Shown: piece after piece, positions 1 to 64,000 of the stretch | Layout of the letters: every line of letters starts with the position of its first letter | Position numbering within the stretch: the first letter of the stretch is position 1 | Assembly: GCA_013151915.1 (NCBI GenBank) | Contig: JAADHJ010000023.1 | Location: forward strand, 1-64,000 | DNA: 64,000 nt | Direction: 5' to 3' | DNA from: Deltaproteobacteria bacterium | GTDB lineage: Bacteria > BMS3Abin14 | Notes under the pieces: generated by a model | What the model was told of the DNA's origin: nothing | The model's database searches: none | What the model saw: the letters and a program-made list of their open reading frames with translations, nothing else | Position numbers and translations under genes: made by a program

Positions 1-788
1 GAGAACATCCCTACGTGTACATGGACGGTATTTTGCTCAAGCGCAGCTGGGGCGGGGAGATTCGCAACGTATCGGTTCTTGTGGCCTTCGGTGTAAACCA
101 GGACGGGTATCGGGAAGCTTTGGGCGTTGCCGAGGGAGCCAAGGAGGACAAGAAGAGCTGGAGCAACTTCACCCGGCACCTTAAGGAGCGTGGATTAAAA
201 GGGGTACGGATGTTCACCAGTGACAAGTGCATTGGTCTGGTCGAGTCGTTGGGTGAGTTCTACCCGGACACTTTGTGGCAGCGGTGTGTGGTTCATTATT
301 ACCGCAACGTGTTTACGGTCGTTCCCAAGGGCAAGGTGAAGGAGGTCGCGGCGATGCTCAAAGCGATACATGCCCAGGAGAATCGCGCCGAGGCGCTTGC
401 CAAGGCCAAGAATGTTGTGGCAAAGCTGGAAGAGATGAAATTGCCAAAAGCTGCCAGAATGGTTCGTGAAGACATTGATGAGACCCTGACCTACTATAAC
501 TTTCCTTCGGAGCATTGGCGCAGGATTCGGACCAACAATCCACTGGAAAGGATCATGCGCGAGATCAGACGACGTACCAGAGTCGTTGGTGCCTTCCCGG
601 ACGGCAACTCGGCCCTGATGCTGGTGGCGGCACGGCTCAGGCACATTGCCGGGACTCGATGGGGATTGAAACGATATCTCAGGATGGAGAGGCTATTTGA
701 GGCCGAGATGACGCCAGCCGCCTGAGCTTAAGGAGCAACCAGATCGAAACGTCCGAAATAAAATGTGCGAAAAATTCTGGACACTACC
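1..788 (+). mobile_element. Right-hand portion of an IS256-type insertion sequence
   Basis: Comprises the transposase 3' end and about 60 bp of non-coding end. The end motif aaaattctggacactacc (771-788) is similar to IS256-family ends. The left end is outside the window, so terminal repeats and target duplication cannot be confirmed. Confidence 0.6.
3..725 (+). CDS. IS256-family transposase, 3' part (cut by window start)
   Basis: DDE transposase of the IS256/Mutator family. The reading frame is open to the first base of the window, so the N-terminal part lies outside; about 240 C-terminal residues are visible. Visible family features are the first catalytic Asp in a VYMDGI motif right at the edge, the second Asp in FTSDKC, the C/H signature around CVVHYYRN, and the catalytic Glu in the NNPLERIMREIRRRTR block that precedes the conserved GAFPDGNSALML tail. 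The downstream sequence around 761-788, ending in ctggacactacc, resembles the terminal inverted repeat of this family, so the element probably ends near 788. Whether the transposase is intact cannot be judged from here. Confidence 0.93.
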   Translation, partial: EHPYVYMDGILLKRSWGGEIRNVSVLVAFGVNQDGYREALGVAEGAKEDKKSWSNFTRHLKERGLKGVRMFTSDKCIGLVESLGEFYPDTLWQRCVVHYYRNVFTVVPKGKVKEVAAMLKAIHAQENRAEALAKAKNVVAKLEEMKLPKAARMVREDIDETLTYYNFPSEHWRRIRTNNPLERIMREIRRRTRVVGAFPDGNSALMLVAARLRHIAGTRWGLKRYLRMERLFEAEMTPAA

Positions 789-857
789 TCCCGAAATTGA
801 GGGCGGTTTTTTTGGCGGAGGTCCGGGGTCAACAAAAAGGACCAAAAACCTGAGTAT

Positions 858-1013
858 ATGAGGTTCGACCCCTGGAAACCCAATGTGGCCTATGCCACAG
901 CGCGATGGGATCTGCTCAGTCTCTCGAAGCAGGGACTCCTGGAGCAGGGGAAGGCGGGAAAGAAGTTGGTGTTCACCGTCCCCGCGGACCTGAAAATGAG
1001 GTTGCGGGTGTAG
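858..1013 (+). pseudogene. C-terminal remnant, Fic-like winged-helix tail
   Basis: A 51-codon open stretch starting at ATG 858 encodes a basic tail containing YATARWDLLSLSKQGLLEQG and ending KLVFTVPADLKMRLRV. This is the pattern of the winged-helix C-terminus of Fic-family proteins (helix, then 'GLL', then a beta wing). No upstream Fic core (HPFxxGNGR) is found; the IS element lies there instead. The family assignment is inferred from pattern memory only. It is likely a dead 3' fragment left by the insertion. Confidence 0.4.
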
Positions 1014-1069
1014 TTGGATTTGCACTTGAGGTTTAATATCATCGCCGGACCGGATAAAGGGGGTATGAA

Positions 1070-1174
1070 ATGTCAGATGAATTTGCAGCCCAGGACCTGA
1101 TCTACGATGCATGGGAAACACCAGACAGGGCAAAGACGGGGGTCAGACCGGGAATATGGCAGTTCTTGATATGA
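1070..1174 (+). pseudogene. N-terminal fragment of a truncated gene
   Basis: ATG 1070 opens 34 codons beginning MSDEFAAQDLIYDAWETPDR and then diverging to a stop at 1172. The first 20 residues resemble the start of TPR/SEC-C type proteins that begin with 'AQDLxYDAWE'. The homologous body is missing because the frame runs into the transposase remnant on the other strand. A spaced GGGG precedes the ATG. The family is uncertain. Confidence 0.35.
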
Positions 1175-1571
1175 TCAGTTTGTATTCTCCTTGAAAATAC
1201 AGGTTCTCTTTCCCCGGTATATACTTTCTGAAACAGGCTGATGACCTGATCGTCATTTTTCTTTAAGTCCATGTCAACGAGTTCCTGGAAAAAAAGCTGG
1301 GCGTTCCGGCGATCGGTACTGAGACAGGAAAGGATGTCGTCGCCATGCCCCTAGATAGGATGCCCTCGGGGATCTCGATGAGAAGATGGTAATGGTTGTC
1401 CATGAGGCAGTAGGCGTGACAGATCCAGTTCATCCTTAGGATCGTGGTTTTGAGTAACTTCAGGAAAAGCTTTCGGTCGTCATTGTCCCGGTAGATATAC
1501 TCCTGGTGGTTTCCTCTGTGGTTGATGTGATAGATAGCGCCGGGGAATTCGAGGCGGTGTTTTCTTGGCAT
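1140..1571 (-). pseudogene. Broken REP-associated tyrosine transposase (RAYT / Y1_Tnp)
   Basis: On the minus strand the N-terminal part begins MPRKHRLEFPGAIYHINHRG at 1571 and carries the Y1_Tnp metal-binding HUH-type motif in MDNHYHLLIE, followed by the conserved EGILSRGM. After this the frame degenerates. A second open stretch in another frame (about 1345 down to 1140) encodes ILSCLSTDRRNAQLFFQELV, resembling the family's middle/C-terminal part. The catalytic Tyr region is lost between them. The element is therefore inactivated by frameshift and/or deletion. RAYTs belong to the IS200/IS605 superfamily and mobilise REP-like hairpins in other bacteria. Confidence 0.75.
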
Positions 1572-1601
1572 ATGGAAGGTATTATCAACTTGCTTTGGGT
1601 A

Positions 1602-1665
1602 TGGCTATTGCCAAATGGCTATTGCCAAATTCCCGGCATGACCCCAGCAACGCAAGTCGACTTGC
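1602..1665. promoter_or_regulatory. Tandem 14-bp repeat and 14-bp palindrome ahead of the toxin-antitoxin pair
   Basis: TGGCTATTGCCAAA occurs twice head to tail (1602-1615 and 1616-1629), each unit being itself a small dyad (TGGC-tatt-GCCA). About 20 bp later lies the perfect palindrome GCAAGTCGACTTGC (1652-1665), 33 bp before the MNT start codon. The position suits an operator for an autoregulated toxin-antitoxin operon, but binding is inferred only. Confidence 0.4.
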
Positions 1666-1697
1666 CAATTGTTGATGACTTGAGTATTCTTCAAAAT

Positions 1698-2009
1698 ATG
1701 GATGCAAGGACCCCGAGCCTCACCAGAAAAGAGCAGATCGCCACGTTCTGCAGGCAGCATAAGATCCGGAAACTGTCACTGTTCGGTTCCGTTCTGCGAG
1801 ATGATTTCGGTCCGGAGAGCGATATTGATGTGCTGGTGGAGTTCTCCCAGGATGCCAAAGTTGGGTTATTTGAACTTTACGACCTGGAAATGGAACTTTC
1901 GTCGATCTTTGGGGGAAGGAAGGTCGAGATCAATACTCCGAGAAGCCTGAGCAAATATTTTCGGGAAAACGTCATGAATGAGGCCAAGGTGCAGTATGTC
2001 CAGGCGTGA
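1698..2009 (+). CDS. MNT-domain nucleotidyltransferase antitoxin (MntA type)
   Basis: 103-residue minimal nucleotidyltransferase. The pol-beta signature is complete: GS followed ten residues later by DID (GSVLRDDFGPESDID), then a further acidic residue in KVEINT. In characterised HEPN/MNT (type VII) systems the MntA antitoxin AMPylates the HepT toxin on a Tyr. The start was taken at ATG 1698, which gives the usual family length; the frame is open further upstream but through the transposase remnant. The ribosome-binding site is weak. It overlaps the HEPN gene by 14 bp, which indicates translational coupling. Confidence 0.88.
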   Translation: MDARTPSLTRKEQIATFCRQHKIRKLSLFGSVLRDDFGPESDIDVLVEFSQDAKVGLFELYDLEMELSSIFGGRKVEINTPRSLSKYFRENVMNEAKVQYVQA

Positions 2010-2337
2010 CCCATTAGTCAGGCTCAGACACATGCGGGATTTCGCCCGCAAGGCAGTCGCACTCACAGAGGGTAAAAGCAAAGGGGATCTCGAAAAGAAC
2101 GAGGTTCTTCGTCTTGCTGTCACTCACCTGGTCGAACTGATAGGGGAAGCTGCCAGTCATATCCCTGTTGAAGTCCAAACCGAGTATGCGCACATCCCGT
2201 GGCCGAAAATCGTTGGAATGCGAAACCGCCTCATCCACGGTTACGATTTCGTGGATATGGATATCCTCTGGGAAGCGTTGCAAAGCAACGTTCCTCAGCT
2301 CCTGACAGAACTCGATTCCATTCTTGATACCGTGTAG
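1996..2337 (+). CDS. HEPN-domain toxin (HepT / DUF86 type)
   Basis: 113-residue all-helical HEPN protein, the probable RNase toxin partner of the preceding MNT antitoxin. The diagnostic RX4HXY motif is present as RNRLIHGY near residue 72; in characterised HepT proteins the Arg and His form the RNase site and the Tyr is the AMPylation target. The start at ATG 1996 (MSRRDPLVRL) was chosen over an in-frame ATG at 1978 because it gives the typical N-terminus. Both genes sit among transposon debris, consistent with acquisition by transfer. Sequence features look intact, so the system is probably functional. Confidence 0.88.
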   Translation: MSRRDPLVRLRHMRDFARKAVALTEGKSKGDLEKNEVLRLAVTHLVELIGEAASHIPVEVQTEYAHIPWPKIVGMRNRLIHGYDFVDMDILWEALQSNVPQLLTELDSILDTV

Positions 2338-2732
2338 AAGAGCTCCCCCTCAGATTTGCGAAAAGTGTGAAAGAAGAGCCTGCCAGCCGTAACCTCCTGT
2401 CACCCGAAGCCTTGGCGAAGGGTGGAATTGACCCCACAGTTTACCCCCTCAAAAAGAGATCGGAACATTTCTCGGGTTGAGCCAATCAGCCATCAGCACC
2501 TCCGTCATGGGAAAAGTTTACTACTTCGGAAGTGGGCTGTCACCTGACCAAAATCCAATGGTAGATCCCAGCAATGCCTCGCCTCGATGCTCCTCGCAAT
2601 GACAGTAAAATAATAACAAAGGTACACATTAGCTGGATGAATCAAACCCAAAAAGTTTAGGTGTTAAGCACCTGGAGCCATGGAAAAATTGACAGGGAAC
2701 AGGCATTCTGCTATTAGTTTTGACCTCAATAT
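2338..2732. other. Non-coding gap with remnant coding and repeat pieces
   Basis: About 395 bp without an intact gene. Near 2440-2530 a short open stretch reads like a degraded helix-turn-helix tail (GLSQSAISTSVMGK), possibly another transposase C-terminus. From about 2575 to 2645 lies the right end of dispersed repeat family B (tcctcgcaatgacagtaaaa ... ggtacacattagctggatga). No promoter for the following tRNA was identified with confidence. Confidence 0.45.
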
Positions 2733-2808
2733 TCCCCGGTAGCTCAGTCGGTAGAGCGGGTGGCTGTTAACCACCTTGTCGCTGGTTCGAGTCCGGCCCG
2801 GGGAGCCA
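2733..2808 (+). tRNA. tRNA-Asn (GTT)
   Basis: A 76-nt cloverleaf with the CCA end encoded. The acceptor stem TCCCCGG pairs with CCGGGGA, the D-arm contains AGCTCAGTCGGTAGAGC, and the anticodon loop CTGTTAA gives anticodon GTT. The T-arm GCTGGTTCGAGTCCGGC is canonical. A strong intrinsic terminator follows seven bases later, so it is transcribed alone. Confidence 0.97.
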
Positions 2809-2814
2809 CTTACA

Positions 2815-2855
2815 AAAGCCCAGTTACGCTATGATCGTAACTGGGCTTTCTTTTT
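2815..2855 (+). terminator. Intrinsic terminator of tRNA-Asn
   Basis: A perfect 14-bp stem AAAGCCCAGTTACG / CGTAACTGGGCTTT around a 7-nt loop, followed by TCTTTTT. Confidence 0.9.
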
Positions 2856-2933
2856 GCATATACCCGGGCATGGGAACCAACGACAAAGTGGTTTCTATCT
2901 TTGATCACCGACTGAGCTACCGGGGGACTAATT

Positions 2934-3197
2934 ATGACCTACTATGTCTACATCCTTCAAAGTTTATCCAGCGACCGCTATTACTGCGGGCAGACCAAGA
3001 ACCTGGAACAGCGGCTTCGCCAACACAACGATCCTGAGTATCGTCCCGATGCGACTACTCGCCGATTTGCCGGTCCCTGGATATTGATATGGAGCGAAGA
3101 ACACTCCACCCGCAATGCGGCGATGAAACGGGAACACCGCATAAAGGGTCGGGGAGTGAAACGGTTTCATGATATGATCAGGGCCTGCCAATGTTAG
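2934..3197 (+). CDS. GIY-YIG domain protein (UPF0213/YhbQ-like)
   Basis: 87-residue single-domain GIY-YIG protein, a family of small putative nucleases related to the UvrC N-domain. The motif elements are visible as YYVYIL (residues 3-8) and YYCGQT (about 16-21), followed by the conserved Arg in LEQRLRQHN and a Glu in the KREHRIKG region. The length matches the UPF0213 family. The ATG at 2934 is preceded by GGGGGA at good spacing. The cellular role of this family is poorly defined. It stands alone between the tRNA terminator and kup. Confidence 0.87.
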   Translation: MTYYVYILQSLSSDRYYCGQTKNLEQRLRQHNDPEYRPDATTRRFAGPWILIWSEEHSTRNAAMKREHRIKGRGVKRFHDMIRACQC

Positions 3198-3276
3198 TCC
3201 GTGTTATTTATTGACCTGCCTTGCCGGCGCATAGTAATGACATGTGGCTCAGTAACAACGACAAGGATGATCCAGT

Positions 3277-5190
3277 ATGAAACAGGCGGGAAATCCGGTT
3301 CCCGATCAAGGCCACGCTTCCCAGGGCGAAAACAGCACCCTAGCGGCCCTCTCCTTGACAGCCCTTGGCGTAGTTTTCGGCGATATCGGAACCAGCCCTC
3401 TTTACGCCCTGAAAGAGTGTTTTAATGTTACTCACGGTCTTTTACCGACTCAGGATAATATCCTGGGTATCCTCTCTCTGATTTTCTGGGCGCTCATCCT
3501 GGTCATCTCAATCAAATATCTCAGCTTCATCCTGCGTGCCGACAACCAGGGAGAGGGCGGTATCATGGCGCTGACGGCCTTGCTTCTGCATCAAAAAACA
3601 CAGAACCAGGGGAACCGCAAATACTTGATCATCCTTGGATTATTTGGCGCGGCGCTGCTTTACGGTGACGGCATGATCACCCCTGCAATCTCAGTCCTGT
3701 CGGCAATTGAAGGCTTGAAGATCGCGACTCCGGCGGTTTCTCCCTTTATCATCCCACTGACGGTAATAGTTCTTGTCATCCTGTTTTTATTTCAGCATCG
3801 TGGTACGGGAAAGGTCGGAGCGATCTTTGGACCGGTGACCCTGATCTGGTTCCTGGTCCTGGCTGTTCTCGGTATTCAACAGATCATCAGATATCCGGCG
3901 ATCCTGACCGCTGTAAGCCCACATTACGCTTTTCGTTTTATGGTACATAATGGCTGGCCGGCATTTTTGGTTCTAAGCGCAGTTTTTCTTGTGGTCACAG
4001 GTGGTGAGGCCCTATATGCCGACATAGGCCATTTCGGTGTGAAACCGATCCGCCTGGTCTGGTTCACGCTGGTCCTGCCCTCACTGGTTATCAACTATTT
4101 CGGCCAGGGAGCTTTGCTGCTGGCGAGGCCCGAGGTCCTGGAAAACCCCTTCTATCACCTCGCCCCGGACTGGGCCCTGATTCCGCTGGTAGTGCTTGCC
4201 ACGTTCGCCACGATCATTGCTTCTCAAGCCGTTATTTCCGGTGCTTTTTCAATTACGTCGCAAGCGGTACAGCTCGGCTTCAGCCCGAGGTTGACGGTGA
4301 TTCACACTTCGTCCAGGGAATCGGGCCAGATCTATGTGCCGGCAATCAACTGGATATTGATGTTCAGCTGTATCGGATTGGTTATCGGTTTTGGTTCTGC
4401 AAGCAACTTGGCTGCCGCCTATGGTTTTTCAGTATCAACCGACATGGTGATCACCACGCTGCTGTTTTTCTTTGTGGTCCGGGAACATTTTCACTGGTCG
4501 ATTAAGGGGGCATTAATGCTCTGCGGCGGATTCCTGGTATTTGATATCGCATTTTTTGGAGCCAACTCCGCCAAGATCCTGCATGGCGGCTGGTTCCCCT
4601 TGCTGGTAGCGATCGTGGTTTTCACCTTGATGTCAACATGGAAAACCGGACGGAGTATCCTTGCCAAGCGGCTGCGTGAAGAAGCAATGTCGATCGACAG
4701 GTTTCTGGCCTGGATCCAGTCCTCTTCATGCCAAAGGGTTAGCGGAACAGCCGTGTTCATGACCGGCAACCTGCACATTGCCCCCCCGGCGTTACTGCAC
4801 AACCTTAAGCACAACCAGGTGCTGCATCGCCGCATAGTCATCCTGTCTGTCGTCACAGAGGATGTACCCCATGTACCGAAAGCGCAGCGCTGCGAGACGG
4901 AAAATGTCGGTGAGGGGCTCTACCTGCTGGTGGTACACTATGGTTTCATGGATGAGCCGAATTTGCCGAAAGTTCTCAATGAGATCGAGGTCGGGGATGA
5001 ATCTTTCCTGATGATGGAAACGACTTTCTTCCTCGGGAGCGAGACCATTATCCCTTCAGACAAACCGGGCATGCTTGCCTGGCGGGAGCATCTTTTCAAA
5101 CTGATGTCACGTAACGCCCCAAGTGCCACCAGCTATTTCGATCTTCCTCCGAACAGAGTGGTCGAACTGGGGATGCAGATTGAATTATGA
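3277..5190 (+). CDS. kup: Kup-type low-affinity potassium transporter
   Basis: 637-residue KUP/HAK/KT protein, a proton-coupled K+ uptake transporter of the inner membrane. The family signature GDIGTSPLYAL is at residues 35-45, about 12 hydrophobic segments follow to roughly residue 450, and a cytosolic C-terminal domain of about 180 residues ends the protein. The motif GDGMITPAISVLSA in the third segment and NYFGQGALLL are typical. The length equals E. coli Kup plus a few residues. It is monocistronic by spacing (180 bp to the next gene). No c-di-AMP riboswitch was recognised upstream. Confidence 0.96.
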   Translation: MKQAGNPVPDQGHASQGENSTLAALSLTALGVVFGDIGTSPLYALKECFNVTHGLLPTQDNILGILSLIFWALILVISIKYLSFILRADNQGEGGIMALTALLLHQKTQNQGNRKYLIILGLFGAALLYGDGMITPAISVLSAIEGLKIATPAVSPFIIPLTVIVLVILFLFQHRGTGKVGAIFGPVTLIWFLVLAVLGIQQIIRYPAILTAVSPHYAFRFMVHNGWPAFLVLSAVFLVVTGGEALYADIGHFGVKPIRLVWFTLVLPSLVINYFGQGALLLARPEVLENPFYHLAPDWALIPLVVLATFATIIASQAVISGAFSITSQAVQLGFSPRLTVIHTSSRESGQIYVPAINWILMFSCIGLVIGFGSASNLAAAYGFSVSTDMVITTLLFFFVVREHFHWSIKGALMLCGGFLVFDIAFFGANSAKILHGGWFPLLVAIVVFTLMSTWKTGRSILAKRLREEAMSIDRFLAWIQSSSCQRVSGTAVFMTGNLHIAPPALLHNLKHNQVLHRRIVILSVVTEDVPHVPKAQRCETENVGEGLYLLVVHYGFMDEPNLPKVLNEIEVGDESFLMMETTFFLGSETIIPSDKPGMLAWREHLFKLMSRNAPSATSYFDLPPNRVVELGMQIEL

Positions 5191-5370
5191 TCTGAAGGAT
5201 ATTCTACTAACCATATCAACTACGATACAATTCCCGCTGCGACCCCAAGCCTTTCAATAGTTTTCTCACAGAAAACCCAGTCGCATCAGTGCGCACTTTT
5301 TGTTATTACAAGAGAGTCCAAAATCCTCTTTGCCTTCAGTTATGAATATCAGTATGAAAGGCCGGCAAAT

Positions 5371-6588
5371 TTGAATGAAAACATGGTAAGCAATAAAGAA
5401 GAGAACAGAAAAGACAATGGTTTTCAGCTGGGCAATGTCGTCCTGATCAGCACGACGCACCTGGTGCACGATATCTATTCGTCCTTCCTCGCGCCAATCC
5501 TTCCCCTTCTTATCGCCAGGTTCGGGCTTTCGTACACCATGGCCGGCCTGCTCACCGTCGCACAGCGCGCTCCGTCTCTGTTCAATCCGCTGTTGGGCCT
5601 GCTGGCCGACCGCATCCATATTCGCTACCTTTTGATTCTGGCGCCCGCCATCACTTCCGTTTCCATGTCCCTGCTGGGGCTGGCCCCCAATTACGGCGTA
5701 CTGGTGGTTCTTCTGCTGGCGATGGGCGTCGGGGCCATGTGTTTTCATGTGCCCGGGCCCGTGATGATAAAGACTGTTTCGGGGAAACGGGTGGGCCAGG
5801 GAATGGGCTACTTCATGCTGGGCGGCGAGGCGGCACGGAGCATCGGGCCATTGGTTATCCTGGGCGCCGTGTCGCTATGGGGACTGGATGGGACCTGGAA
5901 GCTCATCCCCTTCGGGCTGACGGCGTCCGCGATTCTCTTTTTCCGGTTCAGGAAGATGGTGATTCGAGAGTCGGTCTCGCCCATATCCGGGCTATCCGGC
6001 ATACGTCACACTCTGAGGGATTTTCTCCCGTTTTTTGGAATACTGGCGGGCTACACTCTGTTCATGTCACTGATGCGCTTCACCCTGATGATCTTCCTGC
6101 CCACCTACCTTACCGGCAGGGGGGAGGATCTGTGGTTTGCCGGAATTTCGCTTTCCGTTCTCGAGGTGACCGGCGCTATCGGAACTTTTTACGGCGGCGG
6201 GCTTTCGGATAGAGTGGGCCGAAAAAAACTGCTTCTCGCTGTGTCCATCGTATCCCCGGTCCTGGGATGGGTATTCCTCCTGACCCATGGGTGGGTTTCC
6301 ATCGCGGTTCTGTTGGTCCTGGGGTTTTCCCTCTTTTCCGCTGCTCCAGTGGTTTTGGCCCTGGTACAGGATGCCCGGTCGGACCGACCGGCCTTTATCA
6401 ACAGTATCTATATGACCATCAGTTTCCTTTCAAGTTCCCTGACGGCGGTCGCTGTGGGGTGGGGAGGCGACCATTTCGGCCTGGATAACACCTTCCGTGT
6501 GATGTTTTCCCTCTCATTCCTTGCTGTACCCTTTGTCTGGTTTCTCGCCGATCGCCATCTCGGTGTTGCGGGCCCTGATAAGGAATAA
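5371..6588 (+). CDS. MFS transporter, fosmidomycin-resistance (Fsr)-like
   Basis: 405-residue 12-TM major facilitator protein. Features that point to the Fsr subfamily are the N-terminal HLVHDIYSSFLAPILPLLI stretch and the absence of large loops. The MFS motif A-like sequence GLLADR occurs after TM2 and GLSDRVGRK after TM8. The start is a TTG at 5371, chosen because AAAGG lies 9 bp upstream; the first in-frame ATG (5383) lacks a ribosome-binding site. Members export fosmidomycin or other small molecules; the substrate here is unknown. The gene stands alone. Confidence 0.82.
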   Translation: MNENMVSNKEENRKDNGFQLGNVVLISTTHLVHDIYSSFLAPILPLLIARFGLSYTMAGLLTVAQRAPSLFNPLLGLLADRIHIRYLLILAPAITSVSMSLLGLAPNYGVLVVLLLAMGVGAMCFHVPGPVMIKTVSGKRVGQGMGYFMLGGEAARSIGPLVILGAVSLWGLDGTWKLIPFGLTASAILFFRFRKMVIRESVSPISGLSGIRHTLRDFLPFFGILAGYTLFMSLMRFTLMIFLPTYLTGRGEDLWFAGISLSVLEVTGAIGTFYGGGLSDRVGRKKLLLAVSIVSPVLGWVFLLTHGWVSIAVLLVLGFSLFSAAPVVLALVQDARSDRPAFINSIYMTISFLSSSLTAVAVGWGGDHFGLDNTFRVMFSLSFLAVPFVWFLADRHLGVAGPDKE

Positions 6589-6793
6589 GGCACCGTTATA
6601 TTTCCGTTGCAATCCCCAACCAGGTTATAATAATAGTTCATCCTGGAAATGCGTACCTGATGTGGAATCTGTTTTCTCACGCTCGTTTGTCACCCCGGAA
6701 ACGTGACTCGCTCCGCCCTTCGCATAAAGCTTCGGGTGGCAAGCAAGGCGCCCTTCGACAAGCTGGATTGCGCCGCATCCGCGCGGCCTGCCG
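6589..6793. repeat. Intergenic gap with dispersed repeat family B fragment
   Basis: The gap between two convergent genes contains the left-end signature of repeat family B (ttcatcctggaaatgcgtac, about 6638-6657) and the cttcgacaagct module shared with other intergenic regions. No gene or clear terminator was seen. Confidence 0.6.
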
Positions 6794-7402
6794 TTAGTCG
6801 ATTCTGGCCACCGGCAGGGACCAGTGCCTGTGGATGGCTATTACGCGGATGACGACAACGACGAGGGCCGAGATCACGGCGGTGAGGGATTCGTTCACCC
6901 CAAAACGGTACAGGATGTAGTAAAGGATGCCTCCGAATACGCAGGCGGTGGCGTAGATCTCCTTTTGCAGGATAAACGGCACCTGATCGGACAGGACGTC
7001 CCTGACAACTCCGCCGGCCGTCGCGGTCATGACCCCCATCATAACGGCAACCAGGAATCCGGCGTCGTATTTCAGAGCCTTCCCGGTGCCGATAACGAGG
7101 AATGTTCCCAGGCCGAGGGCGTCAAAATAGAGCAGGGGCCTGTGAACGAAGTCAAGGCTGTGGTGAAAATAGAATATGAGAAGGGCCACAACGATGGAGA
7201 GGTAAAGGTAGTTTTCGTCCTTGAAGCAAAATGGAGGGACGGCGCCGAGGAGGAGATCCCGTATTGTTCCACCTCCCACGGCAGTAACGAGCGCGAGGAC
7301 GACGACGCCCAGAAGGTCCATCTTTCGTTGAACACCGGCGAGTGCCCCCGATGCGGCAAAGGCGGCTGTACCCAGGAGATCGAGGAAGTATAGAACGCTC
7401 AT
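6794..7402 (-). CDS. TRIC-family / UPF0126 membrane protein (YadS/YicG-like)
   Basis: 202-residue integral membrane protein made of two homologous UPF0126 repeats, each about three TM helices. The paired signatures are AVGGGTIRDLLLG in the first half and TAGGVVRDVLSDQVP in the second. Prokaryotic members form trimeric potassium-permeable channels related to TRIC. Translation starts at ATG 7402, five bp after the stop of the FHA regulator, so the two are probably cotranscribed. The functional link to that regulator is unknown. Confidence 0.88.
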   Translation of the reverse strand: MSVLYFLDLLGTAAFAASGALAGVQRKMDLLGVVVLALVTAVGGGTIRDLLLGAVPPFCFKDENYLYLSIVVALLIFYFHHSLDFVHRPLLYFDALGLGTFLVIGTGKALKYDAGFLVAVMMGVMTATAGGVVRDVLSDQVPFILQKEIYATACVFGGILYYILYRFGVNESLTAVISALVVVVIRVIAIHRHWSLPVARID

Positions 7403-7406
7403 GGCC

Positions 7407-8687
7407 CTAAATCTTATACTTCCTCATCTTCGCATACAGCGTTGACGGGGCTATGCCAAGGAGGCGGGCCGCCTTCCTTTTGTTGCCGCCGGCCATCTCC
7501 ACGGCCTCCCTTAACGCTCTGACCTCGGCGTCGCGCATGCTCCCTGCGCCGTCCCGGGGAACCGCACGGGAAAGGGGCGGCAGATCCCCAGGGCCGATTA
7601 TTTCCCCGCCGCACAGCGCCCCGGCCGTCTCCAGAACATTTTTCAGTTCCCTGACGTTTCCAGGCCAGGCATGATTGCATAGAATATTCAGGGCCGGTTC
7701 GGCAAGCCTGAGCCGTTTGCCCGTGCGCCGGCTGATCTCATCTTGGAAATGTTCCAGCAGTGCGGGAACATCTTCCGGGCGTTCCCTGAGAGGCGGGAGT
7801 TTCACCCGGGCGGCCGAGGTCCTGAAAAAGAGGTCCTGACGGAAAGTTCCTTCCATGACCTGAGCCTCGAGGTCCCGGTTGGTGGCCGCCACGAAACGGA
7901 CGTTTGAGTGCCTCTCACCGGCTTCTCCCAAGCGCTTGAACTCCCTTCGGTCCAGAAGGCGGAGGAGCTTCGGTTGAAGTGACAGGGAGAGTTCGCCGAT
8001 CTCGTCCAGAAACAGGGTTCCCCCTTCCGCCTCCTCCACAGCGCCTTTCCTGGAGGCATCCGCCCCGGTGAAGGCCCCTTTCTCGAATCCGAACAGTTCG
8101 CTCTCCATAAGTTCCGATGGCACCGCCGCGCAGTTGAAGACGACAAAGGGCATGGACGATCTCGAACCGTATGAGTGAAGGCCCCTGGCGGCCAGCTCCT
8201 TCCCGGTTCCCGTCTCACCCTGGAGCAGGACCGTCACGTCGCTTCCGGACAGCCGCTCCAGGAGAGAAAATACCTCCCGCATGGATTTGCCCCGCCCGAT
8301 CATCTCCCCGAAACATGTGGTCCGTGATGAGCTCGGCACGAAAGTTTCCTCGTTGAGCCGGAAACCGATTTCGCTTTTTCCCAGGGTAATGGTCGTGCCG
8401 TCGCGCAGGTAGGCGCGATCAATCCTGACGCCGTTTATGAACGTCCCGTTGGTGCTGCCCACGTCCTGCAGCAAAAAACCCTCGCTGGTGCGTGAAATCT
8501 CGGCATGTCGGCGGGATACAGTAGGATCAGTAAGGCAGAACCCGGAACCCGAATCGGTTCCTATGGTCAGGACGCCCTCCTCGAGTTGAGTTTCCCGGCC
8601 CGTGTCAGGACCATCCGCCACCGTCAGAATGGCCCGGTCGAGCCGCACCCTTGTTTTTCCCGTTATCCTGCGAGTTACGGTCATGGC
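7407..8687 (-). CDS. FHA-domain sigma-54-dependent transcriptional activator
   Basis: 426-residue enhancer-binding protein with an unusual sensor. An FHA phosphothreonine-binding domain occupies about residues 15-110 ([20 protein letters not shown]). The AAA+ sigma-54 activation domain spans about 125-360, with Walker A GETGTGKE (156-163), the sigma-54 contact loop GAFTGA (203-208) and Walker [11 protein letters not shown] Fis-type HTH closes the protein ([20 protein letters not shown]). The FHA domain implies control by a Ser/Thr kinase instead of a histidine-kinase receiver, as in myxobacterial homologues. The start was placed at ATG 8687 after AGGGAGAAGG; a GTG at 8714 is possible. Confidence 0.93.
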
Positions 8688-8845
8688 GACAAACCTTCTC
8701 CCTGAAACCGGCACCCTGCCCCCGCCCGGCGCATGGCAATTCCGCCCGGCCTGATGGTCACTGAAAAGAAATCATAGAAGATAGACGTCACAATGTCGAG
8801 CACTCCCCTTGACCACCAAATGCCCGTCTGCTACAAGAATCCGTC

Positions 8846-9103
8846 ATGGATCTGTCATACGGTTCCACCGGGCTTCTGTTGACTTTGATCGTCCTGACTT
8901 TCGTCGCAACGCTTCCCTTTGGGTACTGGCGCGTAAGATGCAGAAAGTTTTCGGTGAACTGGTTCCTCGCGATCCACCTGATCATTCCCTTCATCATCGC
9001 CATGCGCATCCTGGGCGGCTTTTCCTACCTTTACATCCCCCTGTTTATTATCAGTGCCCTGCTCGGCCAGTTTGCGGGCGGCGTAATTCGGGCGCCGAAG
9101 TAA
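8846..9103 (+). CDS. Small hypothetical membrane protein
   Basis: 85 residues with two to three hydrophobic helices: one near residues 8-27, one near 38-55 and one near 58-78, with an Arg/Lys-rich loop (YWRVRCRKF) between the first two. No family was recognised. It is divergent from the sigma-54 regulator and has no strong ribosome-binding site. Coding is supported only by an uninterrupted hydrophobic frame in an otherwise empty gap. Confidence 0.5.
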   Translation: MDLSYGSTGLLLTLIVLTFVATLPFGYWRVRCRKFSVNWFLAIHLIIPFIIAMRILGGFSYLYIPLFIISALLGQFAGGVIRAPK

Positions 9104-9180
9104 AAGACAGCCCATGGACAGAGCCTGCTGGAATGGTTAAGTAAGTGAAGACCAAGTCCATCAATCATGGGGGATGCGAC

Positions 9181-9720
9181 ATGTCCAAACGGGCGCTTCT
9201 TGTCATCGATATGCTCAACGATTTTCTCCTTCCCGGCGCTCCCCTGGAGGTACCCGCGGGGAGAAATATCATCCCGTGCATTCTGGAGGAGATTAAAGCC
9301 GCCAGGGAGGGGGGTGTTCCCGTAATCTACCTATGCGACAACCACGCGCCCGATGACCCTGAATTCGTCAAATGGCCCGCCCACTGCGTGTCCGGTACAA
9401 AAGGAGCGGAAGTAGTCGATGAACTTTCACCGGAGGAAGGGGATATTGTCGTTCCCAAGACCCGGTACTCCGGATTTTTCAAAACGGACCTGGACGGGAT
9501 ACTCAAGAACCTGGATGTGTCGGAATTGACGTTGACCGGCATCCTCACCAATATCTGTGTCCTGTTCACCTCCTGCGACGCCTTCATGAGAGGGTTCAAC
9601 CTGAGAATCCCGGAACAGTGCGTAGCGGCCCTCACCGTGGAAGAGCACACATTCGCGCTGGACCAGGTCGGAAAGCTCATGGATGCCGAGATCATCCGGA
9701 AGGCCGGACATGTCGGGTAA
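9181..9720 (+). CDS. pncA: Nicotinamidase / isochorismatase-family cysteine hydrolase
   Basis: 179-residue cysteine hydrolase that probably deamidates nicotinamide to nicotinate. The catalytic triad is visible: Asp10 (LVIDMLNDF), Lys93 (VPKTRYSGF) and Cys126 (TGILTNICVLFT). A metal-site DxH-type stretch occurs at CDNHAPDD. The start at 9181 follows GGGGGA; an in-frame GTG 36 bp upstream would add non-conserved residues. Its stop overlaps the start of the nicotinate phosphoribosyltransferase gene by 11 bp, which strongly supports the NAD-salvage assignment over an isochorismatase role. Confidence 0.87.
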   Translation: MSKRALLVIDMLNDFLLPGAPLEVPAGRNIIPCILEEIKAAREGGVPVIYLCDNHAPDDPEFVKWPAHCVSGTKGAEVVDELSPEEGDIVVPKTRYSGFFKTDLDGILKNLDVSELTLTGILTNICVLFTSCDAFMRGFNLRIPEQCVAALTVEEHTFALDQVGKLMDAEIIRKAGHVG

Positions 9721-10900
9721 AAAACACCCGAAACTGCTCATCGCCTCCCCCGAGGAGATCGCCGAAGGCAAGGTCACGGATGTCTACTTCATCCGCACCC
9801 GCCAGATTCTGAACGCCAGGGGCATCCACGAGAATGTGCGGGTGGAGATCATGGTCAAGTCCTTTCCCGAGAACTGGCAATGGGCGCTCTTCGCCGGCCT
9901 CGACGAGGTTCTGGAAATCATGGAAGGGCACCCGGTGACCATTCGCGCTCTTGCCGAGGGAACGCCCTTTAAACCTTATCTCCCCGTCATGGAGATCGAG
10001 GGAGACTACCTGGATTTCGGCATCTACGAGACCGCGATCCTCGGGTGCCTGTGCCAGTCGTCCGGAATTGTCACGGCTGCGGCCCGCTGCGTAAAACTCG
10101 CCGCCGGCCGGCCCGTGGTCAGCTTCGGCGCACGGAGGATGCACCCTGTCTTAGCGCCCCTCGTGGAGAGGAATGCCTACATCGGCGGGTGCAGCGGCGT
10201 GGCTACCGTCAAGAGCGCGGAGGTCCTCGGGATCACCCCAACGGGGACGATCCCCCACGCACTGGTCATCATCATGGGGGATTCGGTTGCCGCCGCCACG
10301 GCCTTTGACGAGATTATCGATCCTGCCCTGCCGCGGGTCGCGCTTGTGGACACCTTCGGGGACGAGAAATTTGAATCCCTGGCCGTGGCCGACGCGCTCG
10401 GCGGGAAACTCAGCGCCCTGCGGCTCGACACGACATCGTCCCGGCGGGGAGATTTTTCGAGGATTTTCCAGGAGGTACGCTGGGAGCTTGATCAGAAGGG
10501 ATACTCCCACGTGAAGCTCTTTGCCAGCGGAGGACTGAATGAAAAAAGCATCGTCCGGCTCAACCATGTTGTTGACGCCTATGGGGTCGGAACATCCATC
10601 TCCGCTGCGCCCACTGTCGACTATTCCCTTGATATCGTGGAGGTGGGAGGGGAACCTCGCGCCAAGCGGGGAAAGATGTCCGGGAGCAAGGAACTGTTCC
10701 GCTGTCCGACGTGCATGGAGGACACAATACTTGCCAGGGGCGCCGAGGCCCCGATATGTGAGAGATGCCGGATCAAGGCCGAGCCCATTCTCAAAACCAT
10801 CATGAAAGATGGGAAAAGAACCAGCCAGTCTCCCACACCCGGCCGGATACGTAAGGACATCCTGGCCATCCTGGAAAGGCTCGATGTTGAGCCGACCTGA
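9710..10900 (+). CDS. pncB: Nicotinate phosphoribosyltransferase with C-terminal zinc-ribbon
   Basis: 396 residues; makes nicotinate mononucleotide from nicotinate and PRPP, the step after PncA in the Preiss-Handler pathway. Typical parts are the N-terminal TDVYFIRT, the central VSFGARRMHP and GGCSGVATVKSAEVLGI, and the phosphate-binding SGGLNEKSI segment. The tail carries CPTC ... CERC, a treble-clef/zinc-ribbon of the kind found in the archaeal-type NAPRTase subgroup. Start ATG 9710 overlaps pncA; the in-frame upstream ATG (9683) lies inside pncA. The next gene overlaps by 17 bp, so the three form one operon. Confidence 0.9.
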   Translation: MSGKKHPKLLIASPEEIAEGKVTDVYFIRTRQILNARGIHENVRVEIMVKSFPENWQWALFAGLDEVLEIMEGHPVTIRALAEGTPFKPYLPVMEIEGDYLDFGIYETAILGCLCQSSGIVTAAARCVKLAAGRPVVSFGARRMHPVLAPLVERNAYIGGCSGVATVKSAEVLGITPTGTIPHALVIIMGDSVAAATAFDEIIDPALPRVALVDTFGDEKFESLAVADALGGKLSALRLDTTSSRRGDFSRIFQEVRWELDQKGYSHVKLFASGGLNEKSIVRLNHVVDAYGVGTSISAAPTVDYSLDIVEVGGEPRAKRGKMSGSKELFRCPTCMEDTILARGAEAPICERCRIKAEPILKTIMKDGKRTSQSPTPGRIRKDILAILERLDVEPT

Positions 10901-11876
10901 TTTTCCCTCCGACATGGAGACAGGAAAAACCCCGGGCAGGCTTTTTCTCAGCGGGAAGCGGGGGGTTGTTTCCGGGCTCTCCACGGCCTGGCTTCTGCTC
11001 AGGATCATGGTCCCCACAATGGCCATCGTCCAGGTGCTCAAGGTCCTCGGGGCCCTGGCATTTCTGGCGCATCTGGCCTCCCCCGTAATGAAGGTTTTCG
11101 GCCTTCCGGGAGAGGCTGCCCTCGCCCTGCTTACCGGTGGCGTTGTCAACATCTACGCTGCCATAGCCGTCGCGGTGAACATCCCCATGACGGCAAAATC
11201 CATGACCGTCCTGGCTATCATGGTTCTCATAGCCCACAATCTCATCGTGGAAACAGCGGTGCAGAGCCGGGCGGGCACACCGGCGGCGGTGATGGTCACC
11301 GTCCGGATCTCGGCCGCTCTGCTTGCCGGATTCATCTTCGCGAGGATCATCCCGGATGGCGGGGTAGTCATGGGACAAACGACGGTCTCCGAGGTCTCCG
11401 GCCTGCGGCAGGTCCTGGCCTCAAACGCGCTGTCCCTTTTACGGATCGCCATTATCGTCATCACCCTGATGGTCCTTGTGGAGATCAGCCGGGAATTCGG
11501 GCTCATGGACCGGTTTATGAGCATTCTCCAATGGCCCATGAGGGCACTTGGACTGCATCGCAAGACGGCGTTCGTGGCTGCTGTAGGGTTGGTCCTTGGA
11601 CTTGCCTACGGTGCTGGTCTTATTATTGACGAGACCAAAAAAAGTTCCATTTCCACCAGGGAGATCCTGGCCACCAACGTCTTCCTGGGTACCAGCCACG
11701 CCCTGATCGAGGATTCACTGGTCTTTGCCGCGGTGGGAGCCAACCTGCTCTGGATAGTGGTCGGTCGCCTTGTTTTCGGTTCCATCTTCCTACGGCTGGT
11801 AATGCCGTTGGCGGAAAGGTGGATCGGAAGGAGAAATGTTGCCGGAGAACGTGAATCTGGAACGATTGTATCTTGA
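10884..11876 (+). CDS. Nucleoside-recognition (Gate) domain membrane protein
   Basis: 330-residue polytopic membrane protein with two Gate/nucleoside-recognition halves: residues about 25-140 (RIMVPTMAIVQVLKVLG ... NLIVETAVQ) and about 180-310 (LLRIAIIVITLMVLVEI ... GTSHALIEDSLVFAAVG). The repeated E-T/E-D motif in a hydrophobic helix is typical. Start ATG 10884 has GGAAAGG upstream and lies inside the pncB end. Such proteins are seen with transporters and in spore-maturation loci. Here the operon context suggests handling of a pyridine nucleoside or base, which is inference. The C-terminal region runs toward a family A repeat copy. Confidence 0.8.
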   Translation: MLSRPDFPSDMETGKTPGRLFLSGKRGVVSGLSTAWLLLRIMVPTMAIVQVLKVLGALAFLAHLASPVMKVFGLPGEAALALLTGGVVNIYAAIAVAVNIPMTAKSMTVLAIMVLIAHNLIVETAVQSRAGTPAAVMVTVRISAALLAGFIFARIIPDGGVVMGQTTVSEVSGLRQVLASNALSLLRIAIIVITLMVLVEISREFGLMDRFMSILQWPMRALGLHRKTAFVAAVGLVLGLAYGAGLIIDETKKSSISTREILATNVFLGTSHALIEDSLVFAAVGANLLWIVVGRLVFGSIFLRLVMPLAERWIGRRNVAGERESGTIVS

Positions 11877-11918
11877 CAGGCCGGCCGGCGTCAGGAAGAA
11901 TGTCGTCCTGTTAAATAA

Positions 11919-11975
11919 TGATGATTTCGCAAAAAGTCGTCAACGCGCCCATTTAGGGGCGCCCAAATCAATTAT
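11919..11975 (-). repeat. Family A element, partial copy 1
   Basis: Contains hairpin 5 (gatgatttcgcaaaaagtcg, with G-T pairs) and hairpin 4 (GCGCCC-atttag-GGGCGC) of the element described at 31863-31999, in the opposite orientation. The remaining three hairpins are absent. It sits between the nucleoside-recognition gene and rubredoxin. Confidence 0.8.
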
Positions 11976-12017
11976 GGAAGTCCGACCTGAAACCCAACGG
12001 CTCCAAGGAGGTATGGC

Positions 12018-12176
12018 ATGAAAAAATATCGCTGCACTGTCTGTGGATATATTTATGATCCGGCCGTCGGGGACCCCGATGAGGGCGTAGCTGCGGGGAC
12101 CACGTTTGACGATGTGCCTGAGGACTGGGTCTGTCCCGATTGCGGAGCGGATAAGAGCTTTTTCGAGGAAGCCTGA
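12018..12176 (+). CDS. Rubredoxin
   Basis: 52-residue rubredoxin, a one-iron electron carrier. It begins [15 protein letters not shown] and has the second Cys pair in [13 protein letters not shown], so all four iron ligands (CxxC, CxxC) are present with canonical spacing. The ATG at 12018 is preceded by AAGGAGG; a nearer ATG at 12013 is out of frame. In anaerobes rubredoxin typically donates electrons to flavodiiron proteins or rubrerythrin for O2/peroxide detoxification. A flavoprotein remnant follows directly. Confidence 0.96.
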
Positions 12177-12177
12177 C

Positions 12178-12288
12178 ATGTCCACCGTCAACATAACCCC
12201 GGCGGAGGGATACCGCGCCCAGCTTTTCCCAACCGAGGCCGACCTTCAGAACTGCAGGGAGCTCGGCGCGAAGTTGGTTGAGGGATAA
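12178..12288 (+). pseudogene. 36-codon ORF, probable C-terminal remnant of a flavodiiron/flavodoxin-type protein
   Basis: One base after the rubredoxin stop, ATG 12178 opens MSTVNITPAEGY ... FPTEADLQNCRELGAKLVEG. The tail pattern 'PTEADLxxCRELGxKL' is that of the last helix of flavodiiron (FprA/ROO) and related flavodoxin-like proteins. The rest of such a protein (diiron beta-lactamase-like domain and FMN site) is missing. Rubredoxin/FprA operons are common, so an internal deletion that removed the flavoprotein body is the simplest reading. A genuine small protein cannot be excluded. Confidence 0.45.
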
Positions 12289-12303
12289 AATCGGTGATCT
12301 GAC

Positions 12304-12999
12304 ATGATAGTCATTTTTCAACATGTGCCCTTCGAAGGGCCCGGTCTTATCGCGGAGATGCTCGATGGAAGGGGCATGCCGTATATGATTCTGGAGCCGT
12401 ACAAAGGCGATCCGACACCCCTTTCACCCGCCGGGTTTACGGGAGTAATCTCCATGGGGGGGCCGATGTCCGTCAATGACGATCTGGATTTTCTGGCAAA
12501 GGAAAAGTCATTCCTGGCCGAGGCCGTTGCGCGGCGTCTCCCGGCGCTCGGTGTGTGCCTCGGCGCGCAGCTCCTGGCCGCCGCCCTGGGCGCAGGAGTA
12601 TATCCAGGGCGGGAAAAAGAGGTGGGTTGGGGGGAGGTTACATTGACCGATGAAGGAAAGATGGATCCTCTTTTTTCCGGGGTGGGGGACATCCTGCCGG
12701 TCCTTCACTGGCATGGGGAGACCTTTGATATTCCCGCCGGGGCCGTTCTTCTGGCGTCCTCCCGCGCTTGCGTCAACCAGGCTTTCCGGTGGGGCGAGAG
12801 CGTTTACGGGTTCCAGTTTCACCTTGAGGCGAACGGTGAGGTGGTCAAAGAATGGATCGAGGAGGATCTGGCCGGATGCTGCCCCATGGTTGAAGATCCG
12901 GCCGGTATTATCAAAGCTACGGAGGAATTCATGGACAAGGCCCATTTAACCAGTTCCCTGGTTTTGGGACGTTTTCTGGACATGGTGGCGCGGGTCTGA
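12304..12999 (+). CDS. Class I glutamine amidotransferase (GMP synthase-like)
   Basis: 231 residues forming a free-standing GATase1 domain. The nucleophile elbow is GVCLGAQLL with Cys85; the oxyanion strand is MGGPMSVND; the His/Glu pair lies in YGFQFHLEA near residue 174. No synthetase domain is attached. Orthologues are annotated as type 1 glutamine amidotransferase or gamma-glutamyl hydrolase-like proteins of unclear substrate. It lies 15 bp downstream of the flavoprotein remnant and may be cotranscribed with rubredoxin. Confidence 0.86.
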   Translation: MIVIFQHVPFEGPGLIAEMLDGRGMPYMILEPYKGDPTPLSPAGFTGVISMGGPMSVNDDLDFLAKEKSFLAEAVARRLPALGVCLGAQLLAAALGAGVYPGREKEVGWGEVTLTDEGKMDPLFSGVGDILPVLHWHGETFDIPAGAVLLASSRACVNQAFRWGESVYGFQFHLEANGEVVKEWIEEDLAGCCPMVEDPAGIIKATEEFMDKAHLTSSLVLGRFLDMVARV

Positions 13000-13059
13000 A
13001 TGATTCGGGCCCGAAAATGAGGTATAATATCCGCTTAGGCGGGATGTCAGGAGGAGAAA

Positions 13060-13290
13060 ATGGTTGACAGGGAAAAGATCAAGGAAGTCCTGGACAAGGT
13101 GCGCGTTTCACTCCAGGCGGACGGTGGAGATGCCGAGCTGGTGGAGATAACCGATGAGGGTCTCGTTAAACTCAGGCTGACCGGTCATTGCGCCGGATGC
13201 CCCATGTCTCAGATGACGTTGAAGGCCGGTATCGAGCGGGCACTCAGGGAGAACGTGAGCGAAAGCATCATCGTAGAAGGCGTCGCTTAA
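13060..13290 (+). CDS. NifU-like C-terminal domain protein (Nfu Fe-S carrier)
   Basis: 76-residue stand-alone Nfu domain that binds a [4Fe-4S] cluster between two subunits and delivers it to apo-proteins. Diagnostic sequence: [13 protein letters not shown] near the start and the [12 protein letters not shown] cluster-binding CxxC near residue 47. The length matches minimal Nfu proteins. A GGAGGAG ribosome-binding site precedes the ATG, and ggtataat at 13020-13027 is a likely -10 element, suggesting its own promoter. Confidence 0.93.
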
Positions 13291-13299
13291 GTATCAAAG

Positions 13300-13400
13300 T
13301 AAGGGTGTATCGAAATAAGGGTGTAAAAGAGCAGGGTGCCTGGTGCTTAGTGCCTGGTGCTTGACACCTAGGAACCAGGAACTAGGAACCAGGAACTGTA
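13300..13400. repeat. Low-complexity 'aggaaccaggaacta' tract
   Basis: Between Nfu and the rubrerythrin-like gene are near-repeats of gtgcctggtgcttagtgcct and ggaaccaggaactaggaacc. They are similar in style to the 'tccagag' tracts elsewhere in the window. No gene is present. The minus-strand gene stop lies within the tract's edge. Confidence 0.6.
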
Positions 13401-13891
13401 TTTTGCAGTTTTCCTTTCATTTCATAGAGCATCGCTACGTGGGCCCTTTCCTGGCGTTCCAGCTCTTCAACTGATGCCCGGTCGTCGGAATCCTCGATGA
13501 TCCGGGCCATCTCCTGGAAGAAGGTCACCGACCGGAACTCGAAGTCCAGGGCCATGTCGATCCCTTCAACGGCAGTTGAGGTGGAGGCAGCCTTGGCCGC
13601 CGCGTCATCGGGGTTCTGAAAGATCCTTCTGGAGGCAAATGCCCTCAGGTAGAGAAGCTCCTGACTCGAGGTCGGGTACTCCAGATTCCCGTGCTTTTGC
13701 AGCGCGGACTTCAGGACCTTTTCGAAGTCCCTGATATGTTGGTGCTCGGCCGCCTCCAGGGTCTTAAACAGGCTTTTGGCCTCGCGGTCCCCCGACTGTT
13801 CCTTCAGGCGCTGGTAAAAAGCCACCCCCGACCTCTCGATATGGATGGCCATTTCGATGATCTCCTTAAGGTTGAAGGTCTGCTGGGACAT
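13382..13891 (-). CDS. Rubrerythrin-like ferritin-family diiron protein
   Basis: 169-residue four-helix-bundle protein. Putative diiron ligands appear as Glu in MAIHIERSGVAFY, ExxH in EAAEHQHI, Glu in DFEFRSVTFF and ExxxxH in ELERQERAHVAML, one per helix. No C-terminal rubredoxin domain is attached. The start was set at ATG 13891 (MSQQTFNLKE) because AGGAGGG stands just upstream; a frame extension of 21 residues before it is not conserved-looking. It likely acts in peroxide or oxygen tolerance; the rubredoxin gene 1.3 kb away is a plausible electron donor. Confidence 0.84.
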   Translation of the reverse strand: MSQQTFNLKEIIEMAIHIERSGVAFYQRLKEQSGDREAKSLFKTLEAAEHQHIRDFEKVLKSALQKHGNLEYPTSSQELLYLRAFASRRIFQNPDDAAAKAASTSTAVEGIDMALDFEFRSVTFFQEMARIIEDSDDRASVEELERQERAHVAMLYEMKGKLQNTVPGS

Positions 13892-13981
13892 AACCGCCCT
13901 CCTGTTCTGATGGACTTTGTGCGAGGTTGTCCGGTCTGATGTGGGAACCTGCATCCTCTTTTAAAAAGGTTAGCATGCTTC

Positions 13982-14878
13982 ATGACTGCCCGTAAAGTTC
14001 ACCTTTCAGCAGCGGCAATCTTCGTCGTCCTGGTCGGTTTGACCTTCCCGTCCGCCGTGGCCAGGGCCCTGACCTTTCGCCTGACCTGGGATCCGTCCAT
14101 TGTTCGCCCCGGGGCGGTCGTTCCCATGATAGTTAAATCCCCGGTACCTCTCACCAGGGTCGAGGCGGTTGTGTCGGGAGAGCGTTTCCCGCTGATCCGG
14201 ACCTCCACCGGAAACTACGTGGCCCTTGTAGGGATCGATCTTGGTATGGACGCCCCTGTCAACAGGGTTGAATTTTTCCTTTACATGAAGGGACGTGCGG
14301 CACCGTACCGGATGGTGGGCGACCTCAAGGTTCAAAGCAGGAAATTCGGCAGCCAGTCTCTCTCCCTTCCGGCCGGGATGGTTGATCTTGCCGGCAATAC
14401 GTTGGAAAGGGTCAGGAAAGATTCGGGCCGGCTTCGGTCCGTCCTGGCGGAGCGAGTGGAGAAACGTTACTGGGAAAAACCGTTCGTCCTGCCTGTCAGC
14501 GGAAGAATCTCCACGCGTTTCGGCACCAGGCGCATCCTTAACGGAAAACCCCGCTCACCCCACAGCGGGATCGATATCGCGGCGCCCAGAGGCACCCCGA
14601 TAGCAGCCGCCAACAGGGGAGAGGTGATCCTTGCGGCCGATCTGTTCCTTTCCGGCAATACCGTAGTTATCGATCACGGCTGGGGCCTGCTGACCATTTA
14701 CGCCCACATGGATTCCATCTCTGTGAGGGAGCACCGGCTGGTCGACCGCGGCGACATCCTGGGCCGTGTGGGCTCCTCCGGCCGGGCCACGGGTCCTCAC
14801 CTGCACTTCGGGGTTTTCATCAGGGGAGCGAAGGTGGATCCGGAACAGCTGCTTGACTTAACTTTCCCTTTACTGTAG
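13982..14878 (+). CDS. M23-family peptidase (LytM/murein endopeptidase-like)
   Basis: 298-residue exported protein. An N-terminal hydrophobic signal sequence (about 8-29, ending SAVARA) is followed by a beta-rich domain (about 30-120) and an M23 metallopeptidase domain (about 165-290). Zinc ligands and catalytic residues are present: His194 and Asp198 (HSGIDIAAP), His242 (IYAHMD), and His273/His275 (GPHLHFG). It should be an active Zn endopeptidase acting on peptidoglycan cross-links in the periplasm. It diverges from the rubrerythrin-like gene with a 90-bp gap. Confidence 0.92.
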   Translation: MTARKVHLSAAAIFVVLVGLTFPSAVARALTFRLTWDPSIVRPGAVVPMIVKSPVPLTRVEAVVSGERFPLIRTSTGNYVALVGIDLGMDAPVNRVEFFLYMKGRAAPYRMVGDLKVQSRKFGSQSLSLPAGMVDLAGNTLERVRKDSGRLRSVLAERVEKRYWEKPFVLPVSGRISTRFGTRRILNGKPRSPHSGIDIAAPRGTPIAAANRGEVILAADLFLSGNTVVIDHGWGLLTIYAHMDSISVREHRLVDRGDILGRVGSSGRATGPHLHFGVFIRGAKVDPEQLLDLTFPLL

Positions 14879-15000
14879 CGTTCGTCCGCTTGCCGGAAAG
14901 GCCGTGTAATTTCACCCGATCTCATGACCGGCAGCGAAGGGGAAGCCATCCCCCGTTGAGGAAAATAGCTCGAAGAGACTTTTTTGCGAGGTTATCAAAA

Positions 15001-16854
15001 ATGCAGGCCAATATCAGAAATGTCGCGATTATAGCGCATGTAGACCATGGGAAGACCACCCTTGTAGACGCCATGCTCAGACAGTCCGGGGTATTTCGGG
15101 ACAATCAGGTTGTCGCCGAGCGGGTTATGGATAGCTATGACCTCGAGAGGGAGAGGGGAATCACCATCCTGTCGAAGAACCTCTCCGTACGGTTCGGGAA
15201 CCTGAAAATCAACATCGTCGATACCCCGGGCCATGCGGATTTCGGGGGCGAGGTGGAGAGAATTCTCAAGATGGTGGATTCAGTGCTCCTCCTTGTGGAT
15301 GCTTTTGAAGGTCCCATGCCGCAGACCCGTTTTGTCCTCAGGAAATCACTGGAGCTCGGGCTTAAGCCGGTGGTGGTCATCAACAAGATCGACCGTAAGG
15401 GCGCCCGTCCGCAGAAGGTCCTGGATATGGTGTTTGACCTCTTCTGCGACCTTTCGGCCAGCGACGAGCAACTGGATTTCCCGGTGGTCTACACCAGCGC
15501 CAGGGAAGGGTATGCCAGGCTGGAGCCTGACGACGAATCGGACACCCTGAAACCGCTCTTCGAGATGATCCGGGACCATGTTTCCCCTCCGGAGGGGGAG
15601 TCCAAAGCTCCATTCCAGATGCTGGTGGCCAACATCGCCTACGACGACTACATCGGCCGCATTGCCACCGGGAAGATATACAACGGCATCGTAAAGAGCG
15701 GCCAGGCTGTGACCCTGATCGCGAGAGACGGAACCTGTCGGACGGGACGTATATCCAGGCTTTTCGGATATGAGGGGCTCAAGCAGGTGGAGGTCCGGGA
15801 TGCGGCCGTAGGTGATATCGTGACCGTTGCGGGTTTCGATGAGATCGGTATCGGGGAAACCATCGCCGACTCCGCGGAACCCGTGGCCATCGAATATGTG
15901 GCCATCGACGAACCCACCATCTCCATGAATTTCATGGTCAACACATCTCCCTTCGCTGGAGGTGAAGGTAAATACCTGACATCCCGCCAGATCCGGGACC
16001 GGCTCATGAAGGAACTGCGGTCCAACGTTTCACTTCGCGTAGAGGAGATGGAAGGCGCCGACGGCTTCAAGGTCTCCGGCAGGGGCGAACTTCACCTTTC
16101 CATCCTTATCGAAAACATGAGACGCGAGGGATTCGCTTTGGCCGTATCAAAGCCCGAGGTAATCCTCCGTGAGGTGGACGGCTGCCCCTGCGAGCCGATG
16201 GAACATCTTGTAATCGACGTGGACGAAAAATACCAGGGAACGGTCATCGAAAAACTGGGTCTGCGCCGAGGCGAAATGATTTCCATGGTGCCCCTGGACG
16301 GTGTCAACAGGCTGGAGTTCGTGATTCCCGCTCGCGGACTCATCGGCTTTAGAACGGAATTCCTGACCGACACCAAGGGAACCGGAATCATTTCCCACAC
16401 GTTCCACAGCTACGCCCCCTTTCGGGGAGAAATTCCGGGGCGTAAAAACGGATCACTCATTGCTCTTGAAGATGGGAAAATGACCGCTTATGGGATTTTC
16501 GGCCTTCAGGATCGCGGGGTTTTCTTCATCGGTCCCGGTATGGAGGTCTACGGGGGAATGGTCATAGGGCGGCATAACAAGGATAACGACCTGGTGATTA
16601 ACCCGTGCAGGGGCAAAAAACTTACCAATATGCGGGCTTCCGGAAGCGACGATACCGTCCACCTGACACCGGCCAGGGCGCTTTCTTTGGAACAGGCCCT
16701 GGAATTTATTAATGACGACGAACTGGTTGATGTCACTCCCAGATCGATCCGGCTGCGGAAGAAGTTCCTGAACGCCAACGATCGAAAAAAACAGTCCAGA
16801 TCTCCCGAAGCGGCGTCGGTCCCGCGTGCCGCCGGAGGCGGGTCAGGTTCCTGA
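15001..16854 (+). CDS. typA: Translational GTPase BipA/TypA
   Basis: 617-residue ribosome-associated GTPase. The G1 motif AHVDHGKTT lies at residues 12-20, switch I RGITILSK, G3 DTPGHADFGGE, and G4 NKIDR. Elongation-factor domains II, III and V and the BipA-specific C-terminal domain (ARGLIGFRTEFLTDTKGTG, LTNMRASGSDD) follow. The start at ATG 15001 (MQANIRNVAIIAHVDHG) matches the family; the frame extends 37 codons further upstream without conservation. A short Gly/Ser/Lys-rich tail follows the last conserved block. Confidence 0.97.
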   Translation: MQANIRNVAIIAHVDHGKTTLVDAMLRQSGVFRDNQVVAERVMDSYDLERERGITILSKNLSVRFGNLKINIVDTPGHADFGGEVERILKMVDSVLLLVDAFEGPMPQTRFVLRKSLELGLKPVVVINKIDRKGARPQKVLDMVFDLFCDLSASDEQLDFPVVYTSAREGYARLEPDDESDTLKPLFEMIRDHVSPPEGESKAPFQMLVANIAYDDYIGRIATGKIYNGIVKSGQAVTLIARDGTCRTGRISRLFGYEGLKQVEVRDAAVGDIVTVAGFDEIGIGETIADSAEPVAIEYVAIDEPTISMNFMVNTSPFAGGEGKYLTSRQIRDRLMKELRSNVSLRVEEMEGADGFKVSGRGELHLSILIENMRREGFALAVSKPEVILREVDGCPCEPMEHLVIDVDEKYQGTVIEKLGLRRGEMISMVPLDGVNRLEFVIPARGLIGFRTEFLTDTKGTGIISHTFHSYAPFRGEIPGRKNGSLIALEDGKMTAYGIFGLQDRGVFFIGPGMEVYGGMVIGRHNKDNDLVINPCRGKKLTNMRASGSDDTVHLTPARALSLEQALEFINDDELVDVTPRSIRLRKKFLNANDRKKQSRSPEAASVPRAAGGGSGS

Positions 16855-16920
16855 AAATTTTGTGCAGATCCCTTCTGTTTCATGCTATTTGATAGGCTGA
16901 CGGAGCTGAGGTGACAGCGA

Positions 16921-17508
16921 ATGCCCATGAGTCATCCAGGTAATGATACGGGCGCCGGGGCGGGTCAGGAGTTCCATTATCCGGGCAGTATAGGCCAGTA
17001 TCTGCGGCAGGCATTCGTGAGCGTCAGCCTGGCATTCGCCCTCTCCTTTCTTCTAATCCTTCTTGTAATGATTGTGGACCGATTTTTTTTAAACGGCGAA
17101 TACGTTAAGCCTGCTCATCTCGCCATGGTGACGGGGTTAGCCGCCCTTTGGGGAATGTTTGCGGTGCAGATGGCCTTGTCTCTGGCCCGTTTCAGCCTGG
17201 TGATAGAAAACGGGACACTGCTGGTTTACAGGGGGACCCGGACGGTATCAATCCCCTTTTCCGGCATTGTTTCGGTGGAGATCATGAGTAACCCGGCGTG
17301 GTGGGCCTTGAGAGCGGATTTAAAGCCGTTGAAGGATACCGCCCGTCACATGGTGAGGATAAATCGCGACGCCGGTCCGCCGGTTACTTTCGCGGGCGGT
17401 CTTGTGGGGGAGGAGAAACTGATCCAGCTGATCCAGATGAAAATTGATGACTTAGGCAAGAAGTCATCAATGCGCCCACTTGAGGGCGCACAAATCGAAG
17501 ATTTGTGA
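16921..17508 (+). CDS. Hypothetical membrane protein with PH-like domain; 3' end inside a repeat
   Basis: 195 residues. Two TM helices (about 32-55 and 66-90) are followed by a beta-rich segment (LVIENGTLLVYRGTRTVSIPFSGIVSVEI style) resembling bacterial PH (DUF304-like) domains. No family was confirmed. The last about 22 residues (from KIDDLGKKSS onward, ending QIEDL) are encoded by a family A repeat, whose hairpins 5, 4 and 3 supply the final codons and the stop. The native C-terminus has therefore been replaced or extended by the element. Confidence 0.75.
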   Translation: MPMSHPGNDTGAGAGQEFHYPGSIGQYLRQAFVSVSLAFALSFLLILLVMIVDRFFLNGEYVKPAHLAMVTGLAALWGMFAVQMALSLARFSLVIENGTLLVYRGTRTVSIPFSGIVSVEIMSNPAWWALRADLKPLKDTARHMVRINRDAGPPVTFAGGLVGEEKLIQLIQMKIDDLGKKSSMRPLEGAQIEDL

Positions 17509-17577
17509 GGAAAGTGAAAATGACATTTTTCGCTTCCCGTGGAGTAAAAAGCCATTGATGGATTTTTTACGACCCTG
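17444..17577 (-). repeat. Family A element, full copy 2
   Basis: Complete copy in reverse orientation. In the order read on the plus strand it has hairpin 5 (TTGATGACTT/AAGTCATCAA), hairpin 4 (GCGCCC-acttga-GGGCGC), hairpin 3 (CAAATC-gaa-GATTTG), hairpin 2 (GGAAAGTG ... CGCTTCC) and hairpin 1 (GTAAAAAG ... TTTTTTAC). It overlaps the 3' end of the preceding coding region. Confidence 0.92.
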
Positions 17578-17618
17578 CCAAACTGGACGCCGGCCAGGTG
17601 TCCCGGCAGTGGTTTCCC

Positions 17619-17647
17619 TTGACAGGGCCGGGATGCATGTGTAAACT
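17619..17647 (+). promoter_or_regulatory. Sigma-70-type promoter of small-RNA candidate
   Basis: TTGACA (17619-17624), a 17-bp spacer, then TAAACT (17642-17647). The -35 is a perfect match and the -10 is four of six. No open reading frame starts downstream; a hairpin and a terminator follow within 70 bp. Confidence 0.6.
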
Positions 17648-17653
17648 TTCACA

Positions 17654-17717
17654 CTAGAGGTTGTAAGCCTCTCCAACGGGGGGGACCCGGGATGGTTCAG
17701 GCTGTCCCGGGTTTCTT
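17654..17717 (+). ncRNA. Candidate small RNA (about 65 nt) ending in an intrinsic terminator
   Basis: Downstream of a good promoter the transcript would contain hairpin AGAGG-ttgtaag-CCTCT (17656-17672), a single-stranded ccaacggggggg stretch, and terminator stem ACCCGGGA/TCCCGGGT (17685-17692, 17705-17712) followed by TTCTTT. There is no ORF. The G-rich loop region could pair with C-rich targets. No known RNA family was recognised. Confidence 0.5.
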
Positions 17718-17724
17718 TAATTCA

Positions 17725-18012
17725 GTCCAGAGTCGCGGTGTCCAGAGTCGAAAGTCCAGAGTCCAGAGTAGAATAACGGGTCAAAAGTGGAAAAGCCGAC
17801 GTTGAGACACAGGTAACAAAGAGATGTCATTGCGCTTGTCCCGTCGAAGCTTTAGCGAAAACGAAAGCGACTGAAAAGAGCGCGGTAGTCTCATGAATGT
17901 TGGCGGGATCGCGTCGTATGAGATCTGCTCGCGATGACAAAGCCATCCGTTACCCGTGTCCTGACTGCGCCCTTGGAATTTCACACTCTGGACTTTCGAC
18001 TCTGGACTCATA
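17725..18012. repeat. Heptamer-like 'tccagag' tracts and genome-wide 'gtcattgcg' repeat
   Basis: 17725-17770 carries repeated (a)gtccagagtc units; 17984-18010 carries the reverse-complement type (ctctggactttcgactctgg). Between them, 17826-17950 resembles the internal part of repeat family B (tgtcattgcg ... ctcgcgatgacaaagcc). No gene was recognised in the 17509-18017 gap apart from the small-RNA candidate. Confidence 0.7.
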
Positions 18013-18017
18013 GGACC

Positions 18018-20342
18018 CTATTGTTCCGTGGAAACGGCCTCTCTGGGCGAGAAGTAAACCTGCGTTCTGATCATCGTCTCGAACCGGGAAAGAATCCGGC
18101 GGACCTCAGAAGATGTACTCGCCTTGATAGCCCTTCGCGCTGCTCTCTGGCAATCCTGATGTTTGATAAGGCGGATAGATCTTTTGACGAGCGGGATTGC
18201 GGCCGCGTTCATGGACAGGTCCGTAACTCCCAGGCCGAGGAGGAGGGGGGTCCAGAGGGGAAGGGAGGCTATCTCGCCACACACACCAACCGGGATGCCG
18301 TTGTCCCTGGCTGCCTTGGTCGTCATCTGAATGAGGCTGAGAACGGCCGGATTCATGGGATCATACAGGTGCGCCACCTTCCTGTTGTTCCTGTCGACGG
18401 CCAGCGCATACTGAGTGAGATCATTGGTACCGATGGAGAAGAAATCCACCTCCTTGGCCAACCTGTCGGCAAGGTGGGCCGCGGCCGGGATTTCGATCAT
18501 TATGCCAATGGGAACTCCAGACCTGTGGGGAACCCGTGACGCATCCAGTTCCCGTATCGATTCCCCGATAAGGGTTTTTACCCGGTGGACCTCCTCCATG
18601 GATGAAATCATTGGTATCATGAGGTTCACGGAACCGTGGACTGCCGCCCTCAAAATGGCCCTGATCTGAATCTTGAAAATATCCACCTTCTCCAGGCACA
18701 TGCGAATTGACCGCCAGCCCAGGAACGGGTTTTCCTCCTTGGGTATCTTAAGATATGGGACGTTCTTGTCACCCCCTACATCCAGGGTCCTGATGGTCAC
18801 CGGTTTGCCCATGGCCCCCTCCACCATGCGGCGGTAGATCCTGTACTGTTCATCCTCCTCCGGGATCATATTTCTGGCCAGGAAAGGAATTTCGGTACGA
18901 TACAGCCCGATCCCCTCCGCCCCGTAAAAGGAGGTAAGCTTCAGGTCGGAAATCAAACCAACATTCGCGAGGAGCTCAACCCGGTAACCGTCCAGAGTTA
19001 CCGCCGGAAGATCCTTTTCGCGCACCAATTCCACCATGTGGCGGTTGTAGTCTTCCGTAAGACGCCGGTATTCCTGAACAACGTTTTCATCCGGATTGAC
19101 GTAGACAGTTCCCGTGTTCCCGTCAACGATTATGAAATCACCGGGATGTACGATGTCGAGGATTTCGTCGATTCCCACAACGCAGGGAATACCCATGGAT
19201 CTCGAGAGGATGATGGCGTGTGAGGTGTGCCCCCCACTCGCCGTAGCGATCCCCTTAACCTTCTGTCCTGCCAGATTGGCGGCATCTGATGGAGTTATCA
19301 GGCGTGACAAAAGGATCCCTTCTTCCTCAATGAACAGAGTGTCGTCCGAAGCCGAACCGGATAACAGCCTCATCAGCCGGCGCCCCACATCCTCGATGTC
19401 CACTCCCCTTTCTTTCAGGTAAGGGTCGTTGATGTTGTCGAAGCTGTTGAGGTATTCCGCGACGACGGTTTTTACTGAGTAAAGCGCCGTGTACCCTGAG
19501 GAGATAAGGTCATCTACTTTCTGTGTAAATCCCTGATCCTCGATCATCATCAGGTGGATGTTGAAGATTGCCGCGTCTTCCTCTCCGAGTTGCTCATGGA
19601 TACGGCTCTGAAGCTTTTCGATCTCGGCCCTGGCTTCTCCTACGGATTTATCGAAGAGTTTCCGTTCCTGATCAGGGTTCTCGGAGAGTTCCTCCATAAT
19701 GTAGTGAATGTCATCAGAACCCTCCAGGATTATGGCCGTTCCCATGGCGATGCCTGGAGTGGCGGGGGTGCCGTGCAGCAGCTTGGATTGATGAACAGGT
19801 TCCGCAACCGGCTCCAGGGCCACAGTGCCCATTGAAAGGCCATTCAGGAGGCGGGCGTTGACGACGACACCCGCCACCTGTCCCGCAATGGTATTGAACA
19901 GTTGAAGTTCCTGCTTGGTGTAGGACCGCTCGCCTTTGTCCTGAACCACGAGAACCCCTATGGGGTTACGCCGGCTGATGAGGGGAACTCCCAGGAATGT
20001 GTGGTAGTGTTCCTCCCTGGTTATGGGAAAGTATCGGAAACGCGGGTGCGTCTCGGCGTTTTGCACCACGAGTGGCGTCCTGGTCTCAAAGACGAGCCCT
20101 GTCAGTCCCTCACTGGGCTTCATCTTGACCTTTCCGATGGCATCGCCTGAAAGCCCTTCACTGGCGACCAGGGCAAGATGGTTCCGCTCCTCATTGTAAA
20201 GGTACAGCGAACAGACATCGGTGTGCATCTCCCGTTTAACCAGGGAGACGATATTGTCGACAGTCCCCTTGAAATCGTGAGATTCCCCGATTAACCTGCT
20301 GATATGTTCCAAAAGACTGATCTGATCCCTGGTGGGGCACAC
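18018..20342 (-). CDS. ptsP: GAF-domain phosphoenolpyruvate-protein phosphotransferase (PtsP / EI-Ntr)
   Basis: 774 residues. An N-terminal GAF sensor domain occupies about 1-165. The EI core follows: PEP-utiliser N-domain from about 190, the phospho-histidine swivel domain with GGHTSHAIILSRSMGIP, and a C-terminal TIM-barrel with GIGLYRTEIPFL and the active-site Cys in GVCGEIASLP. It autophosphorylates from PEP and passes phosphate to NPr in the nitrogen-PTS. Neither HPr/NPr nor EIIA is encoded nearby. GTG 20342 is used as start, with GGAGG upstream. It stands alone on the minus strand. Confidence 0.94.
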   Translation of the reverse strand: MCPTRDQISLLEHISRLIGESHDFKGTVDNIVSLVKREMHTDVCSLYLYNEERNHLALVASEGLSGDAIGKVKMKPSEGLTGLVFETRTPLVVQNAETHPRFRYFPITREEHYHTFLGVPLISRRNPIGVLVVQDKGERSYTKQELQLFNTIAGQVAGVVVNARLLNGLSMGTVALEPVAEPVHQSKLLHGTPATPGIAMGTAIILEGSDDIHYIMEELSENPDQERKLFDKSVGEARAEIEKLQSRIHEQLGEEDAAIFNIHLMMIEDQGFTQKVDDLISSGYTALYSVKTVVAEYLNSFDNINDPYLKERGVDIEDVGRRLMRLLSGSASDDTLFIEEEGILLSRLITPSDAANLAGQKVKGIATASGGHTSHAIILSRSMGIPCVVGIDEILDIVHPGDFIIVDGNTGTVYVNPDENVVQEYRRLTEDYNRHMVELVREKDLPAVTLDGYRVELLANVGLISDLKLTSFYGAEGIGLYRTEIPFLARNMIPEEDEQYRIYRRMVEGAMGKPVTIRTLDVGGDKNVPYLKIPKEENPFLGWRSIRMCLEKVDIFKIQIRAILRAAVHGSVNLMIPMISSMEEVHRVKTLIGESIRELDASRVPHRSGVPIGIMIEIPAAAHLADRLAKEVDFFSIGTNDLTQYALAVDRNNRKVAHLYDPMNPAVLSLIQMTTKAARDNGIPVGVCGEIASLPLWTPLLLGLGVTDLSMNAAAIPLVKRSIRLIKHQDCQRAARRAIKASTSSEVRRILSRFETMIRTQVYFSPREAVSTEQ

Positions 20343-20502
20343 GTCAGGTTTGCCTCCGATTAAGCGCAGTGCGAAAATGTTCCCGCGGTTGGACCGGCTG
20401 GACCGGCTGGATTGATCTACAACCTATAGATTTTATCATATTTGCAGGTGAGAATTCCACACCCCGGTTTTCCCCTTGCTTCTTCCCCTGAAAGGGAGGG
20501 AA

Positions 20503-21132
20503 CTAAAGTTCGCCGGAATCGGAAAAGGAGTAGTAGGAGGATACCGTGATGACCAGATGGTCGAGAAAACGGATACCCATAAGGGATGAAGCCCTGGCAA
20601 TCCGATCGGTGAGGGACCTGTCGTCGGTGGAAGGGGTTGGGTCGCCGGAAGGATGGTTGTGCAGGCAGATGATACTCGCGGCAGCGTGCCTGATGGCGGG
20701 TTTGAGGATATCCGCAGGACTGACGTGAACCGTGTTGACGGATCCGACAGCCGTTGTTTCTTCCGAGATGATCCTGTTCCGGCTGTTGAGCGCCAGAACG
20801 ACAAAATGCTCCTGTTCCCTGATGCCGGCCTTGAACCTGAATAGTTCAAAGATGTCCCGGCTGCAGCTGATGATTCTGTCCCCCGTTCGAGGAGTGCTTA
20901 CAATCTCGAGGAGTCGGGGCAGGGCAAGAATGGTATTTGCCCTTGACGGGCCCATGTACCGCACATCCATTAAACTTTTGCGGTCGGTGCGCAGAAGCTC
21001 GATCAGGGAATATCGGCTCAATACCGTTTCGGCTGCCCGATGGCCGATAAGGGATTTCAGGACGCATAATTCCTGCCTTCCCGGGTGTCTTTCGTCATTT
21101 GACTTGGGAATGGATTTTTTCTTCTTCATCAT
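20503..21132 (-). CDS. radC: RadC family JAB-domain protein
   Basis: 209 residues. The N-terminal third (about 20-80) contains the helix-hairpin-helix-like segment of RadC. The JAB/MPN metalloprotease-like domain follows, with the zinc-site motif CLHNHPSGDPTPSTDD near residues 156-171 and the upstream Glu in the RIISEET segment. The protein is somewhat shorter than E. coli RadC (222-224 aa) because the N-terminus is compact. The molecular function of RadC is unresolved; the historical DNA-repair role is doubtful. Confidence 0.93.
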   Translation of the reverse strand: MMKKKKSIPKSNDERHPGRQELCVLKSLIGHRAAETVLSRYSLIELLRTDRKSLMDVRYMGPSRANTILALPRLLEIVSTPRTGDRIISCSRDIFELFRFKAGIREQEHFVVLALNSRNRIISEETTAVGSVNTVHVSPADILKPAIRHAAASIICLHNHPSGDPTPSTDDRSLTDRIARASSLMGIRFLDHLVITVSSYYSFSDSGEL

Positions 21133-21149
21133 ATATAAATCTATTCAAG

Positions 21150-21614
21150 ATGGGTGCCACTGAGCGGTGTTACATATGTTTTCCGGCTTTTATTGAAGTC
21201 ATCACCTCAAAGGAAATGGACGTGGTTGATCTGACAGCCGATCTGAAAGAGAAGATCAAGGCGTCAGGTGTCTTTGATGGTGTCGCTACCCTTTTTGTGG
21301 CCGGTTCCACAGCCGCCCTCACCACAATTGAGTTTGAGCCCGGGGCCGTCAATGACCTGAAAAAAGCCCTCTCCAGGCTTGCCCCGGAGGGTCAAAAATA
21401 CGATCATGATTCCCGGTGGGGGGACGGAAACGGAAGATCCCACGTCAGAGCCGCTCTTCTCGGACCCTCCCTCTCGATACCCATCAGAGAGGGTGAAGTC
21501 GTACTGGGTACCTGGCAGCAGGTCGTTCTTGTGGAGTTGGACCTCAGGAGCAGAAACCGTCTCATCTATGTCCACGTATCCGGTACTGTCCCCAGTCCAG
21601 TATCGGTCCCGTGA
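21150..21614 (+). CDS. YjbQ/UPF0047 family protein, paralogue 1
   Basis: 154-residue YjbQ protein. Conserved features are DVVDLTADLKEKIKASG, the GSTAALTTIEFEPG core, the HDSRWGDGNGRSHVRAALLG stretch, and the GTWQQVVLVELD C-terminal strand. These match the archaeal-like subgroup of the family. Family members can have thiamine-phosphate-synthase side activity, but the physiological role is unclear. The start is uncertain: ATG 21150 was used, but the conserved part begins near residue 12. It overlaps the next gene by 4 bp (GTGA). A second, more distant YjbQ lies at 35.6 kb. Confidence 0.85.
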   Translation: MGATERCYICFPAFIEVITSKEMDVVDLTADLKEKIKASGVFDGVATLFVAGSTAALTTIEFEPGAVNDLKKALSRLAPEGQKYDHDSRWGDGNGRSHVRAALLGPSLSIPIREGEVVLGTWQQVVLVELDLRSRNRLIYVHVSGTVPSPVSVP

Positions 21615-22066
21615 GATTCCTCGATTCCACTGAGCTTGAGAAGATCCTGAAATTCCCGGTACGCCCGGACGGCCAGGTCTCGGGGAGCCTTATCACCATG
21701 ACCCTTTGTGATGTCCACCAGATTATGGGAGAGGCGGAACTCGGGCCGGACGATGCCGGTACCAAGGAAGCCAGGCGAATCAAGCGGCCTTCCCGGCGTT
21801 CGACCGGTGAGGAAATCGGATGGTGGGATCTGGGACAGGGCGCCTATTGGATCACATACAACGAGAGGGTGGAAATTCCTCCCGACTGCGTCCTCGTCAT
21901 CCAGCCCCATAAACGGATTCTGAGTAACGGTGTGTGGCATCCTGCGGTTTTGATCCGTGATTGGGATAAAGAGATGGAGGGGATGCTTTTGACCGTTTCA
22001 TCCAGGGGAATAAGGGCGAGCGAAAACACGGTAATATCATGCGGTTTTGTCCTTCAGGTGGACTGA
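21611..22066 (+). CDS. dCTP deaminase / dUTPase-like protein
   Basis: 151-residue protein with the trimeric dUTPase/dCTP-deaminase fold pattern: RFLDSTELEK at the start, AYWITYNERVEIPPDCVLVIQPHKRIL (the conserved 'IP' strand region), and a C-terminal glycine-containing beta segment. The canonical dCTP-deaminase catalytic Glu region is not clearly recognisable, so substrate is uncertain. The GTG start overlaps the YjbQ stop as GTGA, so the two are translationally coupled. Confidence 0.6.
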   Translation: MRFLDSTELEKILKFPVRPDGQVSGSLITMTLCDVHQIMGEAELGPDDAGTKEARRIKRPSRRSTGEEIGWWDLGQGAYWITYNERVEIPPDCVLVIQPHKRILSNGVWHPAVLIRDWDKEMEGMLLTVSSRGIRASENTVISCGFVLQVD

Positions 22067-22083
22067 CCCCATAAACAACGGTG

Positions 22084-22112
22084 TTGACAGGATAATATTT
22101 ATCTGTTAGCAG
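22084..22112 (+). promoter_or_regulatory. Probable trp operon promoter
   Basis: TTGACA at 22084-22089; the best -10 at 16-17 bp spacing is TTAGCA/TAGCAG (22106-22112), a weak match. An intervening gataatattt (22091-22100) is AT-rich. If the -10 is right, the leader transcript begins within a few bases of the trpL start codon. The position of the start site is therefore uncertain. Confidence 0.45.
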
Positions 22113-22120
22113 GGAGAACC

Positions 22121-22213
22121 ATGGATAGATTGTTTGCGAAAACCAGAAATGTTGTCTCAGCCGGTTATTGGTGGTGGCGGGTAGATTCTGCAAGGGGGGC
22201 ACTGCGCCGCTGA
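22121..22213 (+). CDS. trpL: trp operon leader peptide (three consecutive Trp codons)
   Basis: 30-codon ORF starting ATG 22121 with AGGGAG four bases upstream. It reads MDRLFAKTRNVVSAGY, then WWW (TGG TGG TGG at 22169-22177), then RVDSARGALRR and TGA. Three adjacent Trp codons just before a strong hairpin-T-run are the hallmark of ribosome-mediated transcription attenuation. Stalling here under tryptophan limitation should prevent formation of the downstream terminator. The peptide sequence itself need not be conserved. Confidence 0.92.
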   Translation: MDRLFAKTRNVVSAGYWWWRVDSARGALRR

Positions 22214-22240
22214 TCCGGTAAATTTATATTCCGAAATTCA

Positions 22241-22277
22241 GGCCGCGGGTTCTCCATGAACCCGCGGCCTTTTTTTT
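22241..22277 (+). terminator. trp attenuator terminator
   Basis: A perfect 12-bp GC-rich stem GGCCGCGGGTTC / GAACCCGCGGCC with loop TCCAT, followed by eight T residues. It lies 27 bp after the trpL stop. Part of its 5' arm plus loop (GGTTCTCC, 22248-22255) is exactly complementary to GGAGAACC (22113-22120) covering the trpL ribosome-binding site. Confidence 0.93.
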
Positions 22278-22278
22278 A

Positions 22279-22310
22279 ATGGGGCCGTGGGTAAACCCGG
22301 CCCCATTTTT
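22279..22310 (+). terminator. Second terminator-like hairpin before trpE
   Basis: ATGGGGCCG (22279-22287) pairs with CGGCCCCAT (22298-22306) and is followed by TTTTT. It begins immediately after the attenuator's T-run and ends just ahead of the trpE ribosome-binding site (acggagga). It may be a back-up terminator or may influence trpE translation. Confidence 0.7.
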
Positions 22311-22324
22311 ATACGGAGGATGAC

Positions 22325-23764
22325 ATGAATACGGCAACCGCTCATAGAGTGCAGGGCATGTGTTTGAAATGCGCCTACAGGGAACTTCCCTTCGAACTGG
22401 GCGAAATGCCCGAGCTGGACAGGGCTCTGGGTCCGCTGGGGCCCATAGGCTTTCTGGAAAGCCGGGAGGGAACGGAGAAGTGGGCCCGTTACGGCATCGC
22501 TGCGGCCCGTCCCCTGTTCGCCCTTGAAGGTTCGAAGAATCGGTACATCCTCAGGGATTTGGAGGGAAACGTTACGGAAGGTTCCGCGGAGGACCCCCTC
22601 GTCCTGCTTCGTTCTTTGGAGCCCAACGGTTATGTCCCTGCAGGGCTTTCCTCCTTCCGGTATGTCGGCGGGTGGATCGGTTGCCTGGGATACGAAGCGG
22701 CTGAACGTTTCGAGGGGATACCCCGCGCGGAGATCGATGATCTTGATCTGCCCGACTATGCCTTCTTCATTCCATCAATTCTCATTTTAAAAGATGCCGT
22801 TCAACGGCGGCTGGTATTGGTGGCGTGGGCCCGTGATGGCGAGAGGGCTGAGGAACTGATCACCATGGCCCGGTCCCTTCTTCCCGAACATCTGGAAGAG
22901 CCGTCGGAAGATCCCCCCGAAACGCTGCTTCGAATAGCGGAATCTTCCTGTACAAAAGACCGGTTTCTTCGGGATGTAGCCAGGGCCAGGAATTTTATCA
23001 ACGATGGTGAATTGATACAGGTGGTCCTTTCCCGTCGATGGGAGGTATCCCCGTCCCCGCCGCCGGAGGATGTCTATCGGTCCCTGTCGAGCCTGAACCC
23101 GTCTCCATACCATTTCTATCTTCGCTTCCAGGGCGGGGTCCTGCTGGGCGCGTCACCGGAACTACTCGTCAGGAGGGAGAACGACACACTGACCGTACGG
23201 CCCATCGCCGGGACCAGAAGACGGGGAAGCAACAGGGAGGAGGACCTTGCCCAGGCTGCCGATCTTCTTGCTGATCCCAAGGAACGGGCCGAACATATCA
23301 TGTTGGTGGATCTGGGCAGAAACGACCTCGGAAGGGTTTCGGCCTCCGGATCCGTGGAAGTCACCCGAAGGATGGAAGTCGAGTCCTTTTCCCACGTTAT
23401 GCACCTCGTTTCGGAGGTTCGTTCATATATAGCTACGGGCAAAGATTCATATGACACCCTTCGTGCCACCTTTCCGGCGGGTACCGTCTCCGGGGCGCCC
23501 AAGGTGAGAGCCATGCAGGCCATTTCGGAGATGGAGCCGGTGGTCAGAGGGCCCTACGCCGGGGGCGTGGGGTATTTCGATATCAGGGGGAACATGGACT
23601 TCTGTATCACGATCCGATCGGTCTTCTTTTCCGGGGAACGCGCTTTCGTCCAATCGGGAGCGGGAATCGTTGCGGATTCCGTGCCGGAAAGGGAGTGCGA
23701 TGAAATACAGGCGAAGGCGGAAGCCATGTTTCAGGCCTTCGGGAATGTGGAGGTGCTCCCATGA
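22325..23764 (+). CDS. trpE: Anthranilate synthase component I
   Basis: 479-residue chorismate-utilising enzyme that, with TrpG, converts chorismate and glutamine-derived ammonia to anthranilate. The C-terminal chorismate-binding domain is intact: VVLSRRWE, SPELLVRREND, TVRPIAGTRRRG, AEHIMLVDLGRNDLGRV, TFPAGTVSGAPKVRAM and the final QSGAGIVADSVPERE. The Trp-feedback site in the N-terminal lobe appears as part of the less conserved first 180 residues. ATG 22325 has GGAGGA upstream. The stop overlaps the trpG start (ATGA). Confidence 0.97.
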   Translation: MNTATAHRVQGMCLKCAYRELPFELGEMPELDRALGPLGPIGFLESREGTEKWARYGIAAARPLFALEGSKNRYILRDLEGNVTEGSAEDPLVLLRSLEPNGYVPAGLSSFRYVGGWIGCLGYEAAERFEGIPRAEIDDLDLPDYAFFIPSILILKDAVQRRLVLVAWARDGERAEELITMARSLLPEHLEEPSEDPPETLLRIAESSCTKDRFLRDVARARNFINDGELIQVVLSRRWEVSPSPPPEDVYRSLSSLNPSPYHFYLRFQGGVLLGASPELLVRRENDTLTVRPIAGTRRRGSNREEDLAQAADLLADPKERAEHIMLVDLGRNDLGRVSASGSVEVTRRMEVESFSHVMHLVSEVRSYIATGKDSYDTLRATFPAGTVSGAPKVRAMQAISEMEPVVRGPYAGGVGYFDIRGNMDFCITIRSVFFSGERAFVQSGAGIVADSVPERECDEIQAKAEAMFQAFGNVEVLP

Positions 23765-24348
23765 TCCTGATCCTGGATAACTACGATTCGTTTACCTACA
23801 ACATTTATCAGGCTGTTAGCACCCTGGATCCGGAAGTAATGGTTATGAGAAACGACGAGTTGACCCCGGATGAACTGGAGAAGATGCCATTGAGCCACAT
23901 AGTGGTGTCTCCGGGCCCGGGCCGCCCGGATGGGGCAGGAATCAGCAAGGAGGCCATACGTCGGATGGCCGGGAGAGTACCGATTCTCGGGGTATGTCTC
24001 GGGCACCAGGCCATCGGCGAGGTTTTTGGGGGAGAAGTGGTCCACGCATCCCGCATTATGCATGGGAAGTCTTCAGCCATCATCCATGGGGGAGATGGAA
24101 TTTTCGAGGGCCTCCCCGTCCCGTTCGAGGCGATCCGTTATCATTCCCTGGCCTTGAGCGGGATGAGCATCCCCCGGATACTTGAGGTCACCGCGACGGC
24201 GGATGACGGGGAGATCATGGGAATTCGACATCGCCGGATGACCGTGGAAGGGGTTCAATTCCATCCCGAGTCCTTCGGCAGCCAGGGAGGAATAACGATC
24301 TTCAGGAACTTTCTGAAACTTGAAGGAGGGATGCGTCATGATGCGTGA
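23761..24348 (+). CDS. trpG: Anthranilate synthase component II (glutamine amidotransferase)
   Basis: 195-residue class I amidotransferase supplying ammonia to TrpE. Catalytic triad residues are visible as Cys in GVCLGHQAIG, and His/Glu in VQFHPESFG. Oxyanion motif SPGPGRPDGAG is present. It is coupled to trpE by a 4-bp ATGA overlap, and its end overlaps the trpD start by 11 bp. Confidence 0.97.
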   Translation: MILILDNYDSFTYNIYQAVSTLDPEVMVMRNDELTPDELEKMPLSHIVVSPGPGRPDGAGISKEAIRRMAGRVPILGVCLGHQAIGEVFGGEVVHASRIMHGKSSAIIHGGDGIFEGLPVPFEAIRYHSLALSGMSIPRILEVTATADDGEIMGIRHRRMTVEGVQFHPESFGSQGGITIFRNFLKLEGGMRHDA

Positions 24349-25372
24349 AATACTGGCCCGAGTGACAAACGGGGAAAATCTGGACACCGAATCCATGGCT
24401 GCCGCAGTCAGCACCATTATGGATGGAGAGGTCTCTCACACCCAGATGGGAGCGTTCCTGACGGCCCTGAAGGTTCGGGGAGAGACGGAAGAGGAGATCG
24501 CCGGAGCGGCCATGGCGCTTCGGGACCGGTCGGTTCCATTTCCCGGCGGAGATCCGGGCGATGCCCTGGATACCTGCGGGACAGGCGGGGACGGAGCCGG
24601 AACGATCAACGTATCCACCCTCGTTGCCCTGACGGCGGCGGGTGCCGGTGCCAGGGTGGCCAAGCATGGAAACCGTTCCGTTTCCAGCAGGTGCGGCAGC
24701 GCCGATTTGCTGGTGGCCCTTGGGGTCAGAACCGACGTGTCTCCCCATGTGGCTTCCCGGTGTCTCCATGAGACCGGGTTCGCCTTTCTGTTTGCCCCAA
24801 TCTACCATCCTGCCATGAAGGCGGTGGCCCCGGTGAGAAAGGATCTTGGATTCCGAACACTTTTTAACCTTATCGGCCCCCTTTGCAATCCAGCGGGGGT
24901 CAAAAGGCAATTGTTGGGAGTTTTCAGCGTGGAACTGGTACCACTAATGGCCGGCGTACTATCCAGGCTCGGAACGAAAAGAGCCATGGTTGTCTCTTCA
25001 AAGGACGGTCTGGACGAGATCTCCGTCAGTTCTTCCACCACCGTCGCCGAGGTCATTGAAGGAGGAGGGGTCAGGATGAGGACCCTGGAACCCGAAGACT
25101 ACGGGATCAATCGGGCGAAAAAGGGCGTTCTCAAAGGAGGCACGCCCGAGGAAAACGCCGCGATCTCCCTGGAGATACTTCAGGGCGGCAACGGACCTGT
25201 GAGGGACGCGGTACTGCTCAATACGGCCGCGGCCCTTGAAATGGCCGGCGTCGCGGGGGATATGCGCGAGGGCCTTGATCTCGCAGCCCACTCCATAGAC
25301 CGTGGGTTGGCCATTGGAGTGCTGGAAAGGGTGAGGTCGATAACTAATGATGACTTCGCGAGAAATCATTAA
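24338..25372 (+). CDS. trpD: Anthranilate phosphoribosyltransferase
   Basis: 344 residues; transfers phosphoribosyl from PRPP to anthranilate. Family motifs: DTCGTGGDGAGTINVST (PRPP loop), KHGNRSVSSRCGSADLL, NLIGPLCNPAG, and DGLDEIS. The start at ATG 24338 was chosen by GAAGGAGG eight bp upstream. The last residues (ITNDDFARNH) are encoded by a partial family A repeat that supplies the stop codon, so the C-terminus is not the ancestral one. The enzyme core is complete and activity should be retained. Confidence 0.96.
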   Translation: MMREILARVTNGENLDTESMAAAVSTIMDGEVSHTQMGAFLTALKVRGETEEEIAGAAMALRDRSVPFPGGDPGDALDTCGTGGDGAGTINVSTLVALTAAGAGARVAKHGNRSVSSRCGSADLLVALGVRTDVSPHVASRCLHETGFAFLFAPIYHPAMKAVAPVRKDLGFRTLFNLIGPLCNPAGVKRQLLGVFSVELVPLMAGVLSRLGTKRAMVVSSKDGLDEISVSSSTTVAEVIEGGGVRMRTLEPEDYGINRAKKGVLKGGTPEENAAISLEILQGGNGPVRDAVLLNTAAALEMAGVAGDMREGLDLAAHSIDRGLAIGVLERVRSITNDDFARNH

Positions 25373-25412
25373 CGCGCCCCCGATGGGCGCGCAAATCGAA
25401 GATTTGCAAGGA
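25349..25412 (-). repeat. Family A element, partial copy 3, within the trp operon
   Basis: Reverse-orientation partial copy: hairpin 5 variant (aatgatgacttcgcgagaaa...), hairpin 4 (an 'acgcgcccccgatgggcgcg' variant) and hairpin 3 (CAAATC-gaa-GATTTG), then caaggaaaa. It lies exactly between trpD and trpC, providing the trpD stop and the AAGGA ribosome-binding site of trpC. Confidence 0.85.
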
Positions 25413-25420
25413 AAACGGAT

Positions 25421-26200
25421 ATGAAAAACAGTTTTCTCGAAACGGCCGGTAAATCGGCGGCTGTTAATACCTCCGTGTGGAAGAAACGCTTCCGGCAGGC
25501 GGAAATCCAGGGACCGATATCCAGGCCTCCCCTTCTTCCCGGAAATGGCGCCGGGTGCGGCATTATCGCCGAGGTCAAGCTGAAAAGCCCGTCCCGTGGG
25601 GCGCTCATCGACATGCCTCATGCTCTGGATCTGCCTGGGATATACGAGTCAGGCGGCGCCGAGGCGGTGAGCGTTGTCGTGGAGGAGCGTTATTTCGGTG
25701 GGTCGCCGGAGCTTTTCATGAAAATTGCCGCCGGAACGCGGCTTCCACTCCTCTGGAAAGACTTCGTCGTTGATCCTTTCCAGGTAGAACTGGCGGCCGG
25801 ACTGGGTGCTTCGGGCATCCTCCTTATCGCGGGCCTGCTCAGGGGCACATCCCTGCCGGAGATGATCGAGAGGAGCCGGCGTGAGGGTCTGCGGCCCTTG
25901 GTTGAGGTGCACGATGAGGATGAGCTTTCCGCGGCTCTTGACGGAGGCGCCGACCTCATCGGGGTAAACAACCGCAATCTGGCGACCCTGGAGGTGGACA
26001 CCGGCCTTTCCGAAAGGTTGGCCCCTTTTATCTGTGGCCCGGTCCAGGGCGTCGCCGAGAGCGGCTTTCGCCTGGCGGAGGATATCCGGAGAATGAGGGA
26101 TCTTGGTTACAGGGCGGTCCTGGTCGGGGAGGCGCTGATCAGATCCACGGGATCAGAGGGAAAATTGGGCGCCATGGTCGGTGCCGGGAGGACAGGATGA
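25421..26200 (+). CDS. trpC: Indole-3-glycerol phosphate synthase
   Basis: 259-residue TIM-barrel enzyme that closes the indole ring of CdRP. Motifs: AEVKLKSPSRG (catalytic Lys), LWKDFVVDPFQ, LLIAGLL, PLVEVHDEDEL, GVNNRNLATLEVD and AESGF. The N-terminal extension is short. AAGGA before ATG 25421 derives from the repeat just upstream. The start of trpF overlaps by 4 bp. Confidence 0.95.
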   Translation: MKNSFLETAGKSAAVNTSVWKKRFRQAEIQGPISRPPLLPGNGAGCGIIAEVKLKSPSRGALIDMPHALDLPGIYESGGAEAVSVVVEERYFGGSPELFMKIAAGTRLPLLWKDFVVDPFQVELAAGLGASGILLIAGLLRGTSLPEMIERSRREGLRPLVEVHDEDELSAALDGGADLIGVNNRNLATLEVDTGLSERLAPFICGPVQGVAESGFRLAEDIRRMRDLGYRAVLVGEALIRSTGSEGKLGAMVGAGRTG

Positions 26201-26859
26201 AGCCCTCGCTGAAGATAAAGATTTGCGGTTTTACAAGGGTTGAAGATGCCCTTGAGGCGTGTGCCCTTGGGGTGGATCTGTTGGGTTTCAACTTTGTTCC
26301 GGGGAGCAGCAGATACCTGAGCCCCTACTCCGCCAGGGCCATTTTTGAAGAACTGCCGCCCTTCGTTGACAAGGTCGGAATATTTGCCGGGGAGGAAGTG
26401 AACGTGGTCAACGACCTTTTTACCTTTCTTGATCTCGACGCGGTTCAGCTGCATGGGGATGAGGACAGGGAATACTGCCGCAAGGTCAAGGCGCCTTTCA
26501 TTAAGGCGGTGCGGGTAGGAGAAAACCCCCGCGACCTGGAGGGGCTGGAGGATTTCGGTGCGTGCGCATACCTCCTGGACGCCATGGTGGACGGAAAGCT
26601 GGGTGGAACCGGCGCCGTCTTCAACTGGGATCATGCCGTGGACATCTGCAGGCGGCACAGGGTTTTCGTTGCCGGGGGGTTGTTCCCCGGCAATGTGGCC
26701 TGCGCGGTGAAAAAACTGATGCCCTACGGCATTGACGCCGCCTCCGGGGTGGAGTCGTCGCCTGGGATCAAGGACAGCGTACTTATGGAAAAATTCGTCA
26801 GGGAAGCCAGATGCGCTTCCATGGGAAACGGGGGAGGCTGTCGAAATGTCGCATGTTAG
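26197..26859 (+). CDS. trpF: Phosphoribosylanthranilate isomerase
   Basis: 220-residue TIM-barrel isomerase. Motifs: [14 protein letters not shown] with the catalytic Cys, [40 protein letters not shown] and the C-terminal AGGLFPGNV ... [14 protein letters not shown] phosphate site. It overlaps trpC by 4 bp and trpB by 14 bp. Confidence 0.96.
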
Positions 26860-28030
26860 CTTGCCGGACGCCAAGGGGTTTTTCGGTGCTTTCGGTGGAC
26901 GGTTTGTTCCCGAGATCCTCGCCCCGGCCGTCGATGAATTGAATGCCGCTTTTCAGAAGGCCCGGAAGGATGAAGCGTTCCGACAGGATCTCGCTGCCGT
27001 TATGCGGGACTTTTCCGGACGTCCGACCCCCCTGACCACCGCGGTACGGTTTGCCGGCGCAGGGCAATCCTTTGTGCTCGAGCTGAAAAGGGAGGACCTG
27101 AACCACACCGGGGCCCACAAGATCAACAACACTCTCGGGCAGGTCATGCTGGCCGTCAGGATGGGGAAAAGCCGGATTATCGCGGAGACCGGGGCCGGGC
27201 AGCACGGTGTTGCCACTGCTACGGCCGCGGCGTTGTTCGGTTTGCCTTGTTCAGTTTATATGGGAGTCGAGGACATTCGCAGACAGGCCCCCAACGTGGA
27301 GAGGATGCGGCTCCTCGGCGCCGGGGTAATTCCAGTGGATAAAGGTTCCGGCACACTGAAAGACGCAGTCAATGAGGCTATGAGGGATTGGGTTAGACAC
27401 GTAGAGGATACTTTCTACGTCCTGGGGTCGGCAGTAGGCCCCCACCCCTACCCCCTCATGGTTCGTTATTTCCAGTCCGTCATCGGAACGGAAGCGCGCG
27501 AACAGTTCCAGAAAAGATACGGGGAGCTTCCATATATGCTGGTTGCCTGTGTGGGCGGCGGAAGCAATGCGGCCGGACTTTTTTATCCGTTTCAAAGAGA
27601 TGCAGTGTTAATGGTGGGGGTTGAGGCCGGAGGGATGGGCACAGGCCCTGGGCAGCACGGTGCCTCACTGGGCATGGGAAGCCCGGGGATCTTCCACGGG
27701 AGTCTCAGTTACGTGCTCCAGGATGATGACGGTCAGATTATCCCGGCCCACTCCGTATCGGCGGGCCTGGACTATCCCGGCGTAGGGCCGGAGCACAGTT
27801 TCTGGAAACAGAACGGGCGCGTTTCATACCACAGTGTCAGTGATGAAGAGGCCCTTGCGGCGACCCGTCGGTTCACAAGGGAGGAGGGCATCCTCCCCGC
27901 CCTCGAATCGGCCCATGCCCTGGCCTGGATATTCAGAAACAGTGAGAAACTCGCCGGGAAAAAGGTCCTGTTTTGTCTTTCCGGCAGGGGCGACAAGGAC
28001 ATGGAAGCCCTGTTGGATGAGAGGAGTTGA
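26846..28030 (+). CDS. trpB: Tryptophan synthase beta chain
   Basis: 394-residue PLP enzyme joining indole and serine. The PLP lysine is in [23 protein letters not shown] and the C-terminal GGGSNAAG and LSGRGDKD motifs are present. Length and motifs match TrpB1. The ATG at 26846 ([23 protein letters not shown]) is preceded by GGGGGAGG; the frame is open upstream through trpF, which is a shadow. Confidence 0.97.
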
Positions 28031-28033
28031 CAG

Positions 28034-28828
28034 GTGAAAAGGCTTAGAGATGTCTTTTCAGAAAGACGAAAGCCGCTCGTTATTTTCCTTACCGCCGGCT
28101 TTCCCGGCCCGGGTCGGGATGAGGAACTTGCCCACGCGGTTTTGGATGCCGGAGCGGATATCATAGAGCTTGGATTTCCCTTTTCCGATCCGTTGGCCGA
28201 CGGTCCCCTGATCCAGAAGGCGTCAGGAATGGCCCTGGCCGCCGGGATGACCTTGAAAAAGACGATGGATTTGGCGGGGCGTCTGAGAAGGGAAAATGCC
28301 GGGGTTCCCATCATCCTGATGGGCTATGCCAACCCGGTATACCATATGGGCTACAGGGATTTCGCCGGGCGGGCGAAGGAAATGGGAGTGGATGGGGCGA
28401 TAATCCCGGATCTTCCCCTGGAGGAAGGCCGGCCGCTGCGAAATGAGTTGGCCGCCGGGAAGATGGCCCTCATTCCCATGGCCGCCCCCAATACCCCGTC
28501 CGGCAGGCTGACCGAGATCTTGAGGAACGGCTCCGGGTTCCTTTACCTGGTTTCCATGGCCGGCCTGACGGGAGACGTATTTCAGGCCGACGCCCCATGG
28601 CGACAGTCGGCATCCACAGCCAGGGAAAGTGGGGCGCTTCCCGTCTGTGTCGGGTTCGGAATCCGGAACGGACAGGATGCGGCCCGGGCGGCGGAATCTG
28701 CCGATGGTGTAATTGTCGGCAGCGCGGTAACCGCGAGGATTCTTGACGCCCCGGATGACAAAAGCGCTGTTAGAAATGTTGTAAATCTGGTAAGGGAACT
28801 GAGGGCTGGGATGGATAGCGCCACCTGA
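28034..28828 (+). CDS. trpA: Tryptophan synthase alpha chain
   Basis: 264-residue TIM barrel that cleaves indole-glycerol phosphate. Catalytic Glu and Asp are in DIIELGFPFSDPLADGP, with conserved MGYANPV, DGAIIPDLPLEE and VGFGIRN. GTG start with GAGGAG upstream, 3 bp after the trpB stop. It is the last gene of the operon; a family A fragment follows and no clear terminator was seen. Confidence 0.96.
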   Translation: MKRLRDVFSERRKPLVIFLTAGFPGPGRDEELAHAVLDAGADIIELGFPFSDPLADGPLIQKASGMALAAGMTLKKTMDLAGRLRRENAGVPIILMGYANPVYHMGYRDFAGRAKEMGVDGAIIPDLPLEEGRPLRNELAAGKMALIPMAAPNTPSGRLTEILRNGSGFLYLVSMAGLTGDVFQADAPWRQSASTARESGALPVCVGFGIRNGQDAARAAESADGVIVGSAVTARILDAPDDKSAVRNVVNLVRELRAGMDSAT

Positions 28829-28865
28829 GGGGCAGTTCCCTGAGACGGCGTTATTGAAGTATCGA

Positions 28866-28960
28866 GGTGTTTTAAACCCAAGGTCCAAGGTTGATGACTT
28901 CGTAAAAAGCCATTAATGGACTTTTTGCGACCCTATCAACGTCCAACGTCCAATGTGAAA
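28866..28960. repeat. Family A minimal copy 4 with flanking 'ccaaggt/ccaacgt' tracts
   Basis: 28890-28940 joins both ends of family A around hairpin 1 only: GTTGATGACTTCGTAAAAAG ... CTTTTTGCGACCCTATCAAC. This shows the two termini are inverted repeats of each other. Flanking aaggtccaagg and caacgtccaacgtccaatg are short heptamer-like tracts. Confidence 0.8.
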
Positions 28961-29041
28961 AGCAGCCAGATCCCAAACCCTAAACCCTGCCGAAGGCTAG
29001 ATCCCGCCGAAGGCTAGACCCTGTTTTCAGAGGAGTTTGAC

Positions 29042-29974
29042 ATGCCCAGGCCCTTTCCGACTAAGGGGCTTTTCGTCCTGCTGCTTGCCGCATGTGCCCT
29101 GCCGATCGTACCCCCTGCCGCGGCCCTGGCCGCCGGGATCGCCATCGGCGTCCTGGGCGCCAACCCATGGCCGAGCCGCACATCGCGATACAGCAAATCC
29201 TTGCTGCAGATTTCTGTAGTTGGGCTCGGTTTTGGACTCAGCCTTGGGGAAATCTGGGTCACTGGGCGGGAAGCCGCACTCTACACTATCATCGGGATCA
29301 CGCTGACCCTCCTTACAGGCCGGGCGCTGGGAAGACTCTTCGGCGCTGAGAAGAACACGACCTGGCTGATCGCCTTCGGCACTGCCATCTGCGGAGGCAG
29401 CGCAATCGCGGCCATGGCCCCGGTGCTCCGCTCGAAGGACGAGGATACAGCGGTGGCGCTGGCCACCGTCTTTACCCTTAACGCGACAGCGCTCCTCCTC
29501 TTCCCTCCGATCGGACGCATGCTGACCCTGAATCCACAACAGTTCGGACTTTGGGCCGCTCTGGCCATCCACGATACCAGCAGTGTTGTCGGGGCCGCCA
29601 GTGCCTTTGGGGGCGGGGCACTGGCCATCGCCACCACGGTAAAGCTTACCCGGGCCGTCTGGATCATGCCCTGCGCCATGGGGGCCGCCTGGTTAAAAAA
29701 ATCCGAGGGTAAGATCGCGTTTCCCCTTTTCATCATCGGCTTCATCGCGGCCGCCACCCTACGAACCTTCCTGCCCCAGTGGGAGGGGGCCTGGGCCGGC
29801 CTTTTCGCCCTGGCCAGGCAAAGCCTGGTCGTCACACTGTTTCTCATTGGCGCTGGTCTTAGCCGAACCGTCCTCAAACGGGTTGGCCCCAGGCCTTTTG
29901 CATTGGGGATTTGTCTTTGGCTGATCGTGGCTGGGACCACGCTGGCCGCTATTCTTTACCGGTGGATCGGGTGA
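29042..29974 (+). CDS. YeiH/UPF0324 family putative exporter
   Basis: 310-residue membrane protein with about 9-10 TM helices. The family is recognised by LLQISVVGLGFGLSL near residue 55, the conserved TAICGGSAIAAMAPVL stretch, IHDTSSVVGAA, and the TVKLTRAVWIMP helix. Members are annotated as putative sulfate exporters on weak evidence; the true substrate is unsettled. It stands alone, with ribosome-binding site AGAGGAG before ATG 29042. Confidence 0.88.
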   Translation: MPRPFPTKGLFVLLLAACALPIVPPAAALAAGIAIGVLGANPWPSRTSRYSKSLLQISVVGLGFGLSLGEIWVTGREAALYTIIGITLTLLTGRALGRLFGAEKNTTWLIAFGTAICGGSAIAAMAPVLRSKDEDTAVALATVFTLNATALLLFPPIGRMLTLNPQQFGLWAALAIHDTSSVVGAASAFGGGALAIATTVKLTRAVWIMPCAMGAAWLKKSEGKIAFPLFIIGFIAAATLRTFLPQWEGAWAGLFALARQSLVVTLFLIGAGLSRTVLKRVGPRPFALGICLWLIVAGTTLAAILYRWIG

Positions 29975-30127
29975 AGATCCTGATCGCGCAACGCTCCCGA
30001 CACTGAGCCGGGAACAGTAGAAACCGGGAGTTTGGAATATGCCTCCCATGGACTTTCCCCGAACCATGCAGCATAATATTGCGTCAAAGGGAATTTCGGT
30101 TCCCAACCGCATAAAAGGGGACAGGGG

Positions 30128-30361
30128 ATGAAGACATTTACGAAGGAAGAACTGGCCCGGTTTGACGGAAAGGACGGGCGTTCCGCATACGTGGCCTACA
30201 TGGGAAAGGTCTACGATATGACCGGGACACCCGAATCCGAGCATGGCGATCATTTCGGCCATCCCTTCGGCGTGGACCTTACGGTGGAACTGGATGACGC
30301 TCCTCACGATGACAACCCCCTGTTCAACCTTCCTGTTGTGGGAATCTACCGGCAGGATTGA
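30128..30361 (+). CDS. Small cytochrome b5-like heme-binding domain protein
   Basis: 77 residues matching the prokaryotic cytochrome b5 / steroid-binding-domain subgroup: FTKEELARFDGKDGRSAYVAYMGKVYDMT, then HGDHFGHPFGVDL with candidate heme-ligand histidines and HDDNPLFNLPVVG. There is no signal peptide or TM anchor, so it is a soluble protein. GGGGAC/AGGGG precedes the ATG. The function in bacteria is unknown. Confidence 0.82.
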   Translation: MKTFTKEELARFDGKDGRSAYVAYMGKVYDMTGTPESEHGDHFGHPFGVDLTVELDDAPHDDNPLFNLPVVGIYRQD

Positions 30362-30528
30362 CCACGCCCGCGTCTGCTTTTTCGTCCCTGCCCGCTCCTG
30401 CTTTCCAGATGCGAAGCTGCGGTGAGATAAGGTTTTCCACCTCCCCGCTTCTGTGGTAGATTGCAGGAAGTCCGGACGAAGAGTCCGGAGAGAAGCTTCA
30501 CTTTGAGAATAGAAGGAGGATTTAAATC

Positions 30529-30909
30529 ATGAGAAAAACTTTCCTTCTGTTTGCCGCCCTTTCCCTGCTCCTGGCCTTGCCCCTTGCGGCCTGGGCACAG
30601 GGCAAAACCGCCCGGCTGGTGGGCTACGAAAAAGCAGGTTTCGTTACCGGGGAGATCGACCTTTCGGCCGACGGCAGCATGGTTAAGGTGAGGAATTTAA
30701 AGAGCGTCTACAAGCAGCCTTTGGAACTTTACCTGACCAAAGGGTTTGACTATCAGGACAGCGTGAAGATTGGCCTGATCCCCGCCGGATCACACGGTGA
30801 TATGAGCTTCGATGCCCCTGCCCCTCCGGGGGACCTGGAAAGCATGGACTCCGTGATTCTCAAGGTTCCGGAATGGGCGGTGCCGGTGGCTCTCGGCCTC
30901 CTTCGGTAG
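30529..30909 (+). CDS. Exported hypothetical protein, DM13-like
   Basis: 126 residues with a clear signal peptide (about 1-24, cleavage after AAWAQ). The mature part contains LYLTKGFDYQD, IPAGSHGDMSFDAPAPPG and a final strand SVILKVPEWAVPVALGLL. This resembles the DM13 domain (a periplasmic/extracytoplasmic domain proposed to be redox-linked), whose typical end is 'VxIWCxxFxVxFGxAxL'; the Cys is replaced by Lys here. The assignment is inference. GAAGGAGG precedes the start. Confidence 0.65.
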   Translation: MRKTFLLFAALSLLLALPLAAWAQGKTARLVGYEKAGFVTGEIDLSADGSMVKVRNLKSVYKQPLELYLTKGFDYQDSVKIGLIPAGSHGDMSFDAPAPPGDLESMDSVILKVPEWAVPVALGLLR

Positions 30910-30942
30910 CCTTCCGACCGGCGGTAACCGGCCCGGTTTCAC

Positions 30943-31515
30943 ATGAGTTATCTATCGGGTATATATGTTCTTGAGGACGCCGCGTTCCTGGCCGACGCCC
31001 TGGCCGCGGGAATAAGCCGGATCGGTTGCCGTGTTCATGATACGGCGCCGGGCGGTGAGGTCTCGCCAAAAAAAGATACCGTCGAGGTGTCCATTACAAA
31101 CTGGCGTGATGGGTGGTCCCACATCCGGCTCTTTGGGGATGTGGACGGCACAGGATATGTCGCGGACCATCTGGTCGTTCAAACTCCCCGGGAAAAAGTG
31201 ATCTTCTGTCGCTATGAACCTGGCCTGGGGGAGTTTTCCTATTCCTGTTTGCATGTGGGACAGGAGGTGGAACGTTTCAGCTGCGATGGGCCGGGCCTGG
31301 AGTCCATCGCGTTTTATTCGGACCTGCGTAAGATGCCGGTGACAGGCATGGTCAACGTAAGGGCATTTATGAAGGATTCTTTGACCGCTCAGGGATTGGG
31401 ACCTCGCCCTGAAGGTTCAGTCCGTACCGACCCTTCAATAATTTATTTTTCCCCTCCGGCGAAGTCTTCCCTGATAAGAAAACTTCTTGGGACAATGTGG
31501 CCCGATATGCCTTGA
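30943..31515 (+). CDS. Hypothetical cytosolic protein
   Basis: 190 residues, no signal peptide or TM segment, mixed alpha/beta pattern (FLADALAAGISRIGCRV ... VEVSITNWRDGWSHIRLFGDVDG). No family was recognised. It starts 33 bp after the DM13-like gene and may be cotranscribed with it. Codon usage resembles its neighbours. Confidence 0.7.
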   Translation: MSYLSGIYVLEDAAFLADALAAGISRIGCRVHDTAPGGEVSPKKDTVEVSITNWRDGWSHIRLFGDVDGTGYVADHLVVQTPREKVIFCRYEPGLGEFSYSCLHVGQEVERFSCDGPGLESIAFYSDLRKMPVTGMVNVRAFMKDSLTAQGLGPRPEGSVRTDPSIIYFSPPAKSSLIRKLLGTMWPDMP

Positions 31516-32035
31516 GCTTGCCATCTAAAACCGGCGAGTTATACTATAAGTGAAGGCTGCCCGGGAGGTCCGGAAACGCTTTGCAATGTTGAGCGTTGAG
31601 TCGGAATCCGGTTCTCCAGCCCGTCGGCACAGCTCCCCTCCATTCAAATCGGCCACCCGCTGTGCCGGGGTTTCCCATAAAGGGCAGCCTTTTTTGTGTG
31701 GTCAGGCCGTGATCTTCGGCATATCCCTGATTAAATCCTCACATCCCGCATGGTTTCGCAGAGAAGATCTAAAACCCATAATAGTGGATGATACCTTTAG
31801 GCACCTTTGGAAATTGTCTTCTCTCTGTTATACTGCCCCACGGTGTCTTGGGTGCGTAACATTGATAGGGTCGTAAAAAGTCCATTAATGGCTTTTTACT
31901 CCACGGAAAGCGAAAAGTGTCATTTTCACTTTCCTCACAAATCTTCGATTTGAGCGCCCTTCAGTGGGCGCGTTGATGACTTTTTGCGAAGTCATCAACT
32001 TTTATGCTTTAAACCCCGTTTCAGTGAAGGAGGTT
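31516..32035. other. 520-bp gap: inverted repeat plus full family A element
   Basis: The first part contains a 9-bp inverted repeat CGGCACAGC (31625-31633) / GCTGTGCCG (31659-31667) with a 25-nt loop, followed by a gggcagccttttttg stretch; this could be an RNA structure but no family was recognised. The second part (31863-31999) is family A copy 5. The downstream methyltransferase gene starts 36 bp after the element. Confidence 0.6.
31863..31999 (+). repeat. Family A element, full reference copy 5 (five tandem hairpins)
   Basis: The reference copy. Hairpin 1, 31873-31899: GTAAAAAG(T)CCAT-ta-ATGGCTTTTTAC. Hairpin 2, 31905-31934: GGAAAGCGAAAA ... TTTTCACTTTCC. Hairpin 3, 31938-31952: CAAATC-ttc-GATTTG. 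Hairpin 4, 31954-31971: GCGCCC-ttcagt-GGGCGC. Hairpin 5, 31972-31999: GTTGATGACTT-tttgcg-AAGTCATCAAC. The ends (ttgatagggtcgtaaaaag and the hairpin 5 arm) are related inverted repeats. Confidence 0.95.
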
Positions 32036-32782
32036 ATGGAATCGGATAATTCCCTGGAAAGAATCCATGTTATCCTTCGTCGCCCCCGTTACGGCGGCAA
32101 CATCGGTTCGGTGGCCAGAGCGGTCAAAAATATGGGCCTCGGGGGATTGGTAATCGCAGGCGCAGACGACTACATGGAGTCCGAAGCACGGATGATGGCG
32201 GCATCGGCCGGCGATGTTCTCGATTCAGCCAGGGTTTGCGATAGTCTGGAAGAGGCCGTTTTGCCCTATTCTGTCGTTCTGGGGGTTTCCCGCAGGGTAA
32301 AGAGCAGCCGCCGCAGGATCATGGACCCAAGGGAAGCGGCGCGATTTGTCATCCGTGAGTCGGAGAACGAGAAGACCGCCCTCGTATTCGGACCCGAGGA
32401 TTCCGGCCTTTCAGCGGAGGAACTGGGCATATGCCATGGGATAGTGTCAATCCCGGCAGCTGCCGATTATCCGTCCCTGAACCTCTCTCAGGCGGTAATG
32501 GTGCTCGCCTATGAACTGAGAATGGATCTGGCGGAATCCGAGCGGAAGGTCAGATCGTTCGGGAGCCCCTCAGCTGATGAGTTCCAATCTATGCTCAGGC
32601 AGATAGAATCCGTCCTGGATGACACGGGGTTCACTATCAGGAACCCTGCGAGCCAGGTCGTGGTGCACCTGAGGGAGATACTGACTAAGGGCGTAAAAAC
32701 ATCCCAGGATGCCAGAATAGTAAGAGGTATATTCAGGCGGATCGCATGGGCGCTTGGAAACAGGGGGAATAAGGGGGGATAA
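32036..32782 (+). CDS. SPOUT-family RNA 2'-O-methyltransferase (TrmJ-like), paralogue 1
   Basis: 248 residues. The SpoU/TrmH fold motifs are present: motif 1 in NIGSVARAVKNMGL, motif 2 in ALVFGPEDSGLS, motif 3 in SLNLSQAVMVLAYEL, plus a TrmJ-type C-terminal helical extension. It probably methylates tRNA 2'-O positions such as Xm32. The start at ATG 32036 has GAAGGAGG upstream; an upstream in-frame start at 31964 lies in the family A repeat. A second TrmJ-like gene is at 37453-38196. It is followed within 3 bp by a TlpA-like gene. Confidence 0.9.
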   Translation: MESDNSLERIHVILRRPRYGGNIGSVARAVKNMGLGGLVIAGADDYMESEARMMAASAGDVLDSARVCDSLEEAVLPYSVVLGVSRRVKSSRRRIMDPREAARFVIRESENEKTALVFGPEDSGLSAEELGICHGIVSIPAAADYPSLNLSQAVMVLAYELRMDLAESERKVRSFGSPSADEFQSMLRQIESVLDDTGFTIRNPASQVVVHLREILTKGVKTSQDARIVRGIFRRIAWALGNRGNKGG

Positions 32783-32784
32783 CG

Positions 32785-33315
32785 ATGATGAAAAGAGTCA
32801 GCTTTCTCGCGGTGGGCACCTTGCTGTTGTGCCTGGTGGTTGTTTTCCGGTCTGTTGTACCGGCCGGCGCGGCGTTGGTTCTGACCGGCGAGAAAGCTCC
32901 CCTGTTTACCACCAGGACCCTGGACGGACAAACATTTGACCTGAAGGACCATATCGGCAAAAAGGTCATCCTCCTGAATTTCTGGTCGGTATTCTGCCGG
33001 GATTGTCTCAGCAGAATCGAAGCGTTAAACAAGATTCACGATCTTTTTCAGGAAAGGGATTTCGAACTGCTGGGCATTGCCGGTGACCCGCCTACGAAAA
33101 AGATGCTCGAAAAGGTAAGGCGGTACGCAGTCAGGATGCACTATCCGGTGATTCTCGATCCGGATCTTGAGATTTTTCAGAGCTATGGTGTGGAGATAAT
33201 CCCATTCGCGGTCCTGATAGACAGGGACGGGACTGTTGTCATGGCCATTGAGAGCCTTGATCCGGGACCTCTTAAACAGATTTCCAACGCCATCGATCGT
33301 CTTACGAGGAGGTAG
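32785..33315 (+). CDS. TlpA-like exported thiol-disulfide protein
   Basis: 176 residues. An N-terminal signal/anchor helix (about 8-30) precedes a thioredoxin fold of the TlpA/ResA class. The active site is FCRDC, a CxxC with an unusual RD dipeptide, in NFWSVFCRDCLSRIE; the cis-Pro loop is VEIIPFAVLID. It probably acts as a periplasmic reductant, for example in cytochrome c maturation, but no cytochrome gene is adjacent. It starts 3 bp after the methyltransferase stop. Confidence 0.86.
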   Translation: MMKRVSFLAVGTLLLCLVVVFRSVVPAGAALVLTGEKAPLFTTRTLDGQTFDLKDHIGKKVILLNFWSVFCRDCLSRIEALNKIHDLFQERDFELLGIAGDPPTKKMLEKVRRYAVRMHYPVILDPDLEIFQSYGVEIIPFAVLIDRDGTVVMAIESLDPGPLKQISNAIDRLTRR

Positions 33316-33319
33316 ATCC

Positions 33320-33676
33320 ATGCCGCACTCAGCTTTTTTCCTGGTCAAAGTGGTCCTCTCCGCTTTCATCATCGCAGGGGTCAGCGAGGTGGCCAGGCGC
33401 CTACCCTCTCTTGGGGGACTGATTGCGGCTATGCCGCTCACCACCCTTCTGGCCCTCATATGGCTTTACACTGAAACCGGTGATTATCAGCTGGCAGCCT
33501 CCTTCACCCGGTCGGTGCTGTTCGGGATCATCCCCACGATCTTCTTTTTCGTCACCGCCCTGTACCTGTTTCGAAAGGGAGCGACATTTGTGGTGGTCCT
33601 GTCCGGCAGCTTTGTCGTCTTCACCATCGCTGCTGTAATACACCAGATCCTTCTTCCCAACCGGGTTCCGGGCTAG
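33320..33676 (+). CDS. DUF3147-type membrane protein
   Basis: 118 residues with four TM helices. The pattern FIIAGVSEVARRLPSLGGLIAAMPLTTLLALIWLY (split here: 'GVSEVARR', 'AAMPLTTLLALIWLY') fits the small DUF3147/GlpM-like family. Function unknown. Start ATG 33320 with GAGGAGG upstream, 4 bp after the TlpA-like stop, so the three genes 32036-33676 form an operon. Confidence 0.8.
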   Translation: MPHSAFFLVKVVLSAFIIAGVSEVARRLPSLGGLIAAMPLTTLLALIWLYTETGDYQLAASFTRSVLFGIIPTIFFFVTALYLFRKGATFVVVLSGSFVVFTIAAVIHQILLPNRVPG

Positions 33677-33685
33677 GGTGTTCCG

Positions 33686-34093
33686 TTGACCTGCGGCCGG
33701 CCACACAGAAATCCTGTTCCAACTGTGGATACCATCATTCAACTCGATGGGGGCGGAATTGTCCTCATAAAGAGGAAGAACCGGCCCCAGGGTTGGGCTC
33801 TGCCCGGTGGATTCGTGGATTATGGCGAGACGGTTGAGCACGCGGCGGTTCGGGAGGCGAAGGAAGAGACGGGATTGGAAGTCGAACTGGTACGTCTCCT
33901 GGGCGTCTACTCCGATCCATCCCGGGATTCCAGACAGCACACCATCTCCACGGTTTTCGTGGCCAGGGCTTCCGGAACCCCGGTGGGGGGGGACGATGCC
34001 GCCGAGGCCGCCGTGTTCAACGAAAACGACCTGCCGACAGAGATCGTCTTCGACCATCGGAAGATCCTCGATGATTATTTTTCAACGAAATAA
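33686..34093 (+). CDS. Nudix hydrolase
   Basis: 135 residues with a full Nudix box [18 protein letters not shown] and following KEETGLE; substrate (ADP-ribose, 8-oxo-dGTP or other) cannot be set from sequence. The N-terminus begins with a TTG at 33686, 9 bp after the DUF3147 stop; no ATG is available before the conserved [10 protein letters not shown] strand. It is probably the last gene of the operon. Confidence 0.9.
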
Positions 34094-34352
34094 TCCCGCG
34101 AAATCTCCAGGATAAACCCTGTATACAAACTACCCACCCGGCAGTCCGGTACCGTGGAAAAAGGTGACACCCCGTTCCGGTCATGCCCCATCGGTATTTA
34201 AAAAATCCTTTTAATTTCAATGTGTTGAAAACATTTTCCATGCCATAGGGATTTTGGCACAGCCCGTGCTCTATGGATAACAAAATGGATGGCAAGTGGG
34301 TAATGAGACCCAAGGGAATCCAAGCCGAAAGGCGAAAGCACGGGAGGAAAAA

Positions 34353-34835
34353 ATGAAAGGGAAAATGATTCTAGTGACGGTACTGAGTGTGACCCTATTT
34401 GCTGTAAGCGCCGGTCTTGTACAGGCCTACGGCGGAAGATCCGGGGGTAGTGATAGTAATGCCGGTTATAGCTCCGGCTACGGATGCCAGAACCCCGGCA
34501 GCGGCCGTGGTTCTGGCATGATGGGCTATGGCTCGGGAATGATGGGCTCCGGCGGCATGCGCGGGCACATGGGCGGGGATGGCGACGGTGAACGCGGAGA
34601 TCGCCACTGGTATGGATTCGACCGCAAAGATCAGCGCAATGCCAATATCACCCAGGACGAGGCCAAGGCCATGATCGAGCTGCGCGTCAGCCGGAACCCC
34701 TACATCCAGGTCGGTAAGGTCGCGGCCAACGAGGACGGTTTTGAGATACAGGTGGTCACCAAAAAGGGCGGCGATCTGGTCAATAGACTCCAGGTTGAGA
34801 AGAGCAGCGGCAGGATTTTCCCCATCGTCGAATAA
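34353..34835 (+). CDS. Exported Gly/Met-rich protein with PepSY-like tail
   Basis: 160 residues. A signal peptide (about 1-24, ending LVQAYG) precedes a low-complexity Gly/Ser/Met segment (GYSSGYG, SGMMGYGSGMMGSGGM) and a C-terminal domain (about 100-160, ITQDEAKAMIELRVSRNPY ... FEIQVVTKKGGDLVNRLQVEKSSG) that resembles a PepSY-like fold. Met- and His-rich exported proteins often bind copper, but that is inference. GGGAGG stands before ATG 34353. A 54-bp palindrome follows its stop. Confidence 0.78.
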   Translation: MKGKMILVTVLSVTLFAVSAGLVQAYGGRSGGSDSNAGYSSGYGCQNPGSGRGSGMMGYGSGMMGSGGMRGHMGGDGDGERGDRHWYGFDRKDQRNANITQDEAKAMIELRVSRNPYIQVGKVAANEDGFEIQVVTKKGGDLVNRLQVEKSSGRIFPIVE

Positions 34836-34848
34836 TCTACCGTTAACT

Positions 34849-34902
34849 CCAGGAACCGAAAACGGGAGAGGCAAGCTTGCCTCTCCCGTTTTCGGTTCCT
34901 GG
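34849..34902. terminator. 54-bp perfect palindrome, probable bidirectional terminator
   Basis: The left half ending gggagaggcaag meets its exact reverse complement cttgcctctccc at 34875/34876 with no loop; 27 bp pair on each side. The centre is AAGCTT. Internal gaaaac/gttttc runs give short T tracts. The length and perfection are unusual for a simple terminator. Confidence 0.7.
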
Positions 34903-35123
34903 TTCAACGTTCAACGGAGTGCAGTCAGGTTTAATTCCAGGTGCTCATTTCCAGGATGACCCTGAAGCTTCGGATACGTTCCCCAGATACGACGCCCACT
35001 CTAGTAAACCCGGTTTGTTCCTGATAAGCTTTTCCTGGATAGTCATTGCTCTTCTCCTTTCTGAATGAGTTTGGTGACTCCTTTTGTGGTTGATATGGCC
35101 GTTACGTGAAAGGGGGAATAATC
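34903..35123. repeat. Gap with repeat family B end
   Basis: Contains the reverse-complement end of family B (ccaggtgctcatttccagga, about 34937-34956). The remainder has no recognisable feature except the agggggaataatc ribosome-binding region of the next gene. Confidence 0.55.
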
Positions 35124-35513
35124 ATGACAAAATCTACCAAAAGTTGTCCTCATTGTGGATCAACTACCCATCAAAAGAGAGTAGCAGATGAACCCAAGCA
35201 AACCGCAGATGCGAAGTTAAAGAAAATCAAGCGTGAATGCTTGATAATGGTTGCCATATGGCTTGGTTTATTGGTTGTTGTAATCACCAGTGGACTTTTA
35301 ACTACGAATCCCAATAATAGCCGGTCTTCTTACACGCCTTCTACTACCAATCCCGATTGTTACATAATCGGATATAGATTCGCCAAAGCCGCTGCCCTCG
35401 CGGCAAAAGGTATGGATTCCGGTCCTGATGGAAATCTTGGTATTCCCGATAGTTGCCAGGATGATCCCAGGACAGACAGCGGGATAGCTGACGGGGCGGC
35501 ATCCGTACGGTAA
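35124..35513 (+). CDS. Hypothetical protein with N-terminal zinc-ribbon and one TM helix
   Basis: 129 residues. An N-terminal CPHCGSTTH motif (residues 8-16; one Cys pair only) precedes a basic/charged stretch, one TM helix (about 41-60, MVAIWLGLLVVVITSGLL) and a Ser/Thr/Asn-rich exterior part with two further Cys. Base composition is clearly more AT-rich than its neighbours, suggesting recent acquisition. AGGGGGA precedes ATG 35124. No family was recognised. Confidence 0.65.
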   Translation: MTKSTKSCPHCGSTTHQKRVADEPKQTADAKLKKIKRECLIMVAIWLGLLVVVITSGLLTTNPNNSRSSYTPSTTNPDCYIIGYRFAKAAALAAKGMDSGPDGNLGIPDSCQDDPRTDSGIADGAASVR

Positions 35514-35608
35514 AAAATCTATTACTTTCAGGATCCTCCTGGAAATGAGTCCCTGGATGAGGACCATATTCCACCATCTGTCATCGCGCCTGTCCCAGAG
35601 TCCTGCCC
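35514..35608. repeat. Repeat family B fragment
   Basis: Contains aggatcctcctggaaatgag and the ccatctgtcatcgcgcctg core, closely similar to 50757-50840. Confidence 0.6.
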
Positions 35609-36028
35609 CTACTCCCCTATGATTTTAACTAAAACCCGTTTCCTCCTTCGTCCGTCGAACTCACCATAGAAGATCCTCTCCCAGGGGCCGAAGTCCAGCC
35701 GCCCGCCGGTGACGGCCACCACAACCTCGCGGCCCATGACCTGGCGCTTGAGGTGGGCGTCGCCATTGTCCTCCCCGGTGCGGTTGTGCCGGTACCGGCC
35801 GATGGGCTCATGGGGAGCCAGCGTTTCAAGCCATTTCTCGTAGTCCTCGTGGAGGCCGGATTCGTTATCGTTGATGAACACCGATGCCGTGATGTGCATC
35901 GCGTTAATCAGTATTAAACCCTCTTTGATGCCGCTCTCCCGAAGGCATTCCTCAACGTCAGGTGTGATGTGGATGAATGCCCTTCGTGTAGGAACGTCAA
36001 ACCAGAGTTCTTTCCGATAGCTCTTCAT
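35609..36028 (-). CDS. YjbQ/UPF0047 family protein, paralogue 2
   Basis: 139 residues, bacterial-type Yjb[37 protein letters not shown] (reported as '[13 protein letters not shown]'), then [19 protein letters not shown] and a C-terminal [15 protein letters not shown]. Start ATG 36028 has AGGAGGAGG upstream; an in-frame ATG 21 bp earlier is less likely. It belongs to a different subgroup from the copy at 21150, so this is probably not a recent duplication. Biochemical role unclear. Confidence 0.9.
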
Positions 36029-36039
36029 AATCCTCCTCC

Positions 36040-36240
36040 TTAACCCCAATTCTCGGTGTTGTAATCTACGCTTTTATCCCAGCACTCCTTCGAGCAGAAG
36101 TAGACCGGGTTTAAGGAACAGCATACGGCGGAAAAGCTGGACTGGTACGGTTCACCCTCTATCTCTTTTCCACACTCCTCGCACCGCATCTCAACGGCAC
36201 AGGCGTTCTGAAACATCGAAGGGCTGAAATTCCTGGACAT
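36040..36240 (-). CDS. Small zinc-finger protein
   Basis: 66-residue Cys-rich protein: [12 protein letters not shown] provides one CxxC, VCCSLN and [10 protein letters not shown] provide more, the pattern of an MYM/TRASH- or YHS-like treble-clef metal-binding domain. The start at ATG 36240 is fixed by GGGGAGGA just upstream. Upstream frame extension runs into a family A repeat and is disregarded. A good promoter is present 50 bp upstream (36290-36317). Metal (zinc or copper) sensing or trafficking is possible; function unknown. Confidence 0.8.
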
Positions 36241-36289
36241 GGGTCCTCCCCTTTCATCTCTATTGCCGGCTACTACATTAGGCTTTTCT

Positions 36290-36317
36290 AATATAACGCT
36301 GCCGGCGCGGGTGTCAA
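36290..36317 (-). promoter_or_regulatory. Sigma-70-type promoter for the zinc-finger/YjbQ genes
   Basis: Minus strand: TTGACA (36317-36312), 16-bp spacer, TATATT (36295-36290). It lies 50 bp upstream of ATG 36240. The YjbQ gene begins 11 bp after that gene's stop and is likely read from the same promoter. Confidence 0.7.
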
Positions 36318-36409
36318 GGGTGTGCACGCCTTTCGACTTCACAACCGTTTGATGGTAAGTTGCTGCTGCTGCCAGGCACAGTTGTAATTTGTAATAATAA
36401 TGTTGAACA

Positions 36410-36566
36410 TTGATAGGGTCGCAAAAAGTCCATTTATGGCTTTTTGCTCCACGGAAAGCGAAAAGTGTCATTTTCACTTTCCTTACAAATCATGACTTAC
36501 AACGCAAGTCATTGATTTGGGCGCCCCTCAGTGGGCGCATTGATGACTTTTTGCGAAGTCATCAAC
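36410..36566 (+). repeat. Family A element, full copy 6 with expanded hairpin 3
   Basis: Same five-hairpin order as copy 5. Hairpin 1 is GCAAAAAG ... CTTTTTGC (36421-36447), a compensated T-A to C-G pair change relative to copy 5. Hairpin 3 is enlarged: CAAATCATGACTT ... AAGTCATTGATTTG (36486-36519). Hairpin 4 GCGCCC-ctcagt-GGGCGC and hairpin 5 are kept. Confidence 0.95.
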
Positions 36567-36613
36567 ATTGAACCAACCGTAGCTCGAAGAGCGAAGGTGA
36601 AAGGAAAGCGAAC

Positions 36614-37342
36614 ATGGCGGATTTTTCTGATTCGAACTGGGCTGATTCTGAATTTTCCAGGGAATACCTGGACCACGCGGAGGCCTACCTGCCGTTCAGG
36701 GGGGTCATGATTGATCTCATGAGATCCCACTGCCTGCATTTCATCAAGGGTCAGGGCAAGGTCAGGCTCCTCGATCTCGGCTGCGGAGACGGAATCATCA
36801 CCCATGCCGTTTCCGCCGGCATACAGGATCTGGAGGCCACTCTGGTTGACGGATCACGGGATATGCTCGACCTGGCCTCGGAGCGGTTCTCCGGCCGGGA
36901 GGGTTTTTCCTTTCTAAAGGCCAGTTTCCAGGAACTGGGGAGCGGAGACCTCCTGCAGTTCCACTTCGATCTCGTTGTGTCCTCCTTGGCCATCCATCAT
37001 CTCGATGCTGCGGAAAAGGAGAGCCTGTACCGCAATATTTTCGGGTGGCTTCGTGGGGGAGGGCATTTCATCAACCTTGACTCTATCCTCGGGCCTTCCG
37101 CCGAACTTGAGGACTGGTACATGGTTCTCTGGAAGGAGTGGATTGACCAAAGGAGGGCGGAGGGTAAAACGGACAGGGATTACTCCGACATAATCAGGCG
37201 GTACAAGGAAAACCCCGACAACCGTCCCGACCCCCTCTTCTCCCAAATGGCCGCCCTGAAGAAAACCGGGTTCGAGCAGGTGGACTGCTACTATAAATAT
37301 GGAGCTTTCGCCGTCTTCGGCGGCCGGAAGCCCGCTGGCTGA
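36614..37342 (+). CDS. Class I SAM-dependent methyltransferase
   Basis: 242 residues with a Rossmann methyltransferase core: motif I LLDLGCGDGIITH, motif II acidic strand ATLVDGSRDML, motif IV FDLVVSSLAIHHLD, then GGGHFINLDS. This is the UbiE/Methyltransf-25 type; substrate unknown. It begins about 45 bp after a family A element. Its 3' end abuts a minus-strand remnant that looks like a deletion joint. Confidence 0.88.
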   Translation: MADFSDSNWADSEFSREYLDHAEAYLPFRGVMIDLMRSHCLHFIKGQGKVRLLDLGCGDGIITHAVSAGIQDLEATLVDGSRDMLDLASERFSGREGFSFLKASFQELGSGDLLQFHFDLVVSSLAIHHLDAAEKESLYRNIFGWLRGGGHFINLDSILGPSAELEDWYMVLWKEWIDQRRAEGKTDRDYSDIIRRYKENPDNRPDPLFSQMAALKKTGFEQVDCYYKYGAFAVFGGRKPAG

Positions 37343-37349
37343 TCCATGA

Positions 37350-37446
37350 CTCCATGCAGGGGCTTCCCCTCCACAAACCTGGTCACCACTACCGCCTCCA
37401 AGGCAGATAGATTGCCGTGAACGTCCGCAAGCACAGCGATTCTCAC
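37350..37446 (-). pseudogene. Chimeric remnant: phosphoesterase start fused to another gene's tail
   Basis: On the minus strand, GTG 37446 starts 7 bp after the TrmJ-like stop and reads VRIAVLADVHGNLSALEAVV, the unmistakable N-terminus of YfcE/calcineurin-type metallophosphoesterases (DVHGN metal site). It then changes abruptly to VTRFVEGKPLHGVMDQPAGF, which resembles the C-terminal tail of D-2-hydroxyacid dehydrogenases. The bodies of both genes are absent. A deletion that fused two genes downstream of TrmJ is the likely explanation. Confidence 0.55.
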
Positions 37447-37452
37447 CTTCTG

Positions 37453-38196
37453 TCACCGGTCCCGCAAATGCCGGAGTAATTTCCTGCAGATCCCCCTCAC
37501 CATCTTCGCTTCCTGTTCTGTAGGGGCCGCCCTGTTGATAAAGGATCTCACCGCGTGCATCATGTGGGCGGGGTTGTCCTCCCATAGAAATCCCGCTTCC
37601 GTAAGAGTTTCCCGGATATGCGTATACATCCCCTCCATGGAATCGAACGCGGCCGGCGTCTGGAGGGGTTTATTCTCTTCCGGGGTGGCGGCCGTCATTA
37701 TCTGAAAAAGGGTTAATATGGCGGCGTGGGAAAGGTTGTAGCTTGAAAGACTGCCTGCGGAGGGGATGGTTACGACCATTTGGCACAAGGCGAGCTCCCC
37801 GTTGGAAAGCCCGGTGTTTTCAGGGCCGAAGAGAAGAGCAACGCCGGTTAATACCGCCCTGGAGAGGATGGCGGGGGCAGCCTCGGCAATCTCAATGGGG
37901 GCCCAGTATTTCCTGTCCCTCCCCGTTGTTCCTACGACGAAACCGGGTGCCGCCAGGGAAAGGGACTCGGCCAGGGAGGCGCATTTAGGGGCATTTTCAA
38001 GGATTCCGACGGCTGAAACGGCCACTTTGCCCGCCGTACCCCAGTCCTCGGTTTCGGGGGAGGAGATGATGAGCCTTGAAAAGCCGGTATTCGCCATTGC
38101 CCTCGCCACGGACCCGATATTTTCAGGGGTTGCGGGACGGTGAAGAATAACCGTTACCCTATCGAGGGATTGAAGGCTGGTTTGGCGACGGTCCAC
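37453..38196 (-). CDS. SPOUT-family RNA methyltransferase (TrmJ-like), paralogue 2
   Basis: 247 residues: motif 1 ENIGSVARAMANTGF, motif 2 ALLFGPENTGLSNGEL, motif 3 SYNLSHAAILTLFQIM, and a helical C-terminal extension ending KMVRGICRKLLRHLRDR. The tail matches that of the copy at 32036 (DARIVRGIFRRIAW), so both belong to the same TrmJ-type subfamily. The 5' end overlaps the 3' end of pcnB by 38 bp on the same strand, so the two are cotranscribed. Confidence 0.9.
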   Translation of the reverse strand: MDRRQTSLQSLDRVTVILHRPATPENIGSVARAMANTGFSRLIISSPETEDWGTAGKVAVSAVGILENAPKCASLAESLSLAAPGFVVGTTGRDRKYWAPIEIAEAAPAILSRAVLTGVALLFGPENTGLSNGELALCQMVVTIPSAGSLSSYNLSHAAILTLFQIMTAATPEENKPLQTPAAFDSMEGMYTHIRETLTEAGFLWEDNPAHMMHAVRSFINRAAPTEQEAKMVRGICRKLLRHLRDR

Positions 38197-39433
38197 GCCT
38201 TCTCTTTCTCCTTCTTTTTGGGCGGGGTGCCCGGTCAGGAACCCCCTTGCCGATCTCTTTCCAGGAACTGATAAGATTCCTTCCCTCCTGCGTCCCGCCT
38301 GCTATCATCTCGAAGAGTGACAGGGCATCTAGGAAATACGATTTGCGGAGGATCGCCTGCCGGCTGTAGCGACGGTCTCCCAGGGCGAAGAAACGGTGCT
38401 GCGCCGCCAGTGACTGGCGTATGGTATCACGAATCTTTCTCGGGATCTGGATTCGCTCGGCGATGGGAGAGAGGACTTCCCGTGCCGATTTCAGGTGGTC
38501 CGGCCTGTGCAGCCCGGTGATTCCGGAATGATAGAGGGGATAGACAAGGACGGCTATCGTCAGCCATGGTTTCAGGATCGTGCCATCCCGGCCGTATTGA
38601 TCAAGGCGGGATAGAATGTCGAGATATTCATTCAACCCGGCTTTCCGTATGTGGCTGTTGATCTCCGGCAGTATGGATTCGACGAGGCCGATCTGGTGCA
38701 GGAGAGAAAGCGCGGCCCCGCTGTTTCCCCTGTCCATCATACGTACGATCTCTTCCAATATCCTTGGAACGGCTCCATCCCAGATTTCATTCCTGAGGGT
38801 GGAGATGCCCGCGGCACTGGCTGCGTCCAGCGAAAAGCCCAGAAGAGAGGCAAACCTCACCGCCCGGAGCATCCTGATGGGGTCCTCCCGGAAACGGATA
38901 ATGGGATCCCCGATGCAGCGGATGATTCCGGCCTTCAGGTCGTTTAGTCCGTCCAGATAGTCGATAATGGAAAAATCGGCGATGTTGTAGAAAAGAGCGT
39001 TGACGGTAAAGTCCCTGCGTGATGCATCCTCTTCCGGTGTCCCAAAGGTGTTGTCTGACCTTATTGGACCATCTTCAGTGTTAAACTCGGATATGGTCCT
39101 GAAGGTCGACACCTCGATGATCTTGCCGCCGCGGAAATAGATGTGAGCAAGGCGAAACCGGCGGCCTATGAGGCGGCAATTGGAGAAAAGCTTTCGAATC
39201 TGGGTTGGATGGGCCGAGGTGCTGATATCGAAATCCTTGGGTTTTCTGCCGAGAAGAAGGTCCCTGACCCCTCCTCCCACCAGGTAGGCGATGTGCCCGT
39301 GATGGTGCAGCCTGTAAAGGACCTTGAGAGCATCAGGATCGATATCCTTTCGGGAGATGTTGTGGTCCGGCCGGCTGACGATGACCGGATGGGATGCGGA
39401 CGAGGGATGTTCTTCGGAGTTTGACATTGCCAT
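38159..39433 (-). CDS. pcnB: Poly(A) polymerase PcnB / CCA-adding-type nucleotidyltransferase
   Basis: 424 residues. Class II nucleotidyltransferase head with GGGVRDLLLGRKPKDFDIST (metal-binding DxD), the RRFRLAHIYF stretch typical of PcnB-like enzymes, RRDFTVNALFYN and EDPIRMLRAVRFA. The C-terminal region is basic (KRRRKRRRGPS), as in RNA-binding tails. Deltaproteobacteria often carry several such proteins, and a CCA-adding role cannot be excluded. Start ATG 39433, or the second Met at 39427. Confidence 0.88.
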   Translation of the reverse strand: MAMSNSEEHPSSASHPVIVSRPDHNISRKDIDPDALKVLYRLHHHGHIAYLVGGGVRDLLLGRKPKDFDISTSAHPTQIRKLFSNCRLIGRRFRLAHIYFRGGKIIEVSTFRTISEFNTEDGPIRSDNTFGTPEEDASRRDFTVNALFYNIADFSIIDYLDGLNDLKAGIIRCIGDPIIRFREDPIRMLRAVRFASLLGFSLDAASAAGISTLRNEIWDGAVPRILEEIVRMMDRGNSGAALSLLHQIGLVESILPEINSHIRKAGLNEYLDILSRLDQYGRDGTILKPWLTIAVLVYPLYHSGITGLHRPDHLKSAREVLSPIAERIQIPRKIRDTIRQSLAAQHRFFALGDRRYSRQAILRKSYFLDALSLFEMIAGGTQEGRNLISSWKEIGKGVPDRAPRPKRRRKRRRGPSPNQPSIPR

Positions 39434-39500
39434 ACCTTAATATTTTTTCCGTCTCCGGTTGTCAAGGATTTGGGAAGACAGGTACATGGTTCCAGGTCCA

Positions 39501-39528
39501 TTGACAGTATTAAGTTCGTGGTTACTTT
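39501..39528 (+). promoter_or_regulatory. Candidate dnaK promoter
   Basis: TTGACA (39501-39506), 16 bp, TACTTT (39523-39528). No CIRCE inverted repeat (TTAGCACTC-N9) or sigma-32 motif was recognised in the 155-bp gap. Confidence 0.5.
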
Positions 39529-39588
39529 TAGAGCGTTCCGCTGTTATTGGAAAGACGTTGATCAATTTATAAATGGAGGATTTACGCA

Positions 39589-41493
39589 ATGGCAAAGGTT
39601 ATAGGGATCGACCTCGGCACCACCAACTCGGCGGTGGCTGTGATGGAGGGCGGCAGTCCCAAGATTATTCCCAACGAGGAAGGCGGAAGGACGACACCCT
39701 CGGTTGTCGCTATCACCAAGGACAACGAACGTCTGGCGGGCCAGGTCGCCAAGAGGCAGGCCGTAACCAACCCCCAGAATACGGTTTATTCCATAAAGCG
39801 CTTCATGGGCCGCCGGTACGATGAGGTGCCCGAGGAGATCAACATCGTACCCTACAAGGTGACGAAGGACAAATCCGGGAACGTTGCCGTTGTACTGAAA
39901 GACAAGACCTATACCCCGCCCGAAATCTCGGCAATGATCCTTCAGAAGCTCAAGAAGGCGGCCGCGGATTATCTTGGCGAAAAGGTCACCCAGGCCGTTA
40001 TCACCGTGCCGGCCTATTTTAACGACAGCCAGCGACAGGCAACGAAGGACGCAGGAAAGATCGCCGGCCTCGAGGTCCTTCGTATCGTCAATGAGCCCAC
40101 CGCGGCCGCGCTGGCCTACGGCCTCGAGAAGAAGGCCGACGAGAAGATAGCTGTATACGACTTCGGTGGCGGGACTTTCGACATCTCCATCCTTGAGGTG
40201 GGTGATAACGTGGTCGAGGTCAAGAGCACCAACGGCGACACCCATCTGGGTGGTGATAACATCGACCAGGTGGTTATCAATTACCTGGTGGACGAGTTCA
40301 GAAAGGACCAGGGTATCGACCTTTCCGGCGATCCCATGGCAATGCAGCGTCTCAAGGAAGCGGCCGAGAAGGCGAAAATTGAGCTGTCCACCACCCAGGA
40401 AACCGACATCAATCTTCCGTTCATCACGGCCGACCAGAGCGGACCGAAGCATCTTAACATCAAGCTCACACGGGCGAAGTTCGAACAGATGATCGAGGAC
40501 CTGGTCAAGAAAACCATCGGTCCATGCAAAAAAGCCCTTAAGGACGCCGGCCTCAAACCCGGCGAGGTGGACGAGGTTGTTCTCGTAGGCGGTTCGACCC
40601 GTATTCCACTGGTTCAGAAGTCAGTCAAGGAACTGTTTGGTAAAGAGCCGCACAAAGGCGTGAACCCTGATGAGGTTGTGGCACTGGGAGCCGCGGTCCA
40701 GGCGGGCGTGCTGGCCGGCGAGGTCAAGGACGTCCTTCTGCTGGATGTGACCCCCCTGTCCTTGGGAATCGAGACCCTGGGAGGGGTAATGACGCCGCTG
40801 ATCCGGAGGAACACCACCATCCCGACCCGGAAATCCGAGACCTTTACCACTGCGGAGGACAACCAGAACCAGGTTGAGATCCATGTTCTTCAGGGCGAAC
40901 GGCAGATGGCGGTCGACAACAGGACCCTCGGACGCTTCCATCTCGTCGGGATTACGCCTGCGCCCCGCGGAATGCCCAAAATCGAGGTAACATTCAATAT
41001 CGATGCTGACGGCATCGTCAACGTCTCCGCGAAGGACACAGCCACCAATAAAGAGCAGTCCATCAAGATCGAAGCCACGGGCGGACTTTCGGATGGAGAA
41101 ATTGAAAAGATGGTGGAAAATGCCGAGGTCCACTCCGAGGAGGACCGGAAAAAGAGGGAGCAGGTTGAGGTCAAAAACCGCCTTGATTCCCTGATCTACG
41201 ATGTCAACAAGAACCTCTCGGAGAACAGGGATAAGATACCCGAGGACGAGGCCAAGAACCTGGAGGAATCCCTCGACGCGGGCAGAGAAGCCCTGAAAGG
41301 GAGCGATACCGAGGAGATGAACCGCGCCATTGAGGGGATCACCCAGGCCTCGCACAAACTGGCCGAGATCCTCTATAAAGAGACCGAGGCCGCCGGAGGA
41401 CCCGAGCCGGACGGATCTACCGGAGGCGAAGCCGGCACGGGAGAGGCAGGTGGCGATGAGGACGTGGTCGACGCCGAATACACGGATCAGTAA
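39589..41493 (+). CDS. dnaK: Chaperone DnaK (Hsp70)
   Basis: 634 residues. ATPase domain signatures: [14 protein letters not shown] (7-ish), [14 protein letters not shown] and [13 protein letters not shown]. The substrate-binding domain has the [16 protein letters not shown] and linker; the C-terminal lid ends in an acidic [11 protein letters not shown] tail typical of bacterial DnaK. ATG 39589 follows ATGGAGGA. Neither grpE nor dnaJ is adjacent, unlike in many relatives. A strong terminator follows. Confidence 0.98.
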
Positions 41494-41544
41494 AGCGCGC
41501 GCGAAAGCTGCCGAATCTGCGTAATACATGGAAAAAATGTTATT

Positions 41545-41582
41545 CTCCGGAGGGCCTTACAGGTTCTCCGGAGTTTTTTTTT
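41545..41582 (+). terminator. dnaK terminator
   Basis: CTCCGGAG (41545-41552) and CTCCGGAG (41566-41573), self-complementary, enclose a 13-nt loop and are followed by nine T. Confidence 0.85.
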
Positions 41583-41588
41583 GCCTTT

Positions 41589-41675
41589 CGAAGATTTGTG
41601 AGAAAAGTGAAAATGACACTTTTCGCTTTCCGTTGAGTAAAAAGCCGTGGAAGGACTTTTTACGACCCTGTTAAA
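41589..41675 (-). repeat. Family A element, partial copy 7
   Basis: Reverse orientation; half of hairpin 3 (gaagatttgtg), full hairpin 2 (agaaaagtgaaaatgacact...) and hairpin 1 (GTAAAAAGCC ... ACTTTTTAC). It lies directly behind the dnaK terminator T-run. Confidence 0.88.
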
Positions 41676-41726
41676 CTGATATAGTAATAAAATGCCCCGC
41701 ATTCATGAAGGAAAGTTGACACTATA

Positions 41727-42689
41727 ATGCCACGAAACTCCAGGTGGCCCACGGCTTCTCTTGCCGTCATGGTCTTTATTACCGCCTCGCTGCTCGTCCC
41801 GGTGCGGGCCGAGCCCATGCGGGGCATTAATGTAGGGGACAGCATATCACCCAGGACCATCAAAACCCTGGCCGGGGAGAAGATGACAATCCCGGCGAAA
41901 GAGGGGATTACTGTCCTGGTCTACTGGGCGACATGGAACCCAAGATCCAGGCCGGCCCTCTCAACTTGGGAGAAGTACGCGGAGGAATACAAGGATCAGC
42001 CCATTACGGTTATTGCGGTTAACGCCGACCATCAGAAGATGGGAGCTGCTGAACTTCAGGCTGTGAAGGATTACATCGAGGAGAATAATGTTGGGCTTCC
42101 GGTGTATGTGGATACGGGTCTGGAGCTGTATAATGAGATCGGGGTTGTCGTTCTGCCCACAACCCTCTTTTTTCACAGCGACGGAAAGCTTGTCTTTAAG
42201 AGAGGCAGTTTTTCCACCGGCGCCCCCCTTGATCTGAAGGAGGCCTTGGAGCAGGAACTGGGTATAGGTAAATCGAAAGAGGAGGTGGAAAAGGAGAAAA
42301 AGGAGTGGGAGGCCGTCTTCAAGCCCAAGAACAACGCCCTCCTTTATTTCAACCTGGGGAAGCAGCTTGTAAAGAGGGGGATGAAAGATAAGGCCCGGGA
42401 CCGCTGGATTATAGCGCTCCAGCGCGACCCCGGCTACGCCGATCCGCTGATGGCCCTGGAGGATTACTTCTTTAAGAACGGCAGGACGCCGGAGGCGGAA
42501 ACGGCGCTCAAGGACCTTCTCGAAAGTAATGGCCTTGGAGCGCTGACGGACCACCTGTCCCCGGACAAGGGACCGGTAAAGGCGCCTGAGAATCTCGAAT
42601 CCCCTGACTCCGGGTTGCCGGGAGGCACTCCCCATCCGGCAGGGCCTTCGGGCGTTCTGGGTGGAACATGTATGGGAGTGGCGGAGTAG
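41727..42689 (+). CDS. Exported redoxin-fold/TPR protein lacking the active-site cysteines
   Basis: 320 residues: signal peptide (about 1-28, ending VRA), a TlpA/AhpC-like thioredoxin fold (about 35-175) and a helical tail (about 195-270) with tetratricopeptide-like repeats (ALLYFNLGKQLVKRGMKDKA, WIIALQRDPGYADPLMALE). The place of the CxxC active site reads WATWNPRSRPAL, so both Cys are replaced (Asn and Ser). The fold is retained (VLPTTLFFHSDG cis-Pro loop). It is likely a non-catalytic binding protein. The start ATG is preceded by weak signals only. Confidence 0.78.
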   Translation: MPRNSRWPTASLAVMVFITASLLVPVRAEPMRGINVGDSISPRTIKTLAGEKMTIPAKEGITVLVYWATWNPRSRPALSTWEKYAEEYKDQPITVIAVNADHQKMGAAELQAVKDYIEENNVGLPVYVDTGLELYNEIGVVVLPTTLFFHSDGKLVFKRGSFSTGAPLDLKEALEQELGIGKSKEEVEKEKKEWEAVFKPKNNALLYFNLGKQLVKRGMKDKARDRWIIALQRDPGYADPLMALEDYFFKNGRTPEAETALKDLLESNGLGALTDHLSPDKGPVKAPENLESPDSGLPGGTPHPAGPSGVLGGTCMGVAE

Positions 42690-42699
42690 GGGAGTATCG

Positions 42700-42799
42700 A
42701 GGAACCTGGAACTCGAGGTCCAGCGTCCAGGGACCAAGGTTCAATATTGATAGGGTCGTAAAAAGTCCATCCACATTCCTTGGATTTCGGAGGTTTGCC
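42700..42799. repeat. Heptamer-like tract and family A end (copy 8)
   Basis: 42700-42746 holds ggaacctggaactcgaggtc-like near-repeats; 42747-42770 is the left end of family A (ttgatagggtcgtaaaaagt) truncated after hairpin 1's first arm. Confidence 0.75.
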
Positions 42800-43105
42800 A
42801 TGGCTATTGCAGAAATAAGCGTCATTCCCCTTGGGACGGGCAGCCCAAGCCTCAGCGGGTATGTTGCTGAATGCGTCAGAGCACTGGAGGATTCCGGGGT
42901 AACCTACACCCTGACCCCCATGGGCACCGTCATCGAGGGCAGCCTGGATGAGATATTGGATGTAGTCCGTATGCTTCACCGTGTGACCATCAATCAGGGG
43001 GCAGTCAGGGTCTACACCAAGGTTGCCATCGATGATCGCAGGGACAAGGATTCCACGGCGGAGGGTAAACTCGAGTCGGTCCGCAGCAGGCTCGCCTCCA
43101 CCTGA
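42800..43105 (+). CDS. MTH1187-family thiamine-binding protein
   Basis: 101 residues, ferredoxin-like fold of the MTH1187/YkoF family: MAIAEISVIPLGTGSPSLSGYVAECVRAL, YTLTPMGTVIEGSLDEILDVV and the C-terminal TKVAIDDRRDK. Members bind thiamine or related pyrimidines. Start ATG 42800 with GGAGG just upstream; the in-frame region before it lies in a repeat. Function in metabolism is not established. Confidence 0.9.
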   Translation: MAIAEISVIPLGTGSPSLSGYVAECVRALEDSGVTYTLTPMGTVIEGSLDEILDVVRMLHRVTINQGAVRVYTKVAIDDRRDKDSTAEGKLESVRSRLAST

Positions 43106-43128
43106 TCCACTGTCCACCATCACCAACA

Positions 43129-43282
43129 TTGATTTGGTCGTAAAAAGTCCATTAATGGCTTTTTACTTCACGGAAAGCGAAAAGTGTCATTTTCACTTTC
43201 CTCACAAATCTTCGATTTGAGCGCCCCTCAGTGGGCGCGTTGATGACTCCTTGCGAAAGTATCAACCTGCGAAGTCATCAAC
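43129..43282 (+). repeat. Family A element, full copy 9
   Basis: Five hairpins as in copy 5: GTAAAAAGTCC ... CTTTTTAC, GGAAAGCGAAAA ... CACTTTCC, CAAATC-ttc-GATTTG, GCGCCC-ctcagt-GGGCGC and a duplicated, slightly degenerate hairpin 5 (gttgatgactccttgcgaaag tatcaac then gcgaagtcatcaac). Confidence 0.93.
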
Positions 43283-43327
43283 CTTGACGAAAAAAAACAG
43301 TGGTGTTATGCCTCTGAAACCTTCGAT

Positions 43328-43404
<77 letters not shown>

Positions 43405-43412
43405 CGTATAAT

Positions 43413-43448
43413 AAAAGAGCCCCCCCTGCAATGGGTGGGCTCTTTTTT
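43413..43448 (+). terminator. Terminator of tRNA-Arg
   Basis: AAAAGAGCCC (43413-43422) pairs with GGGCTCTTTT (43437-43446), followed by further T. Confidence 0.88.
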
Positions 43449-43450
43449 AT

Positions 43451-43747
43451 ATTCATCCTGGAAGTGAGCACCTGATGTTTTGTCTCACGCCCGTTCGTTT
43501 CCCCCTTCGACAAGCTCCAGGTCTGTGACTCACTCAAGACGTCCCTCGACAGGCTCGGGACAGGCCAAGGACGCAAAGCAAAGAAGTGCCAAGGTTTTTA
43601 TCACAGTACGGCCCTTCGCAGGCCGTTCCACAGGGTAAAGCTGAATTATTGGCTTCCGCCTTTGCTCAATTAGCTATGGTGTGACAGGATGGCGGGACAA
43701 GCGCAATGACGGGACGAAGATAAAAGTACGCATTAGCCGAATGAACT
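43451..43747. repeat. Repeat family B, near-complete copy; nested family C
   Basis: Left end attcatcctggaagtgagca and right end agtacgcattagccgaatga are imperfect inverted repeats, 297 bp overall. The inside carries cccttcgacaagctcc, gacaggctcggga and a nested 37-bp block (cacagtacggcccttcgcag ... ttccacagggt, about 43601-43637) also found at 63073-63109 (family C). No ORF of interest. This accounts for the 43405-43769 gap. Confidence 0.75.
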
Positions 43748-43769
43748 AAACTGAAAGGAAGGTTTCAGA

Positions 43770-43973
43770 ATGCCTTATGTCAACATCAAGATCACGCGCG
43801 AAGGCGCAACCGCTGAGCAGAAGGCCAAATTAATCGAAGGAGCTACAGATTTGCTGGTCGACGTTCTTGGTAAAAATCCCGCAACTATTGTGGTGGTCAT
43901 CGATGAAGTTGATACCGATAACTGGGGAATTGCCGGGAAGACGGTGACCGTGAGGCGTCGAACCGGTAAATAG
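43770..43973 (+). CDS. 4-oxalocrotonate tautomerase family protein (DmpI-like)
   Basis: 67 residues: MPYVNIKITREGATAEQKAKLIEGATDLLVDVL... with the N-terminal catalytic Pro exposed after Met removal and the conserved Arg in the C-terminal part. Length and sequence match the 4-OT/DmpI tautomerase family. AGGAAGG precedes the ATG. The natural substrate in non-aromatic-degrading bacteria is unknown. Confidence 0.93.
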   Translation: MPYVNIKITREGATAEQKAKLIEGATDLLVDVLGKNPATIVVVIDEVDTDNWGIAGKTVTVRRRTGK

Positions 43974-44028
43974 GCGATGGCGTCAGGGTATGAATTGCGG
44001 TTCATCCTAACTCCGTGGAGATAACGAA

Positions 44029-44547
44029 ATGATCAATATATTAAGGACCAGGCGGAGCGTGAGGAAGTTTGAAGACCGGATGATCGAGAGGGATAAGGTG
44101 GAGATTCTCGAGGAAGCGCTTGTGCGGTGTCCTACCTCCCGTTCCATAAACCCATGGGAATTTATCTTCGTTAACGACGCTGACACCCTTCGTAAACTCG
44201 GCCGGTCGAAAAAACACGGGTCCGAATTTCTGGCCGGAGCACCCCTGGCCGTGGTTATTCTGGGTAACACGGACAAGTCTGACACGTGCATCGAGGACTG
44301 TTCTATCGCCGCCATTACCCTCCAGTATGCAGCTGAATCCATCGGTCTGAAAAGCTGCTGGTGCCAGATAAGGATGAGACGGCACAGCGGGGGAAAGCCT
44401 GCCGGGGAGCACGTCAGGGAGGTACTGGGGATCCCCGGGCACTATCTGGTTGAGTGCATTGTCGGGATAGGGTATCCCGCCGAAAGCAGGCCACCCCACC
44501 CCCGTGAGGACCTTGACTGGGGGAAAATACGCCGTTGGGGGACGTAG
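44029..44547 (+). CDS. Nitroreductase-family flavoprotein
   Basis: 172 residues, FMN-dependent nitroreductase fold: RTRRSVRKFEDRMI (phosphate-binding Arg pair), CPTSRSINPWEFIFV, AAITLQYAAESIGLKSCWCQIR and the C-terminal GIGYPAE. Shorter than NfsB-type enzymes, near the ~170 aa class. Substrate unknown. GGAGATA precedes the ATG. Located 55 bp after the tautomerase and possibly cotranscribed. Confidence 0.9.
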   Translation: MINILRTRRSVRKFEDRMIERDKVEILEEALVRCPTSRSINPWEFIFVNDADTLRKLGRSKKHGSEFLAGAPLAVVILGNTDKSDTCIEDCSIAAITLQYAAESIGLKSCWCQIRMRRHSGGKPAGEHVREVLGIPGHYLVECIVGIGYPAESRPPHPREDLDWGKIRRWGT

Positions 44548-44664
44548 TTAAGTTGTAAAGTTGTTGGAAAGTGCATCGACAATTTAATAACTTGGTTCAT
44601 CCTGGGAATGTGTATCTGGCTGTTTTGTCCCGTTGAACCTTGAACGTTGGTCCAGGATACTCCA
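44548..44664. repeat. Repeat family B fragment between convergent genes
   Basis: Includes ggttcatcctgggaatgtgt (44595-44614) and a ttgaaccttgaacgttggtcc tract. No terminator recognised. Confidence 0.55.
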
Positions 44665-45894
44665 TTACTTCCATATTCGCCCCTTATTCGCGGTCCCTCT
44701 TGTTACCGCGTCGGTACCGAACCGTTTCCGGATGGCGTCCACCGCGGTCTCGGCCTGACGAAGCTTTTTATTGTCAAAAGCTTTCTGGAAGAGGCCGAGC
44801 TGCTGTTCGGAATCGGTTCCATCCTCCCACAGCCGGTGGGCGGTAATACCGATCAGGCGTACCTTCCGTTCGCCGTGCCACCCGGTCCTGTCCAGCAGAT
44901 CCAGAGCGTGCCTGTAAATATCACGGGTCACATCGGATGGTTGATCCATGAGCATCGACCTGGTGGTGGTTGAAAACGACTCGTCCCGAAATTTCAATGT
45001 CAGGCCGGAAGCTTTCAACTGTTTGGCCCTGAGCCTTCCGCCCACCTTGTCGCAGAGGCGAAGCAGCGTGGAGTGGATCGCCTCGCGGTCGGCGGTGTCT
45101 TTGGAAAAGGTCTCCTCGTTGCCGATGGTTTTTGGGGTGGAGTACGGGATAACCGGCCTGTCGTCCTCGCCGCGGGCGAGATGGTGCAGAGAAGCTCCAT
45201 GATCCCCAAGTAGGGTACACAGGGATTTTCTATCCAACCGGGCAACGTCACCGATGGTGCGCAACCCTTTCTTCATGAGTTTTTCAGCCGTCTTTTCTCC
45301 AACCCCCCACAACCGTCTTATGGAAAGGGGGTCCAGAAAGGCTCGGGCACTGCCGGGTTCCACAACCACCAGGCCGTCGGGTTTTTCCAGGTCAGAAGCA
45401 ACCTTGGCCAGGAATTTATTTTGGGCTACCCCCACGGAGGCGACAAGACCTGTTTCGCTCCTGATGCGTTCCTTGATCCGGCGGGCCATGGCCTGACCGT
45501 CGCCGAACAGACGCACCGACCCTGTGACATCCAGAAATGCCTCGTCGATGCTCAGCGGTTCCACCATATCGGTGAACTCCATGAACTTACGGAAAATCCG
45601 GTCGGAGATATTCTGATAGCGGGACATACGGGGCCGCACGAAAATCCCCGTAGGGCAGAGGCGCCACGCCCGGGAAATGGGGAGGGCCGAGTGGATGCCG
45701 AAACGGCGGGCTTCGTAGGAGCAGGCGCAAACCACTCCACGTCCTTTCCCCTCTTTGGGGTCGGCGCCTACGATGACCGGTTTTCCGACCAACCCGGGGT
45801 GGTCCATCTGCTCCACCGAGGCGTAGAACGCGTCCATATCCACGTGGATGATAATCCGTTCGGGTTTCAAATCGGCTCCTCGCGGTGAAAACAC
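44665..45894 (-). CDS. dinB: DNA polymerase IV (Y-family)
   Basis: 409 residues. Catalytic motifs of Y-family polymerases: HVDMDAFYASVEQMDHP (first Asp pair), SYEARRFGI, SIDEAFLDVTGS (Asp-Glu), GVAQNKFLAKVASD and the little-finger domain after about residue 240. The C-terminal GLFQKAF motif could serve as a beta-clamp binding QLGLF box (EQQLGLFQ). Error-prone translesion synthesis expected. No LexA-type operator was identified in the 30-bp upstream region. Confidence 0.95.
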   Translation of the reverse strand: MFSPRGADLKPERIIIHVDMDAFYASVEQMDHPGLVGKPVIVGADPKEGKGRGVVCACSYEARRFGIHSALPISRAWRLCPTGIFVRPRMSRYQNISDRIFRKFMEFTDMVEPLSIDEAFLDVTGSVRLFGDGQAMARRIKERIRSETGLVASVGVAQNKFLAKVASDLEKPDGLVVVEPGSARAFLDPLSIRRLWGVGEKTAEKLMKKGLRTIGDVARLDRKSLCTLLGDHGASLHHLARGEDDRPVIPYSTPKTIGNEETFSKDTADREAIHSTLLRLCDKVGGRLRAKQLKASGLTLKFRDESFSTTTRSMLMDQPSDVTRDIYRHALDLLDRTGWHGERKVRLIGITAHRLWEDGTDSEQQLGLFQKAFDNKKLRQAETAVDAIRKRFGTDAVTRGTANKGRIWK

Positions 45895-45927
45895 ATGACA
45901 TTCTTTTTCCTTTTGATGAAACGATTA

Positions 45928-47706
45928 TCAATACCCATCAATTTCACGGTTCAACACCGCCTTATCATAAGCCGCCATCACATCCCTTTGACTGACCGTA
46001 CCGATGACCTTCCTGCTGTCATTCTCGGCCACCACCGGCAGCTGGGAAATTCCGGTGCTGCCCATGTCCTGGAAGGCACGCAGAATGCTGTCCGTGGGAC
46101 GTATGGTATAGATATGTATCGTTGCCACATCCCTGGCGATTACCAGACCATTGAGGGTTTCCTCCTGAAGCGTGGCCCGGATGTCGCGAAAGGATATGAT
46201 TCCGGTAAGGTTGTTGTCCTTATCAATAACGTGCAGATAGGAAACGTTCTGTGTTTTCAGGGAGTTGATAACCTCATCCAAAGGCATGCTTTCCGGGATG
46301 GCCACCACATGGTCGGACATTATATCCTTCACCTTGATGGCCTGCATAATACTCTGTTCCCAACCCTGCAGAAGCCTTACGCCACGACGGGACAGCTTGA
46401 GGGTATAGATGGATCCGTGTTTCAAGGAAGAGGCGATTAACGTACTGATAATACAGGCGAACATGAGGGGAAGCATGATCTGATAACTGGCCGTCAATTC
46501 GAAGATGATAATGATGGCTGTAATGGGCGCATGTGTGGTCCCGGCAACCACCGCCCCCATGGCCACCAGGGCGTATGCGCCTGAATCACCAGTGATCATG
46601 GGAAAGAGCGTATGCACGCCCCACCCGAAAAAGCCGCCCGTCATGGCGCCGATAAACAGTGAAGGTGCGAATATCCCGCCTGAAGCGCCGCTGCCGAGGG
46701 TAATCGAGGTGGCGAGGATTTTTAAAAAGACAAGTCCCAGGAGAAACACGGCCGACAAATGATTTTTAAGCGCCAGGTTGATGGACCCATAACCCACCCC
46801 GAATACATTGGGCCAGAGCACAAGAATGCATCCGAGAAAAAGCCCGCCCAGGGCGGGCTTGAAATACTCCGGAATCTTCATCGCGTCAAAACTATCTTCG
46901 AATTTATACAGGACAACAATAAACAACAATGCGACGAACCCGGCCACGATGCCGAGGATGGGATAGAAGATGTATTCCCACAAGGAGACCAGTTTGTAGG
47001 TTGGAATGATAAAGGCCGGGAAATTACCAAAATAGTGACGCGAGACAATTGTAGCGCTTACCGATGAGAGTACAACGGGGGAAAAGGTGGAGATTCCAAA
47101 ATCGCCGAGGATAATCTCCGCGGCGAAGAGCGCCCCGGCGATCGGCGCGTTAAAGGTGGCGGCGATTCCCGCGGCAGCGCCACAGCCAACGAAGGTTCTT
47201 TGCCGGAGGGAAGGCGCTCTCAGTATCTGGGCGATGGTTGATCCGATGGATGAGCCGATCTGCACCATGGGGCCTTCCCGCCCCACGGACCCGCCGGAAC
47301 CGATGGTTATGGCTGAGGCCAGGATTTTGACCAGCGCCACCCTCGGGCGAATCCGCCCGCCTTTTATGGCAACGGCTTCCATGACCTCCGGCACACCGTG
47401 GCCTTTGGCTTCACGCGCCCCGAAGTAGATAAGGGGGCCAACGACCAGACCTCCCAGCGTAGGCAGGCCTATCTTCAGATAAATGGGCAGAGTTCGATGA
47501 AAGGTCAGAATATCGTTGGTGTTCTGATAAAAAAGGAATTGTGCCGCCTTGATGGCGAGGCGGCAGAGAACAGCACCGTAACCGGAGAGAAGCCCTATGA
47601 TAATAGCGACTATCGAGAGATAGACCCGCTCGTTCAAATGTAATTTTCTGAGAAAAGGTAGGATTCGATGAGAAGCTTCTTTAATCATTATCCGCCGCTG
47701 GGTCAA
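45928..47706 (-). CDS. ClC-type chloride channel/antiporter with CBS pair
   Basis: 592 residues. About ten to twelve membrane helices (about 30-450) with ClC signatures GSGGSVGREGPMVQIG (gating Glu), GSGASGGIFAPSLFIG and the N-terminal-half GAREAKGHGVPEVMEA. The C-terminal third (about 465-590) holds two CBS domains (DIMSDHVVAIPESM..., RPTDSILRAFQDMG), a regulatory pair that can bind adenine nucleotides. Retention of the gating Glu fits either channel or H+ exchanger. Stands alone. Confidence 0.94.
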   Translation of the reverse strand: MTQRRIMIKEASHRILPFLRKLHLNERVYLSIVAIIIGLLSGYGAVLCRLAIKAAQFLFYQNTNDILTFHRTLPIYLKIGLPTLGGLVVGPLIYFGAREAKGHGVPEVMEAVAIKGGRIRPRVALVKILASAITIGSGGSVGREGPMVQIGSSIGSTIAQILRAPSLRQRTFVGCGAAAGIAATFNAPIAGALFAAEIILGDFGISTFSPVVLSSVSATIVSRHYFGNFPAFIIPTYKLVSLWEYIFYPILGIVAGFVALLFIVVLYKFEDSFDAMKIPEYFKPALGGLFLGCILVLWPNVFGVGYGSINLALKNHLSAVFLLGLVFLKILATSITLGSGASGGIFAPSLFIGAMTGGFFGWGVHTLFPMITGDSGAYALVAMGAVVAGTTHAPITAIIIIFELTASYQIMLPLMFACIISTLIASSLKHGSIYTLKLSRRGVRLLQGWEQSIMQAIKVKDIMSDHVVAIPESMPLDEVINSLKTQNVSYLHVIDKDNNLTGIISFRDIRATLQEETLNGLVIARDVATIHIYTIRPTDSILRAFQDMGSTGISQLPVVAENDSRKVIGTVSQRDVMAAYDKAVLNREIDGY

Positions 47707-48536
47707 TCCAGATATTGAAGCCGCCCGTAGATTCGGGAGGGCAGCGGGCGGGCTGAGCGAAGACCCATGGATTGATGGTCGGTTGCCGTACCATCCCCAT
47801 ATGCTCGGATAACGTCAGGCCCGGCGGTCAAGGTCCGACTCCTTGGTCCCAAATCTGAGTCATTTTTATCCCTTTTCCCTTGTTATTCGCATACTTATCA
47901 TAACATGGGATGGATAAAGATTAAACTGTCTATTGATGTTCTCGCAGGACCGATATCCGGGATGTCCATCTTTAACCTTTTCCAGCCCTGTTTTTTCTGT
48001 GTTATGATTAAAAAATGGGTCCCAAGGCAGAGCAGATCCGCATCCGGTATCTCTACAGAAGCCTTATCCTCCGTGGAGAGATCAGGGTTTCCCACAGCGC
48101 CGCCCGTAAAATAGTCGGCCCTGACTGTGCCTATCATCTTTATTCCGTTGGCCGGCACTCAAACCGGAAAACCCCTTCTGAAAACCACGGCGATAAAGAT
48201 TGACTTCCCCCGCCAGGTGAAGTCAATTCGCCCGGTTCCACCCTACCAACCTTAAATCCTGGTTCATCACAACAATGCGTACCTTTATTATTTTACTGTC
48301 ATTGCGAGGACCTTGAGCTTGTCGAAGGGGACGCGGCAATCCCGGGCGGAGCTTTGGACGTTGAACATTGAACGTTCTTTTCTCCAGTTGGATTTCCTGC
48401 TATCCTATCCTATCAATGTTGTGAAAAATTTCTTATACCCATGCGCGGAATCATGTATACTACATGCAAATAGTTGTCATGTATGACATGGCTGAGAAAT
48501 TTTCGGGTATTCCCATTCAACGCGTAGGGGGAAATT
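47707..48536. other. 830-bp gap: repeats and malic-enzyme control region
   Basis: No convincing gene. 48262-48345 is a family B left end followed by its core (ggttcatcacaacaatgcgt ... ctgtcattgcgaggaccttg), and 48356-48372 a ttgaacattgaacg tract. 48015-48203 contains a 62-codon ORF without recognisable homology or ribosome-binding site. The last 110 bp hold two dyads ahead of the malic enzyme gene. Confidence 0.6.
48452..48488. promoter_or_regulatory. Two dyads at the malic enzyme promoter
   Basis: CATGTA-tac-TACATG (48452-48466) contains a possible -10 TATACT (48456-48461). TGTCAT-gt-ATGACA (48475-48488) follows 8 bp later. The layout suits a repressor operator overlapping the promoter. Regulator unknown. 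Confidence 0.5.
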
Positions 48537-50258
48537 ATGCTGCGATACCATAAATTCAAGGACGAAAACGGCGATGATGTTTACCGTGTTGAATCCGAAG
48601 GATACGAAATTCTTCGTAATTCCATTCTCAATAAAGGGTCAGCCTTTCCCCTGGAGGAGCGAAAGCTTTTCAACCTCGACGGGTACCTTCCCTCCGTCGC
48701 TTCAACACTTGAAACGCAGGTGGCCAGAAGATACGAAGGATTTACCCAAAAGACCTCCGACCTTGAAAAATATATCTACCTTCGGGCGCTCCAGGACAGA
48801 AATGAGACACTTTTCTATGCCCTTCTCCTGGAACATCTCGATGAAATGGTCCCCATTGTCTACACCCCCACTGTAGGCCTCGCCTGCCAGATGTTCAGCC
48901 ACATTTTCAGGTTCACAAGGGGGATATTCCTGTTCCCCGACAACATCGACCGGGTTGAGGATATTTTCCAATCCTTTCCCGACCGGAAGAACATAGAGAT
49001 GATCGTGGTAACCGACTCGGAGGGAATCCTGGGCATAGGGGATCAGGGGATTGGGGGGATGGGGATTCCCGTGGGAAAATCATCCCTTTATGTCGCAGCG
49101 GCGGGAATCCATCCGGCCAACTGCCTCCCTGTCACCCTTGATGTAGGTACGAACAACGAGGAGCTTCTGAACGATCCCCTGTATCTAGGGATAAGAAGGG
49201 AAAGACTCAGCGGGGACGAATATTTTGATTTCGTGGATAAATTCGTAAAAGGAGTCAAGGAAAAATTTCCCAACGCGATCCTCCAGTGGGAAGATTTCAG
49301 CAAACAGAATGCCTTTACCCTCCTTCAGAGGTACAGAAACGAAATCCCCTCCTTTAACGATGATATCCAGGGGACGGGTGCGGTGACCTTCGCAGGGATC
49401 ATAGGGGCACTGAAAATCAAGGGGGAAAAACTCACCGATCAACTGTTCGCCGTATTCGGGGCAGGCGCCGGGGGAATAGGGGTCGCCAGGCAGATCCGAA
49501 CGGCCCTGATAGGGAAGGGTCTTTCAAAGGACGAGGCGGGAGCGAGGATTTACGTCCTAGACAGGATGGGAGTCGTTTTTGAGGGAAGGGAAAGGGTGGA
49601 TGAGTACAAGAGGGAATTTTCCAGGAGCGCCGATTTTGCCCGGGGATGGTCCCTGGATAACCCCCGAGAGGTTTCTCTCCTGGATGTGGCCAGAAATGCC
49701 GGGATCAGCGTCCTGGCCGGTTTTTCCGGAGTGGCGGGTTCTTTCAGCGAGGAAATAGTCAGGGCCATGGCCGAAAAAGTGGACAGACCGGTAATCTTTC
49801 CTCTTTCCAACCCCACGGACAAAACGGAAGCGACCCCGGAGGACATCTACAGATGGACCGATGGAAAAGCGATCGTTTCGGCGGGAAGCCCTTTCACGGA
49901 CGTGCACTACAAGGGAAAGGTTTACGTCATTGGTCAGGGGAACAATGTTTATATTTTCCCCGGAATCGGGCTGGGGGCAATCCTTGTGGGAGCAAAGATT
50001 ATTACCGATGAGATGTTTACGGCGGCTGGAACTAAACTGGCCGAACTCGTATCAAAGGATTGGCTCGACGCAAATTGTGTCTATCCGCCCATTTCAGAGC
50101 TTAGAACGTTGTGCAGGGGGGTAGCAGCCGAGGTAGCCGAAACGGCCATTGAACAGGGTGTCGCGGGAAAAACGGTGGCTCCGGACATGATCGATGAGTT
50201 AGTGGAATCGAGGATGTGGGTTCCCAAATATGCCAGGCTTACAAGGGGTTCCGTTTGA
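48537..50258 (+). CDS. NAD-dependent malic enzyme
   Basis: 573 residues, the long malic-enzyme type (as E. coli MaeA): oxidative decarboxylation of malate to pyruvate. Visible motifs are YTPTVGLACQMFS, TDSEGILGIGDQGIGGMGIP, the metal/substrate site in LQWEDFSKQNAF and FNDDIQGTGAV, and the dinucleotide fold AVFGAGAGGIGVARQI. FPLSNPTDKTEATPEDIYRW in the C-domain is typical. GTAGGGGGAA precedes the ATG. Probable links pyruvate and C4 metabolism with the citrate synthase gene 3 kb on. Confidence 0.95.
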   Translation: MLRYHKFKDENGDDVYRVESEGYEILRNSILNKGSAFPLEERKLFNLDGYLPSVASTLETQVARRYEGFTQKTSDLEKYIYLRALQDRNETLFYALLLEHLDEMVPIVYTPTVGLACQMFSHIFRFTRGIFLFPDNIDRVEDIFQSFPDRKNIEMIVVTDSEGILGIGDQGIGGMGIPVGKSSLYVAAAGIHPANCLPVTLDVGTNNEELLNDPLYLGIRRERLSGDEYFDFVDKFVKGVKEKFPNAILQWEDFSKQNAFTLLQRYRNEIPSFNDDIQGTGAVTFAGIIGALKIKGEKLTDQLFAVFGAGAGGIGVARQIRTALIGKGLSKDEAGARIYVLDRMGVVFEGRERVDEYKREFSRSADFARGWSLDNPREVSLLDVARNAGISVLAGFSGVAGSFSEEIVRAMAEKVDRPVIFPLSNPTDKTEATPEDIYRWTDGKAIVSAGSPFTDVHYKGKVYVIGQGNNVYIFPGIGLGAILVGAKIITDEMFTAAGTKLAELVSKDWLDANCVYPPISELRTLCRGVAAEVAETAIEQGVAGKTVAPDMIDELVESRMWVPKYARLTRGSV

Positions 50259-50399
50259 AGGCTGCTCCACCAGCCTTCGCGTAAAGCTTCCGTATACGTC
50301 TTTGGGAATGAACTCCACCTTCGGCTTCAACGTGATAAATCGGCTTGGCAAGCAGGGTTTTAAAGAAGGGTTTTAAAGTAATAAATAACGGACAGGCTC

Positions 50400-50726
50400 C
50401 TAGTGCGGGGCAAGGACCATGTTCACTATCAAACCGGAAAGGCCGGCGATTATCGCATAGGAAATCTCAAACATGTGCAGGATCCGGTCATTTTTGGTTC
50501 CAAGCCTGTTTTTTGTGCGTACCATGATCCACGTTCCGATCAGCCCGGCCGACAACGCCACGAGGAAGGTGATCTCGGAAAGCACGTGGGTGTGGATTAT
50601 TGGATCAGGCACTAAATCCAGCCAGTAGAAAACCCAACCAAAGAATCCGGCCACGGCTCCCATATCCGCCGACTCGATCAGGCTGCCGAAGAGGTCCCAA
50701 TACTCCTTGTGGGGCAGGCTGTCCAT
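50400..50726 (-). CDS. Hypothetical small membrane protein
   Basis: 108 residues with three TM segments (about 22-38, 46-66 and 85-105). Sequence elements: DMGAVAGFFGWVFYWLDLVPDP, EITFLVALSAGLIGTWIMV. No family was recognised. No strong ribosome-binding site. The coding case rests on continuous, well-spaced hydrophobic helices and the lack of anything else in the gap. Confidence 0.55.
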   Translation of the reverse strand: MDSLPHKEYWDLFGSLIESADMGAVAGFFGWVFYWLDLVPDPIIHTHVLSEITFLVALSAGLIGTWIMVRTKNRLGTKNDRILHMFEISYAIIAGLSGLIVNMVLAPH

Positions 50727-50745
50727 AGCTGTTTATACATTATTT

Positions 50746-50983
50746 GGATCATCCGGGAAACGAGTACCTGGATGTGGAGTGGATCATACTCCACCATTCG
50801 TCATCGCGAACCGTATCCCGCCATCTGTCATCGCGAGCTGTAACCTATGCGAAGCGATCCCATAGCGGCCGGAGGGCGCCGGCTTTTCAGCTCCGCCCGG
50901 GATTGCCGCGTCACTCTCGTCTCCCTCGATACTCCTCGCAATGACAGCAAAATAATATAAGGTACGCATTAACTGGATGAACC
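50746..50983. repeat. Repeat family B, complete copy (238 bp)
   Basis: Left end ggatcatccgggaaacgagt(acct) and right end (aggt)acgcattaactggatgaacc form imperfect inverted terminal repeats of about 24 bp. The interior has two ccatctgtcatcgcgagctg-like units, a gcggccggagggcgccggct stem and ctcctcgcaatgacagcaaa. It is immediately followed by family A copy 10. Confidence 0.82.
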
Positions 50984-50992
50984 CATTATTTA

Positions 50993-51062
50993 TAGTGTCG
51001 TAAAAAGTCTATTCGTGGCTTTTTACTCCACGGAAAGCGAAAAGTGTCATTTTCACTTTCCT
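50993..51062 (+). repeat. Family A element, partial copy 10
   Basis: Forward orientation; hairpin 1 (gtaaaaagtctattcgtggctttttac) variant and hairpin 2 (GGAAAGCGAAAA ... CACTTTCC), then truncated. It ends 28 bp before the stop of the antiporter gene. Confidence 0.85.
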
Positions 51063-51089
51063 GATGAAGGAAACGGCAGTGGTGTTGAT

Positions 51090-52661
51090 TCAGTCTTCAG
51101 TCGTTTCCCTGGCGGCGGTTTTTTCCAGGGACTCGATTTTTTCCAGGGATTTGTCGATGCCCGCGATAATATCCGAGGCATTTTCATGGCTCACCTCCCC
51201 CTGTACCTCCATGTCCAGCAGGGTGCTTTTCTGAAGCATGAGGATGGATCGCCTGGTCTTTTCCTCAAGGGATGACTGAACTGCAGGGGCGCGCTCCAGT
51301 TTCTCCATCCTGGCCTGAATAGTCTGGAGCTCCTCTTTCAGTTCTTCGGACAGCCTTTTGTGGATGGCCTCCGAGATCCTGCCCTCATCTTTCCTCCGGC
51401 CCAGGTCCTCTATGGCGCGCTTGAGAAGGACAGACCTGGCAACCGTGCGTTCGTACGCCTCCGTTGCCCGATCCCGGTCCGCTACGCCCAGGATACGAAC
51501 CAGGGGGGCCATTGTAAGCCCCTGAACCGTGAGAGACAGAAAGACCACGCCGAACACCAGGGATACGATGTAGTCACGCTGAGCAATGGCCGGAAGACCG
51601 AGGGCGAGGGCGATGGGGATTGATCCGTGAATTCCGCCCCAATTGATGATGTGAATCCATTTTCTCGGCACCCTCTCCCCCATGAGATTCAGCGCTCCAA
51701 TGAGAGGATAACAACCCACGGCCCTGGCCGCGACCACCACGAGGAAGACCGCCAGAATGGAAGGAAAAATGGCAATGAGTTCACTGGGGTGGATCCGGGT
51801 TCCGATGAGAAGAAAAATGAGGGAGTTGATGATAAAAGCGGCGATCTCCCAGAAGTTCTTGATGGCGATGCGGGTCGTCGGACTCATGGCGTAACGGGCG
51901 CCCTGGTTGCCTACTACAACCCCGCACGCGACTACCGCCATGACACCGGACACGTGCAGCGAGTGTTCCGCAACGATAAAGGAAATATACGCCAGGATAA
52001 TGGTAATGAGCACCTCGAGGACGTGATCGTCAAGCCTCTTGAGGATATGAAATGCTATCTGCCCCAGGATCAGGCCTACCACAAGTCCGCCTATGACCAC
52101 CTTGAAAAAGAGAAGCACCGAAGTGATCGGATTGAAGGTCCCGGAAGTAACGATGCCGGCCAGTACACCGTACAGGACGATACCGGTCCCGTCGTTGAAA
52201 ACTGATTCGCCTTCCACAATCATGGAAAGCCTTCGAGGAACGCCAAGCCGTTTGAAGAGGGCGAGAACCGAAATGGGATCAGTCGGGGAAATCATGACCC
52301 CTACCAGGAGGGCTGTCGCCATGGGAAGCCCGGTTATCTTCTGGATGAGGAACCCTGACAGAAACGCCGCGATGAGAAGGCCCGGAAGGGCCAGGATGCC
52401 GATGGGGCGGAGGTTTCTTTTCAGGCCGGTAAGCTCGAAGTGTATCGCGCCCTCAAACAGGAGGGGAGGTAGAAAGACGAACAGGATGAGTTCCTGGGTG
52501 AGGAGGTATGGACTGACGCCGGTTATGCCGACCAGCAATCCGCCGATCACCAGGGCAATGGTGTATGGCAGCCGAACATATTTCACCGCTACCGCTATGC
52601 CTGCGGCAATGGTAAGCAGGGTAAAAAACTGGATCTCAGGTACGATGAATGTTTGTTCCAT
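51090..52661 (-). CDS. CPA1-family Na+(K+)/H+ antiporter (NhaP-like)
   Basis: 523 residues: about 12 TM helices (1-395) and a cytosolic charged helical tail (about 400-523, coiled-coil-like EELKEELQTIQARMEKLERA). CPA1 signatures: FLPPLLFEGAIHFEL, SPTDPISVLALFK and NDGTGIVLYG carrying the ion-site Asp; GGIHGSIPIALALGLP near the end. The start at ATG 52661 (MEQTFIVPE) has GGCGGAG upstream. Cytoplasmic pH or Na+ homeostasis. Confidence 0.92.
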   Translation of the reverse strand: MEQTFIVPEIQFFTLLTIAAGIAVAVKYVRLPYTIALVIGGLLVGITGVSPYLLTQELILFVFLPPLLFEGAIHFELTGLKRNLRPIGILALPGLLIAAFLSGFLIQKITGLPMATALLVGVMISPTDPISVLALFKRLGVPRRLSMIVEGESVFNDGTGIVLYGVLAGIVTSGTFNPITSVLLFFKVVIGGLVVGLILGQIAFHILKRLDDHVLEVLITIILAYISFIVAEHSLHVSGVMAVVACGVVVGNQGARYAMSPTTRIAIKNFWEIAAFIINSLIFLLIGTRIHPSELIAIFPSILAVFLVVVAARAVGCYPLIGALNLMGERVPRKWIHIINWGGIHGSIPIALALGLPAIAQRDYIVSLVFGVVFLSLTVQGLTMAPLVRILGVADRDRATEAYERTVARSVLLKRAIEDLGRRKDEGRISEAIHKRLSEELKEELQTIQARMEKLERAPAVQSSLEEKTRRSILMLQKSTLLDMEVQGEVSHENASDIIAGIDKSLEKIESLEKTAARETTED

Positions 52662-53178
52662 AAAGGGGAATCTCCGCCCTGCTAACCTTGACAACCTCGC
52701 AAGAAGTCTCTTGGAATCTTTTCCTCCGGCTCCAATCGGCTCATGTACTTCCTCCTGATCGTAAAACCGTCAGGTATCAACCCCGGTTTTTAGAGGTAAG
52801 CACAGGAGATGGCGGCCGTCAAGATTGATGACTTTGCAAGGGAAGTAAAAATGACATTTTTCGCTTTCCGTGGAGTAAAAAGCCATGGCTGGACTTTTTA
52901 CGACCCCCTCAAGATATGGTTTTGCCAAAAACCTGTAAAAAAAATCACTACTCGGCCAAAAAACTACTTGCGCTCAGGTTATGATATACTGTATTTTGTA
53001 TACAGGATGTTTATGTAGGTGTGATAGGGAGTAAAAACGTCCGTTTGTTACCACATATATCGGTTCATCCTGAATTTTCTCGAGGATAATGGCCCTTAAT
53101 TTTCGGTGTAATCATCGTACCGTATTTTAGGGGCATTCAGAAAACCGTAACAGTTACCTACGGCAAAGGAGAAAGAAA
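52662..53178. other. 517-bp gap: family A copy 11, family B end and citrate synthase control region
   Basis: 52825-52907 is a reverse family A copy with hairpins 5 (one arm), 2 and 1. An ORF starting inside it (atgacatttttcgctttccg...) runs on for about 40 codons with no homology. 53063-53080 carries ggttcatcctgaattttctc, a family B end. A dyad with a -10-like TATACT lies at 52986-53005. Remaining sequence shows nothing recognisable. Confidence 0.7.
52989..53005. promoter_or_regulatory. Dyad overlapping the citrate synthase promoter region
   Basis: CTGTAT-tttgt-ATACAG (52989-53005) overlaps a -10-like TATACT (52985-52990) and contains ttgtataca, the core of many GntR-family operators. It lies about 175 bp upstream of the start codon. 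Resembles the tgtatac-containing dyad ahead of the malic enzyme gene. Confidence 0.45.
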
Positions 53179-54459
53179 ATGGCAGGCCTAAAGGAGAAAT
53201 TCGCAAGCCAGATCCCGGGTCTCCGGGATGAAGTCCGAACCCTTGTAAAAACCCGTGGGGATGTCGTCCTTTCGGAGGCCACTGTAGCCATGGCCTACGG
53301 GGGAATGCGGGGTATCAAAGGGATGATCTGTGACACCTCCGTTGTTGAGCCGGACCAGGGGCTTATTATCCGCGGCATTCCCCTGGGCGAGCTGACCGAC
53401 AGGATCCCCGAGGAGATCTTTTTTCTCCTTGTCACAGGCGAACTCCCCAATGCGGAGGAACTGGCCGACCTTCAGAAGGAATTGACCGCGAGGGCAAAAA
53501 CCCCCTCCTACGTGTGGGACGTGCTCGAGGCCATGCCCGATGACTCCCACCCCATGGCAATGCTCAGCGCTGCAATCATTTCCATGCAAAAGGAGTCCCA
53601 GTTCGCCAAGGCCTATGCCGCGGGAGTCAAGAAAACGGAGTATTGGGAGTCTACTATGGAGGACTCCCTGAATCTCCTGGCGGTGCTTCCCGAAATTGCG
53701 GCAGGAATCTACCGGATGAGGTTCAAAAAAGGGCCGCGTATCGCACCGGATCCCAACCTTGATTGGGGCGGCAACTACGCCAGGATGCTGGGTGTCCCCG
53801 ACCCGGAAGGTAAGCTTGCCAAGCTGCTCCGGCTCTACCTGACCCTGCACAGCGATCATGAGGGGGGCAATGTCAGCGCCCATGTGTGCCACACGGTGGG
53901 GTCCGCCCTGTCCGACGCCTATTATGCAGTTTCCGCCGGCCTCAACGGCCTGGCAGGCCCCCTCCACGGCCTGGCCAACCAGGAGTGCCTGAGTTTCGTC
54001 CTCAAGATGATGGAGAAATTCGGAGGTGTGCCCACAGATGAACAGGCTACCGAATATTGCTGGGACAACCTGAACGCAGGCAAGGTGATTCCCGGATACG
54101 GCCATGCCGTCCTGAGGGTTACAGATCCCAGATACACCGCCCAACTGCAGTTCGGGAAAGATAATATCCCGGAGGATCCGGTTTTCCAGACGGTTGAGAA
54201 GCTCTTCAGACTCGTACCGGGCATCCTCAAGGAGCATGGTAAGGCCAAGAACCCGTGGCCCAATGTGGACGCGGGCTCCGGTGCACTGGTCTATCATTTC
54301 GGGATTAGGGAATTCAGCTACTACACCGTCCTGTTCAGCGTATCCCGCACCATGGGAATGACCTCTCAGCTTATCGTAAACAGGGCTCTGGGCGCACCTA
54401 TTGAAAGGCCGAAATCAGTCTCCACCAAGTGGATCCAGGATTTTGTAGCCAAACAGTAG
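53179..54459 (+). CDS. Citrate synthase, eukaryote-like type
   Basis: 426 residues. Catalytic residues: His in GLNGLAGPLHGLANQECL, His in KVIPGYGHAVLRVTDPRY, and the C-terminal Asp/Arg region VDAGSGALVYHFGI. The sequence follows the mitochondrial-type family (longer N-terminus, 'AGPLHGLANQE') that is also found in Geobacter, rather than the usual Gram-negative GltA. It condenses acetyl-CoA with oxaloacetate. AAAGGAGA precedes the ATG and a strong terminator follows, so it is monocistronic. Confidence 0.95.
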   Translation: MAGLKEKFASQIPGLRDEVRTLVKTRGDVVLSEATVAMAYGGMRGIKGMICDTSVVEPDQGLIIRGIPLGELTDRIPEEIFFLLVTGELPNAEELADLQKELTARAKTPSYVWDVLEAMPDDSHPMAMLSAAIISMQKESQFAKAYAAGVKKTEYWESTMEDSLNLLAVLPEIAAGIYRMRFKKGPRIAPDPNLDWGGNYARMLGVPDPEGKLAKLLRLYLTLHSDHEGGNVSAHVCHTVGSALSDAYYAVSAGLNGLAGPLHGLANQECLSFVLKMMEKFGGVPTDEQATEYCWDNLNAGKVIPGYGHAVLRVTDPRYTAQLQFGKDNIPEDPVFQTVEKLFRLVPGILKEHGKAKNPWPNVDAGSGALVYHFGIREFSYYTVLFSVSRTMGMTSQLIVNRALGAPIERPKSVSTKWIQDFVAKQ

Positions 54460-54480
54460 CGCCGGCGATTATTCAAACAA

Positions 54481-54517
54481 AAAAGCCCCGTGCCGGCGAC
54501 CCGGCACGGGGCTTTTT
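54481..54517 (+). terminator. Citrate synthase terminator
   Basis: AAAAGCCCCGTGCCGG (54481-54496), loop cgac, CCGGCACGGGGCTTTT (54501-54516), then TT. Confidence 0.95.
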
Positions 54518-54669
54518 TGTCTCCCGTGTGGGCAATGCCGCCATACCCTGACTCCCTGACGCTGTCATGCCCTGACGACCTGAGGCATAAGCACCCCTTG
54601 ACTAGGTGTCCCGCATGTTGGACTATATGGAAGGGAAAGAAACGGTTTACTTCAGGCAGGAGAGTCGAG

Positions 54670-55680
54670 TTGAGCCTTATTGGGAAAAACAGCGCTGGAA
54701 ATGTCCGCGGCATAGGTCTTCTATCGGGGGGGCTGGACAGTATGCTTTCTGCCATGGTCCTCATGGATCAAGGGATCGAGGTTATTGGACTTACCTTCCA
54801 AACTCCCTTCTTCGGCAGTGCGAAAGGGGAGTACGCTGCAAGGTCCCTGGGGATCCGTCATGTCATCCTGGATATCACCGATGAGCATCTGGTCATGGTT
54901 AAAAACCCCTCCCACGGATATGGCAAAAACATGAACCCATGCATAGACTGCCACGCCATGATGTTCAGCAAAGCGGGTGGACTTCTTGAGAAAATGGGAG
55001 CGGATTTTCTCTTTTCCGGAGAGATACTTGGGCAAAGGCCCATGTCACAGAACGCCGGCGCGCTGGCCATTGTTGAGAGCACCTCCGGATGTGAAGGACT
55101 CATATTAAGACCCATGTCCGCCAGGCTCCTCCCTGAGACGGATGTGGAAAAGGCAGGGCTTGTTGACCGTTCCAGGCTTCTGGATATTCAGGGACGTTCC
55201 CGAAAACGACAGATGGAAATGGCAAGGGCGTTCGGCATCCATGAATTTCCGTCACCGGCCGGAGGGTGTTTGCTGACTGATCCCGGGTTTTCCCTTCGAC
55301 TCAAGGATCTTTTCGACCACAACCCGGATGCCACACCCCTTGACGTCAAACGGCTGAAGGTTGGAAGGCACTTCAGGATGCCCGGTGGAAGCAAGGTGAT
55401 CATTGGGCGACACCATGCCGACAACGAGGAACTGGAGAGTCTTTTTTCTTCCGGCGATTATGATCTGAGGGTGGATGATATCCCCGGTCCGATAACCCTT
55501 GTGGAGGGGACCGCCCTGCCTGATGAGATAATCCTCGCGGCCTCCTTTACGGTGCGCTACAGCAAGGCGGTTGAGCTGGGTCATGCACCTGTGAGGGTTA
55601 AGGCCCCTGATGGTACAGAAAAAATCCTGGATTCATCTGCGGCCGAGGGGGACCTGATCGAGAGGTTCCGTATTGCCTGA
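54670..55680 (+). CDS. PP-loop ATPase, tRNA thiolation-like (MnmA/ThiI-related)
   Basis: 336 residues. N-terminal PP-loop pyrophosphatase: GIGLLSGGLDSMLSAMVL (SGGxDS), NMNPCIDCHAMMF (CxxC) and FLFSGEILGQRPMSQ. The sequence is of the family often annotated as tRNA 2-thiouridylase/ThiI-like or DUF814-associated protein; C-terminal LTDPGFSLRLKDLFDHNPD is family-typical. The start is a TTG at 54670 with GGAGAG upstream; the open frame upstream passes through the terminator and is not coding. It overlaps the Smr gene by 8 bp. Confidence 0.82.
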   Translation: MSLIGKNSAGNVRGIGLLSGGLDSMLSAMVLMDQGIEVIGLTFQTPFFGSAKGEYAARSLGIRHVILDITDEHLVMVKNPSHGYGKNMNPCIDCHAMMFSKAGGLLEKMGADFLFSGEILGQRPMSQNAGALAIVESTSGCEGLILRPMSARLLPETDVEKAGLVDRSRLLDIQGRSRKRQMEMARAFGIHEFPSPAGGCLLTDPGFSLRLKDLFDHNPDATPLDVKRLKVGRHFRMPGGSKVIIGRHHADNEELESLFSSGDYDLRVDDIPGPITLVEGTALPDEIILAASFTVRYSKAVELGHAPVRVKAPDGTEKILDSSAAEGDLIERFRIA

Positions 55681-55981
55681 AGATTTTAAAGCGCCCAAGG
55701 GGGAGGAAAAATTCCCCGGTATTGCGAGGGTTCCAGTTGACGGTGTTATCGATCTCCATGCATTCAAACCGTGCGACGTGAGCAGCGTCGTTGAGGAATA
55801 CATCAACGCCTGCAGGGAACAGGGAGTTTTCGAGGTCAGGATCATCCATGGCAAGGGAAAAGGGGTCCTCAGGGATACCGTCCGGAAGCGCCTGGCCCGT
55901 ATGCCCACTGTAAGGGGCTTCAGAAATTCAGATGAATCCGGCGGGGGATGGGGCGCCACTGTAGTAGATCTTGTCAAATGA
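55673..55981 (+). CDS. Smr-domain protein (MutS2 C-terminal-like nuclease domain)
   Basis: 102 residues; stand-alone Smr domain: VIDLHAFKPCDV, VRIIHGKGKGVLRDTVRKRL and a C-terminal GGGWGATVVDL. The DLH and HGKGxGxLR motifs are the putative nuclease/nucleic-acid-binding elements. Begins at TTG 55673 inside the PP-loop gene, so the pair is translationally coupled. Confidence 0.92.
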   Translation: MPEDFKAPKGEEKFPGIARVPVDGVIDLHAFKPCDVSSVVEEYINACREQGVFEVRIIHGKGKGVLRDTVRKRLARMPTVRGFRNSDESGGGWGATVVDLVK

Positions 55982-56119
55982 GCTTGTTGGATCCACTGTT
56001 CTTGGGTATCATGTAGTGAAGGAAATATACTGCAGGAATACGGGGCTTTGGTAAAGGCGGTATTAACAGGCTCTGAGGATTGATGTGATGGATTTTGAAT
56101 CCAAAGAGTAGCAGGGGGG

Positions 56120-56491
56120 ATGGAAATGGTCTGGTTTCTTTTTGTCGTGTCGGTTCTCTGGATTGCCATCGGTAGCGCCATGGTTCTCCATACCCAAAAG
56201 GTAAAGGGATTTCTCCAGTGGTTTGCTGAGGAGGCCAATCTGAAGATATGGGGAGGTTCCATCGCTGTCTTTGGCGTTTTGCTGACCATAGCCTCCTTCT
56301 GGAGCGGTGTGGTCTGGTTCCTTTTTCTTCTGGGCATACTGATTGTCGGGAAAGGGGTCTTCTTCCTGGTAGGTAATGAGCAGACGGTCCGGGCACTGAT
56401 CACCACATGGCTGGGCATTTCGGAGATGGGACTGCGGTTGTGGGGGTTGATTTTCGTAGTTACCGGGGCGGCGATTTTCGCCTGGATCTGA
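56120..56491 (+). CDS. Hypothetical membrane protein, four TM
   Basis: 123 residues with TM helices about 4-22, 46-66, 68-86 and 101-121 (VWFLFVVSVLWIAIG, WGGSIAVFGVLLTIASF, MGLRLWGLIFVVTGAAIF). No family was recognised. GGGGGGA precedes the ATG. The next gene begins 4 bp later, so they are probably an operon. Confidence 0.72.
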   Translation: MEMVWFLFVVSVLWIAIGSAMVLHTQKVKGFLQWFAEEANLKIWGGSIAVFGVLLTIASFWSGVVWFLFLLGILIVGKGVFFLVGNEQTVRALITTWLGISEMGLRLWGLIFVVTGAAIFAWI

Positions 56492-56495
56492 TTTG

Positions 56496-57104
56496 ATGTC
56501 CATTGAGCCCACGAAATATATTTCCATCTTCCCGGAATATCCCATGGGTGTATTCGGCTACGAGGAGATCAAAAGATACCGCCGGAAGGTTCTTCACGCC
56601 AAGATCGAGGGAGAGGGACTGATAAGGATTCTGAACGGGCCGTCGAAAATTATCAAAACGGTGGACGGTCACCACGTCAACAAGGATTTTATCGTAGGAA
56701 TAAGAGATTACGTGTGTCCCCACAGCACCAAGTCGGAAAGGGCCAGATACGAAAGACGAAGCCAGGTGAACCTTTATGTTTCCATGGAACTGGTTACACT
56801 GGAGAAAATCTCGGGGGTTGTTGCGGTGAGGAAGATCGCCGAGGATGTTGAAATGTGCCTGGAAAGGGCACTGATCCCTGCCCAGCGCCATGATTTCATG
56901 GGAGTTCTCACGGACTGGAATACGACGGAGAAGCTTGACACACTGATTGACCCGAGCGTTATCGAGGTGTTTGACCAGGCGAAGCTCAATCACTCCTTCC
57001 TGGCGGTGAACAAAAGCCTGATAAAGAGTTTTGTGCTGGTGAGGAATATAGGGTCGGAACCTGTGGAGTCGATCCTGGTGCCGCCCGTTAAAGGACCTGG
57101 TTAA
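56496..57104 (+). CDS. Hypothetical protein
   Basis: 202 residues, soluble, mixed alpha/beta, with VSMELVTLEKISGVVAVRKIAEDVEMCLERALIPAQRHDFMG in the middle (given in parts: 'LEKISGVVAVRKI', 'MCLERALIPAQRHD'). No family was recognised. ATG 56496 is used; a TTG immediately precedes it. It is cotranscribed with the preceding membrane-protein gene by spacing and convergent with the selenoprotein gene. Confidence 0.7.
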   Translation: MSIEPTKYISIFPEYPMGVFGYEEIKRYRRKVLHAKIEGEGLIRILNGPSKIIKTVDGHHVNKDFIVGIRDYVCPHSTKSERARYERRSQVNLYVSMELVTLEKISGVVAVRKIAEDVEMCLERALIPAQRHDFMGVLTDWNTTEKLDTLIDPSVIEVFDQAKLNHSFLAVNKSLIKSFVLVRNIGSEPVESILVPPVKGPG

Positions 57105-57132
57105 ACCGGCGCCCGCCGGTTATCTAGACCCC

Positions 57133-57348
57133 TCAGGTGCCCCCGTAGCCGACCGTTACCTTTCCATGGTCAACGATGAGGGGAACACTCCTGTTCCCGC
57201 CCCCGATCTTCAGCATTTCGTCGAGAAACCGGGGATTGGACTGTACGTCACGATAATCCACCTCCACACCCTTTGCCCTGTAGGCCTCACGGGCCTTATT
57301 GGTGTAAGGTCACGTGGATTTTCCGTAGATCAGGATTGTGTCGCCCAT
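57133..57348 (-). CDS. Selenoprotein, glutaredoxin-like (UXX-star type), in-frame TGA = Sec13
   Basis: 71 codons on the minus strand from ATG 57348 (GGGAG upstream) to TGA 57133. Reading TGA at 57312-57310 as selenocysteine gives MGDTILIYGKST-U-PYTNK, i.e. the Cys of the glutaredoxin active site CPYT replaced by Sec. The rest is a glutaredoxin fold: GVEVDYRDVQSNP, GGGNRSVPLIVDHGKVTVGYGGT with the conserved cis-Pro region and the GYGGT end typical of this family. A stem AGGCC-cgtga-GGCCT begins 13 nt after the TGA, suitable as a bacterial SECIS. Requires SelB/tRNA-Sec elsewhere in the genome. Confidence 0.88.
57266..57298 (-). promoter_or_regulatory. Putative bacterial SECIS hairpin
   Basis: Minus-strand stem AGGCC-cgtga-GGCCT lies 13 nt after the Sec TGA and inside the coding sequence (about 57296-57282), as bacterial SECIS elements do. 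The loop contains the expected G near its apex. Identification is by position and pairing only. Confidence 0.5.
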
Positions 57349-57447
57349 GATTTTTCTCCCTGTCATGGCCTGGACTTCGGCAGTTCCGACATCCAAAGGC
57401 TGGAATACGGAACACGGATTCTGTTTTCTCCATTATAGCTTATCATT

Positions 57448-57473
57448 GTTGATATGGTCGTAAAAAGTCCATC
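57448..57473 (+). repeat. Family A element end, copy 12
   Basis: gttgatatggtcgtaaaaag tccat (57448-57473), the left terminus only, 21 bp before the ferredoxin start. Confidence 0.7.
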
Positions 57474-57493
57474 CCCATCGTACGGAGGTCTCC

Positions 57494-58027
57494 ATGCAGT
57501 TGACTGTTATTCCTGAGAGATGTTCAGGATGCAAGGTCTGCGAACTCGCCTGCAGCGTCGGGCGGGAGGGTGTCAATAATCCCAAGAAAAGCAGGATGAG
57601 GGTAATGGTTCTCTACCCCCACCCTGTTATACGGATACCCATCGTGTGCAGGCAGTGTGGGGTGCCGAAGTGCGGTGAGAACTGCCCGACCCACGCCATC
57701 TATCGTGAGAATGGTATTGTGCGGCTGGACGAGGAAAGGTGCATCTCGTGCAATCAGTGTATTACGGCCTGTCCATTCGGCGCAATGTTCCTGCACGAAG
57801 ATCTTGATCGGCCCCTCAAGTGCGACCTCTGCGATGGCGCACCGTTGTGTGTGGATGCCTGCCCCAAGGAGGCGTTGAAGTTCCATCCTAAACATATCAT
57901 GGGCCAGGCACACCGGCTCTCTACCGCAAAGCACTACGCCAGGATGAGCAAGGTGGAGTATATGGACGGAGGTCAGAAGAAGGTCCTCCATTATACGAGA
58001 GAAAAGGGCAAGAAGGATGAAGCTTAA
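57494..58027 (+). CDS. Polyferredoxin-type 4Fe-4S protein, AOR partner
   Basis: 177 residues with Cys clusters for about four [4Fe-4S] centres: CSGCKVCELACS, CRQCGVPKCGENCP, CISCNQCITACP and CDLCDGAPLCVDACP. This is the HycB/AorB-type electron-transfer subunit. Its last codons overlap the AOR gene start by 11 bp. It is the likely electron acceptor of the AOR subunit. GGAGGTC precedes the ATG. No membrane anchor. Confidence 0.95.
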   Translation: MQLTVIPERCSGCKVCELACSVGREGVNNPKKSRMRVMVLYPHPVIRIPIVCRQCGVPKCGENCPTHAIYRENGIVRLDEERCISCNQCITACPFGAMFLHEDLDRPLKCDLCDGAPLCVDACPKEALKFHPKHIMGQAHRLSTAKHYARMSKVEYMDGGQKKVLHYTREKGKKDEA

Positions 58028-59828
58028 GGGCGGGTACTTTTTTAAAATTCTGGAGGTTGATCTTTCCCGGGGCGAGTCGTCCATCCGACCCGTCGATGAG
58101 GACTTCGCACTCCAGTACATAGGTGGCCGCGGGTTCGGGGCCCGTCTGGTGGCCGATAACGTAAAAAATACCCGCAGACGGATTAACCCTCTTGGTCCGG
58201 AAAACATCCTGGTCGTTGCCCCAGGGCCCTTTACGGGTCTGTATCTACCTGCCTCTGGAAAGAACTCTTTCGTCACCCTCTCCCCGGCGACCGGGATCTA
58301 CGGCGACAGCAGCATGGGGGGCGTTTTCGGCGTGGAATTGCGCCAGGCGGGTTACGACGCGGTGGTACTTCGGGGCCGGGCCCCGGAGCTTTCGGCCCTG
58401 ATCATCGAGGATGATCGTGTCAGGATCATCCCCATACCGGAGGCCGGGGGAAAAACCACCATCGAGACGGAAGCTTTGGTCCGCGGGGTGACAGGTGACG
58501 AGGATATGAAAATCGCTTCCATCGGTGTGGCCGGAGAGAACGAGGCCGTTTTCTCCTGCGTCAACGCAGACTGGAGCAGGAATGCCGGCCGCATAGGCAT
58601 CGGCGCGGTGATGGGGTCGAAAAACGTAAAGGCCATAGCCGTGCGCGGGTCCAGGGACCTGCCCGTTCATGATCTCGATGCTCTGATTGGGATATCCCGC
58701 GAGGGCTATGACCTGCTGAAGTCCCATGAGCTTTTCCGGTTCTGGCAGCAGCAGGGCCTCATGTCGGTGATCGATTATGCCAACTCCATGGGAATTCTGC
58801 CAACGAGGAATTTCCAGGAAACCTCCTTCGATCGAGCTGAAAAGATGAACGGCTACGTCATGGAAGACCGCTACAAAATCGGCGACACGGCGTGCTTCGG
58901 ATGCTCGATGTCGTGTGGAAATGTCTGCCTGGTCAAGGAGGGCAAATACCGGGGTACGGTGACCGAGGGACCGGAGTATGAGTCTGCCGCGATGCTCGGG
59001 AGCAACCTGGGGGTTTCCAACTTCGCCTGCATCCTGAAGGCCAACTCCCTTTGCGACGACCTGGGACTCGACACGATTTCATCGGGGTCCATTGTAGGCG
59101 CCATGATCGAGGGCCAGGAAAAAGGGGTCGTGACGCCCGAAGATCTTGACGGCATGCTGCTGTCCTGGGGTGATGAGGAGACGATCCTGCAGCTCATTGA
59201 AAAGATAGCGCACCGAGACGGCGTGGGCGACACCCTTGCAGGAGGGGCGAGGGCCATTATCGCCAGGTGGCCGGGGCTGGATGGGATACTGTCCCATGTC
59301 AAGGGGCTTGAACAGTCGGCCTACGATGCCAGGGCGGCCATCTCCATGGCGCTGGGGTATGGGACCTCAGATATCGGCGCCCATCACACCAGGTCGTGGA
59401 CAGTTGCTTCCGAACTTGAGAACGGCACCGGCTGGGGGTTCAAGGAAAAGGCGGATTTCGTCATCTACCATCAGACCATCCGGCCCCTCTTCGACATGCT
59501 GGGGGTCTGTCGCCTTCCCTGGATCGAGCTGGGTTTTCCCGAGGAGTATTACCAGAGGTTCTACACGGCCGTCACCGGGGTGGAGAGGTCCATGGAGGAC
59601 CTGTCCCGGTGCTCCAACCATATCTTCAATCTGACCCGCGCCATCAACGTCCGGCTCGGCATCGGTCGCAAGGACGACTATCCGCCCAGGCGCACATTTG
59701 ATGACCCTGTGCCGTCAGGACCCCGGAAGGGGAGTGTAGTGTCCAGGGAAGATTACGAGAAGATTCTGGATATCTACTATAGGCAACGGGGGTGGAGCGA
59801 GGAAGGAATCCCGCCCTTGTCCCTGTAG
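58017..59828 (+). CDS. aor: Aldehyde:ferredoxin oxidoreductase (tungsten/molybdenum bis-pterin)
   Basis: 603 residues. Typical AOR features: N-terminal LQYIGGRGFGARL, the pterin/phosphate-binding NILVVAPGPFTGLYLPASGK, KNVKAIAVRG, the [4Fe-4S] ligand set CFGCSMSC plus a distal Cys in LGVCRLPW, and the second half DTISSGS. Oxidises aldehydes to acids with low-potential electrons going to ferredoxin (or reversibly reduces acids). Coupled to the polyferredoxin gene. The natural aldehyde is not known; tungstate uptake and cofactor genes are not in the window. Confidence 0.95.
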   Translation: MKLKGGYFFKILEVDLSRGESSIRPVDEDFALQYIGGRGFGARLVADNVKNTRRRINPLGPENILVVAPGPFTGLYLPASGKNSFVTLSPATGIYGDSSMGGVFGVELRQAGYDAVVLRGRAPELSALIIEDDRVRIIPIPEAGGKTTIETEALVRGVTGDEDMKIASIGVAGENEAVFSCVNADWSRNAGRIGIGAVMGSKNVKAIAVRGSRDLPVHDLDALIGISREGYDLLKSHELFRFWQQQGLMSVIDYANSMGILPTRNFQETSFDRAEKMNGYVMEDRYKIGDTACFGCSMSCGNVCLVKEGKYRGTVTEGPEYESAAMLGSNLGVSNFACILKANSLCDDLGLDTISSGSIVGAMIEGQEKGVVTPEDLDGMLLSWGDEETILQLIEKIAHRDGVGDTLAGGARAIIARWPGLDGILSHVKGLEQSAYDARAAISMALGYGTSDIGAHHTRSWTVASELENGTGWGFKEKADFVIYHQTIRPLFDMLGVCRLPWIELGFPEEYYQRFYTAVTGVERSMEDLSRCSNHIFNLTRAINVRLGIGRKDDYPPRRTFDDPVPSGPRKGSVVSREDYEKILDIYYRQRGWSEEGIPPLSL

Positions 59829-59829
59829 A

Positions 59830-60612
59830 TTACCTGTTTCCAGCCTGCTCCTTGCCGAACCCGATCACGATGTAAGACCCGCTCCTCTCATCCGTCCTGA
59901 GCCTGATAAGCCCATGTCTTTCGGCGTCCTCGAGCAGTTCGCTGAATGTTCGGTATCCGTAGGTGGACTCGGAAAAAGCCGGTCTCTTCCGTTTCATGGT
60001 CTCCTTCACCATTGAGGACCAGAGGATCTCCTTGTTTTCCCTTACCAGCGCGATGATGGAATCCGCCAGAAGCTGTAAGACCTCCTTGCGCTGTTTGGGT
60101 ATGGATGCCCCCAGTTTGGGGGGGATTCCTACGGGATTATCCAGCTCCTCGTAAAAGATGAACTCGTCGCAGTTGTCCGTGAGAAGGGCGGATGCGGAAT
60201 CCTGCAGGCTTAAGCCTATGACCCTCTTGCCGTTTTCCTTGAGTTTGGAAACGAGCGGTGAAAAATCGGAATCACCCGAAACGATGACAAACGTGTCGAT
60301 ATGTTCCTTTGCCCAGGACAGGTCCAACGCGTCGACCACCAGGCGGATGTCGGCCGAGTTCTTGCCGACCATCTGTCTTTTGGGAATTTCGATCAGTTCA
60401 AGCCCGGCCTCGTGGAGGCTGTGCTTGTACTCCGCATAGCGGGTCCAGTCCGCGTAGGCCTTCTTAACGACGATCTTTCCTTTCTCGACCAGGCGTTCCA
60501 CAACCTTTTCGATGTCGAACTTCTTTCCCTTCATTTTTCCTTTGAAACCGAGCGCTATATTCTCGAAATCGACAAATACCGCCAGTGTGTGTCCATTGTC
60601 ATCATGTGCCAT
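59830..60612 (-). CDS. NYN/LabA-like nuclease-domain protein with C-terminal LOTUS (OST-HTH) domain
   Basis: 260 residues. The NYN (PIN-like) domain occupies about 8-160, with the acidic residues in AVFVDFENI, SADIRLVVDALDL and VIVSGDSDFSPLVSKL. The C-terminal about 175-255 has the OST-HTH/LOTUS pattern (RKEVLQLLADSIIAL ... YGYRTFSELLEDAERHGLI). Such proteins are predicted RNases or RNA-binding regulators. The stop lies 2 bp from the AOR stop, so the genes converge without an obvious terminator. Confidence 0.9.
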   Translation of the reverse strand: MAHDDNGHTLAVFVDFENIALGFKGKMKGKKFDIEKVVERLVEKGKIVVKKAYADWTRYAEYKHSLHEAGLELIEIPKRQMVGKNSADIRLVVDALDLSWAKEHIDTFVIVSGDSDFSPLVSKLKENGKRVIGLSLQDSASALLTDNCDEFIFYEELDNPVGIPPKLGASIPKQRKEVLQLLADSIIALVRENKEILWSSMVKETMKRKRPAFSESTYGYRTFSELLEDAERHGLIRLRTDERSGSYIVIGFGKEQAGNR

Positions 60613-60698
60613 TCCGTTTTCCTCTTTTTCTCATGTAATCATCATGTTCAACCGGTATCTCGGGAATCTGCGATGTCGGCCGATCCGTCTTGCGGTCA

Positions 60699-61637
60699 TC
60701 AATCCGTGGAGTCGGGATCTCTCATCTTTTCCATATCCTGGTCCCAGACCTTGACCCTGTTCTTCCCATGTTCCTTTGCATAGTACATTGCTGCGTCCGC
60801 CCTCCTGATCAAGTCGTCGGGAAATCTCAGATTCGCCTCGGGGAAGGAGATTACCCCTACAGAAACAGTGATGCCCGCTTCCTGAAGGGCGGCCCTCAGC
60901 CTTTCTGCAAAATACGCGGCCTGCTTCGATTCTACCTTAGGGACGATGATGGTAAATTCCTCTCCGCCGAACCTGGAGATGATATCCGACGTCCTGGAAA
61001 GCCGCTTCAGGATCTCCGAAAGGGTCATTAAAATCTGGTCCCCATACTGGTGGCCGTGAAGATCGTTGAATTTCTTGAAGTCGTCAATATCGAGCAGGAT
61101 CAATGAAAGGGGAACATCATATCTTTTTGACCTGTAGAACTCCTTTTCCATGACGGCCATGAAAAAACGCCTGTTGTAAAGGCCGGTGAGATAATCCCGG
61201 ATCGCCAGGTCCTTCATCTCTTCGTGCGCGATCTCCAGTTCTCTCGTGAAGGTCCGGAGCACGTCGGACCGGGTGACGATGCCGATAAGGGCGCCATCCT
61301 CGTTCAGGATGGGAAATCGGCGATACCCTTGTTGGCGCATGAGCTGTACGGCTTTCTCCAGGGTAACATCGGTGGTCAGCGTCTCGACGGGAGAGGACAT
61401 GGCGTCAGAGGCATTGCTTCCCATCAGGTCTCCCCCCTTCCGGGAGATAGTCCGCACCAGATCCCTTTCGCTGATGATCCCCAGGATCTTCTTTCCATCC
61501 ATGACCAGAACGCAGGATATTTTCCTTTTCCTCATCATTCTGCACACGGTGACAAGGGGCGTGAGTGGCGATACCGTCGCCACGTTTGAGGTCATGACGT
61601 TGCGAATCTGAACAGGGTGTTCTCTCTTAACAGGCAT
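60699..61637 (-). CDS. CBS-pair diguanylate cyclase (GGDEF)
   Basis: About 312 residues. Two CBS domains (about 5-130: IRNVMTSNVATVSPLTP, DAMSSPVETLTTDVTLEKAV) are followed by a GGDEF domain (about 150-305) whose active-site motif is GGEEF (RFGGEEFTIIV) with the upstream metal residue in LILLDIDDFKKFND. This should make c-di-GMP, with the CBS pair sensing adenine nucleotides. No I-site RxxD was recognised with certainty. Start uncertain: ATG 61637, or GTG 61667; neither has a good ribosome-binding site. Confidence 0.9.
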   Translation of the reverse strand: MPVKREHPVQIRNVMTSNVATVSPLTPLVTVCRMMRKRKISCVLVMDGKKILGIISERDLVRTISRKGGDLMGSNASDAMSSPVETLTTDVTLEKAVQLMRQQGYRRFPILNEDGALIGIVTRSDVLRTFTRELEIAHEEMKDLAIRDYLTGLYNRRFFMAVMEKEFYRSKRYDVPLSLILLDIDDFKKFNDLHGHQYGDQILMTLSEILKRLSRTSDIISRFGGEEFTIIVPKVESKQAAYFAERLRAALQEAGITVSVGVISFPEANLRFPDDLIRRADAAMYYAKEHGKNRVKVWDQDMEKMRDPDSTD

Positions 61638-61715
61638 GGCGCGCACCAAATGATCCACACGGGTCACGGTGTGGGAAAGGAATGTTGTGATCCCTGGGGA
61701 ATGGAAGGGAAAAAA

Positions 61716-61729
61716 GGCAGGATTTTTGC
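61716..61729 (+). promoter_or_regulatory. Candidate sigma-54 promoter
   Basis: GGcaggatttttGC: GG at 61716-61717 and GC at 61728-61729 with the consensus 10-bp spacing, embedded in AGGCAGG-attt-TTGCA, close to TGGCACG-N4-TTGCA. It is 166 bp upstream of the outer-membrane protein start. Confidence 0.45.
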
Positions 61730-61894
61730 AGTGTTACCCCCATGTTGACGATCTTAAGCAACTAAAGTACCCTTTTTAATGTTAAAGTGACAAATATCGT
61801 CCCATAAAGTGGGAAAATCTTTTGTTTGTCAAGGACAGAATCCGGTTGATCCGTTTTTCTACCGGCTATTATGGCCACGAAGGAGGAAAAAGCG

Positions 61895-63046
61895 ATGAAA
61901 AAGAATATTATTTTTCTGATGGCGGCACTTCTGATATTGGGAGTCGGGTCCGCCGCCCACGCCTTCCCCTTTCCCTATACCGATGTCCGCGCTCTGGGTA
62001 TGGGAGGTGCTTACGTTGCCGGCGGTTCGGGCATTTCGGCCGTGAACTATAATCCGGCGCTTCTTGCAAAAGGGGGCCATCTGGAACTGGTTGTGCCGGT
62101 CGCCACCGTCCGTGTCGATGACCACATCGGCATCCAGGACAAGCTCGACAGCATCGACGCCCTGTTAGGCGGACAGGATCTTGCTACCTGGGCTGCCGGG
62201 GCATCCTCAGCGGACCTGGCTGCCATGGACAACCTCATCATCTCCCTGGACCAGCCGGGAAAAAACTCTGTTGACGCCGAGGTGTATGGCGGGGCAGCCG
62301 TGGCTCTGAAGGCCTTTGGCCTCATGGTGGGTGTGGGATATTCCGATCTCATCGACGCTTCCGTTATCACCGCCATGGATACATCTAATATATCCACAGC
62401 CGCTGATTATCTCAACAATTCATCAACCCTCGAATTCAAGGGTATTGACGCCCGTCAGCTGGTCTTTTCCGCCGCCCGGGAGTTTTCCGGCTTCACCCTG
62501 GGAGCCAACCTCAGGCAGATCAACGGAAGCAGCTATTTCAACACCGTTTCCGCCTTCAATAACTCAGGAAATATCGACCTGGACACGTTAAAGCAGAGCG
62601 AACACGATTATACCGCTACGGCCCTGGACGTTGGTTTTCTTACCAGCCTGACGCCCCTTGTGGACGTCGGGATCGTTGCGCGGGATCTCGTGGCCCCGAA
62701 AGCCGAGTTTTTCGACGGGTCCACTTATGAGCCGGATACACGGTACCGGGCGGGTGTCTCCATAAACATGGCGCTTCTGCATGTGGTGGGGGACTTCGAT
62801 CTGTCCACCACGGAGAGTTTCTCGGGGGCGAAGTTCCGGGAGATGGCGGTTGGAGCCGAACTGGCACTCCCGGTCCTTAAGCTGAGGGGCGGGTTCAGCA
62901 AGAACATGGCCCTGGATGGGGCGCCTGAGGTCCTTCACCTGGGCGTCGGGTTCAGCCTTCTCGCCGTCAAGATCGATCTTGGCGGGGCCTTCGATACCGA
63001 CAGCCGGAACATGGTGGCTGGTGCCAGCCTGAGGTTCAAACTGTAG
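61895..63046 (+). CDS. Outer-membrane beta-barrel protein of the TraF/FadL-like class
   Basis: 383 residues. A signal peptide (about 1-25, ending HA-F) precedes a FPYTDVRALGMGGAYVAGGSGISAVNYNPALLAKGG stretch (split: 'RALGMGGAYVA', 'VNYNPALLA'), typical of the TraF-like/PorV-type outer-membrane family. The rest is a series of amphipathic beta strands ending in ...VAGASLRFKL with a C-terminal aromatic/hydrophobic residue pattern. ATG 61895 has AAGGAGG upstream; an earlier in-frame ATG lacks one. Conjugation has no role here; substrate unknown. Confidence 0.8.
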   Translation: MKKNIIFLMAALLILGVGSAAHAFPFPYTDVRALGMGGAYVAGGSGISAVNYNPALLAKGGHLELVVPVATVRVDDHIGIQDKLDSIDALLGGQDLATWAAGASSADLAAMDNLIISLDQPGKNSVDAEVYGGAAVALKAFGLMVGVGYSDLIDASVITAMDTSNISTAADYLNNSSTLEFKGIDARQLVFSAAREFSGFTLGANLRQINGSSYFNTVSAFNNSGNIDLDTLKQSEHDYTATALDVGFLTSLTPLVDVGIVARDLVAPKAEFFDGSTYEPDTRYRAGVSINMALLHVVGDFDLSTTESFSGAKFREMAVGAELALPVLKLRGGFSKNMALDGAPEVLHLGVGFSLLAVKIDLGGAFDTDSRNMVAGASLRFKL

Positions 63047-63452
63047 GGGATTGCGGCAGGGTACATAGTTTTACCACAGTACAGCCGCTTGCAGGCTGCT
63101 CCACAGGGTTTTACGGAGAAAATCTTAAAACTTTGGGTTAAGGAGCGGCTCACCGCAATAAGGCGCATTGGTTTGTCGGGGAGTTTGAAGGGTATGATGT
63201 ATTCTATCCTCTCACCCAACCGCTCTCTGGTCGGAGCGGGATTTCCTTGAAATCGGCTGGTTATCCTTGCACCCTGGATCAAAGTTCACTTTCATCCAGG
63301 GCAACAAGGATCAACAGCAACTTGGGTGAGGGGAGTCGCTTTCCTCCATCCCCTTCATCCCTGTTAAATCAGCACTGCCTTATCCATTCTCTTCGTTCTG
63401 TTCCCCGTGTCTGTTTTTCTCCTCTCTGGACTCTGGACTCTCGACTCTGGAC
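63047..63452. repeat. 406-bp gap: family C, a long hairpin and a 'ctctggactc' tract
   Basis: 63073-63109 is a family C copy (accacagtacagccgcttgc...). 63265-63309 is a hairpin CCTTG-CA-CCCTGGAT ... ATCCAGGG-caa-CAAGG (inner 8 bp, outer 5 bp). 63422-63450 holds ctctggactctggactctcg. No ORF with recognisable homology. Confidence 0.65.
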
Positions 63453-64000
63453 TCAAACCAGGGTCTCGTACCCGAGAAGCTGTTCCTTCCGGATCTTCTC
63501 ACGGGGAACCCTGAGTTCAACGAGAAAGCTCTCCAGGGCAGAAACCATGGGAGGAGGGCCGCAGAGGAAGATGGTTCGGGCCGCCTCGTCGTCCGTCACG
63601 AGGCCTTCGATCAACTCAGGGGTGATAAACCCTGTGGGGCCTTTCCAACCCTTCGGCGGGTCCTGGAGAATATGGACCAGCTCAAATAAAGGGTTTTCCT
63701 CCCGCATCCTTTCCAGCTCTTCCCTGAAGGCTATCTCCTCCAGGCATTGATTGGCGTAGAAAAGGACGCGTTCCTCCGGGACCTCCGTATCCTCCAGGTA
63801 GCGCAGGATGCTCCTGACGGGGGTAATTCCGATCCCCCCCGCGATAAACACCACCGGGCCGTTTCCACCCCTGTAGGTAAGCTGCCCTGCAGGGCCCGCG
63901 AACGCGACCCCGCTTCCCTTCACCACGCGGTCCATGACGGCGCTGTAATCCGATGAGGATATCCTCTTGGTGACCTCAAGGAACGGTTCCGACGGGGAGG
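63453..64000 (-). CDS. FNR-like NAD(P)H/FAD oxidoreductase domain, 3' part (cut by window end)
   Basis: The frame is open to the window end, so the protein's N-terminus lies beyond 64000; about 182 residues are seen. They form the end of an FAD-binding domain (PSEPFLEVTKRISSSDYSAVMDRVVKGSGVAFAGP, given in parts: 'SSDYSAVMDRVVKGSG', 'VAFAGPAG') and a ferredoxin-reductase-type NAD(P)-binding domain: VVFIAGGIGITPVRSILRYL, FYANQCLEEIAF and the C-terminal FLCGPPPMV. The C-terminal part matches flavodoxin/ferredoxin reductase-like proteins. Partners are unknown because the 5' end is missing. Confidence 0.88.
   Translation of the reverse strand, partial: SPSEPFLEVTKRISSSDYSAVMDRVVKGSGVAFAGPAGQLTYRGGNGPVVFIAGGIGITPVRSILRYLEDTEVPEERVLFYANQCLEEIAFREELERMREENPLFELVHILQDPPKGWKGPTGFITPELIEGLVTDDEAARTIFLCGPPPMVSALESFLVELRVPREKIRKEQLLGYETLV

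Follow-up and report, generated by a model that had tools for sequence, protein, structure and literature searches.

The stretch of DNA analysed here (the window) comprises positions 1-64,000 of contig JAADHJ010000023.1 from the source assembly GCA_013151915.1 (2.27 Mb), which we call the own genome. It carries copies of a dispersed repeat, Family A, and one full copy serves as the reference. Its parts are:

31858-31863: left target duplication, AACATT (sequence, flank statistics)
31864-31996, plus strand: core, short form, 133 bp, GATAGGGTCGTAAAAAGTC...GACTTTTTGCGAAGTCATC (ends placed by comparison of copies and by the wider end-group)
31873-31899, plus strand: hairpin 1, GTAAAAAG...CTTTTTAC, including AAAAAGTC, part of the left inverted repeat (folds, covariation)
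31905-31934, plus strand: hairpin 2, GGAAAGCGAAAA...TTTTCACTTTCC, with a mismatch that is C-A on the plus and G-T on the minus strand (folds; other copies have C-G, G-C or U-A there)
31938-31952, plus strand: hairpin 3, short form, CAAATC-TTC-GATTTG (folds, covariation)
31954-31971, plus strand: hairpin 4, GCGCCC...GGGCGC (folds, covariation)
31973-31998, plus strand: hairpin 5, TTGATGACTT...AAGTCATCAA, the right end folded on itself (folds, covariation)
31997-32002: right target duplication, AACTTT, with one difference from the left (sequence, flank statistics)

A five-hairpin element had originally been predicted at 31863-31999. The element itself stands, and its ends are corrected: the core is 31864-31996, running from GAT to ATC with GATAGGGTCG followed by hairpins 1 to 5 in order, and it is flanked by a 6-bp target duplication. 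Folded as DNA, the copy at 31863-31999 forms exactly five hairpins at -35.0 kcal/mol, against a shuffled mean of -13.8, and the fold of 31858-32004 as single-stranded DNA reaches a z of -7.9 on the plus strand and -8.8 on the minus strand. The five consecutive hairpins are thus borne out by folding, as they are by covariation far above controls. The prediction that the termini are inverted repeats also holds, the ends being mutually inverted (GATAGGGTCGYAAAAAGTC / GATGACTTCGCAAAAAGTC), with the left end reading GATAGGGTCGTAAAAAGTC and the right end, read from the right, GATGACTTCGCAAAAAGTC; these inverted ends span about 19 bp, GATRRSKTCGYAAAAAGTC. The outer T-A pairs of hairpin 5 extend into the target duplication, and on the plus strand this hairpin with the T run that follows it is terminator-like.

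Twelve copies had been claimed in the 64 kb. A covariance model built on 32 copies detects ten of them (at 31858, 36406, 43125, 17438, 41541, 50985, 52746, 25341, 11912 and 28809), and an end model recovers the other two, both left-end fragments about 25 bp long. The copy at 28890, said to join both ends, does so in a derivative of roughly 47 bp with a single hairpin. Besides the reference copy, the window holds:

36412-36563, plus strand: full copy, long form, 152 bp, with AACATT on both sides (36406-36411 and 36564-36569)
43131-43264, plus strand: full copy, short form, hairpin 5 divergent
17446-17579, minus strand: full copy, short form
41541-41678, minus strand: partial copy, left part up to hairpin 3
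50985-51062, plus strand: partial copy, hairpins 1 and 2
52833-52916, minus strand: partial copy, hairpins 1 and 2
25348-25424, minus strand: partial copy, right part, hairpins 3 to 5
11912-11972, minus strand: partial copy, right part, hairpins 4 and 5
28892-28938, minus strand: mini derivative, about 47 bp, left end fused to right end in one hairpin
42748-42773, plus strand: left-end fragment, about 25 bp, directly upstream of a gene start
57450-57474, plus strand: left-end fragment, about 25 bp, directly upstream of a gene start

Both left-end fragments break off after AAAAAGTCCATCC, and the same break recurs elsewhere. The core measures 133 bp in the short form, which is common in the own genome, or about 153 bp in the long form, which is usual in other genomes of the phylum and differs by a longer hairpin 3; the longer nested stem described at 36486 is real, and the relatives normally have it.

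The repeat had been proposed to be a dispersed structured family of which a covariance-model search should find further copies, and across the 2.27 Mb of the own genome that search yields at least 150 (151 matches, from scoring 150 of 1800 candidates); BLAST with the reference copy gives at least 68 matches in the same genome (40 of 300 candidates scored). About 130 matches lie in 823 kb of the own genome, a sample consisting of the window and 40 stretches picked around copies. Most copies consist of the plain five hairpins. Where copies stand in tandem, adjacent units have one 6-mer in common, and derivatives in genome G004 (loci L253, L239 and L233) form arrays, the longest about 416 bp, with repeated units of hairpins 1/2 and 4 that have diverged yet still pair. 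Several contigs of G000 and its relatives start or stop inside Family A copies, and assembly breaks inside the repeats likely hide further ones.

The flanks record how these copies arrived. Identical 6-mers stand at both ends of 19 of 85 non-tandem copies, where 1.7 are expected and the maximum in 1000 shuffles is 6; the excess of identity sits at positions 2-5 of the 6-mer, its outer A and T being nearly fixed. Perfect duplications are found in a minority of own copies, as expected if most copies are old. Comparison with the sister species G001, which is 84.7% identical in aligned parts, reveals sites that are empty in one of the two species and contain a single copy of the target, in both directions: L099:16688, L099:9024, L139:3492, L105:1456 and L148:18956, and L121:5666 of G001 against the window near 63264. 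Clear shared insertions between the two species number only three, against at least five empty sites. Most of the size-matched 'filled' sites from the ortholog scan were discarded, as alignment showed no orthologous copy there. Insertion of Family A at AT-rich sites with a 6-bp duplication is thus established. The family is short, has no coding capacity, and combines terminal inverted repeats and a target duplication with high copy number, dispersal and polymorphism between relatives, which are the properties of a MITE; an autonomous partner with matching ends would add support, but such partners are often lost and the class does not demand one. Family A is a mobile, non-autonomous, MITE-like five-hairpin family.

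Family A is present in 11 of 12 genomes of the phylum, all of one family, and is absent from the complete genome G002 of that phylum. No full element was found in 374 genomes from other families, and an exact-pattern scan of 84,980 species, from which the own record was possibly left out, returned only PFL40, CSMAG_1715, ZodW_Metabat.265 and SZUA-178, all metagenome-assembled. The end hairpin reaches further. Its weak matches in G370, G275, G053 and G098 belong to different short elements that have these ends and are flanked by 6-bp duplications. Matching ends and duplication size occur in short elements of at least four unrelated families; end matches number 145 in G370 and 222 in G275, with 0 for a reversed-pattern control. 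The ends of these elements, and of those on the viral contigs L302-L306, read GATGRMYTCGYAARAAGTC as in Family A, and the genomic members also have in common with it the 6-bp AT-rich duplication. Their interiors differ from that of Family A: the elements of G275, G053 and some of G370 are single fold-back stems, and the main G370 element is multi-hairpin like Family A with an unrelated interior. On the viral (phage) contigs another short element has these inverted ends (GATGGCTTCGCAAAAAGTCCAAT...), in some cases at the same site across contigs. Searches of phages and plasmids gave no match to the Family A element itself, nor did two related elements match any plasmid. Around position 1500 of L281 in G370 lies a lone hairpin-5-like palindrome of 22 bp with AACCTT on both sides, possibly the smallest inserting unit. 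The end sequence was not found in a repeat context in the open literature; Family A is a well-supported mobile repeat family, apparently new to the literature, and forms the five-hairpin branch of a wider end-group that is apparently new as well. It is the dominant dispersed repeat of a small bacterial phylum, and the wider group to which it is tied has its ends and target size in common.

The flanks of this wider group also bear on the mode of insertion. Over 6 bp, 26 of 45 elements have identical flanks, where 0.8 are expected and the maximum is 4, and the exact match is rarely longer. Six-bp flanks and hairpin-rich ends could also be produced by a tyrosine recombinase inserting with a 6-bp overlap, in a manner resembling Tn916 or integron cassettes. 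Coupling sequences of the Tn916 type usually differ between the two flanks, so the 26 of 45 identical flanks, as in a duplication, argue against a tyrosine recombinase, and we give that mechanism almost no credence.

As to what moves Family A, the original prediction had pointed to a broken RAYT in the window as one possible source of the enzyme, and had proposed a search for RAYT or IS200/IS605 enzymes with matching ends. The window does contain, at 1263-1571 on the minus strand, a truncated Y1_Tnp-like ORF of 102 aa (21.4 bits, against a Pfam cut-off of 23). On this reading the elements would be REP- or BIME-like palindromes moved by a RAYT or another HUH enzyme of the IS200/IS605 type, as would suit a palindromic, intergenic, high-copy element whose orientation is weakly tied to GC skew (p 0.016); two genomes with many copies, G004 and G005, also encode intact short Y1 transposases. 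Across the phylum, however, enzyme and element do not go together: the element-rich genomes G007, G008 (98% complete), G010 and G011 lack Y1_Tnp genes, and the element-free G002 has them. Y1 loci are not flanked by the element, a copy of which is nearby at just two of 14 of them, and the consensus ends have neither a GTAG nor a CGTC tag. To our knowledge, HUH/Y1 enzymes make no target duplications, which sets the 6-bp flanks apart from their products. With no co-occurrence, little linkage and the wrong flanks, movement by RAYT or IS200 was rejected as highly improbable.

The original prediction had also stated that no transposase for the element is visible in the window, and the wider search agrees in finding none with matching ends. 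Among the 12 genomes of the phylum, loci of PF01609, PF00665, PF00872, PF13751 and PF01797, four of these families being of DDE type, have no flanking pair of these ends around the gene. A solo-end search for an autonomous IS with the same ends found none, multi-copy ORFs are almost absent from the 823 kb of the own genome, and in the stretches of G370 and G275 no convergent pair of ends enclosed a transposase. We also considered a possible link to ISDol1, which we take to make duplications of 6-7 bp. At the contig start, 6-641 of the window encodes the C-terminal portion of a transposase of the IS256 type (PF00872, E 4.5e-62); the own genome has no other match of this kind. A sequence common to the ends of the G001 contigs L130 and L132 resembled an IS end and was set aside as the end of a duplicated gene; at L130:8719 and L132:282 this gene, which on reading its sequence resembles a GIY-YIG nuclease, is followed by a 25-bp left-end fragment. 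The probable mover is a DDE-type transposase acting in trans.

We further analyzed pairing in the hairpins, using 45 long-form copies from the family's genomes. Paired stem cells make up 92.8%, and 13 pairs and 47 cells are changed on both sides, against 6.6 pairs and 17.8 cells after shuffling and at most 7 pairs and 9 cells in a slid-partner control. The pair changes are compensated, as predicted. The change in hairpin 1 from GTAAAAAG/CTTTTTAC to GCAAAAAG/CTTTTTGC, which that prediction cited, is real and common, the pair being CG in 26 of these copies, UA in 18 and UG in 1. Since kinship among copies can inflate these numbers, a second count was restricted to changes present in no more than two own copies; it gave 16 compensated cells, spread over 11 pairs and touching every one of the five hairpins, against an expectation of 2.2. 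Seven clear copies have hairpin 5 with an inverted loop (TTTTTGCGAA to TTCGCAAGAA and similar), in both short and long forms, and a tree of the remainder of the element, itself poorly resolved, needs seven changes to account for them. At one site occupied in both sister species (L109:8405 and L123:8993) hairpin 3 is long in one and short in the other, which may reflect gene conversion from another copy or two separate insertions into the same position.

Compensatory changes could instead have been inherited from a few master copies, so that the hairpins, still of a MITE, would reflect ancestry rather than ongoing maintenance. Pair 11-35, changed from T-A to C-G, is common to 33 copies, as a subfamily trait would be, yet the 16 private cells fall at 11 other pairs, and the shared insertion L151:18380 / L126:7509 has T-A in one species and G-C in the other at the base of hairpin 5, an exchange made in place. 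We regard inheritance from master copies as unlikely. Double changes together with loop inversions are described footprints of template switching in DNA replication (PMC8794818), and these patterns suggest that the hairpins extrude in DNA and are partly self-maintained by such switching. With many independent private double changes that preserve pairing, and with loop flips, spread over hundreds of dispersed copies, Family A is a natural test set for the idea that stems stay paired through template switching rather than selection alone.

Conserved structure of this kind might also belong to a structured RNA, cis-regulatory or mRNA-processing, kept by the host at many sites, its mobility being secondary. 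Family A copies lie mostly between genes, and their orientation there is biased: with gene positions from simple ORF calls, the minus strand is sense in 32 gaps between co-directional genes and the plus strand in 9 (p = 4e-4), or 46:17 with a looser ORF set. This bias, the covariation and the constant mismatch in hairpin 2, which is C-A on the plus strand but G-U on the minus strand, would all suit an RNA. Apart from that one position, however, stem deviations are equally often G-U (90) and A-C (82); this balance speaks against selection acting on a single RNA strand, and that proposal was rejected. Set against an RNA kept by the host are also the scarcity of shared insertions between the sister species, the fact that G002 lives without the element, and an Rfam search with Family A, in which no family scored above the gathering score. 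We judge a host-kept RNA to be improbable. The only terminator-like match in the region is hairpin 5 with its T-rich flank on the plus strand, and the orientation bias is probably the result of counterselection of the terminator orientation of hairpin 5 in operons.

Taken together, we consider it likely, with good confidence, that Family A is a MITE family whose ends are recognised in trans by a 6-bp-duplicating transposase of the DDE kind, whose hairpins are partly maintained by template switching and whose terminator orientation is counterselected. A transposase of the cut-and-paste or copy type, supplied in trans, would recognise the inverted ends of about 19 bp and insert the element into AT-rich, mostly intergenic 6-bp sites, duplicating them. 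A polymerase switching template between the arms of extruded hairpins could then produce double changes in one step and flip loops, and pairing might also be kept by the amplification of well-formed copies alone; where a copy lies in an operon, selection would act against the orientation that makes hairpin 5 and its T-rich flank a terminator. Conservation of the interior across genera, seen in Family A but not required of a plain MITE, counts against this explanation, as does the negative outcome of the transposase searches. More speculatively, and with considerable doubt, the array of separate hairpins may, beyond the inverted ends, be a cis-acting signal for mobility that repairs itself by template switching, restoring pairs and flipping loops in place. 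If so, no hairpin-array branch of a cross-lineage end-group would have been described before Family A, and one set of transposase-recognised ends would have acquired unrelated hairpin interiors on at least two occasions, in the phylum of the window and in G370.

Among known systems, the REP, BIME and REPIN palindromes (PMC3116915, PMC2817692) are dispersed, intergenic and high-copy as Family A is, but make no target duplication and are linked to RAYT, and Family A is the opposite on both counts. In place of a palindrome of 20-40 bp with a GTAG or CGTC tag it has consensus ends GATAGGGTCG and GTCATC, no RAYT flanked by the repeats was found in the same genomes, and its 6-bp duplication separates it from IS200/IS605 derivatives, which have none. 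ERIC and Correia (NEMIS) elements are MITE-like intergenic palindromes of about 100-160 bp that can act in transcripts; they have TA target duplications and one long fold-back, whereas Family A has a 6-bp duplication and five separate hairpins. The transcript effects of elements of this type have been reviewed (PMC3049150). By description, the bcr1-bcr3 repeats of Bacillus cereus are, like Family A, intergenic, high-copy, confined to one lineage, MITE-like and tied to a short target motif, often in untranslated regions or operon gaps, with no known mover; they differ in their TTTAT target motif, in having no known modular hairpin array and in belonging to another phylum (PMC3446304, PMC6542083). 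BOX of Streptococcus pneumoniae is likewise MITE-like, intergenic and of variable length, with modular stem-loops in variable number, and its ends have been compared with ISSpn2, whereas Family A has no known IS (PMC3049150). Unlike in BOX, multiplication of modules (hairpins 1/2 and 4) is confined in Family A to some relatives, in the G004 arrays; Family A has a variable module number of the BOX type, a likeness of architecture and not of membership.
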